Assembly: GCA_030747075.1 (NCBI GenBank)
Contig: JASLLL010000018.1
Location: 1 to 48,985 of the forward strand
From: Gemmatimonadota bacterium
GTDB taxonomy: Bacteria > ARS69
DNA: 48,985 bases
Reading direction: 5' to 3'
The notes under the pieces were generated by a model. That model saw only the letters and a program-made list of their open reading frames with translations. It did no database searches and was not told where the DNA came from. Position 1 is the stretch's first letter; every line of letters begins with the position of its first letter. A program made the translations under genes and the position numbers. Below are positions 1 through 48,985 of the stretch, one piece after another.

Positions 1-1451
1 ATGCGGACATCGGCGAGCAGACCGTCATAGGGGAAGAACTCGTTGTCGTCGTGGTACGCGCCGAGCACGCACCACCCACTCTCCGGGTAGTCGACAAACC
101 CACTCTGCGCCGACGATCCGGCGACCGCCGCGCCATCCACAAAGAGCGTCATGGCGGTCCCGTCGTAGGTTCCGGCGATGTGCTGCCAGGTGTTTGCAGT
201 CGCGGGGGCGGGCGCCTGGAGGTAGGTCAGTGAGGCGTTCCCCTCTGACTTCAACGCGAAACTGAAGTGGTCGAAACGGGTTCCCAGAACCCAACCGTTC
301 TCGGTGGATCCGGTGTCCAGGACCAGTCCCGCATATCCTCCCCACTCGTCGAAAGCGCGGGGTTTCACCCACGCGGAAACGGTCATGGCCCGCACGGGAA
401 GGACGGCTCCGGAGACAGACCCGGATCGCAGTTCGATCTCGTCGTCCGTTCCGTCAAAGGACGCCACCCACCCCATCTCGGGATCGGAGACAAAGGACAC
501 ACCGCCAAGCGGGGTGCCGTGTTGCGCTCCGATTGCACTGGCGTCCTCCGTAGATCCGTCCAGCGCGTACCGATCGAGCATTCCGTCGGCGGCTTCGGCG
601 GAGGTGATGCGGTTCAGGATGTCGGACGCTTCGAAGAGATGCCCGTGCGAGACGAAGTCCACCGTCGGGAAGTTCGGACGCTTGGAGGTCTCTCGCCACG
701 CGGTCAGCATCCGATCCAGCGCGAACGGGTTTGCGTTGACCTTTCTCGCCTCGGCCTCCACAGCGACGCCAATGGAGGCGTCCGTCACAAAGTGATTCAC
801 GATGAACAGGTCGTTCTCGGGATCGCCTCGATTGAAGGTGGAGTCGAGGTCGTGCAGGTCGTGTACCGAAAACTCCGTCTCCACGCAGTAGTCCCAGACA
901 TAGTGGTACCAGTCGTACTGGGTGCCGGCGTTCTCATCGGAGAAGACGACGAGGCGCCCGCCCGCGTCCACCATGTCGCGAAGGGTCGGCCATGCCGCGC
1001 CGGGTGGCTGCGTGTGGAGGTGTCCGGAGAGCCCGGCGGTCTGGATCTCCGCCGCGATGCGGTCATTGGACACATAGCACTCCAGCATGAGCGTCACGAT
1101 TTCGTCCGGGTTGGCTTGCAGAAACGGTCGGATCTCGCCGTCGAGAATGTTCTGCAGCGGCTCGCTCCCGATCAGGGGGGTTCCGTGATAGACGACGACC
1201 TGGCCGGACTGGAGGTACACATCCAGCATGAGCGCACGCACGCCGATGTCCAACTGCGTGGCGATGTCCAAGTGGTGGTTTGGAAACCAGAAGTCCGGAG
1301 AGTGACAGAAGGAGTTGTGCGTGGTGGGAAACACCGCCTGATCGTAGGGCGTGTCCGGGGCGGCTGCGCGGACCGATCCCACGCAGGCCAGAAAGGCCGC
1401 GGAGGACACGATCAGACGGCGCCGGAAACAGAGGGGATGGGAAAAAGCCAA
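1..1451 (-). CDS. Secreted PI-PLC-like phosphodiesterase with LamG domain (C-terminus cut by window edge)
   Basis: The reverse strand is open from the window edge to a TTG at 1451, which sits 5 bases after a GGAGG. I chose this start for that site and because it gives a signal peptide (Arg-rich, then hydrophobic, ending near VRAA, about residue 33). The PI-PLC X-type signature follows: THNSF with His45, a GVR-x-LMLDV strand, and YHG with His89, matching the two catalytic histidines of bacterial phosphatidylinositol phospholipase C. VNHF and RPNFPTVDF further on fit the same fold. From about residue 290 a LamG/concanavalin-like domain begins (WQHIAGTYDG, LFVDG) and runs off the window. The protein is probably periplasmic or secreted; its substrate is unknown. 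It is divergent from the lipoprotein gene at 1573. No stop codon is present, so the true length is unknown. Confidence 0.85.
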   Translation of the reverse strand, partial: MAFSHPLCFRRRLIVSSAAFLACVGSVRAAAPDTPYDQAVFPTTHNSFCHSPDFWFPNHHLDIATQLDIGVRALMLDVYLQSGQVVVYHGTPLIGSEPLQNILDGEIRPFLQANPDEIVTLMLECYVSNDRIAAEIQTAGLSGHLHTQPPGAAWPTLRDMVDAGGRLVVFSDENAGTQYDWYHYVWDYCVETEFSVHDLHDLDSTFNRGDPENDLFIVNHFVTDASIGVAVEAEARKVNANPFALDRMLTAWRETSKRPNFPTVDFVSHGHLFEASDILNRITSAEAADGMLDRYALDGSTEDASAIGAQHGTPLGGVSFVSDPEMGWVASFDGTDDEIELRSGSVSGAVLPVRAMTVSAWVKPRAFDEWGGYAGLVLDTGSTENGWVLGTRFDHFSFALKSEGNASLTYLQAPAPATANTWQHIAGTYDGTAMTLFVDGAAVAGSSAQSGFVDYPESGWCVLGAYHDDNEFFPYDGLLADVR

Positions 1452-1472
1452 GCTAGCCTCCGGGCGATCTTC

Positions 1473-1481
1473 AGAATACCA
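1473..1481 (-). promoter_or_regulatory. Candidate extended -10 of the PLC-like gene
   Basis: On the reverse strand this reads TGGTATTCT, an extended -10 (TG-N-TATTCT), ending 21 bases before the TTG start. No good -35 is visible. The same T/C-GG-TA-NNN-T pattern precedes several other genes in the window. Confidence 0.4.
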
Positions 1482-1514
1482 CGGCGCGGGGGGGCGCCGC
1501 CATCGCCGCGCCGG

Positions 1515-1543
1515 TTGCACATTCGCGAATCGTCGGCCATGCT
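1515..1543 (+). promoter_or_regulatory. Candidate sigma-70 promoter with palindrome in the spacer
   Basis: TTGCAC (1515-1520) and CATGCT (1538-1543) are 17 bases apart upstream of the lipoprotein gene. The spacer begins with a perfect 10-base palindrome, ATTCGCGAAT (1521-1530), which could be an operator. The -10 match is weak. Confidence 0.35.
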
Positions 1544-1572
1544 GGGGTCGACTCTCATGCGAGGAGGGTGCG

Positions 1573-2937
1573 ATGCGGTTTTCGGCGGTTGCAATGTCAG
1601 CGGGACTGGCGCTGGCCGTTGCGGTGACTTCCTGCGGTCCGCCATCTCCTCCGCCCGTGGATCCGTCGGATGTTGCGGCTTTCGCGGACGAACCCGGCGC
1701 GAACCGTTGCGCGGGCATTCCCGGAAGCGTGAACGCCGGTGCGGATCTTCTCTTCGGCACAGGGAGCGGCGTGTCCGCGGCGCGCGCACCCGTGCCCGCC
1801 AATGCCTCCGAGGCGGTCGTCTTCCGGCACCTGTACCAGACGCTGACCGAAGTCGATTGCAACGGCCATGTGACGCCGGGTCTCGCACGGGAGTGGCACT
1901 CGATCGAGGACGGGCGCGCGTGGATCTTCACGCTCGTTCCGGATGTGCACTATGCGGACGGTGGGCTCATTTCCGCGAGGGAAGTGGTGAATGCGTGGGC
2001 GGGGACGCGCCGCCGAGCACAGGAAACGGGTCGCGGGCGCACGCCCTGGGTCGGGATTCATCCCGAGGACATGGGAATGCCGGGGCTTCTGACGCTGGTC
2101 ATCCGACCGGACCCGCCTCGTCGGGATCTTCCGCGTCTTCTTTCGCATCCTGCGTTCTCGGTGCTTCATCGCGTGGAGAAGGACGAGTGGCCGCTCAGCA
2201 CCACCGGATGGATCACCGACGACCGCCACGAATCCCGGGGCGGGGGTCAGATTCGGTGGGACTCGGTATCTGACGGAGAGCGAGGCCCATCGTCCGTCAC
2301 CTTTCATGTGGAACCGGGCGCGGACCCGCGCGACCTGTCCCGGGCGGACGCGTTTCTCCTGCGGGACGGTGCGGCGGCGCGATATCTGAACGACGCGGGG
2401 GGCTTCCGGGTTGTCCCGCTTCCGGCGGATGTGCGCTACGACCTTCTTCTTCCCGTGCGGTTGAAGGCGGCGGTCGTGGCCGCACTCGGGGAGGGTGCGC
2501 TTCTCGACCTTGCGACGAGCGTGGTTCGGGCGGACGCTCGCCCCGCACCGCCCTCAGAGGCTGCGCCGCCGCTGAGCGTTCGCTATCCGAAGCGAGTGCG
2601 TTACTCCGCCGAAGACGCGGACGCGGCACGCATCGCCGAGCGACTCGCCGCTCTGTTCGCGGAAGCCGGTGGCGACACTCCCGTGGTGGAGGCGATTCCC
2701 GCCGAGGTGTTCCCCGATGCCGTTGCGCGTGGAAAGGGCACCTTCGTGGCGCCGGTTTCGCTTCGAGATGTTGCGGTGGACGGGGCGTGGTCGTCCTGGC
2801 CGGGCGCTTCCATTCCTCTGGTCACGACCGGAGCGTGGATGGCGGTCAGGGATGGCGTCGCGGGAATCGTGCCGGGCTTTGATGCGGTGCCGCGCCTGCG
2901 CGCTGCCGGTCGCGAGATCGGCAGGCAATCACCATGA
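1573..2937 (+). CDS. Solute-binding-like lipoprotein (SBP family 5 type)
   Basis: A 454-residue lipoprotein. The signal peptide ends in VTSC, so Cys21 is the likely lipidated residue. The stretch VFRHLYQTLTEVD, GLAREW, DGRAWIFTLVPDVHYADGG and REVVNAW is typical of the N-terminal lobe of family-5 extracellular solute-binding proteins (peptide/nickel type). It is shorter than the usual 500-550 residues. The ATG at 1573 follows a GAGGAGGG. No permease or ATPase gene is adjacent. Instead the stop codon overlaps the start of a histidine kinase gene (2934-2937). That context suggests a ligand-sensing accessory protein for the kinase rather than a transporter subunit; this is inference. Confidence 0.75.
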   Translation: MRFSAVAMSAGLALAVAVTSCGPPSPPPVDPSDVAAFADEPGANRCAGIPGSVNAGADLLFGTGSGVSAARAPVPANASEAVVFRHLYQTLTEVDCNGHVTPGLAREWHSIEDGRAWIFTLVPDVHYADGGLISAREVVNAWAGTRRRAQETGRGRTPWVGIHPEDMGMPGLLTLVIRPDPPRRDLPRLLSHPAFSVLHRVEKDEWPLSTTGWITDDRHESRGGGQIRWDSVSDGERGPSSVTFHVEPGADPRDLSRADAFLLRDGAAARYLNDAGGFRVVPLPADVRYDLLLPVRLKAAVVAALGEGALLDLATSVVRADARPAPPSEAAPPLSVRYPKRVRYSAEDADAARIAERLAALFAEAGGDTPVVEAIPAEVFPDAVARGKGTFVAPVSLRDVAVDGAWSSWPGASIPLVTTGAWMAVRDGVAGIVPGFDAVPRLRAAGREIGRQSP

Positions 2938-4574
2938 CCCTCCGGCGCCGGACCCTCGTGGGTGCGACGGCGCTCATTCTGTTGCCGCTGTCTCTCCTTG
3001 GGTGGTGGATTCACACCCAGGTGGAGAACCGCATTCTCGAAGGGGAGGCCCGGGTCGAGGCGGCACGCCTGCTTCACTCATCCAGTGCGCTGAGGTCACT
3101 GAACACCAGACTGGAGACACGCCTGGCCGCGATCGCAAACACCATCAGTTCTGACAATCGCGTTCGCCTCTCCGTGGCGACCGATCGCGAAGACCTGCAG
3201 TCCGCTCGTCTCGACTTTGCCGAATCCGCGATGTCGATGACGGGTCTCGACTTTCTCCGGATTCAGACGGCGGACGGACGCATCCTCTGTTCCGGGCACT
3301 TCCGAAACGAGTACGACACCCTGGACGAGGCCACGCTGAACGAGTTGCGGGGCCAGAGCCAGGGAAGCCTTGTGACGGCCCGCCGCCCGGAAGGCGAACT
3401 TCTCGTGTTTGCCCGCGCGCACTCACTGGATCTTGGTACGCGGCGCGTGTTCCTGCTCGGGGGATCCCGGATGGACGCGAACGGCCTCCAGGAGCTGGTG
3501 CCGGAGGGGGGCGTGGCCGTGACGCTCGATTATCCGGGCGGGAAGGTGGAAGTTCCCTGCGCGGCGGGGTCCGCAACGCTCGACATTACCGCGCTCGACG
3601 ATCCCGCACGAGACACACTGCGCGATCTGGACGCCGCACTGCTCCTTGCGTGGCTGGTGGCGGCGGCGGGTACGCTGTTGCTTGCGGGCCGTCTTGCGGC
3701 GAAGGTGGCGTCTCCGGTGGAGGAACTGGCATCCCGCGCGGCGCGCCTTGACTGGGAGGACCTGCGGACGGACTTCCCGGAAGACACACGCGACGAAGTG
3801 GGAACGCTCTCGCGCGTACTGAACGAGCTGGCGGCACGCCTTCGCGCGGGAGCCGTCGGGCTTCGCGAGGCGGAACGACGCGCCACTTTGGGTGACCTCG
3901 CGAGGCAGGTGAACCACGACCTCCGCAACGGGCTCACACCCATTCGCAATGTCGTGCGGCACCTGTCGGAGACGGCGGCGGATTCTCCCGCCGAACTCGC
4001 GCGCATCTTTGAGGAGAGAGAAGCGACGCTTGCGGCAGGGCTTGACTATCTCGACGAACTGGCGGGCAACTACGCGCGGCTCTCCACCCAGGCGGAACGA
4101 CGCGCCTGCGATGTCGAGCGCGTTCTTCGCGAAGCGACCGCCGGGCTTCTTGCGGAGGAAGGGGGCGAGGTGCGGCTGGCGATCCCGGCGGACTTGCCGC
4201 CGGTGATGGCGGAGCGGTTGGGCCTTCGCCGCGTGGTGGAAAACCTCATTGCCAACGCACGGGACGCGGTGAAGGAGGGCGGCTCGTCGGTGGTCGTCGC
4301 GGCGGGAGAGTGCGCGCTTGCAAACGGAGCCCCCGGTGTCCGGGTGACGGTGACCGACGACGGCCCGGGGATTTCGGCGGAGGACCGGAGCCGTATCTTC
4401 GAAGCGTTCTACACCACCCGGGGCGGCGGTTCCGGACTGGGGCTGGCGATTGTCCGCCGCATTGTCTCCGACCTTGAAGGCGTGGTGAGCGTGGAGAGTG
4501 CGCCCGCGTCCGGGACGACGGTTGCCGTAACGCTGCCGGCGGCGCCGGTCGCGGGTCAGGAGGAGGACTCATGA
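2934..4574 (+). CDS. Membrane sensor histidine kinase
   Basis: 546 residues. A first membrane helix lies near residues 8-26, then an extracytoplasmic sensor region of about 200 residues, a second helix near 233-255 and a HAMP-like linker (SPVEELASRAARLDWEDL). The dimerisation/phosphoacceptor box is QVNHDLRNGLTPIRN with His328. The ATPase domain shows the N box (ENLIANARDAV), G1 (DDGPGI) and G2 (GGGSGLGLAI). No PAS domain is seen. The start overlaps the upstream lipoprotein gene by ATGA, and the stop overlaps the next start at 4571, so the three genes are probably translationally coupled. The partner is the NtrC-type regulator directly downstream. The signal is unknown. Confidence 0.93.
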   Translation: MTLRRRTLVGATALILLPLSLLGWWIHTQVENRILEGEARVEAARLLHSSSALRSLNTRLETRLAAIANTISSDNRVRLSVATDREDLQSARLDFAESAMSMTGLDFLRIQTADGRILCSGHFRNEYDTLDEATLNELRGQSQGSLVTARRPEGELLVFARAHSLDLGTRRVFLLGGSRMDANGLQELVPEGGVAVTLDYPGGKVEVPCAAGSATLDITALDDPARDTLRDLDAALLLAWLVAAAGTLLLAGRLAAKVASPVEELASRAARLDWEDLRTDFPEDTRDEVGTLSRVLNELAARLRAGAVGLREAERRATLGDLARQVNHDLRNGLTPIRNVVRHLSETAADSPAELARIFEEREATLAAGLDYLDELAGNYARLSTQAERRACDVERVLREATAGLLAEEGGEVRLAIPADLPPVMAERLGLRRVVENLIANARDAVKEGGSSVVVAAGECALANGAPGVRVTVTDDGPGISAEDRSRIFEAFYTTRGGGSGLGLAIVRRIVSDLEGVVSVESAPASGTTVAVTLPAAPVAGQEEDS

Positions 4575-5932
4575 GCCGGATACTGATTGTGGAAGATGTT
4601 GCCCCGCTTCGGGAGCAGTACGCCTACGACCTCCGGCGGCTTGGTGGACATGAAGCGCTGGAAGCGGACAGCGTGGAGCGGGCGCTGGAGTTGATTGCGA
4701 CCGAAGCGGTGGACTGCGTCATTCTGGACCTGGAACTGCCGGGAGCGGACGGGTTCGGGTTTCTGGAAGCGCGTCGGGCACGCGGGCTGGATGTGCCGGT
4801 GATTGTGTACACGGGAACAGGAAACTTCGATCGGTGTGTGCGCGCGGTGGAACTGGGCGCGTACGGGTTCATCGACAAGGCGGAACCGATGGAGCGTGTC
4901 CTTCGCGAAGTGGACCACGCGCTCGAACGCGTGCGCCTTGCGGAGGAAGTGACGGCGTTGCGGGCCCGTGCCGGATTGCCGGGGACGATGGTGGGCGAGA
5001 GCCCAGCCATGCGTGCGCTTCGAGCGGAGATCGTGCGTCTTGCGCGGGTGCCGAGTGCCGTGCTTGTGCTGGGCGAGAGCGGCGTCGGCAAGGAACTGGT
5101 TGCGCGGGACCTCCACGGGCTCAGCCCGCACGCGGACGGGCCGTTCGTCGCGGTGAACTGCGCTGCGCTTCCGGATGCGCTTGTGGAGAGCGAACTCTTC
5201 GGCCACGAGCGCGGCGCATTCACAGGTGCGGATCGCGTCCGCCGCGGGGCCTTTGAACGAGCGTCGGGTGGAACGCTTCTTCTCGACGAGATCGGGGAGT
5301 TGCCGCTGTCCGTTCAGGCGAAACTTCTCCGCGTGCTGGAGGACGGACGGGTCACCCGCGTCGGCGGGAGCCGGGAAGTGGAGTCGGACGCGCGGATCGT
5401 GGCGGCAACGAATCGCGACCCGGAGAAGGAGGTCGAGGCCGGGAGATTCCGTGAAGACCTGCTCTACCGGATCAATGTGCATTCGGTCACCGTGCCGCCC
5501 CTTCGCGAGCGCCCCGGGGATGTGGTGCGGCTTGCGGATCACTTCCTGCGGGAGACGGCGAGCCGGTTCGGTCGGCGCGTTCCGGAGATTGCGCCGGGCG
5601 CTGTGGCGCTTCTGGAAGCCGAAGAGTGGCGGCGCAACAATGTTCGCGAACTGCGCAATGTCGTGGAGCGGCTCGTGATCGCGGCCGATGGCGGGCGCGT
5701 GGAGGCGGCGCATGTGGAGGAGGCCATGGGAGCGCGGCCCGGAGTTGCGTCCGCGAAGCTGGCGGGCGGGACACTTCGCGATCAGCGGGACGCGGCGGAA
5801 CGCGCGATCGTGCAGGCGGCGCTTACGCGGCATGACGGAAACCTCACGCACGCGGCCGCGGAACTGGGGCTGGCGGATCACGCGAGCCTCTCGAAGATCC
5901 TGACGCGGCTGGGCATCCACCGCGAGGCGTAA
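4571..5932 (+). CDS. NtrC-family sigma-54-dependent response regulator
   Basis: 453 residues in the REC - AAA+ - HTH order of bacterial enhancer-binding proteins. The receiver domain has the acidic pocket near Glu8-Asp9 and the phosphoacceptor Asp53 ([12 protein letters not shown]). The AAA+ domain has Walker A GESGVGKE, the sigma-54-contacting GAFTGA loop at residues 215-220, and Walker [13 protein letters not shown]. The C-terminal Fis-type helix-turn-helix is near residues 420-450 ([21 protein letters not shown]). It should activate RpoN-dependent promoters when phosphorylated by the overlapping kinase. Its targets are unknown; a sigma-54-type promoter lies 1.8 kb downstream, before hsp20. 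Confidence 0.96.
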
Positions 5933-6417
5933 GTGGTGTTGCGGAGGTTGTTGTTTTTCCCGAGCGGGTTTCCCCGTTGCCCTTTCGGTGAGCCAGTTCC
6001 CGGCTTCGGGTCGCCCCCCATTCGGGCGGCCTGGAGGCGGCACTTCCGATTCACCCCTCCATCTCGCCCGTCCCCACCCCAAAACGCCTACTTCAAGGCG
6101 CGCGGAGGCGCATTCGGTACTGAAGGCGTCCGGAGTTTCTCCTCGTAGCAGGTCTTCCACCGGAGTCGGTCGAAGAGACAGCCGGGCCGTGTTCCTCCGG
6201 ACCGGTCCCGGTCCGCCGGGACACAATGTCCGGCTGCGTGGACCTCACCGCCGGTCGCGGCACGAAGCCTCCCCCCCCGCCGAACTGGTTGCCTCCACAC
6301 GAGATGCGCGTCCCTTTGCCCCCCCTCGGGCGACACCGGCCGATCTGGCCGCCTTCTTGCGAAAGAGTCCGTCGTCCGGCAAAGGGCGGGGACCCGCCCG
6401 GAAAGGAAGAGGAGATC
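5933..6417. other. 485-base gene-free region with hairpins
   Basis: I see no credible gene here. There is a hairpin GGACA-CAA-TGTCC (6219-6231) extended by GCC/GGC across a one-base bulge (6215-6234). A second hairpin sits just before the ribosome-binding site of the next gene (6384-6399). C-rich runs occur near 6270 and 6320. No strong -35/-10 pair was found. Confidence 0.4.
6384..6399 (+). promoter_or_regulatory. GC hairpin just upstream of the TPR gene RBS
   Basis: GGGCGG-GGAC-CCGCCC is a perfect short hairpin ending 18 bases before the ATG at 6418, right next to the purine-rich ribosome-binding site (GGAAGAGGAG). It could shape translation initiation or act as an attenuator. No T-run follows. 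Confidence 0.4.
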
Positions 6418-7524
6418 ATGAAAGCGAAGGAGACTCGACCCGTGAGACAGAGCTGGAGCCAAAAGGACGGCAACCCGGGACGCATTGGAATCGCGCTGGG
6501 AATCGCGCTGCTTGCGACGCTGGGCGTCGGAGTGCTTCTGACGACGCTCGACACGGCGTCCGGCCCGGGGGAATCGGAACAACGACCGGCGGTTGCGGAA
6601 TCCGCGCCGTCGTCCGCGGCGATGCCCGCGGAAATCGCAGAAGTGCCGGAATCCGCGCCCGAGGTGTCCGCGGAGACGGCCGTCGCGGAACCCGTGGTCG
6701 AACCCGCCACCTTCGACGGGGGCATGGGGGCGTATGGCAAGGGCGAGTATGCCCGCGCCGCCGCGATGTTCGCGGCGTGGGGCGCAGAACACCCGGAGAG
6801 TGTCTGGGGGCCGTACATGCGCGGCGTGTCGCTGCGTCATGCCGGGGACCTGGCCGGTGCGGAGGCGGCGCTGGTCGTGGCGCTTTCCATCGACCCCGGT
6901 CACAGGAAGAGCCTCCTGAACCTGTCGCGCGTTCTGCTGGATGCAGGGCGTCCGGACGATGCGTTCGCGTCGGTGCGGAACGCGCTCGACATCAACCCGG
7001 AGTCGGGAGAGGCCCTTCGGGTATTCGGACTGGTGCGGCACGCGCAGGGCGACCGTGGCGGCGCGTTGGCGGCGTTCGAGGCGGCACTCGACGCGGACTC
7101 CACGGACGCATGGTCGTGGAACAACGCGGGCTTCCTCTTCATTGAGGAGGAGAGGTTCGTGCAGGCTCGGAGCTGTCTGGAAGAGGCCTGCTCGCTGGAT
7201 GACACGCAGCCGACCTTCTGGAACAACCTCGGAGTGGCGCGGGAGCGAGTGCACGATTATGACGGAGCGGCGGGAGCCTATGCCCGCGCAGTGGAACTCG
7301 ACTCCGCGTATGAGAAAGCCATCCTGAGCCTTGCGCGCGTGGAGGCGATTCCCGATTCGCCCGAGGCGCCGCGTCCGGTGGAGATGGTCGAGCAGGTGGA
7401 GACGGCGGAATCCGAAAAGGCTGATGAGCCGGTGGCTGACGGTGACGCCCTCCGGTCCGCCAACGCGGAGAATGCCGAAGACCCGATGGAAATCGTCGCA
7501 AGCGAGACCGCACAGGATCGCTGA
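6418..7524 (+). CDS. Membrane-anchored TPR protein
   Basis: 368 residues from the ATG at 6418, chosen because GGAAGAGGAG lies just before it; the frame is open further upstream but without a ribosome-binding site. A basic N-terminus is followed by one membrane helix (about 22-42) and a Pro/Ala/Glu-rich linker. About six tetratricopeptide repeats follow between roughly 98 and 305, for example AYGKGEYARAAAMFAAW and WNNLGVARERVHDYDGAAGAY. The C-terminal tail is acidic. The TPR part is probably a periplasmic or cytoplasmic protein-protein scaffold. A strong hairpin follows at 7544-7571, so it is probably a single-gene unit. Its exact role is unknown. Confidence 0.85.
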   Translation: MKAKETRPVRQSWSQKDGNPGRIGIALGIALLATLGVGVLLTTLDTASGPGESEQRPAVAESAPSSAAMPAEIAEVPESAPEVSAETAVAEPVVEPATFDGGMGAYGKGEYARAAAMFAAWGAEHPESVWGPYMRGVSLRHAGDLAGAEAALVVALSIDPGHRKSLLNLSRVLLDAGRPDDAFASVRNALDINPESGEALRVFGLVRHAQGDRGGALAAFEAALDADSTDAWSWNNAGFLFIEEERFVQARSCLEEACSLDDTQPTFWNNLGVARERVHDYDGAAGAYARAVELDSAYEKAILSLARVEAIPDSPEAPRPVEMVEQVETAESEKADEPVADGDALRSANAENAEDPMEIVASETAQDR

Positions 7525-7543
7525 GACATCCACCCCGCCACGG

Positions 7544-7571
7544 GCCCGGGGGGAAGCGATTCCTCCCGGGC
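7544..7571 (+). terminator. 12-bp hairpin with GCGA tetraloop after the TPR gene
   Basis: The arms 7544-7555 and 7560-7571 pair over 12 bp with one G-T pair, closed by a GNRA-type loop GCGA (7556-7559). It starts 19 bases after the stop codon. The T-tract is poor (TTCTCC), so termination may be partial or Rho-assisted. Confidence 0.6.
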
Positions 7572-7587
7572 TTCTCCGTCCGAGGGA

Positions 7588-7602
7588 CTGCCAGTTTGGC
7601 AG
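7588..7602. promoter_or_regulatory. Palindrome CTGCCA-GTT-TGGCAG, candidate enhancer site for hsp20
   Basis: A perfect 6-bp inverted repeat with a 3-base centre. It lies about 135 bases upstream of the -24 element at 7730, the usual distance for an upstream site bound by a sigma-54 activator. Which protein binds it is not known. Confidence 0.5.
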
Positions 7603-7728
7603 CCCACGCGCCACCCCCCCCTCCGGAACCCGCCACACTGACACACGCCCGTCCGGCCATCGTCCCACAGCATCCGGGCCAGTTCCCGCAACGCGTTAGG
7701 ATTCCTTCAGTTACGAATCTCTCCATAA

Positions 7729-7746
7729 CTGGCACGCCCCCTGCAT
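7729..7746 (+). promoter_or_regulatory. Sigma-54-type (-24/-12) promoter of hsp20
   Basis: CTGGCACG matches the -24 consensus exactly. The -12 part is CTGCAT against TTGCA/T. The invariant GG (7731-7732) and GC (7743-7744) are separated by exactly 10 bases, as RpoN requires. An AGTTA/TAACT inverted repeat (7709-7730) overlaps the upstream edge. The hsp20 start is 64 bases downstream. Confidence 0.7.
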
Positions 7747-7810
7747 GGTCGGGGGGCAGTAGTCAACCCACACCCCTTCCGCGATGCGGAAGAGAACAGG
7801 AGAGAAAGCC

Positions 7811-8251
7811 ATGCTGACCATCCGAACCAACGATTTCCGGCCTGCGGTCGCTCCCGGGAGCGGCTTTGCCCGGATCTTCGACGAGCTGCTTGAGACAGGT
7901 GCTGCGGCCCCCGCAGCGTGCGGGACCGCCTCGCCCGCGCTGAATGTGTACGAGAACGAGGAGGCGTTCGTGGTGCGCGCCCGCGTGCCGGGGCTTTCGA
8001 TGTCAGCGCTCGAGGTTTCGCTCCTCGGGCGGGAGTTGACGCTCTCGGGATCGGCGGAAGAGAACGCCGACGGACCGGGAAGCCTCCGGATTCACGAGTG
8101 GAGGAGCGCGCCCTTCCGGCGTATCATTCGCCTTGGTGCGGATGTGGACGCGCAGGCGATCGCCGCGACGCTGGACAGCGGGATCCTCACCGTCACCCTG
8201 CCGAAGGCGGAGACGGCGCGACCGAAGAAGATCGATGTGAAGATCCGCTAG
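7811..8251 (+). CDS. Small heat-shock protein, Hsp20/alpha-crystallin family
   Basis: 146 residues, the normal size for bacterial Hsp20. The alpha-crystallin domain spans about residues 42-135: ALNVYENEEAFVVRARVPGL, then LRIHEWRSAPFRRIIRLGADV, then the family hallmark ATLDSGILTVTLPKAE. It is an ATP-independent holdase for unfolding proteins in the cytoplasm. The ATG at 7811 follows AGGAGAG. A sigma-54-type promoter 64 bases upstream and a palindrome further up suggest activator-dependent stress control. A hairpin follows at 8269-8289 before the YugP-type gene. Confidence 0.95.
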   Translation: MLTIRTNDFRPAVAPGSGFARIFDELLETGAAAPAACGTASPALNVYENEEAFVVRARVPGLSMSALEVSLLGRELTLSGSAEENADGPGSLRIHEWRSAPFRRIIRLGADVDAQAIAATLDSGILTVTLPKAETARPKKIDVKIR

Positions 8252-8268
8252 CCTGACCGGGAATCGCG

Positions 8269-8289
8269 GGGCGGGTGGACGGCCCGCCC
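8269..8289 (+). terminator. GC-rich hairpin after hsp20
   Basis: GGGCGGG (8269-8275) pairs with CCCGCCC (8283-8289) across a 7-base loop, 17 bases after the hsp20 stop. The following TGATTGATTT is only moderately T-rich, so read-through into the next gene is possible. Confidence 0.45.
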
Positions 8290-8333
8290 GCCCTGATTGA
8301 TTTCGCCGACGCACTTGCGAAGGAGAACGCCCC

Positions 8334-9029
8334 GTGTACTTTTTCGGAATGTTCGATCCCGTCTACTGGCTCTTCATCGGCCCGACGCTTGCGCTGACAA
8401 TCTGGGCGCAGTGGCGCGTGAAGCGCGCCATGGGAAAGTGGGGGCGCGTTCCCAACCTGCGTGGCATCACCGGCGCGGAGGCGGCGCACGCGATGCTGCA
8501 GAAGGCGGGGCTGTCACAGGTGACGGTCGAACAGTCGAAGGGGTTCCTGTCAGACCACTACGACCCGCGCACCCGCGGCATCCGGCTCTCGGAGCGCGTG
8601 TACTCCGGTCGCTCCGTCGCGGCCATCGGGATTGCCTGCCACGAGGCCGGGCACGCCATCCAGCACGCCACACACTACGCGCCGCTGGCACTGCGGAACG
8701 CGATTGTCCCGGTCGCGAGCATCGGCTCTCGTCTTGCCATGCCGATGATCTTCCTGGGCCTTATCCTGCATATGCAGAATCTCGTGTTGCTGGGGATTGC
8801 CGCCTTTGCGATTCTCGTCGTGTTCCAGTTGATCACGCTTCCGGCGGAGTTTGACGCGTCCCGCCGCGCCAAAGAGACCCTCCGGACGATGGGCCTCGTG
8901 CAGACGCAGGGCGAAGGCGCAGGGGTTGCGGCAGTGCTGGACGCGGCCGCGCTGACCTATGTGGCGGCGACGCTTTCGGCGATTGCGCAACTGGCCTATT
9001 TCCTCCTCCTCTCGGGACGCCGCCGGTAA
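8334..9029 (+). CDS. YugP-type neutral zinc metallopeptidase, membrane protein
   Basis: 231 residues starting with GTG at 8334 after GAAGGAGAA. The zinc motif HEAGHAIQH, with SDHYDPRTRGIRLSERVYSGRSVAAI before it, is characteristic of the YugP/zinc-peptidase-2 family. Membrane segments lie at the N-terminus (VYWLFIGPTLALTIWA), at about 120-165 and at the C-terminus. The family is widespread but poorly characterised; it is presumed to degrade membrane or misfolded proteins. Its position next to hsp20 fits a protein-quality-control role, which is inference. A terminator-like hairpin follows. Confidence 0.9.
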   Translation: MYFFGMFDPVYWLFIGPTLALTIWAQWRVKRAMGKWGRVPNLRGITGAEAAHAMLQKAGLSQVTVEQSKGFLSDHYDPRTRGIRLSERVYSGRSVAAIGIACHEAGHAIQHATHYAPLALRNAIVPVASIGSRLAMPMIFLGLILHMQNLVLLGIAAFAILVVFQLITLPAEFDASRRAKETLRTMGLVQTQGEGAGVAAVLDAAALTYVAATLSAIAQLAYFLLLSGRRR

Positions 9030-9035
9030 GCAAGC

Positions 9036-9058
9036 GGGGGGACGAAGAACCTCCCCCC
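9036..9058 (+). terminator. Hairpin after the YugP-type gene
   Basis: GGGGGGA (9036-9042) pairs with TCCCCCC (9052-9058) across a 9-base loop, 6 bases after the stop codon. There is no T-run. Confidence 0.45.
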
Positions 9059-9136
9059 ACGCAACCCGGGCAATGGAGAGACGGCCACCGTCGTCCCGTC
9101 CACGAACGAACGCACTCAGACACAGTTATTCACCAT

Positions 9137-9165
9137 TTGCGGATTTTCGCACGGTCGGCTACGGT
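9137..9165 (+). promoter_or_regulatory. Candidate sigma-70 promoter of the FGE-fold lipoprotein
   Basis: TTGCGG (9137-9142) and TACGGT (9160-9165) with a 17-base spacer, in a locally AT-richer patch 68 bases before the ATG at 9234. Confidence 0.45.
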
Positions 9166-9233
9166 CCCTTCCGAGTGGTGCGATTCCAGACAGGGAGCGC
9201 TTCAGCAAGCCTCAAGCCCCGGAGCATGACGAC

Positions 9234-11309
9234 ATGCGTTTCTCGCGGCGTTTCTCGACCCGACCCCTCTCGTCCCTTCTTCTCTTCGGCCTGATCCTGT
9301 CGCTGGTGGCGAGTCTCGGCTGCGGTCGGGACTCGTCACCTTCGGAGCAGTCGCCGACCGGCGTCCCGGGGTATGTCCCCGTCACGCCGCCGGCGGATTC
9401 GCCGCCCCCCGCGGGGGATGCGTCCGAAGGGGCGGAATCAGACGATGCGGCGGCTTCCGGTCGAACCCCCGCAGGAGAAGGCCGAAAGAACGGCGACTGG
9501 ACGATCACTTCCGATGCGGGTGGAGTGATGATCCGGCTCGAGAGCGGGAAGAGCGAACTGGAATGGCGGCCCGGCGAACTGGTCGGGAAGGACGAGTGGG
9601 GAATGACCGTCTGGTCCTCTCCCCCGGCGACTCACGCGGCAGAGTACGCGGGCGGCGCATACCGGGTGCCCGACCTCTACGGCCCCGGGATCGATCTGGA
9701 GATCACGGAGCGGCATGGAAGCCTGAGACTGGATCTTGTCTTTGACGCGGACCCATCGCTTCCGGTTGCGGTCGAGCGGCTGGAGTTCGGCGGGGCCGGT
9801 TCCTTCGACGGGAGCCTCTCCGTGCGGACGCGCGAGGGGACCGTTTCTCCCGGCGGCGTGGAAGAGACGCTGGGCGCGGTGGACATCGGGAGCGGGCGCG
9901 ATGTGGCGTTCCAGATTCCCCCGGGCATCGCTTACGACGCGGACGAAGCTCACACGCCGTGGATGACGACCCGTGTGGAGGTGTTCGCTCCCGGGAAGGC
10001 GCTCATTCGGCAGAGCGTGCGCGCTTCTTGGTTCACGGACGGCGTGGCGAACTACCCGCTGACCGTATCGTCGGCGCTTCGTGCGTCGGACGCGCCGCCG
10101 GTGATTGCGTCGCTGCAGATCGTGCTGTCGGTTCCGGGCTCGATGATTGCGCTGGTGTCCGCCACCTACTCCAACTTCCACAACGACATGATGGATGTGC
10201 TGATCGAGTGGGGAGACGGGGACTCGACCACCTTCCACTCCAACCTGCCGGTATACGAACTGCACGAATACGCGGGGCCGTGCCCGTACTCGGTGGCGTT
10301 CCAGGTGACGCACCCGCAGACCGGCGTGGCAGTGCGGGAGGAAGTGGAACTCGTGCCGGGGGACGGAACGGGTTGCGATTCCGACGGAGACGGCGTGCCG
10401 GACGCGGTGGACAACTGCCCCGACGACTGGAACACCGACCAGAATGACGGCGATGGCGACGGAGTCGGCGACATCTGCGACAACTGCCCGAGCGTTCCAA
10501 ACCCCGGGCAGGAGGACTCTGACAACGACGGCACGGGCGATGCGTGCCAGGGACCGCCGCCGGGGTTTGCGCAGATCCCGTCCGGCATTTTCGTGATGGG
10601 AAGCCCGGTGACGGAGCCGGGCCGCTACTCCAACGAATCCCAGCACACGGTCACCTTCACGCGGAGCCTCTTCGCGGGCGTGCACGAGGTGACGCAGGCC
10701 GAGTACCTGCTGATCATGGGAACGAACCCGTCGTCCTTCTTGTCCTGCGGGGGGAGTTGCCCGGTGGAGCAGGTCAGCTGGCACGATGCCGTGGCGTACT
10801 GCAACGCGCTGTCGGTGAATGAGGGACTGACGCCGTGCTACTCCGGGAGCGGAGACGCCACCACCTGCGACTTCGACGCGGACGGGTATCGCCTTCCGAC
10901 AGAGTCGGAATGGGAGTACATCTGCCGTGCGGGGACGGGGACGGCGTTCTACACCGGCCCGATCGTGAACACGGCCTGCACCATGCTGGACCCCAGCCTT
11001 GACGCGGCCGGATGGTACTGCCGGAACTCGGGAAGCACGACCCATCCCGCGCAGCAGAAGGCCCCCAACGCGTGGGGCCTCTACGACACGCACGGGAATG
11101 TCTACGAGTGGTGCTGGGACCGTTACGGGAACTACCCCTTCGGAACGGTCATGGATCCGACCGGCCCGGAGACCGGAGCGAACCGCGTGATTCGTGGCGG
11201 ACTCTGGAGCGGTCGGTCCCGCTACGCCCGGTCCGCATACCGGAGCAACAGCGACCCCACGGCCGTCAGTCTGGGCGTCGGCTTCCGGGTTGTGCGACTG
11301 GCACCGTGA
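9234..11309 (+). CDS. Lipoprotein with PKD-like, thrombospondin type-3 and FGE-sulfatase-fold domains
   Basis: 691 residues. The signal peptide ends in SLGC, so lipidation at Cys30 is likely. A Pro/Ser/Asp-rich linker and a beta-rich region come first. A PKD-like stretch follows ([24 protein letters not shown]; about 322-375), then calcium-binding thrombospondin type-3 repeats at about 382-440 ([33 protein letters not shown]). The C-terminal half is an FGE-sulfatase/SUMF1 fold: [71 protein letters not shown]. The segment that carries the two copper-binding cysteines in true formylglycine-generating enzymes has none here. It is therefore more likely a structural or binding protein than an oxidase. 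A hairpin follows at 11335-11356. Confidence 0.88.
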
Positions 11310-11334
11310 CGGCGTTCTGAAAGTCGGCTGACCT

Positions 11335-11356
11335 GGGGCGCGGCCCGCTGCGCCCC
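11335..11356 (+). terminator. Hairpin after the FGE-fold lipoprotein gene
   Basis: GGGGCGC (11335-11341) pairs with GCGCCCC (11350-11356) across an 8-base loop, 25 bases after the stop codon. There is no T-run. Confidence 0.45.
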
Positions 11357-11427
11357 CGGTCGCCCCACCCCGAAGCACCGGACTTCGGCGCGAACCTCTT
11401 CCCCTCCTAGCCGCAGCGCCGCGCATC

Positions 11428-11436
11428 CGGTACTCT
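11428..11436 (+). promoter_or_regulatory. Candidate extended -10 before the small membrane gene/selB
   Basis: CGGTACTCT lies 18 bases before the GTG at 11455 and is preceded by GCATC. The same GCATCCGGTA string precedes ltaE at 13547-13556. No -35 was recognised. Confidence 0.35.
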
Positions 11437-11454
11437 CCGTCCCCGGAGGTTGCC

Positions 11455-11583
11455 GTGAGATTGAAGCCCGCTTCATCCTATCGTCCCTCACGCGCCGAGA
11501 GCGCACTTGCGTGGGTATTCACCGCATCGTCCGCGTTCGTGGTCGCGTGGTTCGTCCTGGTCCCTTTCCTCGGGCGAGGCTGA
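11455..11583 (+). CDS. Small single-helix membrane protein upstream of selB
   Basis: A 42-residue reading frame with a GTG start 6 bases after CGGAGG. About 17 polar and basic residues (MRLKPASSYRPSRAES) are followed by one hydrophobic helix (ALAWVFTASSAFVVAWFVLV) and a short Arg/Gly tail. Positive residues before the helix suggest the N-terminus is inside the cell. It ends 4 bases before the selB start, so the two are probably co-transcribed. I recognise no family. The good ribosome-binding site and coherent helix argue for a real gene. Confidence 0.55.
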   Translation: MRLKPASSYRPSRAESALAWVFTASSAFVVAWFVLVPFLGRG

Positions 11584-11587
11584 CCCG

Positions 11588-13501
11588 GTGAGGTCGGTCA
11601 TCCTCGGGACCGCCGGTCACATTGACCACGGGAAGACGGCGTTGGTGCGCGCGCTCACCGGCGTCGACACCGACCGCCTCGAAGAAGAGCGTCGGCGCGG
11701 CATCTCCATCGAACTCGGCTTTGCGCAACTCGTGGCGGCCGGGGTGCGCTTCGGGATTGTGGATGTTCCGGGGCACGAACGCTTCGTGAAGAACATGCTT
11801 GCGGGTGCTGCGGGGATTGATCTTGTGATGCTCGTCGTGGCGGCGGACGAAGGCGTCATGCCGCAGACACGCGAGCATCTGGACATCATCGACTTCCTCG
11901 GGGTGGATCGCGGCGTGGTCGCGCTCACCAAGTGCGATCTTGCCGACGAGGACTCCCGCGAGATCTCCCGCCTCGACGCGGAGGAACTTCTGGAGGGCAC
12001 TTCGCTGGAAGGCGCACCCGTCCAGGAGGTCAGTTCCATCACCGGTGACGGGCTCGACGCGCTGAAGAAGACGCTTGGGCAACTGGCGACCGGGGTGCCG
12101 GAGCGTTCCTCCTGTGGCGCGTTCCGCCTGCCGGTGGATCGCGTCTTCACGATGGAGGGGTACGGGACCGTGGTCACGGGGACGGCGTGGTCCGGGTCCG
12201 TCGAGGTGGGCGACCGTCTCGAAATCCTGCCGTCGGGGCGGGAGGTCCGCGTTCGTCGCGTACAGGTTCACGGCAAGGATGCGGAGTGCGCGGAAGCGGG
12301 TCGGCGCACCGCACTTGCGCTGCACGGCGTTTCCCGGGAGGAGGTCCGGCGAGGCGAGCAGGTCGTCACCCCCGGGTCACTCCAGTCCGCGCCCATGCTG
12401 GATGTCCGCGTCCGCGTCGCTCCGGGCTGGTCGCGTCCCATTCGAAATCGCGAGCGTGTGCGATTCCACCTGGGCGCGTCGGAGGATCTGGCGCGAATCG
12501 TTCTTCTCGATCGCGACGAACTGCTGCCCGGCGAGGACTGTCTCGCGCAGCTTCGCATGGAGACTCCGGCCGTCTCCGCGGTCGGCGATCGATTCGTGCT
12601 GCGATCGTACTCTCCCATGCGCGCGATGGCGGGCGGCGTTGTCATTGACCCGCGCCCGAAAAAGCACCGCCGCTTCCGCGAAGACGAACTGCAGTCGGTG
12701 GCGCACCGCGAAGGCGGTGGCCCGGTGGCACTTGTTACGGATGCGGTGGAGGCGGGCGCGCTTCGCGGGATGCGTACGAAGGATCTTGCGGATGCCACCG
12801 GTCTCTCCCGCGACGAAGTCGCCACACTCGTCGAGCAGGAGGTCACGGAAGGCCGACTCCGGATCGGTGCGAACCGCCGCGTGGTGAGCGAGGGGGTGTG
12901 GGAGGCATCGCGGCGGGCGGTGGTCGCGCAGGCGACGCGCTTTCTGGAAGAGCACACGCTCCGGTGGGGCATCCCTCGCGAAGAAGTGCGCACGGCTCTC
13001 GGTCGCGAGACCGCACCCGGGCTTCTGGCGGAACTTCTCACGGAACTGGAAGCGGAGGGTGCCGTCGAACTGCGCGGAGAACTCATCCGCACCGGCGGGG
13101 GCGATGTGGTCTTTGAGGGCCAGGCCGCCCGGGAGCGCGACCGACAGGAGACGCTCTTCCGCCAGTCCGGGTGTTCGCCTCCGAGCGTAGCGGCGGCACT
13201 CGCGGGTGGCGCGGATGCTCGTCTTGCGGAGGAAGTCCTTGCGGCCCTTCTCGACCGGGGAGACCTTGTAAAGCTGGCGCCGGACCTTCTCGTGCACCGC
13301 GACGCCTATGCCGACGCGAAGGACACGCTGGGCACGATCGCCGCGCGGGACGGCGGGATCACCGTCGGCGCTTTCCGCGACGCACTCGGGATTTCGCGCA
13401 AGCACGCGGTGCCGCTTCTGGAGCACTTCGACGAAGTGCGCGTGACGCGACGGTCCGGAGATGAACGGGCGCTGCTCACGCCGCGCGCACCGGCCGGGTA
13501 G
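11588..13501 (+). CDS. selB: Selenocysteine-specific elongation factor SelB
   Basis: 637 residues, the normal length for SelB. The GTPase domain carries GHIDHGKT (10-17), [17 protein letters not shown] and TKCD. EF-Tu-like beta-barrel domains 2-3 follow ([16 protein letters not shown] is the SelB-type domain-2 start). The C-terminal part is winged-helix repeats ending in [29 protein letters not shown], which bind the SECIS RNA. SelB delivers Sec-tRNA to in-frame UGA codons. GTG at 11588 was chosen because the conserved domain starts directly ([17 protein letters not shown]). selA, selC and selD are not in the window, and I found no obvious selenoprotein gene here. Confidence 0.95.
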
Positions 13502-13551
13502 GGGCTGCCGCTCGGCCACCGTTCCCCAAACTGGCCTCGCCGCCCCGCATC

Positions 13552-13560
13552 CGGTATCTT
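13552..13560 (+). promoter_or_regulatory. Candidate extended -10 before ltaE
   Basis: CGGTATCTT lies 20 bases before the ATG at 13581, within GCATCCGGTATCTT, which resembles the element before the small membrane gene at 11455. Confidence 0.35.
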
Positions 13561-13580
13561 CGCTCTGCTGGAGGAGCCTC

Positions 13581-14636
13581 ATGGATCGAACGGAAGACCG
13601 TGCCGCACCCGTCGACCTGCGTTCGGACACGGTGACGCGCCCCGATGCCCTGATGCGAAAGGCCATCGCGGCGGCCGAAGTCGGCGACGATGTTCTGGGC
13701 GACGACCCGACCGTGAAGAAACTGGAGCGCGTCGTGGCCGCCATGCTCGGAAAGGAGTCGGCCCTCTTTCTTCCCAGCGGGACCATGGCGAATCAGGCGG
13801 CGATCGCCTGCCATGTTCGCCCCGGCGATGAAGTGATCCTTGAGCGCAACTCCCATGTGCTGCTCTTTGAGGCGGGGGCGGCAGCCGCGCTGTCCGGCGC
13901 GTCGCTTCTGCCGTTGGACGGGGACTGCGGGCTTCTCTCCGTCGACGCGGTCCGCGCGAGCATTCGCCCGCCGTTCCCGCACAACCCGCGCACCGCGCTC
14001 CTCTGGCTGGAGAATACGCACAATGCGGCGGGCGGCACCGTGTGGCCGCTGGATCGACTGGCCGCCCTTCACGCGCTGGCCCGCGACGCCGGCCTCGGGC
14101 TACACCTCGACGGGGCGCGCATCTGGAACGCGGCCGTCGCACAGGGGACGGAACCGGCCGAGATCGCCGCGCACGCGGATACGGTGAGCGTCTGCATGTC
14201 GAAGGGGCTTGGCGCGCCGGTGGGTTCCCTCCTTGCGGGGCCGACGGAGTTTGTCGAGCGCGCATGGATCGCGCGGAAGCGCATGGGTGGCGGGATGCGG
14301 CAGTCGGGACTTCTCGCGGCGGCGGCGCTCTATGCGCTGGAACACCATCTCCCCCGGCTTGCCGAAGATCACGCGAACGCACGCTGCTTCGCGGAGGCGA
14401 TCGCGGGCGTGGCGGGAGTCGAGATCGACCCGGAGTCCGTGGAGACGAACATTGCCATCTTCGACATCGCGCGCTCCGGGTTGGACCCGTCGGCCTTCGC
14501 GGAGGATCTGGCGGCACGCGGCGTACTGGTCATCCCGATCGGGGGGACGCGCGTGCGTGCGGTCACGCACTTCGATGTCACCCGCGAAAATGTGCGGCAT
14601 GCGGCAGCGTGCGTGGCGGAGGTGCTGGCCGTATGA
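13581..14636 (+). CDS. ltaE: Low-specificity L-threonine aldolase
   Basis: 351 residues. A PLP fold-type I enzyme that cleaves L-threonine/allo-threonine to glycine and acetaldehyde. Family landmarks: [17 protein letters not shown] at the start, [53 protein letters not shown], and the PLP-lysine region [14 protein letters not shown]. The ATG at 13581 follows GGAGGAG. The stop overlaps the start of the DHH gene (ATGA, 14633-14636), beginning a four-gene coupled run (ltaE, DHH, nadE, rsmI). Confidence 0.95.
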
Positions 14637-16171
14637 TCCGCCGTGCGTACGCCGGGAGACTTGGATCGGAAGCGGCGGCGGATCGCTTCCTTGCCGCGCG
14701 CGAGGAGAACTTCCCGGAACCGTCCGTGCTCCCCGGCATGGCGGAGGCCGCGGACCGCGTGGAAGCCGCACTTGCGGATGGAGAGCGGGTGGGCGTATTC
14801 GGGCACGACGACGCGGACGGGATCACCTCGGCGGCCATCGTCATCGAGACGCTGGAGGCACTCGGCGCGGAACCGGATGCGTACATTCCCGACCGGAATC
14901 TGGAAGGGCACGGGTTGTACCCGGATCTCGTCCGGCGTCTTGCGGGCCGAGGTGTGACGCTTCTCGTGACGACCGACGGCTGCTCCGCGAATCGCGAAGA
15001 GGCGGAACTGGCCGCGACGCTCGGGATGGATGTGCTCGTGACGGATCACCACGAGATTGCGGCTGACCGACCGCCGCCGGACCGGCTGCTGAATCCGAAG
15101 GCGGATCCGGAAACGGCGCGGCGGTACGGAGACCTGACGGGCGCGGGCGTTGCGGCGCTGCTCGCGCGGGAACTCCTGGAGCGTGCGGGGCGCGGCGATT
15201 GCTTCGCGCGGCTTCTGGATCTTCTTGCGCTGGGCACGATCGGCGACTTCGGGGATCTCGGTCGCACGAACCGCATCGGCGTGGCGTGCGGGATGGACGC
15301 CGTCGCGAGGGGAGACCGTGCGGCCATCGGCATGGCGCGCGAATCGCTTGGATGCGGGATTGCTCCGCGCGAATCGCAGGCGCGACGACTCGCGGTGCTC
15401 TTCGCCTGCGTGCCGTCGGTGGACGGGTGTTCGCGGGGACTGGACGCGCTGCTCGGACGCGCGAAGACGAAGGCGAATGTGAATGCGCTGCTCACGGCGC
15501 TGGCGGAGTCCGATCAGGAAATGCACCGCGCGTCCGAGGAAGCCGACCGGCTTGCGCGCGAGTTGGGAATCGACGACGGGGCTCCGGCGGTCGCGCGGGT
15601 GGAGGGGTTCACCCGGCGGATGCTGGGGAAGGCCGCCGGTCGGCTCTCGGAGCGAACGGGTCGTGCGTCGGCCGCGCTGTTTGTGGTGGACGGTTCCCTC
15701 CACGGGGAGTTGCGCGGGCCTGAAGGTTCACGGCTGGTGGATGCGCTCTCCGGGATGCGCACACTCCTCGCGAGCTGGGGGGGGCACCAGGTGGCGGCGG
15801 GGTTTTCGGCGGACCCCGCGAACGCCGACGAAATCCACCGGAGGCTCGCGGACGAACTCTCCGGTCCGGCTCCGCCTCGACAGAAACCGTGCGCGGAAGC
15901 GACCGTCGCGCTCGCCGACCTCTCCCCCGCCTTCGCAGAGGATGTGCGATGCGCGGCTCCCTACGGAAGGGGGAACCCCCCGCCGACCCTCCGCATCCCC
16001 GGCGCAACGCCGGAGGCAGTCGCCGCGCTGCCGTTTGTGGAGGAAGTGGAGGACGCGGCCCCCGGCGGTCCCGGGCAGGACCTGCTGGTCAACTTCCTTC
16101 CGTCGCGGCACAATGCGGACCGTATCGACGCGGTTCTCGTGGGCTGCTCATCCGGGGAGAAGGCGCCATGA
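14633..16171 (+). CDS. DHH/DHHA1-family phosphoesterase (RecJ-like)
   Basis: 512 residues, somewhat shorter than RecJ exonuclease (about 565). Motifs in order: [16 protein letters not shown] (motif I, with HDDADG where RecJ has GDYDADG), [19 protein letters not shown] (the DHH motif), [11 protein letters not shown], and a C-terminal DHHA1-type [11 protein letters not shown]. RecJ-type enzymes are Mn-dependent 5'-3' single-strand DNA exonucleases; related members act on RNA or nucleotides, so the substrate is uncertain. It overlaps ltaE upstream and nadE downstream by four bases each (ATGA). Confidence 0.88.
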
Positions 16172-16995
16172 CGCCATCGTTCGACGGTCGCATGGATTCC
16201 GGGGAACTGGCGCGGGTTCTTGTGGACTTCCTGCGTGAAGAGTACGAATCAGCCGGTTTTGACACAGCGGTGATCGGGCTCTCCGGCGGCATTGATTCGG
16301 CGGTCGTCTGCACGCTGGCGGCGCACGCCTTCGGCCCGGAGAATGTTCACGCAGTCCTGATGCCCGCGGCCTCCTCCAGCCCCGCCAGCCTGTCGGATGC
16401 TCTGCTCGTGGCGGAGTCCACCGGAGTTCAGTCGCGTATCGTGGGAATCGGCCCGATGGCCGATGCCTTCCTTGCCACCGCGCCGGACGCGGACCGCGTT
16501 CGCCGGGGAAATGTCTTCGCGCGGTGCCGGATGATCGTGCTCTACGATGTCTCCGCGGAGGTGGGCGGGCTTGTGCTCGGCACCAGCAACAAGACGGAGA
16601 TTCTCCTCGGTTACGGGACGCTCTTCGGGGACCTGGCGTCGGCGGTGAATCCGCTGGGCAACCTGTACAAGACGCAGGTGCGCGCGCTGGCGGAGCACCT
16701 GGGCATTCCGGAGCGCATACGGACCAAGGCGCCGAGCGCGGATCTGTGGGAAGGGCAGGAGGATGAGGACGAACTCGGTGGGTCGTACGAGGAATACGAC
16801 CGGCTGCTGTACGACCTGGTGGAGCGGAAGATCCCTCCGGAGGAGATGATTGCGCGCGGGACGAACGCGGAGTTTCTCCGGGCCACCACGGAGCGGATTC
16901 GACGCTATCGCTACAAGGGGCGGTTGCCGCGCATCGCGCGGGTCGAACAGGTCGCGCCCAACTCGCCCCCCGCGGCCTCCCCGGACAAGGAGTGA
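16168..16995 (+). CDS. nadE: NH3-dependent NAD+ synthetase
   Basis: 275 residues, the size of the ammonia-dependent form with no N-terminal glutaminase domain. The ATP pyrophosphatase P-loop is SGGIDSA at 39-45. Further family sequence: MPAASSSPASLSDA, GNVFARCRMIVLYD, GTSNKTEILLGYGTLFGD, NPLGNLYKTQVRALAEHLG, TKAPSADLWEGQEDEDELG. It amidates nicotinic acid adenine dinucleotide in the last step of NAD synthesis. The start overlaps the DHH gene (ATGA), and the stop overlaps rsmI (GTGA, 16992-16995). Confidence 0.96.
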   Translation: MTPSFDGRMDSGELARVLVDFLREEYESAGFDTAVIGLSGGIDSAVVCTLAAHAFGPENVHAVLMPAASSSPASLSDALLVAESTGVQSRIVGIGPMADAFLATAPDADRVRRGNVFARCRMIVLYDVSAEVGGLVLGTSNKTEILLGYGTLFGDLASAVNPLGNLYKTQVRALAEHLGIPERIRTKAPSADLWEGQEDEDELGGSYEEYDRLLYDLVERKIPPEEMIARGTNAEFLRATTERIRRYRYKGRLPRIARVEQVAPNSPPAASPDKE

Positions 16996-17846
16996 CTTCG
17001 CCCGGACTTCTCCGGATTGTGGCGACGCCGCTCGGGAATCTGGCGGATCTCTCGCCGCGTGCCCGCGACGCGCTGGCCACCGCGGATGCGATCGCGGCCG
17101 AAGACACGCGCCGCACCGGTGCCCTTCTGGCGCGACTCGGGCTGGCGAAGCGTCCGCTCCTGTCGTACTTCGCTCCGCAGGAGAAGGCGAAGGCCGGAGC
17201 GGTTCTCCGGCGCCTGCGCGAAGGTGCGACCGTCGCACTCGTGACGGACGGCGGCACCCCCGGCGTCTCCGATCCCGGCGGGCATCTGGTGGCGCGAGCG
17301 CACGCGGAGGGCATTCGCGTGGAACCCGTCCCCGGCCCGTCGGCGGTGGCGCTTGCACTGTCGGTCTCGGGCGAGCATTCGGGCGGGCGCTTCGTCTTCG
17401 AGGGGTTTCCGCCGTCGCGTGGCGCCGCGCGACGCAAACGATATGCGGAACTTGCCGCGGAGGCACGGACGGTCGTCCTCTACGAAGCGCCGCACCGACT
17501 GCCCGCGTCGCTCGTCGACCTTCGCGATGTACTTGGTCCGGATCGACGGGGCACCGTAGTGCGTGAGGCGACGAAACTCCACGAGGAGATCGCCACCGGA
17601 ACGCTGGCGGAACTGGCGGAGCGCTTCGCATTCGGCGTGAAGGGGGAGATCGTGATCGTGGTGGAGGGGAGCGACACGCCGCCCGCGACAGAGGTTCGTC
17701 TGCCCCCGGAGGAGGCTCTGGGGCTGCTGGTGGAGGCCGGACTCTCCCCGGATCGCGCGGCTCGCGTGCTGGCGCGGGCGACGGGTCTTCCTCGCGGGAA
17801 GCTCACCCGTCTCGCTCGGGAGGCAGGAAAAGACCCTTCCGCTTGA
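16992..17846 (+). CDS. rsmI: 16S rRNA (cytidine-1402-2'-O)-methyltransferase
   Basis: 284 residues, GTG start overlapping nadE. Tetrapyrrole-methylase fold: VATPLGNLADLSPRARDAL at the N-terminus, EDTRRTGALL, LVTDGGTPGVSDPG, VPGPSAVALALSVSG, FVFEGFPP, VVLYEAPHRLPASL, and a REATKLHEEIATGTLAEL block. These are characteristic of RsmI. The enzyme uses SAM to methylate the ribosomal decoding centre. It is the last gene of the overlapping ltaE-rsmI run. Confidence 0.96.
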   Translation: MTSPGLLRIVATPLGNLADLSPRARDALATADAIAAEDTRRTGALLARLGLAKRPLLSYFAPQEKAKAGAVLRRLREGATVALVTDGGTPGVSDPGGHLVARAHAEGIRVEPVPGPSAVALALSVSGEHSGGRFVFEGFPPSRGAARRKRYAELAAEARTVVLYEAPHRLPASLVDLRDVLGPDRRGTVVREATKLHEEIATGTLAELAERFAFGVKGEIVIVVEGSDTPPATEVRLPPEEALGLLVEAGLSPDRAARVLARATGLPRGKLTRLAREAGKDPSA

Positions 17847-17907
17847 CCCCGGAGGGCGGAAAGTCCACTCTGGACCGGGTTGTATCGCCCCTTTCCGCGA
17901 GGATGCG

Positions 17908-18573
17908 TTGTTCGCGAAAAACCTCAAGCCGCGCGCACTGGCCATCATCCGGCCGTTGACGAACGCCTTCATCCGATCCGGCATTCACCCGAACGCGCTG
18001 ACGATGGTCGGCCTTCTGGTGTCGTGCTGGGCCGCATGGATCTACGCGGACGGATCACTGGTGTGGGCTGGCGCAGTGCTGATGCTCGCGGGGCTCTTCG
18101 ATGTGCTGGACGGCGCGGTTGCCCGGGAAGGGCATCGCATCACGAAGTTCGGGGCGTTTCTGGATTCCAACATCGACCGATACGCGGAAATCGTCGTGTT
18201 TCTGGGCATTCTCGTGCGCTTCACGGAGTCACCCTGGACGCAGTTGGCCGCATTTCTGACCATCACGGGCAGCCTCATGGTGAGCTACTCCCGGGCACGA
18301 GCGGAGGGGCTGGGCGAATCGGTATCCGGTGGGCTTCTGCAGCGCCCGGAGCGCGTTCTGCTTCTGGTGCTGGGCTCGCTGGCCGGCGAGGCCGGACTGC
18401 GGACCGTCCTGTGGATCATGGCGGGATTGACGCACGGGACGACGCTTCAGCGGATTCTGGGCGTGCGGATGTCCCTTCGCGGAAGCGGGGGGCATTCCCG
18501 GGCCGAAGAAGAGGACCCCGGCGAACAGCCTCCCATGGAGGCCCGCGAGGCGGGAGCGCTGCCGCCAGCCTGA
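17908..18573 (+). CDS. CDP-alcohol phosphatidyltransferase family membrane enzyme
   Basis: 221 residues. TTG start at 17908, chosen because GAGGATGCG immediately precedes it and the family N-terminus (NPNALTMVGL-like) follows. The catalytic signature is intact: DVLDGAVAREGHRITKFGAF, then LDSNIDR, i.e. D-x2-DG-x2-AR-x8-G-x3-D-x3-D. There are about six membrane helices. These enzymes transfer a CDP-activated lipid to an alcohol such as glycerol phosphate, inositol phosphate or serine. The FGAFLDSNIDR pattern is reminiscent of PgsA/phosphatidylinositol-phosphate synthase types, but the acceptor cannot be fixed from sequence. The cytoplasmic tail is Glu/Pro-rich. Confidence 0.88.
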   Translation: MFAKNLKPRALAIIRPLTNAFIRSGIHPNALTMVGLLVSCWAAWIYADGSLVWAGAVLMLAGLFDVLDGAVAREGHRITKFGAFLDSNIDRYAEIVVFLGILVRFTESPWTQLAAFLTITGSLMVSYSRARAEGLGESVSGGLLQRPERVLLLVLGSLAGEAGLRTVLWIMAGLTHGTTLQRILGVRMSLRGSGGHSRAEEEDPGEQPPMEAREAGALPPA

Positions 18574-18606
18574 GCGGCTCGGTTGTGTGGATGGAGGGGA
18601 GAGGGA

Positions 18607-19272
18607 ATGGGAAGCCGAAGAGCCGTGTTCATCTCCCTGGAGGGAGGTGAGGGGTCGGGGAAGACCACCCAGAGAGTGCGAATCGTGAAGTTCCTCCGCG
18701 CGCGCGGGCGGGAGGTTCTGGAAACGCGCGAACCCGGCGGCACCGAAGCCGGGGAGATGATCCGCGATATCCTCCTGCATCGCGTGTCTTCGCTGTCGCC
18801 CAGGGCGGAGTTTGCGCTGTATCTCGCGTCCCGATCCCAGCTTGTGGAAGAACGGGTCCGGCCCGCGATGGAGGCCGGGACGGATGTGGTGTGCGATCGC
18901 TTTGCGGATTCCTCCACCGCGTATCAGGGGGGCGGACGAGGCCTCGGCGAGGCGATCGTGGAGGAGATGAACGCCTGGGCGACGGGTGGGTTGTCCCCGG
19001 ATGTGTCGTTCTACTTTGATGTCGCGCCGGAGACGGGACTGGCCCGCATGAAGGGGCGATCGGGTGCGGAAGAGCCCGACCGGATCGAGCGAGAGGCGCT
19101 GGAGTTTCACGAGCAGGTGCGCCGGACCTATCTGGCGATTGCCGGACGGTACCCGGAGCGGTTCCATGTCGTGCCCACCCATGGCGGCGAGGAAGCGGTC
19201 TGGGAACGGATTCGTCCGGTAATGGAAGCGGCCATGAAGAGGCTGGAAGTCACACGAGAGGAGATGTCGTGA
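18607..19272 (+). CDS. tmk: Thymidylate kinase
   Basis: 221 residues, typical for bacterial dTMP kinase. P-loop EGGEGSGKTTQ, then ETREPGGTEAGEMIRDILL, the DR motif VVCDRFADSSTAYQGGGRGL, and the LID-type segment RMKGRSGAEEPDRIE. It phosphorylates dTMP to dTDP. I chose the ATG at 18607 over an upstream GTG because GGAGGGGAGAGG sits just before it. The stop overlaps the GTG of the following membrane-protein gene (GTGA, 19269-19272). Confidence 0.96.
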   Translation: MGSRRAVFISLEGGEGSGKTTQRVRIVKFLRARGREVLETREPGGTEAGEMIRDILLHRVSSLSPRAEFALYLASRSQLVEERVRPAMEAGTDVVCDRFADSSTAYQGGGRGLGEAIVEEMNAWATGGLSPDVSFYFDVAPETGLARMKGRSGAEEPDRIEREALEFHEQVRRTYLAIAGRYPERFHVVPTHGGEEAVWERIRPVMEAAMKRLEVTREEMS

Positions 19273-20891
19273 GCGAGGGATCATCCGCAGAGAGAGGCCG
19301 TCCGGGCCGTCCGCGCGGGCGTCGGGGTGGACGCGGGCGCAGGCGGAACCCCGGGGGGCAAGGCACCCGGAGCCACGCACCGGTTCCAGTGGAGGATCCA
19401 ACCAACCGCATGCTCCGCGAACTGAACAGCGGGCCAACTCGGTTTCCCTGGGTTCCGGCAGCGCTCGCGGGGCTGACGCTGGTCTGGCTTCCCATGGGCC
19501 GGGAGCTTGTTCGAGACCCGATGTCGCTGACTGGGGGAGCCGGCCTTGCGTCCCTGATGGGACTGTTCGTGTTTTTCGCGATAGCGAGGCAGATCTGCGG
19601 CGCGGCACCGGCCATCTTTGCGGCCGGGCTTCTTGCGGTGTCCGCGCCCTGGATGGAGGCCGCACAGACGGCACCCAGGCTCATGATCGGGGAAGTGCTC
19701 GTCCTGATCGGAGCCGCGTGGATGATTCGAGAGGCCGCCCGCCACCGGGAGGTGCCCTACACATGGCGGAGCATCGGGCGGATTGCGTTCGCGGGTCTCT
19801 TCTTCGGGGTGGCCGCGACGGTCTCCCCCGCCACCTTCGCGACATTCCTTGCGACACTCACCGTGTGGCTCTTCCTCGGGTTGCGCCGCAGCAGCTTCTC
19901 GATGCACCCCATGGAAGGCCGCAGGCACACCATCGTCCCGGCGGTTCTCGGTACGGTGTCGCTGTATGCGGTGACGGTTCTCGCGGCATGGGGGGCGACG
20001 GTCGCTCTGGGCGAAGGCGGTTCATTCCGCCCTGTTCCGGTGATGCCGGAAGGCTATGCGATGGGTTGGGATCTACTGCAGACCGTGTACCGGAGCGTCC
20101 TCTCGCCGGGCACGACCACGGACGGGCTGGTGGTGATGGGACTGGCGGTCGTGGTCGCGATCCGACTGGTGGAGCGGCTGCGCGGCCAGTCGTGGGCGGA
20201 TGGTGGATTGCTTCCCTGGGCGTTCATGATCCTCTATGTGGCGGCACTTGGCGCGTCGGAGCCTCCGACAACGGGCATTCCGTTCTGCGTCCCGCCACTC
20301 TTCATTCTGGGGCTGGGCTGGCTGCTTCTGCGAGGCCTTGCTCCCGGACGGATTCGCCGTCAGGAATATGTCTTCGTGCTGGTGTGGCTTCTCATGTGCA
20401 TCGCGTTCCTTCCGGGAATCCCGAAAGGGGGCTCGGGAACACGCGCACTGGCCGCCAGCCTCACTGTTCTGCCGGGCGCCATGCTGGTGCTCGGGCGGGG
20501 GTCGCGGGCGCTGTGGGAAACCGGCGGGACTCCTGTCGCGCGCGCGGGGATTCTCGCGTTCGTCAGCCTGCCCATTCTGGCGGCCGTTGCGGGCGCGCTG
20601 AAGCCCTATCCTGCACTCACGCAACCGACGACCTGGCTTCCGGTTGCGCTGATTGTGGCCGCCAGCCTCGGGGCGCTGTCGGCACTCATTCGCGTGCGCC
20701 CGGATGCCCCGCGCATACGCCCTTTGCCCCAGGGAGAAGGGCGGCACTCAAGCGGACGAAGCCGGGGACGCCGTGGGGCGCGTGGAGGGCGCGGGAACCG
20801 TGGGGCGCGTGGGGGGCGCGGGGGGCGCGAAAGACGAGATCGCGGCTCGCGCGGGTCCAGGGATCGGCGGGGGGAAAACCAGAGGGGTTAG
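19269..20891 (+). CDS. Polytopic membrane protein with Arg/Gly-rich N- and C-terminal tails
   Basis: 540 residues, GTG start overlapping tmk. About ten to twelve hydrophobic helices lie between residues 60 and 480. Both ends are very basic and RG-rich: residues 9-32 (GRPGRPRGRRGGRGRRR) and about 497-540 (repeated RGARGGRG units). The topology and length resemble GT-C or PMT-type glycosyltransferases, but I see no convincing catalytic acidic motif, so no function is assigned. Charge predicts that both tails are cytoplasmic, where they could bind nucleic acid or acidic lipids. The neighbours (tmk, CDP-alcohol transferase) do not define a pathway. Confidence 0.75.
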   Translation: MSEGSSAERGRPGRPRGRRGGRGRRRNPGGQGTRSHAPVPVEDPTNRMLRELNSGPTRFPWVPAALAGLTLVWLPMGRELVRDPMSLTGGAGLASLMGLFVFFAIARQICGAAPAIFAAGLLAVSAPWMEAAQTAPRLMIGEVLVLIGAAWMIREAARHREVPYTWRSIGRIAFAGLFFGVAATVSPATFATFLATLTVWLFLGLRRSSFSMHPMEGRRHTIVPAVLGTVSLYAVTVLAAWGATVALGEGGSFRPVPVMPEGYAMGWDLLQTVYRSVLSPGTTTDGLVVMGLAVVVAIRLVERLRGQSWADGGLLPWAFMILYVAALGASEPPTTGIPFCVPPLFILGLGWLLLRGLAPGRIRRQEYVFVLVWLLMCIAFLPGIPKGGSGTRALAASLTVLPGAMLVLGRGSRALWETGGTPVARAGILAFVSLPILAAVAGALKPYPALTQPTTWLPVALIVAASLGALSALIRVRPDAPRIRPLPQGEGRHSSGRSRGRRGARGGRGNRGARGGRGGRERRDRGSRGSRDRRGENQRG

Positions 20892-20923
20892 TCCACTTTA
20901 GCTTACCCGGCACCCGGTTCTTG

Positions 20924-20932
20924 CAGTAGATT
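20924..20932 (+). promoter_or_regulatory. -10 element (CAG-TAGATT) for a leaderless cytochrome transcript
   Basis: TAGATT ends exactly 6 bases before the ATG at 20939. A transcript starting the usual 7 bases after a -10 would begin at the start codon. There is no Shine-Dalgarno sequence in the 6-base gap. The larB gene has the identical arrangement at 23556. Confidence 0.5.
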
Positions 20933-20938
20933 GACCCC

Positions 20939-22369
20939 ATGCGCTTGCTTGCTGGCCGGTTCGGGATATTCTCCCTGAGGAATGCGAATCACCCGTTGGG
21001 GCTGCTCGGCCTCCTGGTGATGTACCTGAGTGGGCTCCTCCTGGTCATTCTTCTGAGCCTGGACCTCCTCGGGTTTCACACCTCACCCTATCTCGGCATT
21101 GTCACTTTTCTGGCGCTCCCGCTCTTCTTCGTGGCGGGCGTGGTCCTTGTTCTTGTGGGGCGCTGGCGCGTGCGTCGCCGCTCCGGTCCCGGCGACCGGG
21201 GGCCGCTTCACCCCTTCCCGCAGTGGGATCTGAACCTGCCGGAGCACAGGCAGCGGTTTCTGGTTCTGGCGGTGGGGATCACAATGGTCTTCACGCTGGC
21301 GGCCACGCTTTCCTTCCGGGGTGTGGAGTTCATGGAGTCGGTCACCTTCTGCGGGCGAGTTTGCCACGCAGTGATGGACCCGGAGTACATCGCTTATTCG
21401 AACTCTCCGCATGCGCGTGTGGCGTGCGTGGACTGTCACATCGGGCCGGGTGCAAACTGGTTCGTGAAGTCCAAAATCTCGGGACTGCGACAGGTGCTTG
21501 CCGTCGCCACGGGTGATTTTTCACGCCCCATCCCGACGCCCATTCACAATCTGCGCCCCGCACGCGAAACCTGTGAACAATGCCACTGGCCGGAGAAGTT
21601 CCACGGCGACAAGGTGCTTGTGAAGAACCACTACGAAGAGGATCGGGAGAACACGGAATCCACCAATGTCCTCATCCTGAAGGTCGGCGGCGGCAGCGTG
21701 GAGAGCGGGTTTGCGGAGGGAATCCACTGGCACATGAACCTGGAGAACCGGATTCACTATGTGGCGGATGAATCCCATGAAACCGTTCACTGGGTCCGGT
21801 CCGAGAATCCCGACGGCATAGTCCGCGAATACTTCCGGGAAGGCTTTGACCCCCCGGAGGGTTTTCCGGAAGGCTTCGAAGTGCGGCGCATGGACTGCAT
21901 GGACTGCCACAACCGTCCGACGCACACTTTTGAGCTCTCGGCGGATGCGCTGGACAAGGCGATTTCCTCCGGCGCGATATCCCGCGGACTCCCGTATATC
22001 AAGCGCGAGGGGATGCGGGCGCTGGAGGCGGGGTACGAAACGCGAGATGCGGCGGCGGCCGAAATCCCGGCCGCGCTCGACGCCTTTTATGCGGAGCATC
22101 ACCCCGAGTGGGTGGACGCCGCAGAACTTCGCGCCGCGAAAACCGAGATCGTCGGGATTTACAGGAAGAACGTCTTCCCGAAGATGGGGCTGGACTGGGG
22201 TACCTATCCCAACCACATCGGGCACGCCAACGACGGCGGCTGCTTCCGCTGCCACGACGAAGAGCACCTCACCGCCGACGGAAAGAGCATCAGCCAGGAC
22301 TGCGACACCTGCCACAACCTGCTGGCATGGGAAGAGGAAGACCCGGAGATTCTGGACCAGTTATTCTAG
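20939..22369 (+). CDS. NapC/NirT-family multihaem cytochrome c
   Basis: 476 residues. Three N-terminal membrane helices (about 18-45, 50-73, 107-128) anchor a periplasmic haem domain. Haem-binding sites: an unusual CX3CH (CGRVCH, 137-142), then canonical CXXCH at 163 (CVDCH), 212 (CEQCH), 320 (CMDCH), 435 (CFRCH) and 455 (CDTCH). The SPHARVACVDCHIGPGANWFVKSKISG block is typical of NapC/NirT quinol dehydrogenases, which pass electrons from menaquinol to periplasmic reductases. No reductase gene is adjacent, so the partner is unknown. It appears to be a single-gene unit with a leaderless start. Confidence 0.92.
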   Translation: MRLLAGRFGIFSLRNANHPLGLLGLLVMYLSGLLLVILLSLDLLGFHTSPYLGIVTFLALPLFFVAGVVLVLVGRWRVRRRSGPGDRGPLHPFPQWDLNLPEHRQRFLVLAVGITMVFTLAATLSFRGVEFMESVTFCGRVCHAVMDPEYIAYSNSPHARVACVDCHIGPGANWFVKSKISGLRQVLAVATGDFSRPIPTPIHNLRPARETCEQCHWPEKFHGDKVLVKNHYEEDRENTESTNVLILKVGGGSVESGFAEGIHWHMNLENRIHYVADESHETVHWVRSENPDGIVREYFREGFDPPEGFPEGFEVRRMDCMDCHNRPTHTFELSADALDKAISSGAISRGLPYIKREGMRALEAGYETRDAAAAEIPAALDAFYAEHHPEWVDAAELRAAKTEIVGIYRKNVFPKMGLDWGTYPNHIGHANDGGCFRCHDEEHLTADGKSISQDCDTCHNLLAWEEEDPEILDQLF

Positions 22370-22407
22370 GTTGGGGGGGGGCGGGGGCGCTCTGCTGCGG
22401 CTTCGCC

Positions 22408-22461
22408 GGGAGGGGTCTGGCCGCGTCGCTGGGGCGAAATCGATCCTCGACGGGGCAACGG
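22408..22461. repeat. 54-base direct repeat, copy 1
   Basis: Begins GGGAGGGG and ends GGGGCAACGG. Copy 2 is at 22647-22700 and differs at three positions. The central block GAAATCGATCCTCGACGGGG is identical in both copies. Confidence 0.85.
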
Positions 22462-22547
22462 CCCCGCCTCCGGTCGCTCCCGCCCCGACTCCTTGCCAGT
22501 CCCCACCCGACAAACCCGCGCGACGAGCGCCCCGCCCCCCCCCAACC

Positions 22548-22818
22548 TTCGGTTGGCGAGCTTGGACGGGGCAACGGTCCCACTCGGCAGACCCTCGCGA
22601 CTGCGCGTTACGACCCCCCCCTGACCTTCGGTTCGCGAGCTTGGACGGGAGGGGGCTGGCTGCGTCGCTGGGACGAAATCGATCCTCGACGGGGCAACGG
22701 TCCCACTCGGCAGACCCTCGCGACTGCGCGTTACGACCCCCCCCTGACCTTCGGTTGGCGAGCTTGGACGGGCCAACGGTCCCACTCGGCAGACCCTCGC
22801 GACTGCGCGTTACGACCC
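22548..22818. repeat. Three tandem copies of a 79-base unit, one interrupted by the 54-base repeat
   Basis: Units begin with TTCGGTT at 22548, 22627 and 22750. The first is 79 bases. The second is 123 bases because 44 extra bases, belonging to the 54-base repeat (copy 2, 22647-22700), sit between its two halves. The third is partial and ends at 22818. The inner block from CAACGGTCCCACTCGGCAGA onwards starts at 22572, 22695 and 22774 and is practically identical. The near-identity implies recent amplification or gene conversion. Confidence 0.88.
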
Positions 22819-22839
22819 GCCCGAACTGCATGGTGTGTG

Positions 22840-22848
22840 TGGTAGGGT
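22840..22848 (+). promoter_or_regulatory. Candidate extended -10 before the methyltransferase gene
   Basis: TGGTAGGGT lies directly after the repeat array and 39 bases before the ATG at 22888. Confidence 0.3.
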
Positions 22849-22887
22849 CGCCCTGCGTGAATCGCCCCTTTGACCCCGGGAGGACGA

Positions 22888-23514
22888 ATGAGCAACGGCG
22901 ACAGCCTCGGCGCGGACACGGAACGCTGGGAGAAGCGGTATGTCGACAACGACCTGCCGTGGGACACGGGCGAGCCGGATGGTCATCTTGTGGCTTTTGT
23001 GCGGGACGAGGCGGTGACGCCGTGTCGCGTTCTGGATGTCGGGTGTGGAACGGGCACGAATGCGCTCTTCCTTCGCCGACTCGGGTTTGATGTGTGCGGG
23101 GTGGATCTCTCACGCACGGCGATCGATCGCGCTCGGGAGAGGGCATCGCACGCGTCCGCCGAATGCCGGTTTGAGGTGGTCGACTTCCTGTCCGAACCCG
23201 TCCCGGGCGGCCCGTTCGGGATGGTGTACGATCGCGGTTGCTTTCACAGCTTTGACGAGCCGGAGATCCGTGAGCAGTATGCGTCGCGCGTGTCGGAAGC
23301 TCTGGTGCCCGGGGGAACCTGGCTCAGCCTGATCGGCTCCACAGACAGCCCGCCCACCGATGCGGGGCCGCCCCGCCGAAGCGCAGCCCAGATCACTCTG
23401 GCAGTAGAGCCGCACTTCGAGATTGTGCGGCTGGAGGCGAGCATCTTCGATCGGGGGCGATTCGAGGAGGCGCGCGCATGGGTGCTGGTCGGCAGACGCC
23501 GCGCGGGCGCATGA
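22888..23514 (+). CDS. Class I SAM-dependent methyltransferase
   Basis: 208 residues from the ATG at 22888, which follows GGGAGGA. The N-terminus WEKRYVDNDLPWDTGEPD is typical of the TPMT/TehB-like group. Motif I is VLDVGCGTGTNALFL, the acidic post-I residue is in VCGVDLS, and motif IV is GMVYDRGCFHSF. The LVPGGTWLSLIGS strand follows. It probably methylates a small molecule such as a thiol, tellurite/selenite or a xenobiotic; the substrate cannot be read from sequence. It stands alone between the repeat array and the lar operon. Confidence 0.88.
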   Translation: MSNGDSLGADTERWEKRYVDNDLPWDTGEPDGHLVAFVRDEAVTPCRVLDVGCGTGTNALFLRRLGFDVCGVDLSRTAIDRARERASHASAECRFEVVDFLSEPVPGGPFGMVYDRGCFHSFDEPEIREQYASRVSEALVPGGTWLSLIGSTDSPPTDAGPPRRSAAQITLAVEPHFEIVRLEASIFDRGRFEEARAWVLVGRRRAGA

Positions 23515-23552
23515 TTCCGCCTGGCGGCGCAGTACCGGCGCACGGCTCGGCG

Positions 23553-23561
23553 TGGTAGATT
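23553..23561 (+). promoter_or_regulatory. Extended -10 (TGG-TAGATT) for a leaderless lar transcript
   Basis: TAGATT ends 6 bases before the ATG of larB at 23568, so a start 7 bases downstream would fall on the A of ATG. The gap has no Shine-Dalgarno sequence. The arrangement is the same as for the cytochrome gene at 20939. Confidence 0.5.
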
Positions 23562-23567
23562 CCCGGC

Positions 23568-24332
23568 ATGAATGAGACGCTTCGCGCACTTCTGGCATCG
23601 GTAAAGTCGGGCGAAGTCCCCGTCGAGGAAGGCGTGGACCGCATCCGAAACCTCGCGTTCGAGGATCTGGGCTACGCCACCGTGGACCACCACCGTGTGT
23701 TGCGGCGCGGCTTTCCGGAGGTCGTGCTGGCCGAAGGGAAGACGACCGCGCAAGTGGTGGGGATCGTCGGGAGCCTGCTTGGGCGGGAGTCGGGCGCGCT
23801 GGTGACCCGGGCGTCGGAAGAGGTCGCGCGCGCACTGCTGGATGCGCACGCCGGTGGAGACTGGAACGACACCGCGCGGACCCTGCTGTGGGGCGGTGCG
23901 CCGAATCCGAAAGCACCCGGGCGGATTGTTGTGGTATCGGCGGGAACGGCGGACTTGCCCGTGGCGGAAGAGGCGGTGGTGACCGCTGCGGCATTCGGAA
24001 ACGAAGTGGATCGCCTGCAGGATGTCGGCGTGGCGGGAATCCACCGCCTGCTGGGTCAGGGGGAGCGCCTTCGGGGCGCGGATGCCATTGTCGTGGTCGC
24101 CGGAATGGAGGGAGCGCTTGCAAGCGTGGTGGGTGGACTCTCGGATGTGCCGGTGATTGCCGTCCCCACCTCTACCGGCTACGGAGCCAGTTTCGGCGGG
24201 GTGGCGGCACTTCTGGCCATGCTGAACAGTTGCGCGGCGGGCGTCACCGTTGTGAACATCGACAACGGCTTCGGCGGCGGCTACGCGGCGTCACTCGTGT
24301 GTCGGCGGCTTGCGAAGGAGCGGGCGAAGTGA
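23568..24332 (+). CDS. larB: LarB, pyridinium-3,5-biscarboxylic acid mononucleotide synthase
   Basis: 254 residues. LarB carboxylates and hydrolyses nicotinic acid adenine dinucleotide to P2CMN, the first step towards the nickel-pincer nucleotide (NPN) cofactor. The C-terminal PurE-like domain is clear: VVVSAGTADLPVAEEAVVTA, VVVAGMEGALASVVGGL, VIAVPTSTGYGASFGGVAALLAMLNSCAAGV, NIDNGFGGGY. The N-terminal FEDLGYATVDHHRVLRRGFPEVV block is the LarB-specific part. It starts without a ribosome-binding site, 6 bases from a TAGATT box. The stop overlaps larC (GTGA, 24329-24332). Confidence 0.95.
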   Translation: MNETLRALLASVKSGEVPVEEGVDRIRNLAFEDLGYATVDHHRVLRRGFPEVVLAEGKTTAQVVGIVGSLLGRESGALVTRASEEVARALLDAHAGGDWNDTARTLLWGGAPNPKAPGRIVVVSAGTADLPVAEEAVVTAAAFGNEVDRLQDVGVAGIHRLLGQGERLRGADAIVVVAGMEGALASVVGGLSDVPVIAVPTSTGYGASFGGVAALLAMLNSCAAGVTVVNIDNGFGGGYAASLVCRRLAKERAK

Positions 24333-25576
24333 CCGGGAGCGGGCCTCCGGCCGCCGGGCGCGTCGCCCACTTCGACGCGTCCACCGGGGCCGCGGGCGAC
24401 ATGATCCTGGCGGCACTTCTGGATGCGGGCGCCCCGCTGGACAAGATCCGCGCCGCACTGGCCACGCTTCCCGTAGACGGCGTGGAACTGGCGGTGGCCG
24501 AGGATCGCCGCGGGGGGATTCGCGGGTTGCGGGTTTCCGTGGCCACCCCACCCGACCCGCCCCGGCGGCACCTGGACGACATCATTCGCATTCTGCGTGC
24601 GGGGGATCTTCCCGGCGAAGCGGAAGAAGCGGCTGCCGAGGTGTTCCGTCGGCTTGCCACCGCGGAGGGGTGCGTTCACGGGATCTCGGCGACACAAGTG
24701 CACTTTCACGAAGTTGGCGCGGTGGACGCGATCGTAGATATCGCGGGGGTGGCGCTGGCGCTGCACTTCCTCGGCGTGCGCGAAGTCACCCATTCGCCGC
24801 TGGGCGTGGGCACGGGCGCCACCGAATGCGAACACGGCACGCTTGCGGTCCCCGTTCCCGCGGTGGCGGAACTGACACGCGGGATCCCCATCCTTCGGAC
24901 AGGGATTCGCGGCGAGATCCTGACCCCCACCGGCGCGGCCATTCTGACCACGCTGGGCCGGCCCGCAGAGCCGGGGGTGTTTCTGCCGGATGCGGTGGGA
25001 ACGGGCTGCGGCACCCGGGAGATCGAGGGTCACCCGAATGTCCTTCGCGTGACGCTCGGTACCCGGGGTGCGGTGGACTCGCTTCCCTCCCCCGATGCCA
25101 CGCTGGAGGAGGACACGGTCGTTCTCCTCTCCACCAATCTGGACGACATGTCGCCCGAGGCACTCCCTTCCGTGCTGGAGAACCTGCTTGCGCACGGTGC
25201 TCTGGACGCGTACCTGACCCCCGTTCTCATGAAGAAGGGCCGTCCCGGGCACCTTCTCACGGTGGCCTGCCCACCGGAAAAGGCGGAGGACCTTGCGCGT
25301 CGCATTTTTCGCGAAACCTCCACCTTCGGAATCCGCCGCAGCGTCCTCCCGCGCTGGAAGCTCGTCCGGGAGTCCCGGGAGCTGTCTTCGCCATGGGGAC
25401 CCATCCGCATCAAGCTGGGAAGCCTTCCGGGCGGTGAGCTTCGAGTGACGCCGGAGTATGAGTCGTGCCGTGCCATTTCCGACCAGACGGGAATGCCGCT
25501 TCTGGAGGTCTTCCGGGAGGTGGAAAACCTCATTCAGGAAACCGAATGGACCCCCCCCGCCGGAGCGAATGGGTGA
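24329..25576 (+). CDS. larC: LarC, nickel insertion protein for the nickel-pincer cofactor
   Basis: 415 residues, GTG start overlapping larB. LarC is a CTP-dependent cyclometallase that inserts nickel to finish NPN. Family sequence: HFDASTGAAGDMILAALLDAG at the start, VHFHEVGAVDAIVDIAGVAL, SPLGVGTG, TPTGAAILTTL, ETNLDDMSPE-like STNLDDMSPEALPSVLENL, and VLMKKGRPGHLLTV. In Lactiplantibacillus plantarum the protein arises from two frames by ribosomal frameshifting; here it is one uninterrupted frame. larE and larA are not in the window. The stop overlaps the first ATPase gene at 25573. Confidence 0.95.
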   Translation: MTGSGPPAAGRVAHFDASTGAAGDMILAALLDAGAPLDKIRAALATLPVDGVELAVAEDRRGGIRGLRVSVATPPDPPRRHLDDIIRILRAGDLPGEAEEAAAEVFRRLATAEGCVHGISATQVHFHEVGAVDAIVDIAGVALALHFLGVREVTHSPLGVGTGATECEHGTLAVPVPAVAELTRGIPILRTGIRGEILTPTGAAILTTLGRPAEPGVFLPDAVGTGCGTREIEGHPNVLRVTLGTRGAVDSLPSPDATLEEDTVVLLSTNLDDMSPEALPSVLENLLAHGALDAYLTPVLMKKGRPGHLLTVACPPEKAEDLARRIFRETSTFGIRRSVLPRWKLVRESRELSSPWGPIRIKLGSLPGGELRVTPEYESCRAISDQTGMPLLEVFREVENLIQETEWTPPAGANG

Positions 25577-26427
25577 TCACGCTGTCGTCGCTCCGGGTCG
25601 AAGCGGGGCGGGAAGGCGTTGGAGGGGGTGCACACGCTCAGTCGGGGCGCGTCGTGCTGGACGGCGTGGACCTACATATTGCCGGTGGCGAATATGTAGG
25701 TCTTGTCGGGCCGAATGGAACGGGCAAGTCGTTGCTTCTTCAGACGATGGCGGGACTGCGCCCCCCGGCCGCCGGAGCCGTGATATGCGCCAGGGCGAAT
25801 CTGTACACCTCCCCCCCGCCCGCAGTTCGAGATTCCATCGGGATCGTTTTCCAGTCGCCGGATGATCAGATCGTCGGAAGCACGGTGGAGCAGGATCTGG
25901 CCTTTGCGCTGGAGAATCGCGGGGTCCCGCCGGAGGAGATGGCGTCCCGGGTCGCGGAATATGCGCACTGGGCCGGACTGGGTGAGCGCAGGAAGGCGGC
26001 CCCGCATCTCCTGAGCGAGGGCGAGAAGCAGCGATTAGCGCTGGCGTCGGTTCTGGTGACGATGCCGGATCTCCTCCTTCTGGACGAACCGACGGCCCGG
26101 CTGGACCCCGCCGGGCGGCGAGACTTCCGGGCGGCGATTGCCCGGGCGCGAGAGGAAACGGGCGTGACGGTGGTTCATGTGACGCACCGCTCGGAAGAAC
26201 TTCTGGAGGCGGACCGTATTGTGGGGATCGGCGAGGGGGTGATTCTCCGGGATGGACCCTCACGGGGGATTCTGGACGAACCGGACGCGGAGCGTTTCGG
26301 CATTCTCTGGTCGCCCCTTCATCGTCTGAGACGGCGGCTGGGTGCCACAGGGGAAGTTCCGGGGAGGCTTCTGGATTCCCGGTGGACCGAGGTGGCGGAA
26401 GTGCTGGAAGGAATGGGTGTGGCGTGA
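25573..26427 (+). CDS. ECF/Cbi-type ABC transporter ATPase (first)
   Basis: 284 residues, GTG start overlapping larC. Walker A GPNGTGKS at 46-53, Q-loop IVFQSPDDQIVGSTVEQDLAFALEN (the DDQ and VEQDLAFG-like pattern is typical of EcfA/CbiO), signature LSEGEKQR in place of LSGGQ, Walker B LLLLDEPTARLD, and the switch His in HVTHRSEE. It powers uptake of a vitamin or of nickel/cobalt together with EcfT and a substrate-binding S protein. Co-transcription with larBC suggests nickel; this is inference. No EcfT or S gene is present here. Confidence 0.9.
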   Translation: MITLSSLRVEAGREGVGGGAHAQSGRVVLDGVDLHIAGGEYVGLVGPNGTGKSLLLQTMAGLRPPAAGAVICARANLYTSPPPAVRDSIGIVFQSPDDQIVGSTVEQDLAFALENRGVPPEEMASRVAEYAHWAGLGERRKAAPHLLSEGEKQRLALASVLVTMPDLLLLDEPTARLDPAGRRDFRAAIARAREETGVTVVHVTHRSEELLEADRIVGIGEGVILRDGPSRGILDEPDAERFGILWSPLHRLRRRLGATGEVPGRLLDSRWTEVAEVLEGMGVA

Positions 26428-27251
26428 CGGTATTGAAGGCCGTGGGGGTTCGGTGGGTCGCTGACCGCGCGCTCCCCGGAGCGAGGGAGGTTCTTCGCGG
26501 AGTGGATCTGGAGATGTGTGGTGGGGAGTCGGTGGGGCTGGTGGGTTGCTCGGGAGCCGGGAAGACGACGCTGGCGCTGATTCTGGCGGGGCTCCTGGAG
26601 CCGGACTCGGGAGAGGTGATGCGCCCGGGGGAGGCCTGCGGCGTGGGCCTTGTATTCCAGGATCCCGAGCGCGCGTTCTTCGGGGAGACGGTGCTGGAGG
26701 ATGTGGCTTTCGGCGCGAGGAATGCCGGAGTCGCGGAACCGCGGGCGGTGGACCTTGCGCGTACTGCGCTGGTGGCGGTGGGGCTGGACCCCGATCGGTA
26801 CGGAGCGCGGGCGCCGCATACCCTTTCCGGCGGCGAGGCGCGCCGGGCAGCCATCGCCGGGGTGTTGGTCTGCGATCCGCCGGTGGTTCTCTTCGACGAA
26901 CCGACGGTCGGCCTGGACGCGGAAGGCGTTCGCTCCCTGCGCGAGGTCATTGCGCGGCTGACTGCGGATGACCGCGCGGTCGGCATCATCTCGCACGATC
27001 TCTCCTTCCTTGCGGACGAGTGTTCGCGCATTCTGGTTCTGGATGGCGGTTGCATTGCGTGGGAAGGGGCGCCCGCGGATCTCCCGGCCGGGCTGCCGCC
27101 CCAGTGGCGCGAGGATCCGGCCGCATGGGGTGGGGAACTCGCGGAACTGGTTGCGGGGCTTGTGGGGCGCGGCGTGTTGAAGGACGCGGTCCCGCCGAAT
27201 CCCGAGTTGGTGGCCGCGGCCTGGCTGGCGCAGCGAAGAAACGAGGTCTGA
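26424..27251 (+). CDS. ECF/Cbi-type ABC transporter ATPase (second)
   Basis: 275 residues, GTG start overlapping the first ATPase gene by GTGA; an earlier ATG in frame would overlap further and is less likely. Walker A GCSGAGKT at 41-48, Q-loop VFQDPERAFFGETVLEDVAFG, canonical signature LSGGEARR, Walker B VVLFDEPTVGLD, and switch His in IISHDLSF. Together with the upstream ATPase it probably forms the A1-A2 heterodimer of an energy-coupling-factor importer. The C-terminal 40 residues extend past the core fold. The next gene begins immediately after the stop. Confidence 0.9.
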   Translation: MTVLKAVGVRWVADRALPGAREVLRGVDLEMCGGESVGLVGCSGAGKTTLALILAGLLEPDSGEVMRPGEACGVGLVFQDPERAFFGETVLEDVAFGARNAGVAEPRAVDLARTALVAVGLDPDRYGARAPHTLSGGEARRAAIAGVLVCDPPVVLFDEPTVGLDAEGVRSLREVIARLTADDRAVGIISHDLSFLADECSRILVLDGGCIAWEGAPADLPAGLPPQWREDPAAWGGELAELVAGLVGRGVLKDAVPPNPELVAAAWLAQRRNEV

Positions 27252-27713
27252 GTGGTGCGAATCCTGGTGGATGCGGACGCCTGCCCGGTGAAGGACGAAA
27301 TCTACCGCGTGGCGCGCAGGCTGGAGACGCCGGTCACCGTCGTCGCGAACTCGTGGATGCGCATTCCACACGACCCGGGCGTGGACCTCGTGGTGGTCGG
27401 CAATGAACTTGACGCCGCAGATGACTGGATCGCGGAGCACGCGGGGAACCGGGACATTGTCGTGACGGCGGACATTCCACTGGCGGCGCGCTGCCTGGAG
27501 AAGGGGGCGCGTGTTGTCGGACCGAAGGGGCGGCCGTTCACCACCGACTCCATCGGTGAAGCGCTCGCCAGCCGTGAACTCTTGTCCCAACTGCGTGAGA
27601 TGGGGATCGCTTCGGAGGGTCCGCCGCCGTTTCAGAAGCGCGACCGCTCTTCGTTTCTGCACAAACTGGACGAGATGATCCGCGCCATTCGCCGGGAGGC
27701 GGAGAGTTCGTGA
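27252..27713 (+). CDS. YaiI/YqxD family protein (UPF0178, DUF188)
   Basis: 153 residues. Starts with GTG directly after the preceding stop; a second GTG one codon on is an equal candidate. Family landmarks: ILVDADACPVKDEIYRVA with clustered Asp residues, VTADIPLAARCLEKGARVVGPKGRPFT, SIGEALASRELLSQLRE, and KRDRSSFLHKLD. The fold is PIN-like and the family is a presumed nuclease of unknown target. It is the last gene of the lar operon; its stop (27711-27713) abuts the stop of the convergent MDR gene with no base between. Confidence 0.93.
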   Translation: MVRILVDADACPVKDEIYRVARRLETPVTVVANSWMRIPHDPGVDLVVVGNELDAADDWIAEHAGNRDIVVTADIPLAARCLEKGARVVGPKGRPFTTDSIGEALASRELLSQLREMGIASEGPPPFQKRDRSSFLHKLDEMIRAIRREAESS

Positions 27714-28676
27714 CTAGCCGATCCGTCTCGGCGGCGGGTAGACCACACGCTGCAGAAGGCCTGCGCCCGGCGGGCCGAGGAGTGCGGTCAGGTAGGAGTG
27801 CGGAAACTCGCTGAAGGGGCAGTCGTCCGCGAAAGCGGCCTCCGGCAGTCCGCCGAGGTCGGCACCTCTGGCGAAGTACTCCGCGAGAAATGCGCCCAAC
27901 TGCGGATGCGAACCCGACTTGCCCAGAAACAACCCCTTCGCGAAAAAGTCGCGGCTCAACACATACTCTTCATGCGATCGGTCCGCCGCGATGACGATCG
28001 ATCCCCCACTTTGCACGGCACCTTGAAGCGATCGAAAGCCGGATGCCGACCCTGCGCAGTCGAACGCGGACTGGACCTCTCCGCGGCCCGTGTCTTCGAC
28101 CACGGCGACCTCGCCGGGCCACCGGATCCCGGCAAGGAGTGCGCGGCGGTCGGCGCGGCGCTCCACAATGCGCACCGGGCCACGGGTATGCAGTACGGCC
28201 TCCCATGCGGTCAGCGCGCCGAGGATTCCACCACCGAGCACGAGGCACTCTTCGCCCGGTCGGGGGTCCGCCGTGTCGACGGCATGGCGCGCATCCGCGG
28301 CGAGCACGCCGAGCAGCGCGACTTCGTCCGGGACGCCCGGGGGGATGCGCAGGAAGCGATGGTACGGCAGAAGCGAAAAGTCCCGATGCCCGAGCGTGGC
28401 GATTCCCCGCTCACCGACGAGCGTTCCGTCTTGCGCCTCCATGATCACCACGACATTGAGGGAGCCCGGTTGCCTTGGGTATCGGCCTGCGCCGGAGGAG
28501 CCGTGCAGTGCGGCGCGCTCCGAACCCGGACTGATGGCGCCCAGGCGAGAGGCGACCAGTACTTCTCCGGGCGCGGGTGGCGGGAGAGCCGTCACCGTGC
28601 GATCCAGCCGACCCGGGTCGGTGAGCAACCACTCGGTTGCGCGAACCACCGTTTGCGCGGGCGCCTGCGGAGTCAA
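27714..28676 (-). CDS. MDR-superfamily (zinc alcohol dehydrogenase-like) oxidoreductase
   Basis: 320 residues if translation begins at the TTG (28674-28676) that overlaps the kinase stop as TTGA; a GTG nine codons later is an alternative. N-terminal GroES-like part: LPPPAPGEVLVASRLGAISPGSERAAL and an AEDARHAVDTADP-like stretch. The Rossmann motif is VLGGGILGALTAW. The usual catalytic-zinc Cys/His set and the structural-zinc cysteine cluster are not evident, so it may be zinc-independent. Close relatives reduce or dehydrogenate sugars, pigments or lipids; the substrate is unknown. Coupling to the nucleoside-kinase-like gene hints at a shared pathway. Confidence 0.78.
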   Translation of the reverse strand: MTPQAPAQTVVRATEWLLTDPGRLDRTVTALPPPAPGEVLVASRLGAISPGSERAALHGSSGAGRYPRQPGSLNVVVIMEAQDGTLVGERGIATLGHRDFSLLPYHRFLRIPPGVPDEVALLGVLAADARHAVDTADPRPGEECLVLGGGILGALTAWEAVLHTRGPVRIVERRADRRALLAGIRWPGEVAVVEDTGRGEVQSAFDCAGSASGFRSLQGAVQSGGSIVIAADRSHEEYVLSRDFFAKGLFLGKSGSHPQLGAFLAEYFARGADLGGLPEAAFADDCPFSEFPHSYLTALLGPPGAGLLQRVVYPPPRRIG

Positions 28677-30004
28677 TGGACGCTGTACCGGCTGCCCCCG
28701 ATGAACTCGCGGAGGATGGACGAGTCGGGAACGATGGACTCGTCGTCGACATTTTCCAGCGAGTCGAGCAGCGCATGAGTTCTCTCTGCCCGGATCACGG
28801 CGTCGGTTCGGGCATCGTCGCCTCGCCACTTCTCCAGGAACGGCGGGAACTGATCGAAGAGGTACTTCTTGAGATAGAGAAGTTCATACGGCAGCGACCC
28901 GTTGACCACATAGTCCACGGAACCCTGGTGCGGGATGATGTGCTTCAGTTCACTTCGGCGAACGAAGTGCCAGTGCAGAATAGTCTCTTCCGTGGAGTAG
29001 CCCCGATGGCGGGAGTCGCGGAGCATGCGCCGGAGGAGGCGGATGTCGGTCCAGCGAACATACCGGCCGTCCTCGCCTTTGAGCTGGCTGATCGTCTCGA
29101 TATAGAGGCGGAACTTGTGTTCATCCGGGACAGACGCAGTGAGTCCGCCATACAGGCCGTGAAGAGTGTCGAGCAGAATGACCGTGTCCGGCCCGGGGTT
29201 GAAACGCGTGGTTTCCGGAAGGCGAAGGCCGGTCTTGAAGTCATAGTTCGGCATGTCGATGCCGCGCCCCTGATCCAGGCTGGCAAGGTGTTCATTGATG
29301 AGCGCCAAGTCCATGGCTTCAGGCGTTTCGAAGTCATGGTCTCCGAACTCGTCCTGAGGGTGGCATTCGAGATTGAAGAAGTAGTTGTCGAGCGACATTG
29401 GAATGACATGGAGTCCCTCCGCTTCCAGCCTCTCGGACAACTTGTGCATGGTGGTTGTCTTGCCGGATGAACTCGGTCCCGCGACGATCACAAACCGCAG
29501 GTTCTCCCTGCGCGAAACCACGGCCCGCGCCGCGCCGTCGAGGATGGACTCGTAGCGCGCTTCAGATTCCTGAATCAGCGCGGGGAGCTTTCCATTACGG
29601 ACGATCTCATTCAGGCCCGCGACCGTGTGGCAGCCTCGCTCCACATTCCAGTCGAGTTGCTCCCACATCGTCCGGTACGGAATGGGTTCGATCCGGGAAG
29701 ACTCACTCCATCTCCGGACGCGCTCGCGGTCATGCCTGTAGAGAATGTACGCCTTGGCGGTTCGGGCGTGCCCGCTGTGGATCAGTACCCTCTCCACGAC
29801 ATCCTGAATCTCCTCCACGGTCGGAGGCTGATCCGCCGGATAGGCCTTCCCCAGCAGTGCGACCACCTTCGCGGACAGACTCTCCGAGAGGGCACGATCA
29901 TGCCCGCCCTGCGCCGCGGCAGCCTTGTAGATGGCGAGCGTGACGCGCTCCGCATCGAAGGGAACGGAACGGCCGTCGCGTTTGAGCACTTCCTGAACCG
30001 GCAC
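28673..30004 (-). CDS. ATP-cone domain fused to uridine kinase-like P-loop kinase
   Basis: 443 residues, GTG start after GAGGAAACC. Residues 3-90 are an ATP-cone: EVLKRDGRSVPFDAERVTLAIYKA, ERVLIHSGHARTAKAYILYR. This nucleotide-sensing module is best known from NrdR and ribonucleotide reductases. From about residue 168 a phosphoribulokinase/uridine kinase fold begins with P-loop AGPSSSGKTTT (175-185), then MSLDNYFF, FETPEAMD, MPNYDFKTG and VILLDTLHGLYGGLTASV. Other bacterial proteins of this kinase type often carry a TGS-like N-terminus instead. ATP/dATP-controlled nucleoside phosphorylation is plausible but inferred. It lies 89 bases downstream of gltA with a hairpin between, and overlaps the MDR gene. 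Confidence 0.88.
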   Translation of the reverse strand: MPVQEVLKRDGRSVPFDAERVTLAIYKAAAAQGGHDRALSESLSAKVVALLGKAYPADQPPTVEEIQDVVERVLIHSGHARTAKAYILYRHDRERVRRWSESSRIEPIPYRTMWEQLDWNVERGCHTVAGLNEIVRNGKLPALIQESEARYESILDGAARAVVSRRENLRFVIVAGPSSSGKTTTMHKLSERLEAEGLHVIPMSLDNYFFNLECHPQDEFGDHDFETPEAMDLALINEHLASLDQGRGIDMPNYDFKTGLRLPETTRFNPGPDTVILLDTLHGLYGGLTASVPDEHKFRLYIETISQLKGEDGRYVRWTDIRLLRRMLRDSRHRGYSTEETILHWHFVRRSELKHIIPHQGSVDYVVNGSLPYELLYLKKYLFDQFPPFLEKWRGDDARTDAVIRAERTHALLDSLENVDDESIVPDSSILREFIGGSRYSVH

Positions 30005-30043
30005 GGTTTCCTCGGGGGACGGGGAGAGGCGTGATGGAGAAGC

Positions 30044-30067
30044 CCGGGGAGACGGCAGTCTCCCCGG
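30044..30067 (-). terminator. 10-bp perfect hairpin between gltA and the kinase gene
   Basis: Arms 30044-30053 and 30058-30067 pair perfectly with a 4-base loop. The hairpin sits 27 bases after the citrate synthase stop and 39 bases before the kinase start. There is no T-run, so it may be a partial terminator, processing site or mRNA stabiliser. Confidence 0.5.
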
Positions 30068-30093
30068 ACCGGACGCTTTGGGTCCGCCGCGCG

Positions 30094-31242
30094 CTAGCGG
30101 TCGGCCATCGGAGTATACGCGACATCGTGCTCACCCAGGAAGTCCTGGCGCGGGCGGAAGATGCGATTGTCCTGCATCTGCTCACAGTAGTGCGCCAGAT
30201 ATCCCGCGACCCGGGCAACCCCGAAAATCGGCGTGAACAGGACCGTCTCGAACCCCATCTTCAGATAGACGGTGCCGGAGAAGAAATCCACATTCGGATA
30301 GATTCCCTTGGGTCCCAGCTTCTCGGCGGCCGCGGCTTCGACCTCGGATGCGATGTCGTAGAGCTTCGTGGAGCCAAGTTCCTCAAAGACGCGCGTCGCG
30401 AGTTTCTGCAGCGAGTATGCGCGGGGGTCCTTCACCTTGTAGACACGGTGTCCGAGCCCCATGATCTTCTTCTTCGTGGCGATGGCGTCCTCCAGCCATG
30501 CGCGCGCGTTCTCGGGTTCTCCGATCTCGTCCAGCATATCGAGAACGCGCTCGTTGGCTCCGCCGTGAAGCGGCCCACCCAACGAGCCGAGCCCGGCAGA
30601 GACCGCCGCGTACGGATCTGCCAGCGAGGAACTGACCACCCGGCAGGTGAAGGTGGATGCGTTCTGCGTGTGTTCCGCGTGAAGGATGAGCGCGACATCC
30701 AGCGCGTGCGCGGCAACCTCCGCCGGTTCTTCCGCGTTCAGCATGTAGAGGAAGTTGGCGGCGTGGCTCAGGTCCTCGCGCGGGGCAACGGCCCCGAGCC
30801 CCTTCATTCTGCGCGCGATGGCGGCCAGAAGCGTCGGCGCCTGGGCAATGATGCGTCGCGCGGAAATGTCGCGTTGGGCCGCATCCACCGCTCCGGTGCG
30901 TGGGTGATAGAGGCCCATCGCGGCGACCGCAGTCTGGAGCGCGCACATGGGGTGCATGTCGCGGGGGAAGGCGCGGATCATTTCGAGAAGCTGCGGAGCC
31001 ACGGTTCTATAAGAGCACAGCGAGTCTTCGAACTCCGTCAGTTCCGTCCGGGTGGGGAGCTTGCCGTAGAGGAGAAGAAAGCAGGTCTCTTCAAAGGTGC
31101 TGTGCTCCGCGAGATTCTCGATGCGGATTCCGCGGTATTCCAGGATTCCGTTCTCGCCGTCCACGAACCCCACATGGGACTGGGCGGCGATGACCCCTGC
31201 GAGTCCGGGGACAAAAGTCGTCGGAGACGTGGCCTGTGACAC
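30094..31242 (-). CDS. gltA: Citrate synthase
   Basis: 382 residues from the GTG at 31242, which follows GGGAGG by 8 bases; the frame is open much further upstream but without homology. Family landmarks: GLAGVIAAQSHVGFVDGENGILEYRGI, CFLLLYGKLP, ILHAEHTQNASTF, GSLGGPLHGGANERVLDML (first catalytic His region), MGLGHRVYKVKDPRA (second catalytic His), and NVDFFSGTVYLKMG (catalytic Asp region). It condenses oxaloacetate and acetyl-CoA; a methylcitrate role cannot be excluded. The aconitase gene lies 4 kb away on the same strand. Confidence 0.95.
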   Translation of the reverse strand: MSQATSPTTFVPGLAGVIAAQSHVGFVDGENGILEYRGIRIENLAEHSTFEETCFLLLYGKLPTRTELTEFEDSLCSYRTVAPQLLEMIRAFPRDMHPMCALQTAVAAMGLYHPRTGAVDAAQRDISARRIIAQAPTLLAAIARRMKGLGAVAPREDLSHAANFLYMLNAEEPAEVAAHALDVALILHAEHTQNASTFTCRVVSSSLADPYAAVSAGLGSLGGPLHGGANERVLDMLDEIGEPENARAWLEDAIATKKKIMGLGHRVYKVKDPRAYSLQKLATRVFEELGSTKLYDIASEVEAAAAEKLGPKGIYPNVDFFSGTVYLKMGFETVLFTPIFGVARVAGYLAHYCEQMQDNRIFRPRQDFLGEHDVAYTPMADR

Positions 31243-31576
31243 TTTGCTGACCTCCCGTGGAGCCGGCCGAAGGCGCGACCGGGCGGAGGGGATCTCCTCG
31301 CCGACCGGGCCGTTGGCCTGCTGCGTGTGTGATCGGGCGACGCCGGGACTCCTGCCTGCCGAATCCTCCGGAGACCGCGTTGGAGCAGGGAGCGAGTCGA
31401 CGCCACTTTGTCCAATCTCCCGCGCACCCCCCCCTTTCGTCAAGGGGCGGACGGCGGATTCCGCACGGTCCGGCCGGAAAGAGGGGAGGAACCTCGAAGA
31501 CCGGTCATGTCTGCGTCGGGAAGTAGAGAGATGCGGAAATGCGCATATATACATACAACATCGTGCGCGATGCGGG
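31243..31576. other. 334-base region upstream of gltA
   Basis: No gene seen. It holds the candidate gltA promoter (31414-31443), a GGCGGAGG/CCTCGCC imperfect hairpin near 31270-31295 in the leader, and an AT-rich patch at 31544-31560 in an otherwise GC-rich sequence. Confidence 0.4.
31414..31443 (-). promoter_or_regulatory. Candidate sigma-70 promoter of gltA
   Basis: On the reverse strand TTGACG (31443-31438) and GAGATT (31419-31414) are 18 bases apart. This would give a leader of about 165 bases before the GTG at 31242. Confidence 0.4.
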
Positions 31577-32965
31577 CTACTGCGCGTGCCCGGTCGGCTT
31601 CCCGGAGTCGATCCGGAGCGAGCCATCCAGGCCATAGGTCCACCGAAACAGGATGTCCTCTCCCGGCGTCTTTCGGGCGGCCTCGATGAGCGCGGTCTGC
31701 GGGTGGCGGGGATAAGCGGACGCGAGGCGATCGGCCGCGGCCTGCTGCGCGGGTGCATCCTTCAGGCCGCGCGCGAGGTTCCACTCCATGAAGAGCGCGG
31801 CCGCAGCGGTATCCGGGTCCGGGTCCATCCGCAGCGTGGCGGCGGTCGCCTCGCGTCCGCTCTCCGGATCTCCCGACGCGAGTTGGGCCTCCGCGAAGAG
31901 GAGTTGCGCGGGCGCAAAGGCCGGGGCGACCGAGAGCATCTTCTTCGTGGCGCGGAGAACCGCATCCGGCTTGGAGGTGGACTGCTCGCGCAGCGCACAG
32001 AAGGCGCGATACACCTCTGCGGGGAGGTCCCCGTCAGCGACTTCCTGCAGGCATCGGATCTCCCGCTGTACGGTGAAGAACACCGCCTGCCTCGCCGCGC
32101 ACTCCCGGTAGTCCGCCAGCGCTCCTTCGTCGTCCTCCTGGAGAAAACGCGTCCATGCGCGCTGATACCACCCGAAGGGCCACTCCGGGCGCAGGTCGAT
32201 CGCCCTTGTGAGGGAGTCCCGCGATCCGGCAAGGTCTTCCCGAAGCAGGAGGTCCACCCCGCGTCTCACCAGATGCCCGATGAGGCGGTCCCTGTGGGGT
32301 TCCTGATTCTGACAGACCTCGCAAACTTCGTCGAGCAACGCAGTGGCGTCGGCGTGGGCATTCCCCAGATTCGCCAGATCCACAGACGCAAGAAGCGCGT
32401 CGGCGAGAACCCTGCCGTCTTCCCCTTTTCTGGCGGCCTCCAGGCTTGCCTCCATCGCCTGTCGAGCCTGTCCGTAGTTCTCCTGCGTCATGGCGACACC
32501 GACCGCCACCAGAAGGAGCCCGCTGCGCAGGGCAAAGACCTCCGGCGTCTCCTGGGCATTCAGGAGAACATTGAGCCCACGGAACGCCAGAGTCAGCGCG
32601 CTCTGAGGATCCTCCGCGTTGTAGTGCTCCTGAGCGTCGCCCAGTCGGACCCGGGCGATGTCCAACTCCAGCCGCACCCCCTCCTTGCGAAACCAGGCCA
32701 GGGGTTCCGGGTCGCAGAACTTCTCCGTGTAGATCACCACGAGGTTCATCATCAACCGCCGCGCTTCTTCCCGTCCCGGGGAACCCTCCTCCAGCGTGGC
32801 GATCTCGTCCTTCAGTTCGAGGATGAGGGCCTTCCCGCCTGCGCGGTTTTCGTCGAGCATACGGCTGATGGCGACTTCGTCGTCCGCATCAAATGCGGCC
32901 CCCAGGCGGGGGCGAAGGGAGGACGGGACAGCCCGTCGGTGAGGAAAGCGGTCAAGGAAGGACAT
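31577..32965 (-). CDS. Cytoplasmic TPR-like repeat protein
   Basis: 462 residues from the ATG at 32965 (MSFLDRFPHRR), after GGGAGA. It has no signal peptide or membrane helix. The length is mostly helical pairs of TPR/SEL1 type, for example YGQARQAMEASLEAARKGEDGRVLADALL, DLAGSRDSLTRAIDLRPEWPFGWYQRAWTRFLQEDDEGALADYRECAA and PAQLLFAEAQLASGDPESGREATAATLRMDP. It probably acts as a scaffold or regulator. It is divergent from the MerR-type gene at 33298. No specific family is recognised. Confidence 0.75.
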   Translation of the reverse strand: MSFLDRFPHRRAVPSSLRPRLGAAFDADDEVAISRMLDENRAGGKALILELKDEIATLEEGSPGREEARRLMMNLVVIYTEKFCDPEPLAWFRKEGVRLELDIARVRLGDAQEHYNAEDPQSALTLAFRGLNVLLNAQETPEVFALRSGLLLVAVGVAMTQENYGQARQAMEASLEAARKGEDGRVLADALLASVDLANLGNAHADATALLDEVCEVCQNQEPHRDRLIGHLVRRGVDLLLREDLAGSRDSLTRAIDLRPEWPFGWYQRAWTRFLQEDDEGALADYRECAARQAVFFTVQREIRCLQEVADGDLPAEVYRAFCALREQSTSKPDAVLRATKKMLSVAPAFAPAQLLFAEAQLASGDPESGREATAATLRMDPDPDTAAAALFMEWNLARGLKDAPAQQAAADRLASAYPRHPQTALIEAARKTPGEDILFRWTYGLDGSLRIDSGKPTGHAQ

Positions 32966-33297
32966 GGCGATCTCCCGGGGAGCACAGTGTGCGTCACGGG
33001 GCATCCTAGCAGAGATCCGCGCGAGAGGCAGCGGGAAGGCGGTCTGAGGGTCTCGCCCGCGGCGTCGGCATACGACTTCACTCTCACCCATGGTGGATGA
33101 TTTGCAAGAAAGTCCCGCCCGGGGTCTTGACGGTACCGATGAACACGGGTATGTTGACACTACAACTGTACGGTGGGTGGTTCGTGGGGGCGGTGGAACG
33201 GGTGTCGTGGCAACCAGTTATACCGGCGCCGAACCGGCCCCACTCCGGGCGGAATTCTTTTCGGGTTGCGTTTGGTACTTTGCGGGAGAAGATCGAA
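32966..33297. other. 332-base divergent intergenic region
   Basis: Separates the TPR gene (-) from the MerR-type gene (+). It contains a good -35/-10 pair for the plus strand (33127-33155), a TACA-AC-TGTA inverted repeat (33161-33170) just downstream, and a second -10-like TGGTACTTT (33273-33281). No clear promoter was found for the minus-strand gene. Confidence 0.4.
33127..33155 (+). promoter_or_regulatory. Candidate sigma-70 promoter of the MerR-type regulator
   Basis: TTGACG (33127-33132) and TATGTT (33150-33155) with an ideal 17-base spacer. A TACA-AC-TGTA inverted repeat lies 5 bases beyond the -10, a possible autoregulatory site. Confidence 0.5.
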
Positions 33298-33987
33298 ATG
33301 GTGGACCCCAGCTACGATCCGGACATTCGCTACACCATCTCGGAACTTGAGGAGCGGTCGGGCGTGTCTCGCCGGACCATCCACTACTACATATCCCGGG
33401 ATCTCCTGCTCCCCGCGGAAGGAGCCGGGCCGAGCGCCACCTACGGCGACGGACACCTGCTGAGGCTTCGGCTCATTGCGGTCCTGAAGGGCGCGAGGCT
33501 CCGCCTCGAGGGAATCCGGGAGATCTTACAGGGGAAGGAACCGGAGGAGATGGCGGTGCTTCTGGAGGAACTGAGATTGCCGCCCCCGCGGGGAAGCAGG
33601 GAATCTCCCTCGCAGGCGCTTCTGTGGCGGCTGGCGAAACACACGGCGAATATGCCGCTTCGACGGACCCGTCGGGACAGCGACCTGAGGAGGCTCCGGG
33701 CGGATCGATCCGAGCTGGATTTGATGGCTCACGACGCTCTGTGCCTGCCGTTCGAGCCCGGCCAGGATGCGGATCCGGGGGCGGTGGTGCGGGGGCTTCA
33801 TGCGGAGAACGCGGAGGCATGGAGACGGCTTCAGGTGACTCCGGATCTGGAGATTCACTATCGAACGGGCGGGGGAGGCCCGTTTCGTCGAAAGCTGAAT
33901 GAACTGGTGAAGCAGGTTCGTGAGTTGTTCGCGGAGGAGGACGAGGGGGCTTTCGCCCCGGAAGAGGAGGAGGGGCCGACAGAATAG
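33298..33987 (+). CDS. MerR-family transcriptional regulator
   Basis: 229 residues from the ATG at 33298, preceded by GGGAG. The N-terminal winged helix-turn-helix is clear: RYTISELEERSGVSRRTIHYYISRDLLLPAEGAG (about 11-44), followed by the helix LRLRLIAVLKGARLRLEGIREIL. The C-terminal 150 residues are basic, then acidic (EEDEGAFAPEEEEGPTE), and match no effector domain I know; there is no cysteine cluster for metal binding. It may autoregulate and control the ARPP-1 gene 270 bases downstream or the divergent TPR gene. Confidence 0.85.
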   Translation: MVDPSYDPDIRYTISELEERSGVSRRTIHYYISRDLLLPAEGAGPSATYGDGHLLRLRLIAVLKGARLRLEGIREILQGKEPEEMAVLLEELRLPPPRGSRESPSQALLWRLAKHTANMPLRRTRRDSDLRRLRADRSELDLMAHDALCLPFEPGQDADPGAVVRGLHAENAEAWRRLQVTPDLEIHYRTGGGGPFRRKLNELVKQVRELFAEEDEGAFAPEEEEGPTE

Positions 33988-34020
33988 AGGCTTACCCGGC
34001 GTGGTGTCGGGGCGAAGTGA

Positions 34021-34084
34021 CGGCGGGATTCGCAAAGCGAAGCGGGTTTCGCCGGAAAAGACGACGGGGCCCGTAAGGACCCCG
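34021..34084 (+). promoter_or_regulatory. Two consecutive hairpins after the MerR-type gene
   Basis: First, CGGCG (34021-34025) pairs with CGCCG (34050-34054) and encloses TTCGC-AAA-GCGAA (34029-34041). Second, CGGGG (34065-34069) pairs with CCCCG (34080-34084), closed by CC/GG and a GTAA tetraloop. They probably act as a terminator or a structured leader of the ARPP-1 gene. Confidence 0.4.
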
Positions 34085-34256
34085 CCTATGGAGAAGGTGA
34101 TCGCGGCATCGGTTGGCAGACCAGGAGCCGCGTCAAAGCACCCCAGGAAACCCGGGGGGTCACCTCTCACCCCACAAGCCTAGCCATGGCCCGGGTGGGA
34201 TGTCAATGGTGGCTCTCCTCCGCCCGCGCGTGAACGCGCAGGAAGTAGGGAGACAC

Positions 34257-35351
34257 ATGACGCCGAATCAGTTCGAAACCAAGGCTGCGCCCCCGATCTC
34301 ATGGCCCGCTCTCGATGTCACGCCCCCTGTTGTCAGTGCCCCTCTCGCCGTGTTTCAGATTCCGGGGCGGCCGTTCGGGGCTCCGGACCGATATCTGCTG
34401 CTGAAGGAAGCGGTGGAGCGGGGCCAGGTCCGCGTTACGGAGGTTGGTGGATTGGGGTCGGTCCCGGTGGTGCGCATTGAGAACCAGGGAAAACTCCCGG
34501 TGCTGGCCATGCAGGGTGAGGGCCTCGCCGGTGCGAAGCAGAACCGGTCGGTCAATACCACGGTGCTCGCCCCCCCGGGGGTCACGGACATCCCGGTCAC
34601 TTGTGTCGAGCAGGGTCGATGGGGCGGTGCCCGGCACTTTCGCGTCGAGGGCTTCGAGCCGCCGGATCTTCGCCGCGCGAAGTCCGAGGAGATCCACCGC
34701 CGCCGATTCGCCGAGGAGTGGCGGCAGGCGCCCGTGATCGAGAAGTTCGGCGCCGATCAGGGCGAGGTCTGGCGCCAGGTGAGAGAGTACTCTCTGGAGC
34801 GCGGCGTGCGGTCATCGACGGGGGATCTGGGCGCGGTGGACCGTGATCCGAATGTGCGCCGGAGCGTGGAGGAAATCCTCGACGGGATCGTGTTGAGCGA
34901 CAGTACACGGGGGGTGGTGGTCGCGGTGGGGAGCCGGATTGTGGGCGCGGACCTGTTTGAGTCGCCGGAGGTCTTCGCGGCATTTCGGAGTCAGCTCCTC
35001 CGGAGCTATGCGGCCGCCGGAGTGCTGGGCTCCAACGACTCTCCGCCTCCATTGGAGCACGCACGCGGATTCCTGCTGGCACCGTGCGGGGAGGTGCCTT
35101 CGGTGATGCCGCCCATCGGTCTGGGAGAGGATGCGCGCTGGGAGGGGCCGCGTTTTGTCGCCTCGGCGCTGGTATGGGACGGAATCCTGATCCAGGGGAG
35201 CGTCTTCCCGCGAGACAGCAGACGAGCGGGAAAGCCGGTAGGCCGCAAGGAGCCCGGGGAGTACCCGTTTCCGGATATCCATCAGGCCGACGAGTTCCCG
35301 TCTCGGGATCTCTGTCCGACCGGTGCCAGGAGAGACGGTCCCGGTATGTGA
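34257..35351 (+). CDS. ARPP-1 domain protein
   Basis: 364 residues from the ATG at 34257, after GTAGGGAG; an in-frame GTG at 34197 is a weaker alternative. The block EAVERGQVRVTEVGGLGSVPVVRIENQ followed by GKLPVLAMQGEGLAGAKQNRSVNTTVLAPP and DIPVTCVEQGRW (about 51-122) is the hallmark of the ARPP-1 family, found near ADP-ribosylglycohydrolases and rhodanese/phosphatase-like proteins. The conserved Gly-Ala-Lys-Gln-Asn-Arg suggests a binding or catalytic site. The biochemical role is not established. It has no signal peptide. A MerR-type regulator lies upstream; aconitase is convergent. Confidence 0.78.
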   Translation: MTPNQFETKAAPPISWPALDVTPPVVSAPLAVFQIPGRPFGAPDRYLLLKEAVERGQVRVTEVGGLGSVPVVRIENQGKLPVLAMQGEGLAGAKQNRSVNTTVLAPPGVTDIPVTCVEQGRWGGARHFRVEGFEPPDLRRAKSEEIHRRRFAEEWRQAPVIEKFGADQGEVWRQVREYSLERGVRSSTGDLGAVDRDPNVRRSVEEILDGIVLSDSTRGVVVAVGSRIVGADLFESPEVFAAFRSQLLRSYAAAGVLGSNDSPPPLEHARGFLLAPCGEVPSVMPPIGLGEDARWEGPRFVASALVWDGILIQGSVFPRDSRRAGKPVGRKEPGEYPFPDIHQADEFPSRDLCPTGARRDGPGM

Positions 35352-35377
35352 ATCCGGGCCGGATTGAGAACGGGATG

Positions 35378-35435
35378 GCCCACGAGCCGGCAACGGCTCG
35401 TGGGCAGGGAGCGCGCCGACCCCATTCCGGCGCGC
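35378..35435. terminator. Bidirectional terminator: two strong hairpins between convergent genes
   Basis: An 11-bp perfect stem (35378-35388 with 35395-35405, 6-base loop) is followed by an 8-bp perfect stem GCGCGCCG/CGGCGCGC (35411-35418 with 35428-35435). A small third stem CCCCG/CGGGG follows near 35438-35450. Together they separate the ARPP-1 gene from aconitase. Confidence 0.65.
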
Positions 35436-35454
35436 GCCCCCGCGTCGGGGATCG

Positions 35455-37740
35455 TCAGGTCGCGCGCCCCGCGGCCCGCAACTGGTTCAGCGCGGAACCG
35501 GCCCGGAACCATGTGATCTGCTCCTCGTTCAGCGTGTGGGCCGTTTCCGCGCGGTCTTCCGAGCCGTCCGCATGGTGGAAGACAACCGTATGCGCGGACC
35601 CGGGCGCGAGCGTGGCGAGTGCGGTCACCGAAACGCGGTCGCCCTCCCGCACAAGGTCATAGTCCGCGGGGTCCACGAAGGTCAGCGGCAGCACGCCTTG
35701 TTTCTTGAGGTTCGTTTCGTGAATGCGGGCGAAGCTTTTCACGACAACGGCGGCCGCACCGAGCAGTCGCGGAGACATGGCGGCGTGTTCGCGACTGGAG
35801 CCTTCGCCGTAGTTGTCATCTCCGACGACGACCCACCGCAGACCACGATCCCGGTAGTCGCGTGCGATCTCCGCGAAAGTGGCTCCCGCCGCGCCGGTCT
35901 CCGCATTGCCGCCGTGCCCCGTCTCTCCCGTAAAGGCGTTCACCGCTCCCTGGAACATGTTGTCCGAAATGCGATCCAGGTGCCCCCGGTAGCGAAGCCA
36001 CGGCCCCGCCGGGGAGATGTGATCGGTGGTGCACTTTCCCTTTGCCTTGAGGAGAAGCGGGAACCGCTCCATGTCGTCGCCGTCCCACTTCTCAAATGGC
36101 GTGAGAAGCTGAAGCCGCTCGCTCTGCGGGTCTACCTTCACCTCCGGTGCGCGGTCCGGGTTCGGGGCCGCATAGCCCGCATCCCCCGAGGCGAAGCCGT
36201 CCGCGGGAAGTTCGTCACCTTCGGGCGGCGCAAGACAGAAGCGCGTGCCTTCCGCATCCTCCAGTTCGTCGGTCAGCGGGTTGAAGGCCAGGTCGCCCGA
36301 GAGCGCCATGGCCGTCACGATCTCCGGGCTCGCGATGAACGCGCAGGTGTCCGGGCTGCCGTCGTTCCGCTTGCGGAAGTTCCGGTTGTAGGAGGTCATG
36401 ATGGAGTTCGCTGTGCCTCTCGGGAGGTCCGTGCGATTCCACTGTCCGATGCATGGCCCGCAGGCGTTCGCGAGAACCATCCCGCCCATGGCCTCCAGGT
36501 CCGCCAGCTGTCCGTCGCGGGCGATGGTGCCGTACACGCGCTCCGATCCGGGCGTCACCAGGAACGCGGCGCGCGTCTTCACTCCGCGTTCGGCCGCCTG
36601 CCGCGCGATGTGGGCCGAGCGCCCCATATCCTCGTAGGACGAGTTCGTGCAGCTTCCGATGAGTGCGGCCGTGAGATTGGTCGGGTATCCCTCGCGCGCG
36701 GCCTCCGCCGCCAGTTCCGAGATCGGCCGCGCATGATCCGGCGTGTGCGGCCCCACGACATGTGGCTCGAGCGAGGAGAGGTCGATCTCCACCACTTCGT
36801 CGAAGTAGTCGGCAGCGTTCGCTTCCACCTCCGGGTCCGCGCAAAGGTGCTCGGCGTGCTCTCGCGCGAGCGCGGCGACGCTTGCGCGGTCGGTCGCTTC
36901 CAGATAGGCCGCCATCTTCTCGTCGAACGGGAAGGTGGAGGTGGTCGCGCCGATCTCCGCGCCCATGTTCGTGATGGTGGCCTTCCCGGTGCAGCTCAGT
37001 CTGGCGGCACCCGGCCCGAAGTACTCCACGATCCGGTTTGTCCCACCCTTGACCGTGAGCATGCCCGCGAGCTTCAGGATGACATCCTTCGGCGCGGTCC
37101 AGCCGGAGAGTTCTCCCACAAGGCGCACCCCGACGAGTTTCGGATTCAGCACCTCCCACGGTAGCCCGGCCATGACATCGACCGCGTCCGCACCGCCCAC
37201 TCCACAGGCGATCATCCCAAGCCCCCCCGCGTTCGGCGTGTGCGAGTCCGTCCCGATCATGAGGCCGCCCGGGAATGCGTAGTTCTCCAGCACAACCTGG
37301 TGGATGATCCCCGCCCCCGGCTTCCAGAACCCCAGCCCATGTCGGTTGGCGACCGCGGCGAGGAAGTCGTAGACCTCACGATTTTCGTCGACGGCGCGCA
37401 GGGTGTCTTCGCCCGATCCGGTCTCCGCGCGAATCAGGTGATCGCAGTGAACGGTGGAGGGGACAGCGACCGTCGGCCGCCCGGTCATCATGAACTGAAG
37501 GAGCGCCATCTGAGCGGTCGCGTCCTGCAACGCAACGCGGTCCGGTCGAAGGAGGAGGAAACTGCTCCCGCGCGCAAGGTCCTGTTCGCGCGGGTTGTCG
37601 AGGTGGGAGAAGAGCGCCTTCTCCGCATAGGTGAGGGGGCGATCGAGGCGTTCGCGGACCGCATCGAGGCGGCTTCCGATCGACTCGTAGTGAGCGCGGG
37701 CAATGGCGGCGAAGTCTTCAGGGTGACTCTTGGCGCTCAT
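35455..37740 (-). CDS. acn: Aconitate hydratase
   Basis: 761 residues from the ATG at 37740 after AGGAG, the length of mitochondrial-type aconitase. Cluster ligands are Cys364 (GSCTNSSYEDMGR), Cys427 and Cys430 (NACGPCIGQW). Other landmarks: TVHCDHLI, ENYAFPGGLMIGTDSHTPNAGGLG, VGGADAVDVMAG, TSYNRNFRKRNDG, and the swivelling domain with GDDNYGEGSSREHAA. It interconverts citrate and isocitrate. A candidate promoter lies 60 bases upstream, and the gene ends at strong convergent hairpins. Confidence 0.97.
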   Translation of the reverse strand: MSAKSHPEDFAAIARAHYESIGSRLDAVRERLDRPLTYAEKALFSHLDNPREQDLARGSSFLLLRPDRVALQDATAQMALLQFMMTGRPTVAVPSTVHCDHLIRAETGSGEDTLRAVDENREVYDFLAAVANRHGLGFWKPGAGIIHQVVLENYAFPGGLMIGTDSHTPNAGGLGMIACGVGGADAVDVMAGLPWEVLNPKLVGVRLVGELSGWTAPKDVILKLAGMLTVKGGTNRIVEYFGPGAARLSCTGKATITNMGAEIGATTSTFPFDEKMAAYLEATDRASVAALAREHAEHLCADPEVEANAADYFDEVVEIDLSSLEPHVVGPHTPDHARPISELAAEAAREGYPTNLTAALIGSCTNSSYEDMGRSAHIARQAAERGVKTRAAFLVTPGSERVYGTIARDGQLADLEAMGGMVLANACGPCIGQWNRTDLPRGTANSIMTSYNRNFRKRNDGSPDTCAFIASPEIVTAMALSGDLAFNPLTDELEDAEGTRFCLAPPEGDELPADGFASGDAGYAAPNPDRAPEVKVDPQSERLQLLTPFEKWDGDDMERFPLLLKAKGKCTTDHISPAGPWLRYRGHLDRISDNMFQGAVNAFTGETGHGGNAETGAAGATFAEIARDYRDRGLRWVVVGDDNYGEGSSREHAAMSPRLLGAAAVVVKSFARIHETNLKKQGVLPLTFVDPADYDLVREGDRVSVTALATLAPGSAHTVVFHHADGSEDRAETAHTLNEEQITWFRAGSALNQLRAAGRAT

Positions 37741-37799
37741 GGGAACTCCTGCAGCTTGGGGGTCAGACGCGTATCTTTGAAAGGGCGCTTTTCGGGGCC

Positions 37800-37829
37800 A
37801 ATCTACCCCCCGGGAGGGCTTCCGTGCAA
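37800..37829 (-). promoter_or_regulatory. Candidate sigma-70 promoter of acn
   Basis: On the reverse strand TTGCAC (37829-37824) and TAGATT (37805-37800) are 18 bases apart, about 60 bases before the ATG. Confidence 0.45.
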
Positions 37830-37903
37830 GGTGCTCAAAACTGGCCCCCCGGATGCTGTCATACAAGTCTGCCCGGAAGTAACCCGCCCAGCGGAGGGAA
37901 ACC

Positions 37904-37999
37904 ATGTTGTCCCGACTTGTCGCCGCGATGACGGGCGCGATTCTATCGGCCCTTCCGTTCTCCGCCGACGCCGGGTTCGCGAAGATGCGGGTCCGGTAG
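37904..37999 (+). CDS. Possible 31-residue signal-peptide-like ORF
   Basis: ATG at 37904 follows GGAGGG with ideal spacing. The peptide MLSRLVAAMTGAILSALPFS continues ADAGFAKMRVR and looks like a complete signal peptide with an AxA-type cleavage site, then stops. It is either a remnant of an exported protein, a small secreted or membrane peptide, or chance. It lies in the acn-argH gap on the opposite strand. Confidence 0.3.
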   Translation: MLSRLVAAMTGAILSALPFSADAGFAKMRVR

Positions 38000-38048
38000 C
38001 CCCCGAAGCCCCACCCGCTGTTGCCCGGCGCGACGAAAGCGGGCGGCA

Positions 38049-39431
38049 TCAGTCCGTCTGTGCAGCCTCCAAACGCCTCTTTGCCCGGGTGAGTGCCCGC
38101 TGGACTTCCGCGGGCGAAGTGGACCCAAGCGTTCGTTTCGCCTCGATGCTTCCGCGGGCAGTGAGAAGCGCGCGGTCGAGGCCGGCGAGTCCCGCGTCCA
38201 GGAGTTCGGTGTCGGTGGCGCCGTCGAGCGCGCGTCCGTCTTCCTCCAGCGCACGAACGAGTTGCCCGATGCGCTCGTGGGCTTCGCGGAAGGGGACACC
38301 GCGTCGCACGAGTTCCTCCGCAAGGTCGGTCGCGCACGCCATGTCGAGTGCGGTGGCGGGCGGTTCCGTGAAGCGTGCGTCGGCCATCGCCGCAGCGAGC
38401 ATCTTTGCGCAGGTGCGCGTGGTGTCCGCCGCGTCAAAGAGCGGTTCCTTGTCCTCCTGGAGGTCGCGGTTGTAGGCCAGCGGCAATCCCTTCACCAGCG
38501 AGTGCAGCGTGACCAGCGCGCCGTGGACCCGCGCGGTCTTTCCACGCACGAGTTCCGCGATGTCGGGGTTTCGCTTCTGCGGCATCATGGAGGATCCGGT
38601 GCACCATTCATCGGGAAGTGAGATCAACGAAAACTCACGAGACGACCACAGGACGATCTCCTCCGCGATTCTCGAAAGGTGTCCCGCGGCAATGGCGCAC
38701 CCAGAGACGAACTCAAGCGCCCAGTCGCGGCTGGAGATGGCGTCGAGGCTGTTCTCCGCGACGCGCGCGAACCCCAGGGTTTGCGCGGTGCGCTCCCGAT
38801 CGATCGGGATCGTCGATCCCGCGCAGGCGGCGGCACCCAGCGGACAGCGGTCGGCGCGTCGGGCGGCGTCTTCGAAGCGGGCGACATCACGGTCCAGCGC
38901 CTCGAAGTGCGCAAGAAGGTGGTGCGCAAGAAGCACGGGTTGCGCACGCTGAAGATGTGTGTACGCGGGGATGACAAGGTGCTGATTCGTCTCGGCCAGC
39001 GCAACCAGTGTTGACTGGAGTTCGCGGAGTGCCGCGCGCACATCCCGAGAAGCCCCCCGGAGCCACAGGAGCGTGTCGGTGACAACCTGGTCGTTTCGAC
39101 TGCGCCCCGCGTGAAGGCGGCGTCCGGGTTCGCCGCAGAGTTCGACGAGGCGCGCCTCGACGGCGGAGTGGATGTCCTCGTGCACGGCGCTCTCCGACGG
39201 CGGAGGGAACACACCGTCGCGAATCTCCCGCGCGATGGTTTCCATCGCGGACTCCAGCGCGTTGAAGTCCTCTTCCGACAGTACTTCCGCGCTGCGAAGG
39301 GCCGTTGCATGCGCGAGACTTCCGCAGATGTCCTCGGCCGCAAGGCGGCAATCGACTCGAAGCGATTCGGAGAACTCAAGAAACTCCGGAGCCATCTCCT
39401 TCGTAAAGCGTCCGCCCCAGAGTTTCGTCAT
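38049..39431 (-). CDS. argH: Argininosuccinate lyase
   Basis: 460 residues, the standard length. N-terminal LWGGRFTKEM, then HEDIHSAVEARL, GRSRNDQVVTDTLLWLR, TQLQRAQP-like THLQRAQPVLLAHHLLAH, and the signature loop GSSMMPQKRNPDIAELVRGK with the catalytic serine. It releases fumarate and arginine from argininosuccinate. The start (ATG at 39431) overlaps the argG stop by four bases, so the two genes are coupled. Confidence 0.97.
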   Translation of the reverse strand: MTKLWGGRFTKEMAPEFLEFSESLRVDCRLAAEDICGSLAHATALRSAEVLSEEDFNALESAMETIAREIRDGVFPPPSESAVHEDIHSAVEARLVELCGEPGRRLHAGRSRNDQVVTDTLLWLRGASRDVRAALRELQSTLVALAETNQHLVIPAYTHLQRAQPVLLAHHLLAHFEALDRDVARFEDAARRADRCPLGAAACAGSTIPIDRERTAQTLGFARVAENSLDAISSRDWALEFVSGCAIAAGHLSRIAEEIVLWSSREFSLISLPDEWCTGSSMMPQKRNPDIAELVRGKTARVHGALVTLHSLVKGLPLAYNRDLQEDKEPLFDAADTTRTCAKMLAAAMADARFTEPPATALDMACATDLAEELVRRGVPFREAHERIGQLVRALEEDGRALDGATDTELLDAGLAGLDRALLTARGSIEAKRTLGSTSPAEVQRALTRAKRRLEAAQTD

Positions 39432-40663
39432 GGCGTTGACTCCCTTGCCGAGGGAAGAGAGTGCGGGTCCGCGCCGTGCCGAACCTGCGCCGCCGTGCGC
39501 GCGCCCAGTCCGAAGAGGTCGATGAACCCCGGTGCGGACGCATGGCCGAAGGCGTCGCCTTCCCCGTAGGTGGCGAGCGAGTGGTCATAGAGCGCGTGCG
39601 GGGAGGAGCGCCCGGTGGGCGTGGCGGACCCCCGATAGAGCGACATGCGGACTTCTCCCGTGACGGTGTGGCAGGCGGAGTCCGCAAACGACTGGATCGA
39701 TTCGCGAAGCGGCGTGTACCACAGTCCGTCGTAGACGAGTCGTGCGAACTCCGCCGCAAGCAACCCCTTCACCCGCCGGGTTTCGCGATCGAGCGTAAGC
39801 TGCTCCAGCGCGGTGCGCGCGGTATGAAGCGTGACGGCGGCGGGAGCTTCATAGACCTCGCGCGATTTGATACCGACGAGTCGATCTTCGATCATGTCCA
39901 ACCGCCCGACGCCATGGTCGCCGGCCTGCGTGTTGAGCCGGTCGATGAGAGTGACCCCGTCCAGGATGTCCCCGTCGAGAGAGACGGGTGTTCCCGATTC
40001 AAAGCCGATGGTGACTTCTTCCGGTGCGTCCGGGGCTTCGCGAGGGTCGGTCGTCAGAATCCAGCAATCGGACGGCGGCGCGGCCCACGGATCCTCCAGC
40101 GCACCCGCTTCGATGGCGGAACCCCACAGGTTCTCGTCGATGGAGTACGGCGAGTCCTTGGTCGCGCCGACTGGAATGCCGCGTTCGGTCGCCCATGCGA
40201 TCTCCTGCTCACGCGTGGTCAGTTCCCACTCGCGGAGTGGCGCGATGCACTGCAACTCGGGCGCCAGCGACTGCACGCCGATCTCCAGTCGCACCTGATC
40301 GTTTCCCTTGCCCGTGCAACCGTGGACGACCGCGTCCGCACCGACTTCGCGTGCGATCTCCACCAACCGCTTCGCGATGAGCGGGCGCCCGAGTGCGGTG
40401 GCGAGCGGATAGACTTCCTGATAGAGCGCACCGACGCGCAGACTCGGCCAGAGGAAGTCACCCACGAACTCTCCGCGCAGGTCTTCGACGCGGACGGAGA
40501 CGGCTCCTGAAGCTGCGGCTTTCTCTCGGAGGCCGACGAGTTCCGCACGCTGGCCGAGATCCGCCGTGACGGTGACGACATCCGCTCCGTGCTTCTCCCG
40601 AAGCCAGGCGAGGATGCAGGAAGTATCGAGTCCTCCCGAATACGCAAGCACGAAGGTGGGCAT
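39428..40663 (-). CDS. argG: Argininosuccinate synthase
   Basis: 411 residues from the ATG at 40663, after CCGGAGGG. The ATP pyrophosphatase P-loop is LAYSGGLDTSCIL (6-18). Other landmarks: VHGCTGKGNDQVRLE, YSIDENLWG, and ESREV-like IKSREVYEAPAAVTLHTA. It joins citrulline and aspartate. It forms a two-gene operon with argH. The divergent neighbour is a small membrane protein; no ARG box was recognised in the gap. Confidence 0.97.
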   Translation of the reverse strand: MPTFVLAYSGGLDTSCILAWLREKHGADVVTVTADLGQRAELVGLREKAAASGAVSVRVEDLRGEFVGDFLWPSLRVGALYQEVYPLATALGRPLIAKRLVEIAREVGADAVVHGCTGKGNDQVRLEIGVQSLAPELQCIAPLREWELTTREQEIAWATERGIPVGATKDSPYSIDENLWGSAIEAGALEDPWAAPPSDCWILTTDPREAPDAPEEVTIGFESGTPVSLDGDILDGVTLIDRLNTQAGDHGVGRLDMIEDRLVGIKSREVYEAPAAVTLHTARTALEQLTLDRETRRVKGLLAAEFARLVYDGLWYTPLRESIQSFADSACHTVTGEVRMSLYRGSATPTGRSSPHALYDHSLATYGEGDAFGHASAPGFIDLFGLGARTAAQVRHGADPHSLPSARESTP

Positions 40664-40818
40664 GGTCCCTCCGGTGTCGGTGGATGGAACAGGAACCGGT
40701 GATGTGGAAGCGGGATGATCGGGCCACATGGTATGCCGAAAGACGACAGGCCATGCAGGTTTTCTCACCACATCGCAGGTTTACGCTCGGCCGGTCCCGT
40801 GGTATCCGGGAAGTGCTT

Positions 40819-40835
40819 GGCCCCGCTCCGGGGCC
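40819..40835 (+). promoter_or_regulatory. Hairpin in the leader of the small membrane protein gene
   Basis: GGCCCCG-CTC-CGGGGCC is a perfect 7-bp stem with a 3-base loop, 34 bases before the ATG at 40870. TGGTATCCG (40800-40808) just upstream resembles the extended -10 seen elsewhere in the window. Confidence 0.35.
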
Positions 40836-40869
40836 GGGACCGTCCTTCATCCTCGGGGAGGTTGTCTCC

Positions 40870-41265
40870 ATGTCGAAGAAGGCTCTGCTTGCCGTTCTCG
40901 TTCTTCTTGTTGTCTGGTCCGCGCTCGACCTCGTGATTCACAATGTGCTTCTTGCCGAGCAGTATGCCGCCCAACCGGAACTGTGGCGCCCCCAGGCCGA
41001 GATGAAGATGGGCCTCATGTATCTTGTCACGCTGATCACGGCACTGGCGTTTGTGGCCGTCTACGCGAAGTTCTTCAAGGAAAAGGGACCCGGTCCGGGA
41101 TTGCGCTATGGCCTCTGGTTCGGTCTGGGTACCGGCGCGTCCATGGCGTACGGGTCGTATTCGGTCATGCCGATTCCGTACACGATGGCGCTCACATGGT
41201 TCGTGGGAACGATGGTCCAGACGGGCATCGCCGGGTGGATCGTCGGAAGCATGGTGCGGGAATGA
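40870..41265 (+). CDS. Small four-helix membrane protein
   Basis: 131 residues from the ATG at 40870, after GGGGAGG. Hydrophobic segments lie near 4-28 (ALLAVLVLLVVWSALDLVIHNVLL), 48-68 (GLMYLVTLITALAFVAVYA), 78-98 and 102-128. A charged loop KFFKEKGPGPGLRYG separates helices 2 and 3. Similar small proteins of unknown function occur in many environmental bacteria. No catalytic motif is seen. It ends at a strong convergent hairpin. Confidence 0.78.
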   Translation: MSKKALLAVLVLLVVWSALDLVIHNVLLAEQYAAQPELWRPQAEMKMGLMYLVTLITALAFVAVYAKFFKEKGPGPGLRYGLWFGLGTGASMAYGSYSVMPIPYTMALTWFVGTMVQTGIAGWIVGSMVRE

Positions 41266-41273
41266 GTCAGAAC

Positions 41274-41307
41274 CGGATGCGGTGGGGCGCGTTCCTCACC
41301 GCATCCG
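41274..41307. terminator. Bidirectional terminator, 11-bp perfect stem
   Basis: CGGATGCGGTG (41274-41284) pairs perfectly with CACCGCATCCG (41297-41307) across a 12-base loop, between the convergent membrane-protein and exported-protein genes. Confidence 0.65.
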
Positions 41308-41319
41308 TGGCGGTCCCGA

Positions 41320-42095
41320 TCAACGGAACAGCGACTTGACCCTTCCCCAACTGGTCGACTCGGTCCCTACGGGGCCGCCGACCAGCACGGAGATCTCCGT
41401 GTGCGCCACGACGGCGCCGCCGTGGAACGCCTTCAGGTAAATCTGGTAGACGCCATCATCGGCCGGATCGAATCCGTCGAATGGGGCTTCGTTGAAGAAC
41501 TCGTAGTTCCATGAGTTCTGAGCCACCGGATACGCAGCCAGATAAGACGCGTAGGTGACGGCATCTCCCGCGACCAGGTCGTTTGTCTCGTCCGTTGTGT
41601 TGTCGCCGATGGAGTGGTCGAAGTACGGCATCCCCAGCGTCGGCGTGATGGGGTCGAACGACAGATAGAGTGAAGCTGCCAGATCTGCGTCCAGGTCGAG
41701 CCCCAGTTCGTAGGTGAAGTCGTCGAGCGTCATGATGCCGAGACTCGTCTGGTTGACATTCACAGCGAACTCGAAGTTCCAGACAGGCGTCGTGGGTGAG
41801 TTCGGCTGCCAGGAAAACCCTCCCGGCGCGGCCCCGGCGGGGAAGCTGTAAGTGCCGTTGCCGTTGCTGTTGTAGACATTCTGCGGATCGTTGTTGGCAT
41901 CGAAGCGAAGCTTGGCGCGCAGACCAAGCTCGATGCTGTAGTCAACATACGACTGAACATCCACGGTGAAGGCGCCATTCGTGTTGCCCGCCCCGAAGAT
42001 CACATCGGGAGTCACATCCTGATCGTAGTCCAGGGCAAGCGCCGGGAATGCCAGCAACAGTCCGGCAGTCAGAGCAGGGTCGCGTGCTTCATCAT
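41320..42095 (-). pseudogene. Exported protein with a single-base frame break in the signal peptide
   Basis: From about 42072 down to 41320 the frame encodes a 250-residue, Asp/Asn/Tyr-rich, beta-type mature protein (LDYDQDVTPDVIFGAG to SWGRVKSLFR) with no recognised family. The natural start is ATG-ATG at 42095-42090, after GAAGGGATGG, giving MMKHATLL and then a stop at 42071-42069. Adding one base near 42072 would join the two as MMKHATLLLTAGLLLAFPALA, a perfect signal peptide. It is therefore either a recent pseudogene, a sequencing error, or recoded. The upstream in-frame ATG at 42189 gives no signal peptide at its N-terminus. A good promoter lies at 42160-42189. Confidence 0.7.
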
Positions 42096-42159
42096 GTGGG
42101 CCATCCCTTCGGAGGCACTTCAGAAGGTCGCCGATGGCGGATCCACGAGCAACCGCCTC

Positions 42160-42189
42160 AGGATAGCAATGAATTGCAAGCGGGTTCAA
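42160..42189 (-). promoter_or_regulatory. Candidate sigma-70 promoter of the exported-protein gene
   Basis: On the reverse strand TTGAAC (42189-42184) and TATCCT (42165-42160) are 18 bases apart in an AT-richer patch, 64 bases before the ATG at 42095. This supports the ATG at 42095 over 42189, which lies inside the promoter. Confidence 0.5.
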
Positions 42190-42261
42190 ATATCACAGGC
42201 CTGAGGGCGGCGCGGGGCCGGAAACGCGCGGTGATGGTTCCCGGGGCGCGGACCGAAGCGG

Positions 42262-42285
42262 CGGGGGGGGAGTGTGCCCCCCCCG
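42262..42285 (-). terminator. 9-bp GC hairpin after the metalloprotease gene
   Basis: CGGGGGGGG (42262-42270) pairs with CCCCCCCCG (42277-42285) around a 6-base loop, 26 bases after the stop codon at 42311. Confidence 0.55.
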
Positions 42286-42310
42286 TCCTGCAGCGGGTCC
42301 GTCAGCGCGT

Positions 42311-45277
42311 CTAACGCGTGACGGTCATCTTCCGGGTGAGGACCTTCTCCCCGGCGGTCAGTCGATAGAAGTAGACACCCGCGGCGACCTTCGTTCCGGC
42401 CGCGTCGCGCCCGTCCCATTCCACACGGTACGCGCCGGCATCGCGGTTTCCGATCGCCAGACGCTTCACGGTCTGCCCGGACACATTGTAGACCGTCAGG
42501 TCCACGCCCATCGCGCCAGGAACCGAGAAGTCGATCCGTGTGGTCCCGTTCAGAGGGTTCGGCCGATTCTGCGACAGCGAGAATGCCGGGGCTGCCGCGC
42601 TGACGACTTCGTCTGCGTCGGTCGCGCCGTAGTCCGCCAGGATGCGAAGTTCGTCAACAGCCGCCTCCACGAGCGACCCGGAACCGAGATCGCTTCCGAC
42701 GAAGCGAACCTGAACCTGGTCCGGCGTCCCGAACAAGGCGTCGATGTCGATCGAATACGAGGTCCACGAGGCGTTGGTCACATTGGTGTTCACGATATTC
42801 GTCCACGAGGATCCGCCGTCGTTGGAGACATCGACCACCCAGTAGTCAGTACTCGGCGTGGCGCCGGTGTTGTTCGAGTACCACGCGTCATACTTCACCT
42901 TCACATTCGAGGCGCCGGCAAGATCGTAGATGGGGGTCAGGAGTGTCGTCTCGCCGTTGTCGATGTCGTTGCAGCCCAGCGAACAACCGGACCAGCAGTT
43001 CGACCCGGAGCACTGCCCGGTAATGAACGCCATCGTCCCCGGAGCGGGAGTGGAGTCATCTTCCGGCTGTGCCTGAGTGCCGATCGGGTCGGCCAGTTCC
43101 CACTGACCGGTGGTCGCGCCGTCGGACGCAAGGCCGACCGTCCATCCGCCCGACCCGCTCTCCAGGTCATCGTACAGATGAACCACATCGAACGCGTGCA
43201 TGGTGGACGGGGCCGTCGAGGGATCCGTCCGCTCGTTCCCCGCCATGTCGGCGGCGTAGATGAAGTACTCAACCTCCGCGGTACCGCCCATCGTCGGGAG
43301 CGGCGCGGAGTACTCGTCCGGGTTTCCCGTGGCGGTCATGGGTACTTCCACCAGCGGCGCGCCGTTCAGGCTGTAGGACACGCGAAGCGACAACGGATCC
43401 ACAGTGGACGAGGAAGAGGTGATCACGGCGGTCACATCCGGAGACACAGGGGCACCACCGGCCTCCATGGTCGGCAGCGCGCTGTGGAGAATGATCACAC
43501 CCGTCAGGATTTCCGGGCAGGTGAAACCGTGGTTTGTGGCACCGAGACAGAAGTGCGAATGGTTCGGCGTCCCGTTGTTGAGGTCGCCGTCATCGTCATC
43601 GGCGATGAAGGTCCACAGAACCTGATCGTCCTGGGCGTGGGGTGTGCCCATTCCCCGGCCGTAGTGCCACGCGTCCCAGGCGGCCGTGTCGGCATCGGCC
43701 TGCGAATACATCGCGAGCATGGACTGCCAGCTGTCCCAGAAGAACCCGGCGATGATCTGCCCGCCGTAATGCCCGCCGTTGTTGTCGCCGGGCCACTGCA
43801 GCGTGTTGTCCGAGTTGCGGATTCCGCTGGTGCAGTTGCCCAGATAGAACCCCAACCCGACGATCGACTCACGGTTTACAAAAGCGCCGAGAATGTCCGA
43901 GTTCCCCTCGTGCATGTCACCGCTGGACAGGGAGGACCCGTTGTCGATGTACCACTCCTGCGACACGCCGTGTCCGTACTCATGGTAGACGACATTTCCC
44001 ATCTGCCCCGTGTTTCCGTATCCGGAGCCCTCGTCGCAGTAGTTCATTCCCGAACCGTCCCACCACGCGTTGCCGGGGCAGTATCCGTCGCTCCGCCCGA
44101 CGATGGTGGTCATGGAATAGTCCAGTGATGTGAAGGACGGATCGACGCCCTTCATGAAATCGTGGACCCGGTTGCCGTGGAAGAAGGAGTCCATCTCGTC
44201 GCGGCGTGCGTTGCTGGAGTTGAACCCGATCTGGAGCGGCGTTCCGGGCGTGGCCGTGCCGGTCCAGTGGGCATCGGCGCCCAGGCCACTGTATCGGTTC
44301 ACATTGATGTAAGGCCCGTTGAGATAGGCATCCACCGTCACATCGGCGGAGCCGGCGTGGGAGATGTCGAAGTTGCCGTTCTCGTCGGTGTTGCCGGTGC
44401 CGCCCCCGGAAACGCTGACGGCAACATGGGCGAGCTGGTCGGTTGTGACGCCGTCGCAGTAGCCGTAGTCCTCCACTTCGCTGGCAACGGTCCCGACGAC
44501 ATTCACCGCATGGTACTCATTGGTGCGGCCGAGCACCGCGCCACTGCGCGCGTCGACCCATGTCAGCCAGCGACCGAACGGCGCCTCGGCTTCGAACGCG
44601 ACGCGATACGCCAGCGTAAGTTCCAGAAGCTCGCCCGACGGAGCCGGGACATACGAGAGTGACGCGTCAATCGGCCGGTCCGTGCGCGGTACCGCACCGA
44701 TGGACTGCGCGGCAGCGGCGATGGCGTCTGACTCATTCATGGTGGGGTGCATCGGGATGGCGTGGCGTTCCGGGAAAAAGTCGGACCCGAACGCGGCGAC
44801 CTTGCCTTCGTCTGTAATCACAACCCACGCGTCGCCCCGGTAGACAGGAACGCCGTGGTGGATCTGACGGAAGTGGACCGCGTACCGGCCCTTGAACTCC
44901 AGGACATTGCGGAATTCCATGTTGCCCGGGTTCGTCCCGAGCAGTTCTTCCTGCGAAACGAGGAAGTCCCGTGCGAGCGCCGTAGCCTGGTCTGCATCGG
45001 CGATGTCATCCGTGAGGAAGAGATCCCCGCCGTAGGCGGCATGAAGGTGGCCCGTGCGCGGCCCTTCCTGAACGAACCAGTCCCCGGGAAGCGCGGAACC
45101 CCGCGCGAAGCCGGATTGCTCGAACTTGACTGTGGTGCGGACAGGTTCGGAGGAGTCATAGACCAGCGGGAACTCAAAGTCGTGGAGGGCGGGATCATCG
45201 ACCAGCGCTCCCGAAACGGAAGCGGACAGGGCGATCACCACCACCCCGAGGATCACAGACCGGGCGCAAGCGTGCAT
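42311..45277 (-). CDS. Secreted thermolysin-like metalloprotease with C-terminal FlgD-like sorting domain
   Basis: 988 residues from the ATG at 45277 (MHACARSVILGVVVIALSAS, a signal peptide). An FTP-type propeptide (about 85-190: EFRNVLEFKGRYAVHFRQI, GVPVYRGDAWVVI) precedes a fungalysin/thermolysin-like catalytic domain. The zinc motif is VVYHEYGHGVSQEW (HEYGH, 432-436), with a downstream Glu in DMHEGNSDILGAFV. Later regions include beta-sandwich domains with paired cysteines. The last 85 residues (FSLSQNRPNPLNGTTRIDFS, VYNVSGQTVKRL, GVYFYRLTAGEKVLTRKMTV) are a FlgD/type-A sorting domain as in FCB-group secreted proteins. It is divergent from the DUF5916 gene. Confidence 0.9.
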   Translation of the reverse strand: MHACARSVILGVVVIALSASVSGALVDDPALHDFEFPLVYDSSEPVRTTVKFEQSGFARGSALPGDWFVQEGPRTGHLHAAYGGDLFLTDDIADADQATALARDFLVSQEELLGTNPGNMEFRNVLEFKGRYAVHFRQIHHGVPVYRGDAWVVITDEGKVAAFGSDFFPERHAIPMHPTMNESDAIAAAAQSIGAVPRTDRPIDASLSYVPAPSGELLELTLAYRVAFEAEAPFGRWLTWVDARSGAVLGRTNEYHAVNVVGTVASEVEDYGYCDGVTTDQLAHVAVSVSGGGTGNTDENGNFDISHAGSADVTVDAYLNGPYINVNRYSGLGADAHWTGTATPGTPLQIGFNSSNARRDEMDSFFHGNRVHDFMKGVDPSFTSLDYSMTTIVGRSDGYCPGNAWWDGSGMNYCDEGSGYGNTGQMGNVVYHEYGHGVSQEWYIDNGSSLSSGDMHEGNSDILGAFVNRESIVGLGFYLGNCTSGIRNSDNTLQWPGDNNGGHYGGQIIAGFFWDSWQSMLAMYSQADADTAAWDAWHYGRGMGTPHAQDDQVLWTFIADDDDGDLNNGTPNHSHFCLGATNHGFTCPEILTGVIILHSALPTMEAGGAPVSPDVTAVITSSSSTVDPLSLRVSYSLNGAPLVEVPMTATGNPDEYSAPLPTMGGTAEVEYFIYAADMAGNERTDPSTAPSTMHAFDVVHLYDDLESGSGGWTVGLASDGATTGQWELADPIGTQAQPEDDSTPAPGTMAFITGQCSGSNCWSGCSLGCNDIDNGETTLLTPIYDLAGASNVKVKYDAWYSNNTGATPSTDYWVVDVSNDGGSSWTNIVNTNVTNASWTSYSIDIDALFGTPDQVQVRFVGSDLGSGSLVEAAVDELRILADYGATDADEVVSAAAPAFSLSQNRPNPLNGTTRIDFSVPGAMGVDLTVYNVSGQTVKRLAIGNRDAGAYRVEWDGRDAAGTKVAAGVYFYRLTAGEKVLTRKMTVTR

Positions 45278-45497
45278 GGAGAATCTCCAGGAAGTTGGAC
45301 AGCGGGGGGAGGAAGCATGAGGCATGAACAGGCGACCATTCTACAGGAAAACGGGCGGAGAAGGAACCCCGGTTCCGCAGTGTGTCCCGTTCCGGAACTC
45401 GGGAGGGTTGGCGGTTTTCTCGGTTTTCAGGGAACATACTCGCGATCGCGTCGTATTCTCCCGGTCGGACTGTCCGCTTCGCATTCCGGAGGCTTTC

Positions 45498-47789
45498 ATG
45501 CAGGTTGTTCGCCGGGACACTCCTCCGTTGTTTGCCGTGCCGCCTTGCCGTGTCTCGCCGCGCGTGTTTCTCCAGACGCTGGGATGGTCCTGCCTCACGG
45601 TTCTCCTGCTGAGCGGGGCCGCTGCCCCGGAACCCGCCGTGCCGCCGCATGCCATCCGGGCGGCCGCCGGTCCCATCACGATCGACGGCGATCTTTCCGA
45701 CCCCGGGTGGAACGGCGCCCTCACACTGCCGCTCGACTGGGAAGTCATGCCGGGAGAGAACATCCCCGCGCCGGTCCGGACCGAACTTCGCGTCACGCAC
45801 GACCGCGACCGACTCTACGCCGCCTTTGTCGCGCTCGATCCCGATCCGTCGGCCATCCGCGCGCACCTTGCGGATCGGGACACTCCCGGCGCCGACGACT
45901 ATGTGGGCATCATGCTGGATCCCTTCAACGGCGGGCGGCGCGGGTACACCTTCGTTGTGACGGCGGCGGGTGTACAGATGGACATCGCAAGAAACGAAGT
46001 GGGCGAACGGATGGAGGACCTGACCTGGGACGCCATCTGGGAGTGCGAGGCGCGGATCACCGAAGACGGCTATCGCGTGGAAATGGCAATCCCCTTCCGC
46101 GAAATCCGGTTTCCGAAGGGACAAGACAGAGAAGCGATGACCTGGGGCGTGGCCGGATTGCGCTCATGGCCGCGCGACATTCGCCACCAGATGGCGACCG
46201 TGCCCTTCGACCGGGACAACGGGTGCGTCCTTTGCCAGATCCACCAGGTGACGGGCTTTGCGGGGATTTCGCACGGGCGGAATCTCGAACTGACACCCAC
46301 ATGGACCGCCAACCGGTCCGACGAACGCACGGGAGTCGCGTGGGAAGACGGTCCGTCACGCGGCGAAGCAGGACTTTCGGTTCGGTGGGGGATCACCCCG
46401 GGGGTGAGCGCGAACGCCGCGATCAATCCGGATTTCTCGCAGGTGGAAGCGGACGAACTGGCTTTCGACATCAACCGCCGCTTTGCGGTTTTCTACGGGG
46501 AGAAGCGCCCCTTCTTCATGGAGGGCGCGGACCTTTTCGAGACGCCGGAGCGAGCGGTCCACACGCGCATGGTGGCGGATCCGGCGTGGGGCGTGAAGCT
46601 CAGCGGCAAGTCAGGCGCCACGGCATTTGGCGGATTCGTTGCCCGGGACGAACTGACGGGCGTGCTGTTTCCGTCGAACCAGGGGAGCGGGTTCGCGATG
46701 CTGGAGGGAGGTGTGACCGACGGCGCCCTGAGGATCCGGCGCGATGTGGGCACGCGATCGACGGCGGGAGTGCTGCTGACCGCCCGCGATGCGGGAGCGT
46801 ATCGCTCTCTGCTGGCAGGGGCGGACGGGCTCTTTCGGCTTGAGGAGTCCACCTCTCTGCGCTGGCAGTTCCTGGGGTCGGAGACGCGCTACCCGGCGGA
46901 GATGGCCGAAGAGCAGGGCCAGCCGGTCGGTGCGTTCCGGGGATCGGCCGTCACCGCCAAGCTCCTGCACGACAGCCGGAACTGGTCCGCGTGGAGCGAG
47001 ATTGTCCGAAGGGACGCGCGGTTTCGCGCCGACCTCGGTTTCGTTCCGCAGGTGGACATGCTGGAGTATGAGACGGGAGTGTGGCGGAAGTGGATCGCCG
47101 AACCCGGGCGATGGTGGACGGAGTTCGGCGTGGGTGTGGAGGTGGATCGCGTGACGGACATCTCCGGTCGCCTTACGGATCGGGGGGTGGGCCTGGAAGT
47201 GAACCTGCAGGCCACGAAGAACACATGGCTGTGGGCGGGCGTGAGCGATGACCGGGAGTGGTATGACGGAAGAGCCTACGACATGAACTTCCTGCGAACG
47301 CATGGTGGGTTTCGGCCGACTGGTGATCTCTTCATCGGCGGAGGCCTTCGAGGGGGAGGCGCGATCGATTATGAACACGGCCGCCCCGCCACGCGCTTCG
47401 GCGGCGGTCCGCGCGTGGAGTGGGACATCACCGACCGCGTCCACCTTCTGGCGGACCTGACGCACGAGGAACTGGACGCTGACGGAGAAAAGCTCTACAC
47501 GGCGAACTTCCTGGAGACGCGACTTGTCGGAAACTTCAGCCGACGGGCGTTTGTCCGCGGGATTGTGCACTTTCGCCATGTCACGCGAAACCCGGCCAAC
47601 CACGAAGATCCGGATACCGAGGAACGCGAACTGGAGGTCTTCACGCAACTCCTCTTCTCGTACAAGGTGAATCCGAGAACGGTGCTGTTTCTCGGGTACG
47701 ACGACAACGCGCATGGGGATCTCCGCACGGACCTCGCGCGGACGGACCGGACTTTCTTCGTGAAGCTCGGGTACGCCTGGACGCCCTAG
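45498..47789 (+). CDS. Outer-membrane protein with CBM9-like and DUF5916 domains
   Basis: 763 residues from the ATG at 45498, after CGGAGG; the frame is open further upstream without a ribosome-binding site. A signal peptide (LGWSCLTVLLLSGAAA) is preceded by an unusually long basic N-terminus. The CBM9-like domain follows (ITIDGDLSDPGWNGA, RTELRVTHDRDRLYAAFVALDPDPS, DDYVGIMLDPFNGG, YRVEMAIPFREIRFP). The DUF5916 part includes NPDFSQVEADELAFDINRRFAVFYGEKRPFFMEGADLF and ends in alternating beta strands up to FFVKLGYAWTP, consistent with an outer-membrane barrel. The function of the family is not established. Confidence 0.9.
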   Translation: MQVVRRDTPPLFAVPPCRVSPRVFLQTLGWSCLTVLLLSGAAAPEPAVPPHAIRAAAGPITIDGDLSDPGWNGALTLPLDWEVMPGENIPAPVRTELRVTHDRDRLYAAFVALDPDPSAIRAHLADRDTPGADDYVGIMLDPFNGGRRGYTFVVTAAGVQMDIARNEVGERMEDLTWDAIWECEARITEDGYRVEMAIPFREIRFPKGQDREAMTWGVAGLRSWPRDIRHQMATVPFDRDNGCVLCQIHQVTGFAGISHGRNLELTPTWTANRSDERTGVAWEDGPSRGEAGLSVRWGITPGVSANAAINPDFSQVEADELAFDINRRFAVFYGEKRPFFMEGADLFETPERAVHTRMVADPAWGVKLSGKSGATAFGGFVARDELTGVLFPSNQGSGFAMLEGGVTDGALRIRRDVGTRSTAGVLLTARDAGAYRSLLAGADGLFRLEESTSLRWQFLGSETRYPAEMAEEQGQPVGAFRGSAVTAKLLHDSRNWSAWSEIVRRDARFRADLGFVPQVDMLEYETGVWRKWIAEPGRWWTEFGVGVEVDRVTDISGRLTDRGVGLEVNLQATKNTWLWAGVSDDREWYDGRAYDMNFLRTHGGFRPTGDLFIGGGLRGGGAIDYEHGRPATRFGGGPRVEWDITDRVHLLADLTHEELDADGEKLYTANFLETRLVGNFSRRAFVRGIVHFRHVTRNPANHEDPDTEERELEVFTQLLFSYKVNPRTVLFLGYDDNAHGDLRTDLARTDRTFFVKLGYAWTP

Positions 47790-47938
47790 CAGGGAGCATT
47801 GGGTGGGGCCGCGCCTTGCTGAGTGCGGCGACATTCTTACTTACAGGCAACTCCCTCCCGGTCACCCCGGAACCTCCGGCTTCGCCGCCAGCCCTGTCGG
47901 CCGCGACACAACCAAACGCCAACACCGCTTCTTTATCA

Positions 47939-47968
47939 TTGCAACAAAGTCATATGAGGAGATATAGT
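47939..47968 (+). promoter_or_regulatory. Strong candidate sigma-70 promoter
   Basis: TTGCAA (47939-47944), 18-base spacer, TATAGT (47963-47968). It lies in the AT-richest patch of the window. The predicted transcript would start near 47975, leaving a leader of about 220 bases before the TPR gene. Confidence 0.6.
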
Positions 47969-47974
47969 TGCCGA

Positions 47975-48104
47975 TATCATATTGGGGGCTAGGCGGGATC
48001 CGAAACCGAGGCCCGAGATGAATGCAAGTCGGATGTTGACCCGTCGCCCCACGAAAGAAAGTGCCCCCTTCGCTGCAAGTCCCGGCGTGGGGGTTTGTTT
48101 TATT
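47975..48104 (+). ncRNA. Candidate leader or small RNA ending in a terminator-like stem
   Basis: About 130 bases from the predicted start to a stem CCCCACG (48047-48053)/CGTGGGG (48086-48092) followed by GTTTGTTTTATT, the only convincing T-tract terminator in the window. A competing pairing, CCCCC (48064-48068) with GGGGG (48089-48093), is possible, as in a switch. I recognise no known riboswitch or small-RNA family. Confidence 0.4.
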
Positions 48105-48193
48105 AGGTGGTCGAACGAGGACAGTGCGATTCCCGCGACGCGTGAAGGCGGTTCTCCTCCCGCCTCCGGGTCTCGTGGTGTAGAGAGGTTGCC

Positions 48194-48985
48194 ATGGCAA
48201 GCTCGGTGAGTTCTGCTGCGAAGGTTCTCTCTTCGGGGGATGCTCATCTCGCTGCGGGAGAGTACTCGCAGGCGAGTGAGAGGTTTCGGTTGGAGCTTGA
48301 GGGCACAGGCCGCGAAGATCGAGAGCAGCGTGCCCGGATCTCCTGGAAGCTGGCGAAGTCTCTCCTCGAGACATCCGACCTTGAGAACGCCTGCACGGTC
48401 CTGGACTCTACACTGGAGGAGATCGACGGCGTGTCCGTCCTGACATCCGCGCGAGTGCGTGCACTCTCGGGTTGGGTGCGGTTCTTTCTGGGAGAATACG
48501 AGGAGTGTCTGCGGTGGTGTGAGTCCGCACGTGTGGCGCTGGCTCCCACCGCTGAGCACGCGGAGCTTGCTCGCGTCCTCAGGTGGATGTCGTTTGCCGA
48601 GCGCCGCATGGGACACCTCGAACAAGCGGATGAACTGCTTCGGGAATCGCTCATCACAGCCCGGCGCAGCGGTTCCATTCTGGAAGAAGCTTCGACACTG
48701 TCCGCGTTGGGGGGGGCCGAGAAGATATCGGGACACTTGGAATCCGCGGCGGAGCGCATAGAACGGTCAATCACGCTCCTCAAAGAGAGCGGATCCGAGT
48801 TGCAAGCATGCAGAGACCTGCTCAGCCTGAGTGTCGTCCAACTGTACCTCGGATGGCTGGGTCGGGCTCGTCAGAATGTCGAGAGAACGCTTAGAAAGAA
48901 CAGGGCTCTCAACGGAGAGTCCTATGTTGCCGGTTCACTGGTTGTCCTGTCGCGCATCTGCGCGCGCACGGGAGCCCTGGATGAG
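48194..48985 (+). CDS. TPR-repeat protein, C-terminus cut by window edge
   Basis: The first 264 residues are visible; the frame is open to the window end. ATG at 48194 follows AGAGG. It is built of helical TPR pairs, for example GDAHLAAGEYSQASERFRLELE, RALSGWVRFFLGEYEECLRWCESARVAL, RMGHLEQADELLRESLITARRSG and KISGHLESAAERIERSITLLKESG. Such arrays often form the sensor part of large regulators (MalT-like or sigma-54 activators), but no other domain is in view. Codon use is less GC-rich than its neighbours (many TCT, GCT, CTT, GTT, ACA), which may indicate transfer. Confidence 0.8.
   Translation, partial: MASSVSSAAKVLSSGDAHLAAGEYSQASERFRLELEGTGREDREQRARISWKLAKSLLETSDLENACTVLDSTLEEIDGVSVLTSARVRALSGWVRFFLGEYEECLRWCESARVALAPTAEHAELARVLRWMSFAERRMGHLEQADELLRESLITARRSGSILEEASTLSALGGAEKISGHLESAAERIERSITLLKESGSELQACRDLLSLSVVQLYLGWLGRARQNVERTLRKNRALNGESYVAGSLVVLSRICARTGALDE

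Follow-up and report, generated by a model that had tools for sequence, protein, structure and literature searches.

How is transcription of the small heat-shock gene hsp20 switched on in this genome, and by which regulator? In a 48,985-nt stretch of DNA from a Gemmatimonadota bacterium, the whole of which we refer to as the window, hsp20 (7811..8251, forward strand, start codon ATG at 7811) encodes a 146-aa small heat-shock protein of the alpha-crystallin family (PF00011, E 9.5e-17). A sequence-only reading of the window had placed this gene under a sigma-54 promoter with an upstream palindrome. It had proposed control by an enhancer-binding protein (EBP) instead of sigma-32 or HrcA/CIRCE, and had pointed to an NtrC-type regulator encoded 1.8 kb upstream.

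The promoter was found as proposed. The -24/-12 element TGGCACGCCCCCTGCA (7730..7745, forward strand) deviates by a single mismatch from TGGCACG-N4-TTGCW, and its GG (7731-7732) and GC (7743-7744) are spaced by 10 nt. Judged from the position of this element, transcription of hsp20 would start at about 7756, and a Shine-Dalgarno-like CAGGAGA (7798..7804, forward strand) lies 6 nt ahead of the ATG. The palindrome at enhancer distance was recovered as well: operator 1, an exact copy of CTGCCA-N3-TGGCAG with the spacer GTT (CTGCCAGTTTGGCAG, 7588..7602, forward strand), is situated 128 nt upstream of the T in TGGCAC of the hsp20 promoter. A second and weaker site, operator 2 (CCGCCACACTGACAC, 7630..7644, forward strand), had gone unnoticed in the sequence-only reading; it matches at 9/12 positions and follows 42 nt downstream of operator 1, about four helical turns away. 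The hsp20 gene thus possesses two enhancer-like sites, 128 and 86 nt upstream of its promoter, where distances of about 80-200 bp are usual. An interpretation of the operator 1 palindrome as a terminator was ruled out, since it is without a trailing T-run, and a search for RNA families returned no match.

One possible objection is that the palindrome belongs to an ordinary repressor or another regulator unrelated to sigma-54, that the -24/-12 element is coincidental and that a sigma-70-family promoter drives hsp20. Taken alone, the -24/-12 element is indeed within chance for one window: allowing at most one mismatch, the promoter pattern has 1 match in the window versus 0.34 expected. The exact palindrome occurs in 2 copies in the 2.67-Mb genome (G000), and so does its reversed control; we therefore rejected palindrome abundance alone as evidence. 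The location of the two copies is specific: they precede hsp20 and dnaK, only those two places, and the distance from the palindrome to the -24/-12 element is 128 nt at hsp20 and 120 nt at dnaK. The scan of the genome for palindromes near -24/-12 promoters that had been suggested earlier accordingly yields exact copies at these two genes alone. The dnaK gene, identified by Pfam/NCBIfam, carries the -24/-12 element CGGCACGACCCTTGCG. Since the regulon includes dnaK, the finding exceeds a single holdase. In 2000 Markov shuffles each, the best palindrome scores upstream of the hsp20 and dnaK promoters were equalled 0 times. With one mismatch, the palindrome occurs at two further places in the genome, of which one (L004) was not linked to a promoter and the other lies upstream of an orphan EBP gene on contig C1, to which we return below. 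Palindrome and promoter are each near chance when considered singly; their combined position and their conservation across genomes exceed chance.

This conservation was evident in five genomes of the window's phylum (G000 to G004), each from another genus, whose hsp20 loci were compared (the window, G001:C294, G002:C266, G003:C142 and G004:C584). Upstream of the hsp20 gene that is linked to a PF04298 metallopeptidase gene, both a -24/-12 element and sites resembling the operator occur in 5/5 genera, so that both elements of the sequence-only reading are kept at the orthologous genes. At dnaK, GGCAY-N5-TTGCG and an operator-like site were found in 4/4 genomes with a readable dnaK start, the operators of G002 and G004 being degenerate (10/12), and the GG-GC spacing is unchanged at hsp20 and dnaK promoters across the phylum genera. 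Thirteen operator sites, drawn from 12 promoters, were compared; G002:C266 contributes two of them, and the G002:C196 promoter is excluded. Positions G3, C5, A6, T10, G11 and C13 are invariant among these sites. The excluded promoter belongs to an extra hsp20 gene (L060) with a near-perfect -24/-12 element and without an operator of the hsp20/dnaK type; this gene is possibly under another EBP. All hsp20 promoters in the phylum that bear an operator have a second site 40-52 nt away, and so do both dnaK promoters from Planctomycetota described below. Such a spacing (about 4-5 helical turns) would be expected if two activator dimers sat on the same DNA face.

To look beyond the phylum, we scanned 386 genomes across the bacterial domain for TGCCA-N3-TGRCA, followed after 77-107 nt by GGCAC-N5-YTGC, blind to the identity of the genes nearby. 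This combined search retrieved 17 loci in 15 genomes, versus 1 match for the reversed control. According to reading and Pfam, the downstream genes encode Hsp20 at six loci (G252, G152, G082, G148, G324, G115), DnaK at five (G003, G197, G121, G258, G276), ClpB-type proteins at three (G379, G115, G043) and Lon at one (G379, L170). Chaperone or protease genes are thus present at 15/17 loci. These loci come from ten families, of which nine lie outside the phylum of the window. The other two loci lead to a DsrE-like protein (G163) and to a protein without Pfam match (G179). The signature of the latter (L186 4510-6102), consisting of TGCCA-N3-TGACA and a -24/-12 element, is located directly 3' of an unrelated receiver-type EBP gene. 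A pattern that is nearly confined to the upstream regions of chaperone genes in 386 genomes, together with -24/-12 elements that are kept at hsp20 and dnaK across genera at constant GG-GC spacing, speaks against a coincidental element. Moreover, no sigma-70-type promoter for hsp20 was found in 7500-8350. We therefore consider a sigma-70-family promoter for hsp20, next to the site of a repressor or other regulator unrelated to sigma-54, extremely improbable.

The inventory of sigma factors and repressors is in line with sigma-54 control. The rpoN gene is present in the genome (TIGR02395 above cut-off), and RpoH passes the cut-off in no examined genome (TIGR02392, best 179.6 bits in G000 versus 323.1). 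HrcA was found in G000, G002 and G003, with the arrangement hrcA-grpE-dnaJ in G000, and a search for CIRCE with at most 2 mismatches gave no match in G000, including hsp20, dnaK and the hrcA-grpE-dnaJ locus. The earlier proposal of sigma-54 and an enhancer in place of sigma-32 or HrcA/CIRCE is thus upheld by the presence of rpoN, the lack of RpoH above cut-off and the lack of CIRCE at hsp20. G002, G003 and G004 have one CIRCE copy each, which precedes groES in G003 and groES-groEL in G004. Because CIRCE sits at groESL where it could be read, and not at dnaK or hsp20, the sister genera appear to split the work: HrcA acts on groESL, and sigma-54 on dnaK, on the hsp20-metallopeptidase gene pair and, in three genera, on clpB. 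HrcA/CIRCE resembles the system described here in its palindromic control of chaperone genes, but HrcA is a repressor with an operator of its own (TTAGCACTC-N9-GAGTGCTAA). Promoters that depend on an enhancer are usually inactive until their activator is present, and heat-shock control of this kind should therefore differ in behaviour from derepression in the case of HrcA or sigma competition in the case of sigma-32. In Escherichia coli, the small heat-shock protein gene ibpB likewise has a sigma-54 promoter, which stands beside a sigma-32 promoter. In that bacterium, however, sigma-54 is accessory to sigma-32, whereas here no RpoH exceeds the cut-off and dnaK is co-regulated.

Which protein acts on the operators? 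The NtrC-type response regulator indicated by the sequence-only reading is indeed encoded 1.8 kb upstream of hsp20 (4571-5932). It is a canonical receiver-AAA+-HTH protein and forms a complete two-component pair with a histidine kinase, whose gene (2934-4574) lies immediately upstream and overlaps it. Its proximity and architecture would make this regulator a candidate for a genuine sigma-54 promoter and enhancer, but the suggested activator role found no support. The protein has its own kinase, it falls outside the EBP clade outlined below, its HTH match is weak, and it shares 7/26 residues with the HTH consensus. A tblastn search with this regulator gave no match around the hsp20 orthologs of G001, G003 and G004, and in G002 a partial AAA+ match only beside the C196 hsp20. 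Furthermore, a copy of the operator sits at the promoter of another EBP, where it is conserved in 5/5 genera. We consider activation of hsp20 by its NtrC-type neighbour very unlikely.

That other EBP, an orphan sigma-54 activator of 507 aa (G000:C1:90498-92018), is most likely the activator of hsp20 and dnaK. It combines an AAA+ domain (PF00158, E 5.5e-70) with a Fis-type HTH (PF02954, E 9e-12). One-to-one orthologs with 64-66% identity are present in 5/5 genera, the next EBPs reaching at most 54%, and the AAA+ sigma-54 interaction domain and the Fis-type HTH occur in 5/5 of these orthologs. The one-mismatch palindrome CTGCCATCTTGACAG is located about 55 nt ahead of the ATG of the EBP gene, and CTGCCAWCTTGAC precedes the EBP ortholog in 5/5 genera, where the upstream sequence reads CTGCCA(T/A)CTTGAC(A/G). 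The right half of this operator copy overlaps a -35 hexamer (TTGACA-N17-TAACAT in G000). EBP bound to an operator over the -35 hexamer should block sigma-70 polymerase, from which we infer autorepression. Support for the orphan EBP as activator also comes from Planctomycetota, where an EBP gene adjoins a dnaK gene that bears the same signature. The N-terminus of the orphan EBP is weakly receiver-like (PF00072, 14.5 bits versus a cut-off of 30.2), and the position of the phospho-acceptor Asp aligns with an invariant Pro53 in the phylum EBPs, which makes activation by ordinary phosphorylation unlikely. No kinase was identified among the ORFs surrounding the EBP gene (L023). The EBP loop reads GAFTSA in G000, G002, G003 and G004 and GAFTGA in G001, and the related EBPs of most signature-positive genomes have a GAFTGA or GSFTGA loop.

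We regard it as quite probable that hsp20 and dnaK constitute a small sigma-54 heat-shock regulon driven by the orphan EBP. In this model, which is built from sequence features, the EBP would bind CTGCCA-N3-TGGCAG-type sites about 85-130 bp upstream of the promoters. By DNA looping it would reach the sigma-54 polymerase that waits at the -24/-12 promoters of both genes, and would open it with the energy of ATP hydrolysis. The EBP would also occupy the site that covers the -35 in the sigma-70 promoter of its own gene, thereby probably limiting its own synthesis, and HrcA/CIRCE would retain groESL in the sister genera. Heat or misfolded protein might serve as the inducing signal. Several observations weigh against the model: the GAFTSA loop in four of the five phylum EBPs, the degenerate dnaK operators of G002 and G004, the operator-free hsp20 promoter of G002:C196, and, as described below, positive genomes in which no EBP gene adjoins the chaperone gene or the best-HTH EBP lies outside the clade.

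A search of named genomes, for which the EBP C-terminus served as query, also revealed a pairing of operator and EBP outside the window's phylum. In two Planctomycetota records, an EBP gene lies directly 5' of dnaK (L089) or about 0.8 kb 5' (L119). The gap between EBP gene and dnaK contains the operator/promoter sequences CTGCCAAAGTGGCAC and TTGGCACTGTCCTTGCT in L089 and GTGACAATGTGGCAG and TTGGCACGCAGTTTGTT in L119, where the -12 GC of TTGGCACGCAGTTTGTT deviates at one position. The HTH segments of both EBPs are 57-66% identical to those of the phylum EBPs. Their receivers are intact, and in L089 a histidine kinase gene lies 5' of the EBP gene. Apart from these Planctomycetota records, no positive genome was found to have an EBP gene near the chaperone gene. 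The related EBP of Bacteroidota has no receiver, and many records link it to miaB, secG, groES and groEL; loci with such receiver-less EBPs are L088, L101, L114, L115, L140, L150, L152 and L153. Several Bacteroidota groES upstream regions contain TTGGCAY -24-like elements and TGTCA repeats, but the TGTCA-N3-TGTCA sites at groES were not counted, because several of them belong to the arms of the hairpin that terminates secG.

Do these EBPs share one origin? EBP trees were evaluated by FastTree local support, and the proteins taken from signature-positive genomes were chosen by HTH similarity. The EBPs of the window's phylum, Planctomycetota and the Bacteroidota type form one clade with the best-HTH EBPs of 7/10 signature-positive genomes (local support 0.95 for AAA+ plus HTH, 0.91 for the AAA+ domain alone). 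All sampled phylum paralogs and the window's response regulator fall outside this clade, and so does the best-HTH EBP in 3/10 positive genomes (G043, G082, G258). Alternatively, the sigma-54 regulon could be real and its operator, a convergent Fis-type site, be read by unrelated EBPs in different phyla, in which case no single ancestral heat-shock EBP would have existed. G043, G082 and G258, which have no EBP within the clade, would agree with such convergence, as would the operator-type site adjoining an unrelated EBP in G179 and the varying architectures, from a degenerate receiver here and an intact receiver with kinase in Planctomycetota to no receiver in Bacteroidota. Against this stands the recovery of the clade by the AAA+ domain alone, a domain that was not used for choosing the positive-genome proteins. 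We consider convergence of unrelated EBPs rather unlikely.

To a wider reading we assign about even chances: an ancient EBP family may represent a third principal way in which bacteria control heat-shock genes, next to sigma-32 and HrcA. This family would act through TGnCA-N3-TGnCA enhancers and sigma-54 on dnaK, hsp20, clpB, lon and, in Bacteroidota, groESL, and its sensor domain would have been exchanged between lineages. If true, the family would extend from the window's phylum to Planctomycetota, to Bacteroidota with their relatives and to several other lineages, and its sensor would be an intact receiver plus kinase, a dead receiver, or none. For heat-shock control in lineages that lack sigma-32, the operator, the candidate activator with its conserved autoregulatory site and the gene list are now specific.

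That sigma-54 promoters are predicted at heat-shock genes in two phyla is already known: in Planctomycetota and Bacteroidota, such promoters are enriched at DnaK, GroES/EL, GrpE, DnaJ, IbpA (Hsp20) and ATP-dependent proteases, according to passages of a recent study (PLoS One 2025, PMC12316311). These passages state that not all organisms studied there have EBP specificity available, and name neither an operator nor a regulator, whereas we present an operator, a candidate EBP, an autoregulatory site and further lineages. In Myxococcus xanthus, the NtrC-like HsfA directly controls lonD within the HsfA/HsfB phosphorelay (Ueki and Inouye 2002, as cited in a passage of PMC9109919). As far as this passage goes, the two systems share an NtrC-like regulator and a heat-shock protease, Lon being also among the signature genes here (L170). 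They differ in that the hybrid kinase HsfB phosphorylates HsfA, whereas the EBP described here is without the Asp and no nearby kinase was identified. No description of the CTGCCA-N3-TGGCAG operator or its EBP family was found in the literature searched, which lies mostly outside subscription journals. The operator thus appears to be new, as do its association with a single EBP clade and its cross-phylum reach.

The genes downstream of hsp20 are also conserved. A terminator-like hairpin 3' of hsp20 (8267..8295, forward strand) is weak, with 0.5 expected, and is followed by the gene for a neutral zinc metallopeptidase (PF04298; 8334..9029, forward strand), which lies downstream of hsp20 in 5/5 genera (the window, L025 1714-5116, L061, L062 and L068). 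In three genera (G002, G003, G004), clpB comes after this metallopeptidase. It is possible that hsp20, the PF04298 peptidase and clpB form a quality-control operon. A SelB-like elongation factor gene is located downstream of the hsp20 region in the window (11507-13501), and in G003 a SelB-like gene likewise lies downstream of clpB (L025 5754-6939), which makes this a conserved neighbourhood.
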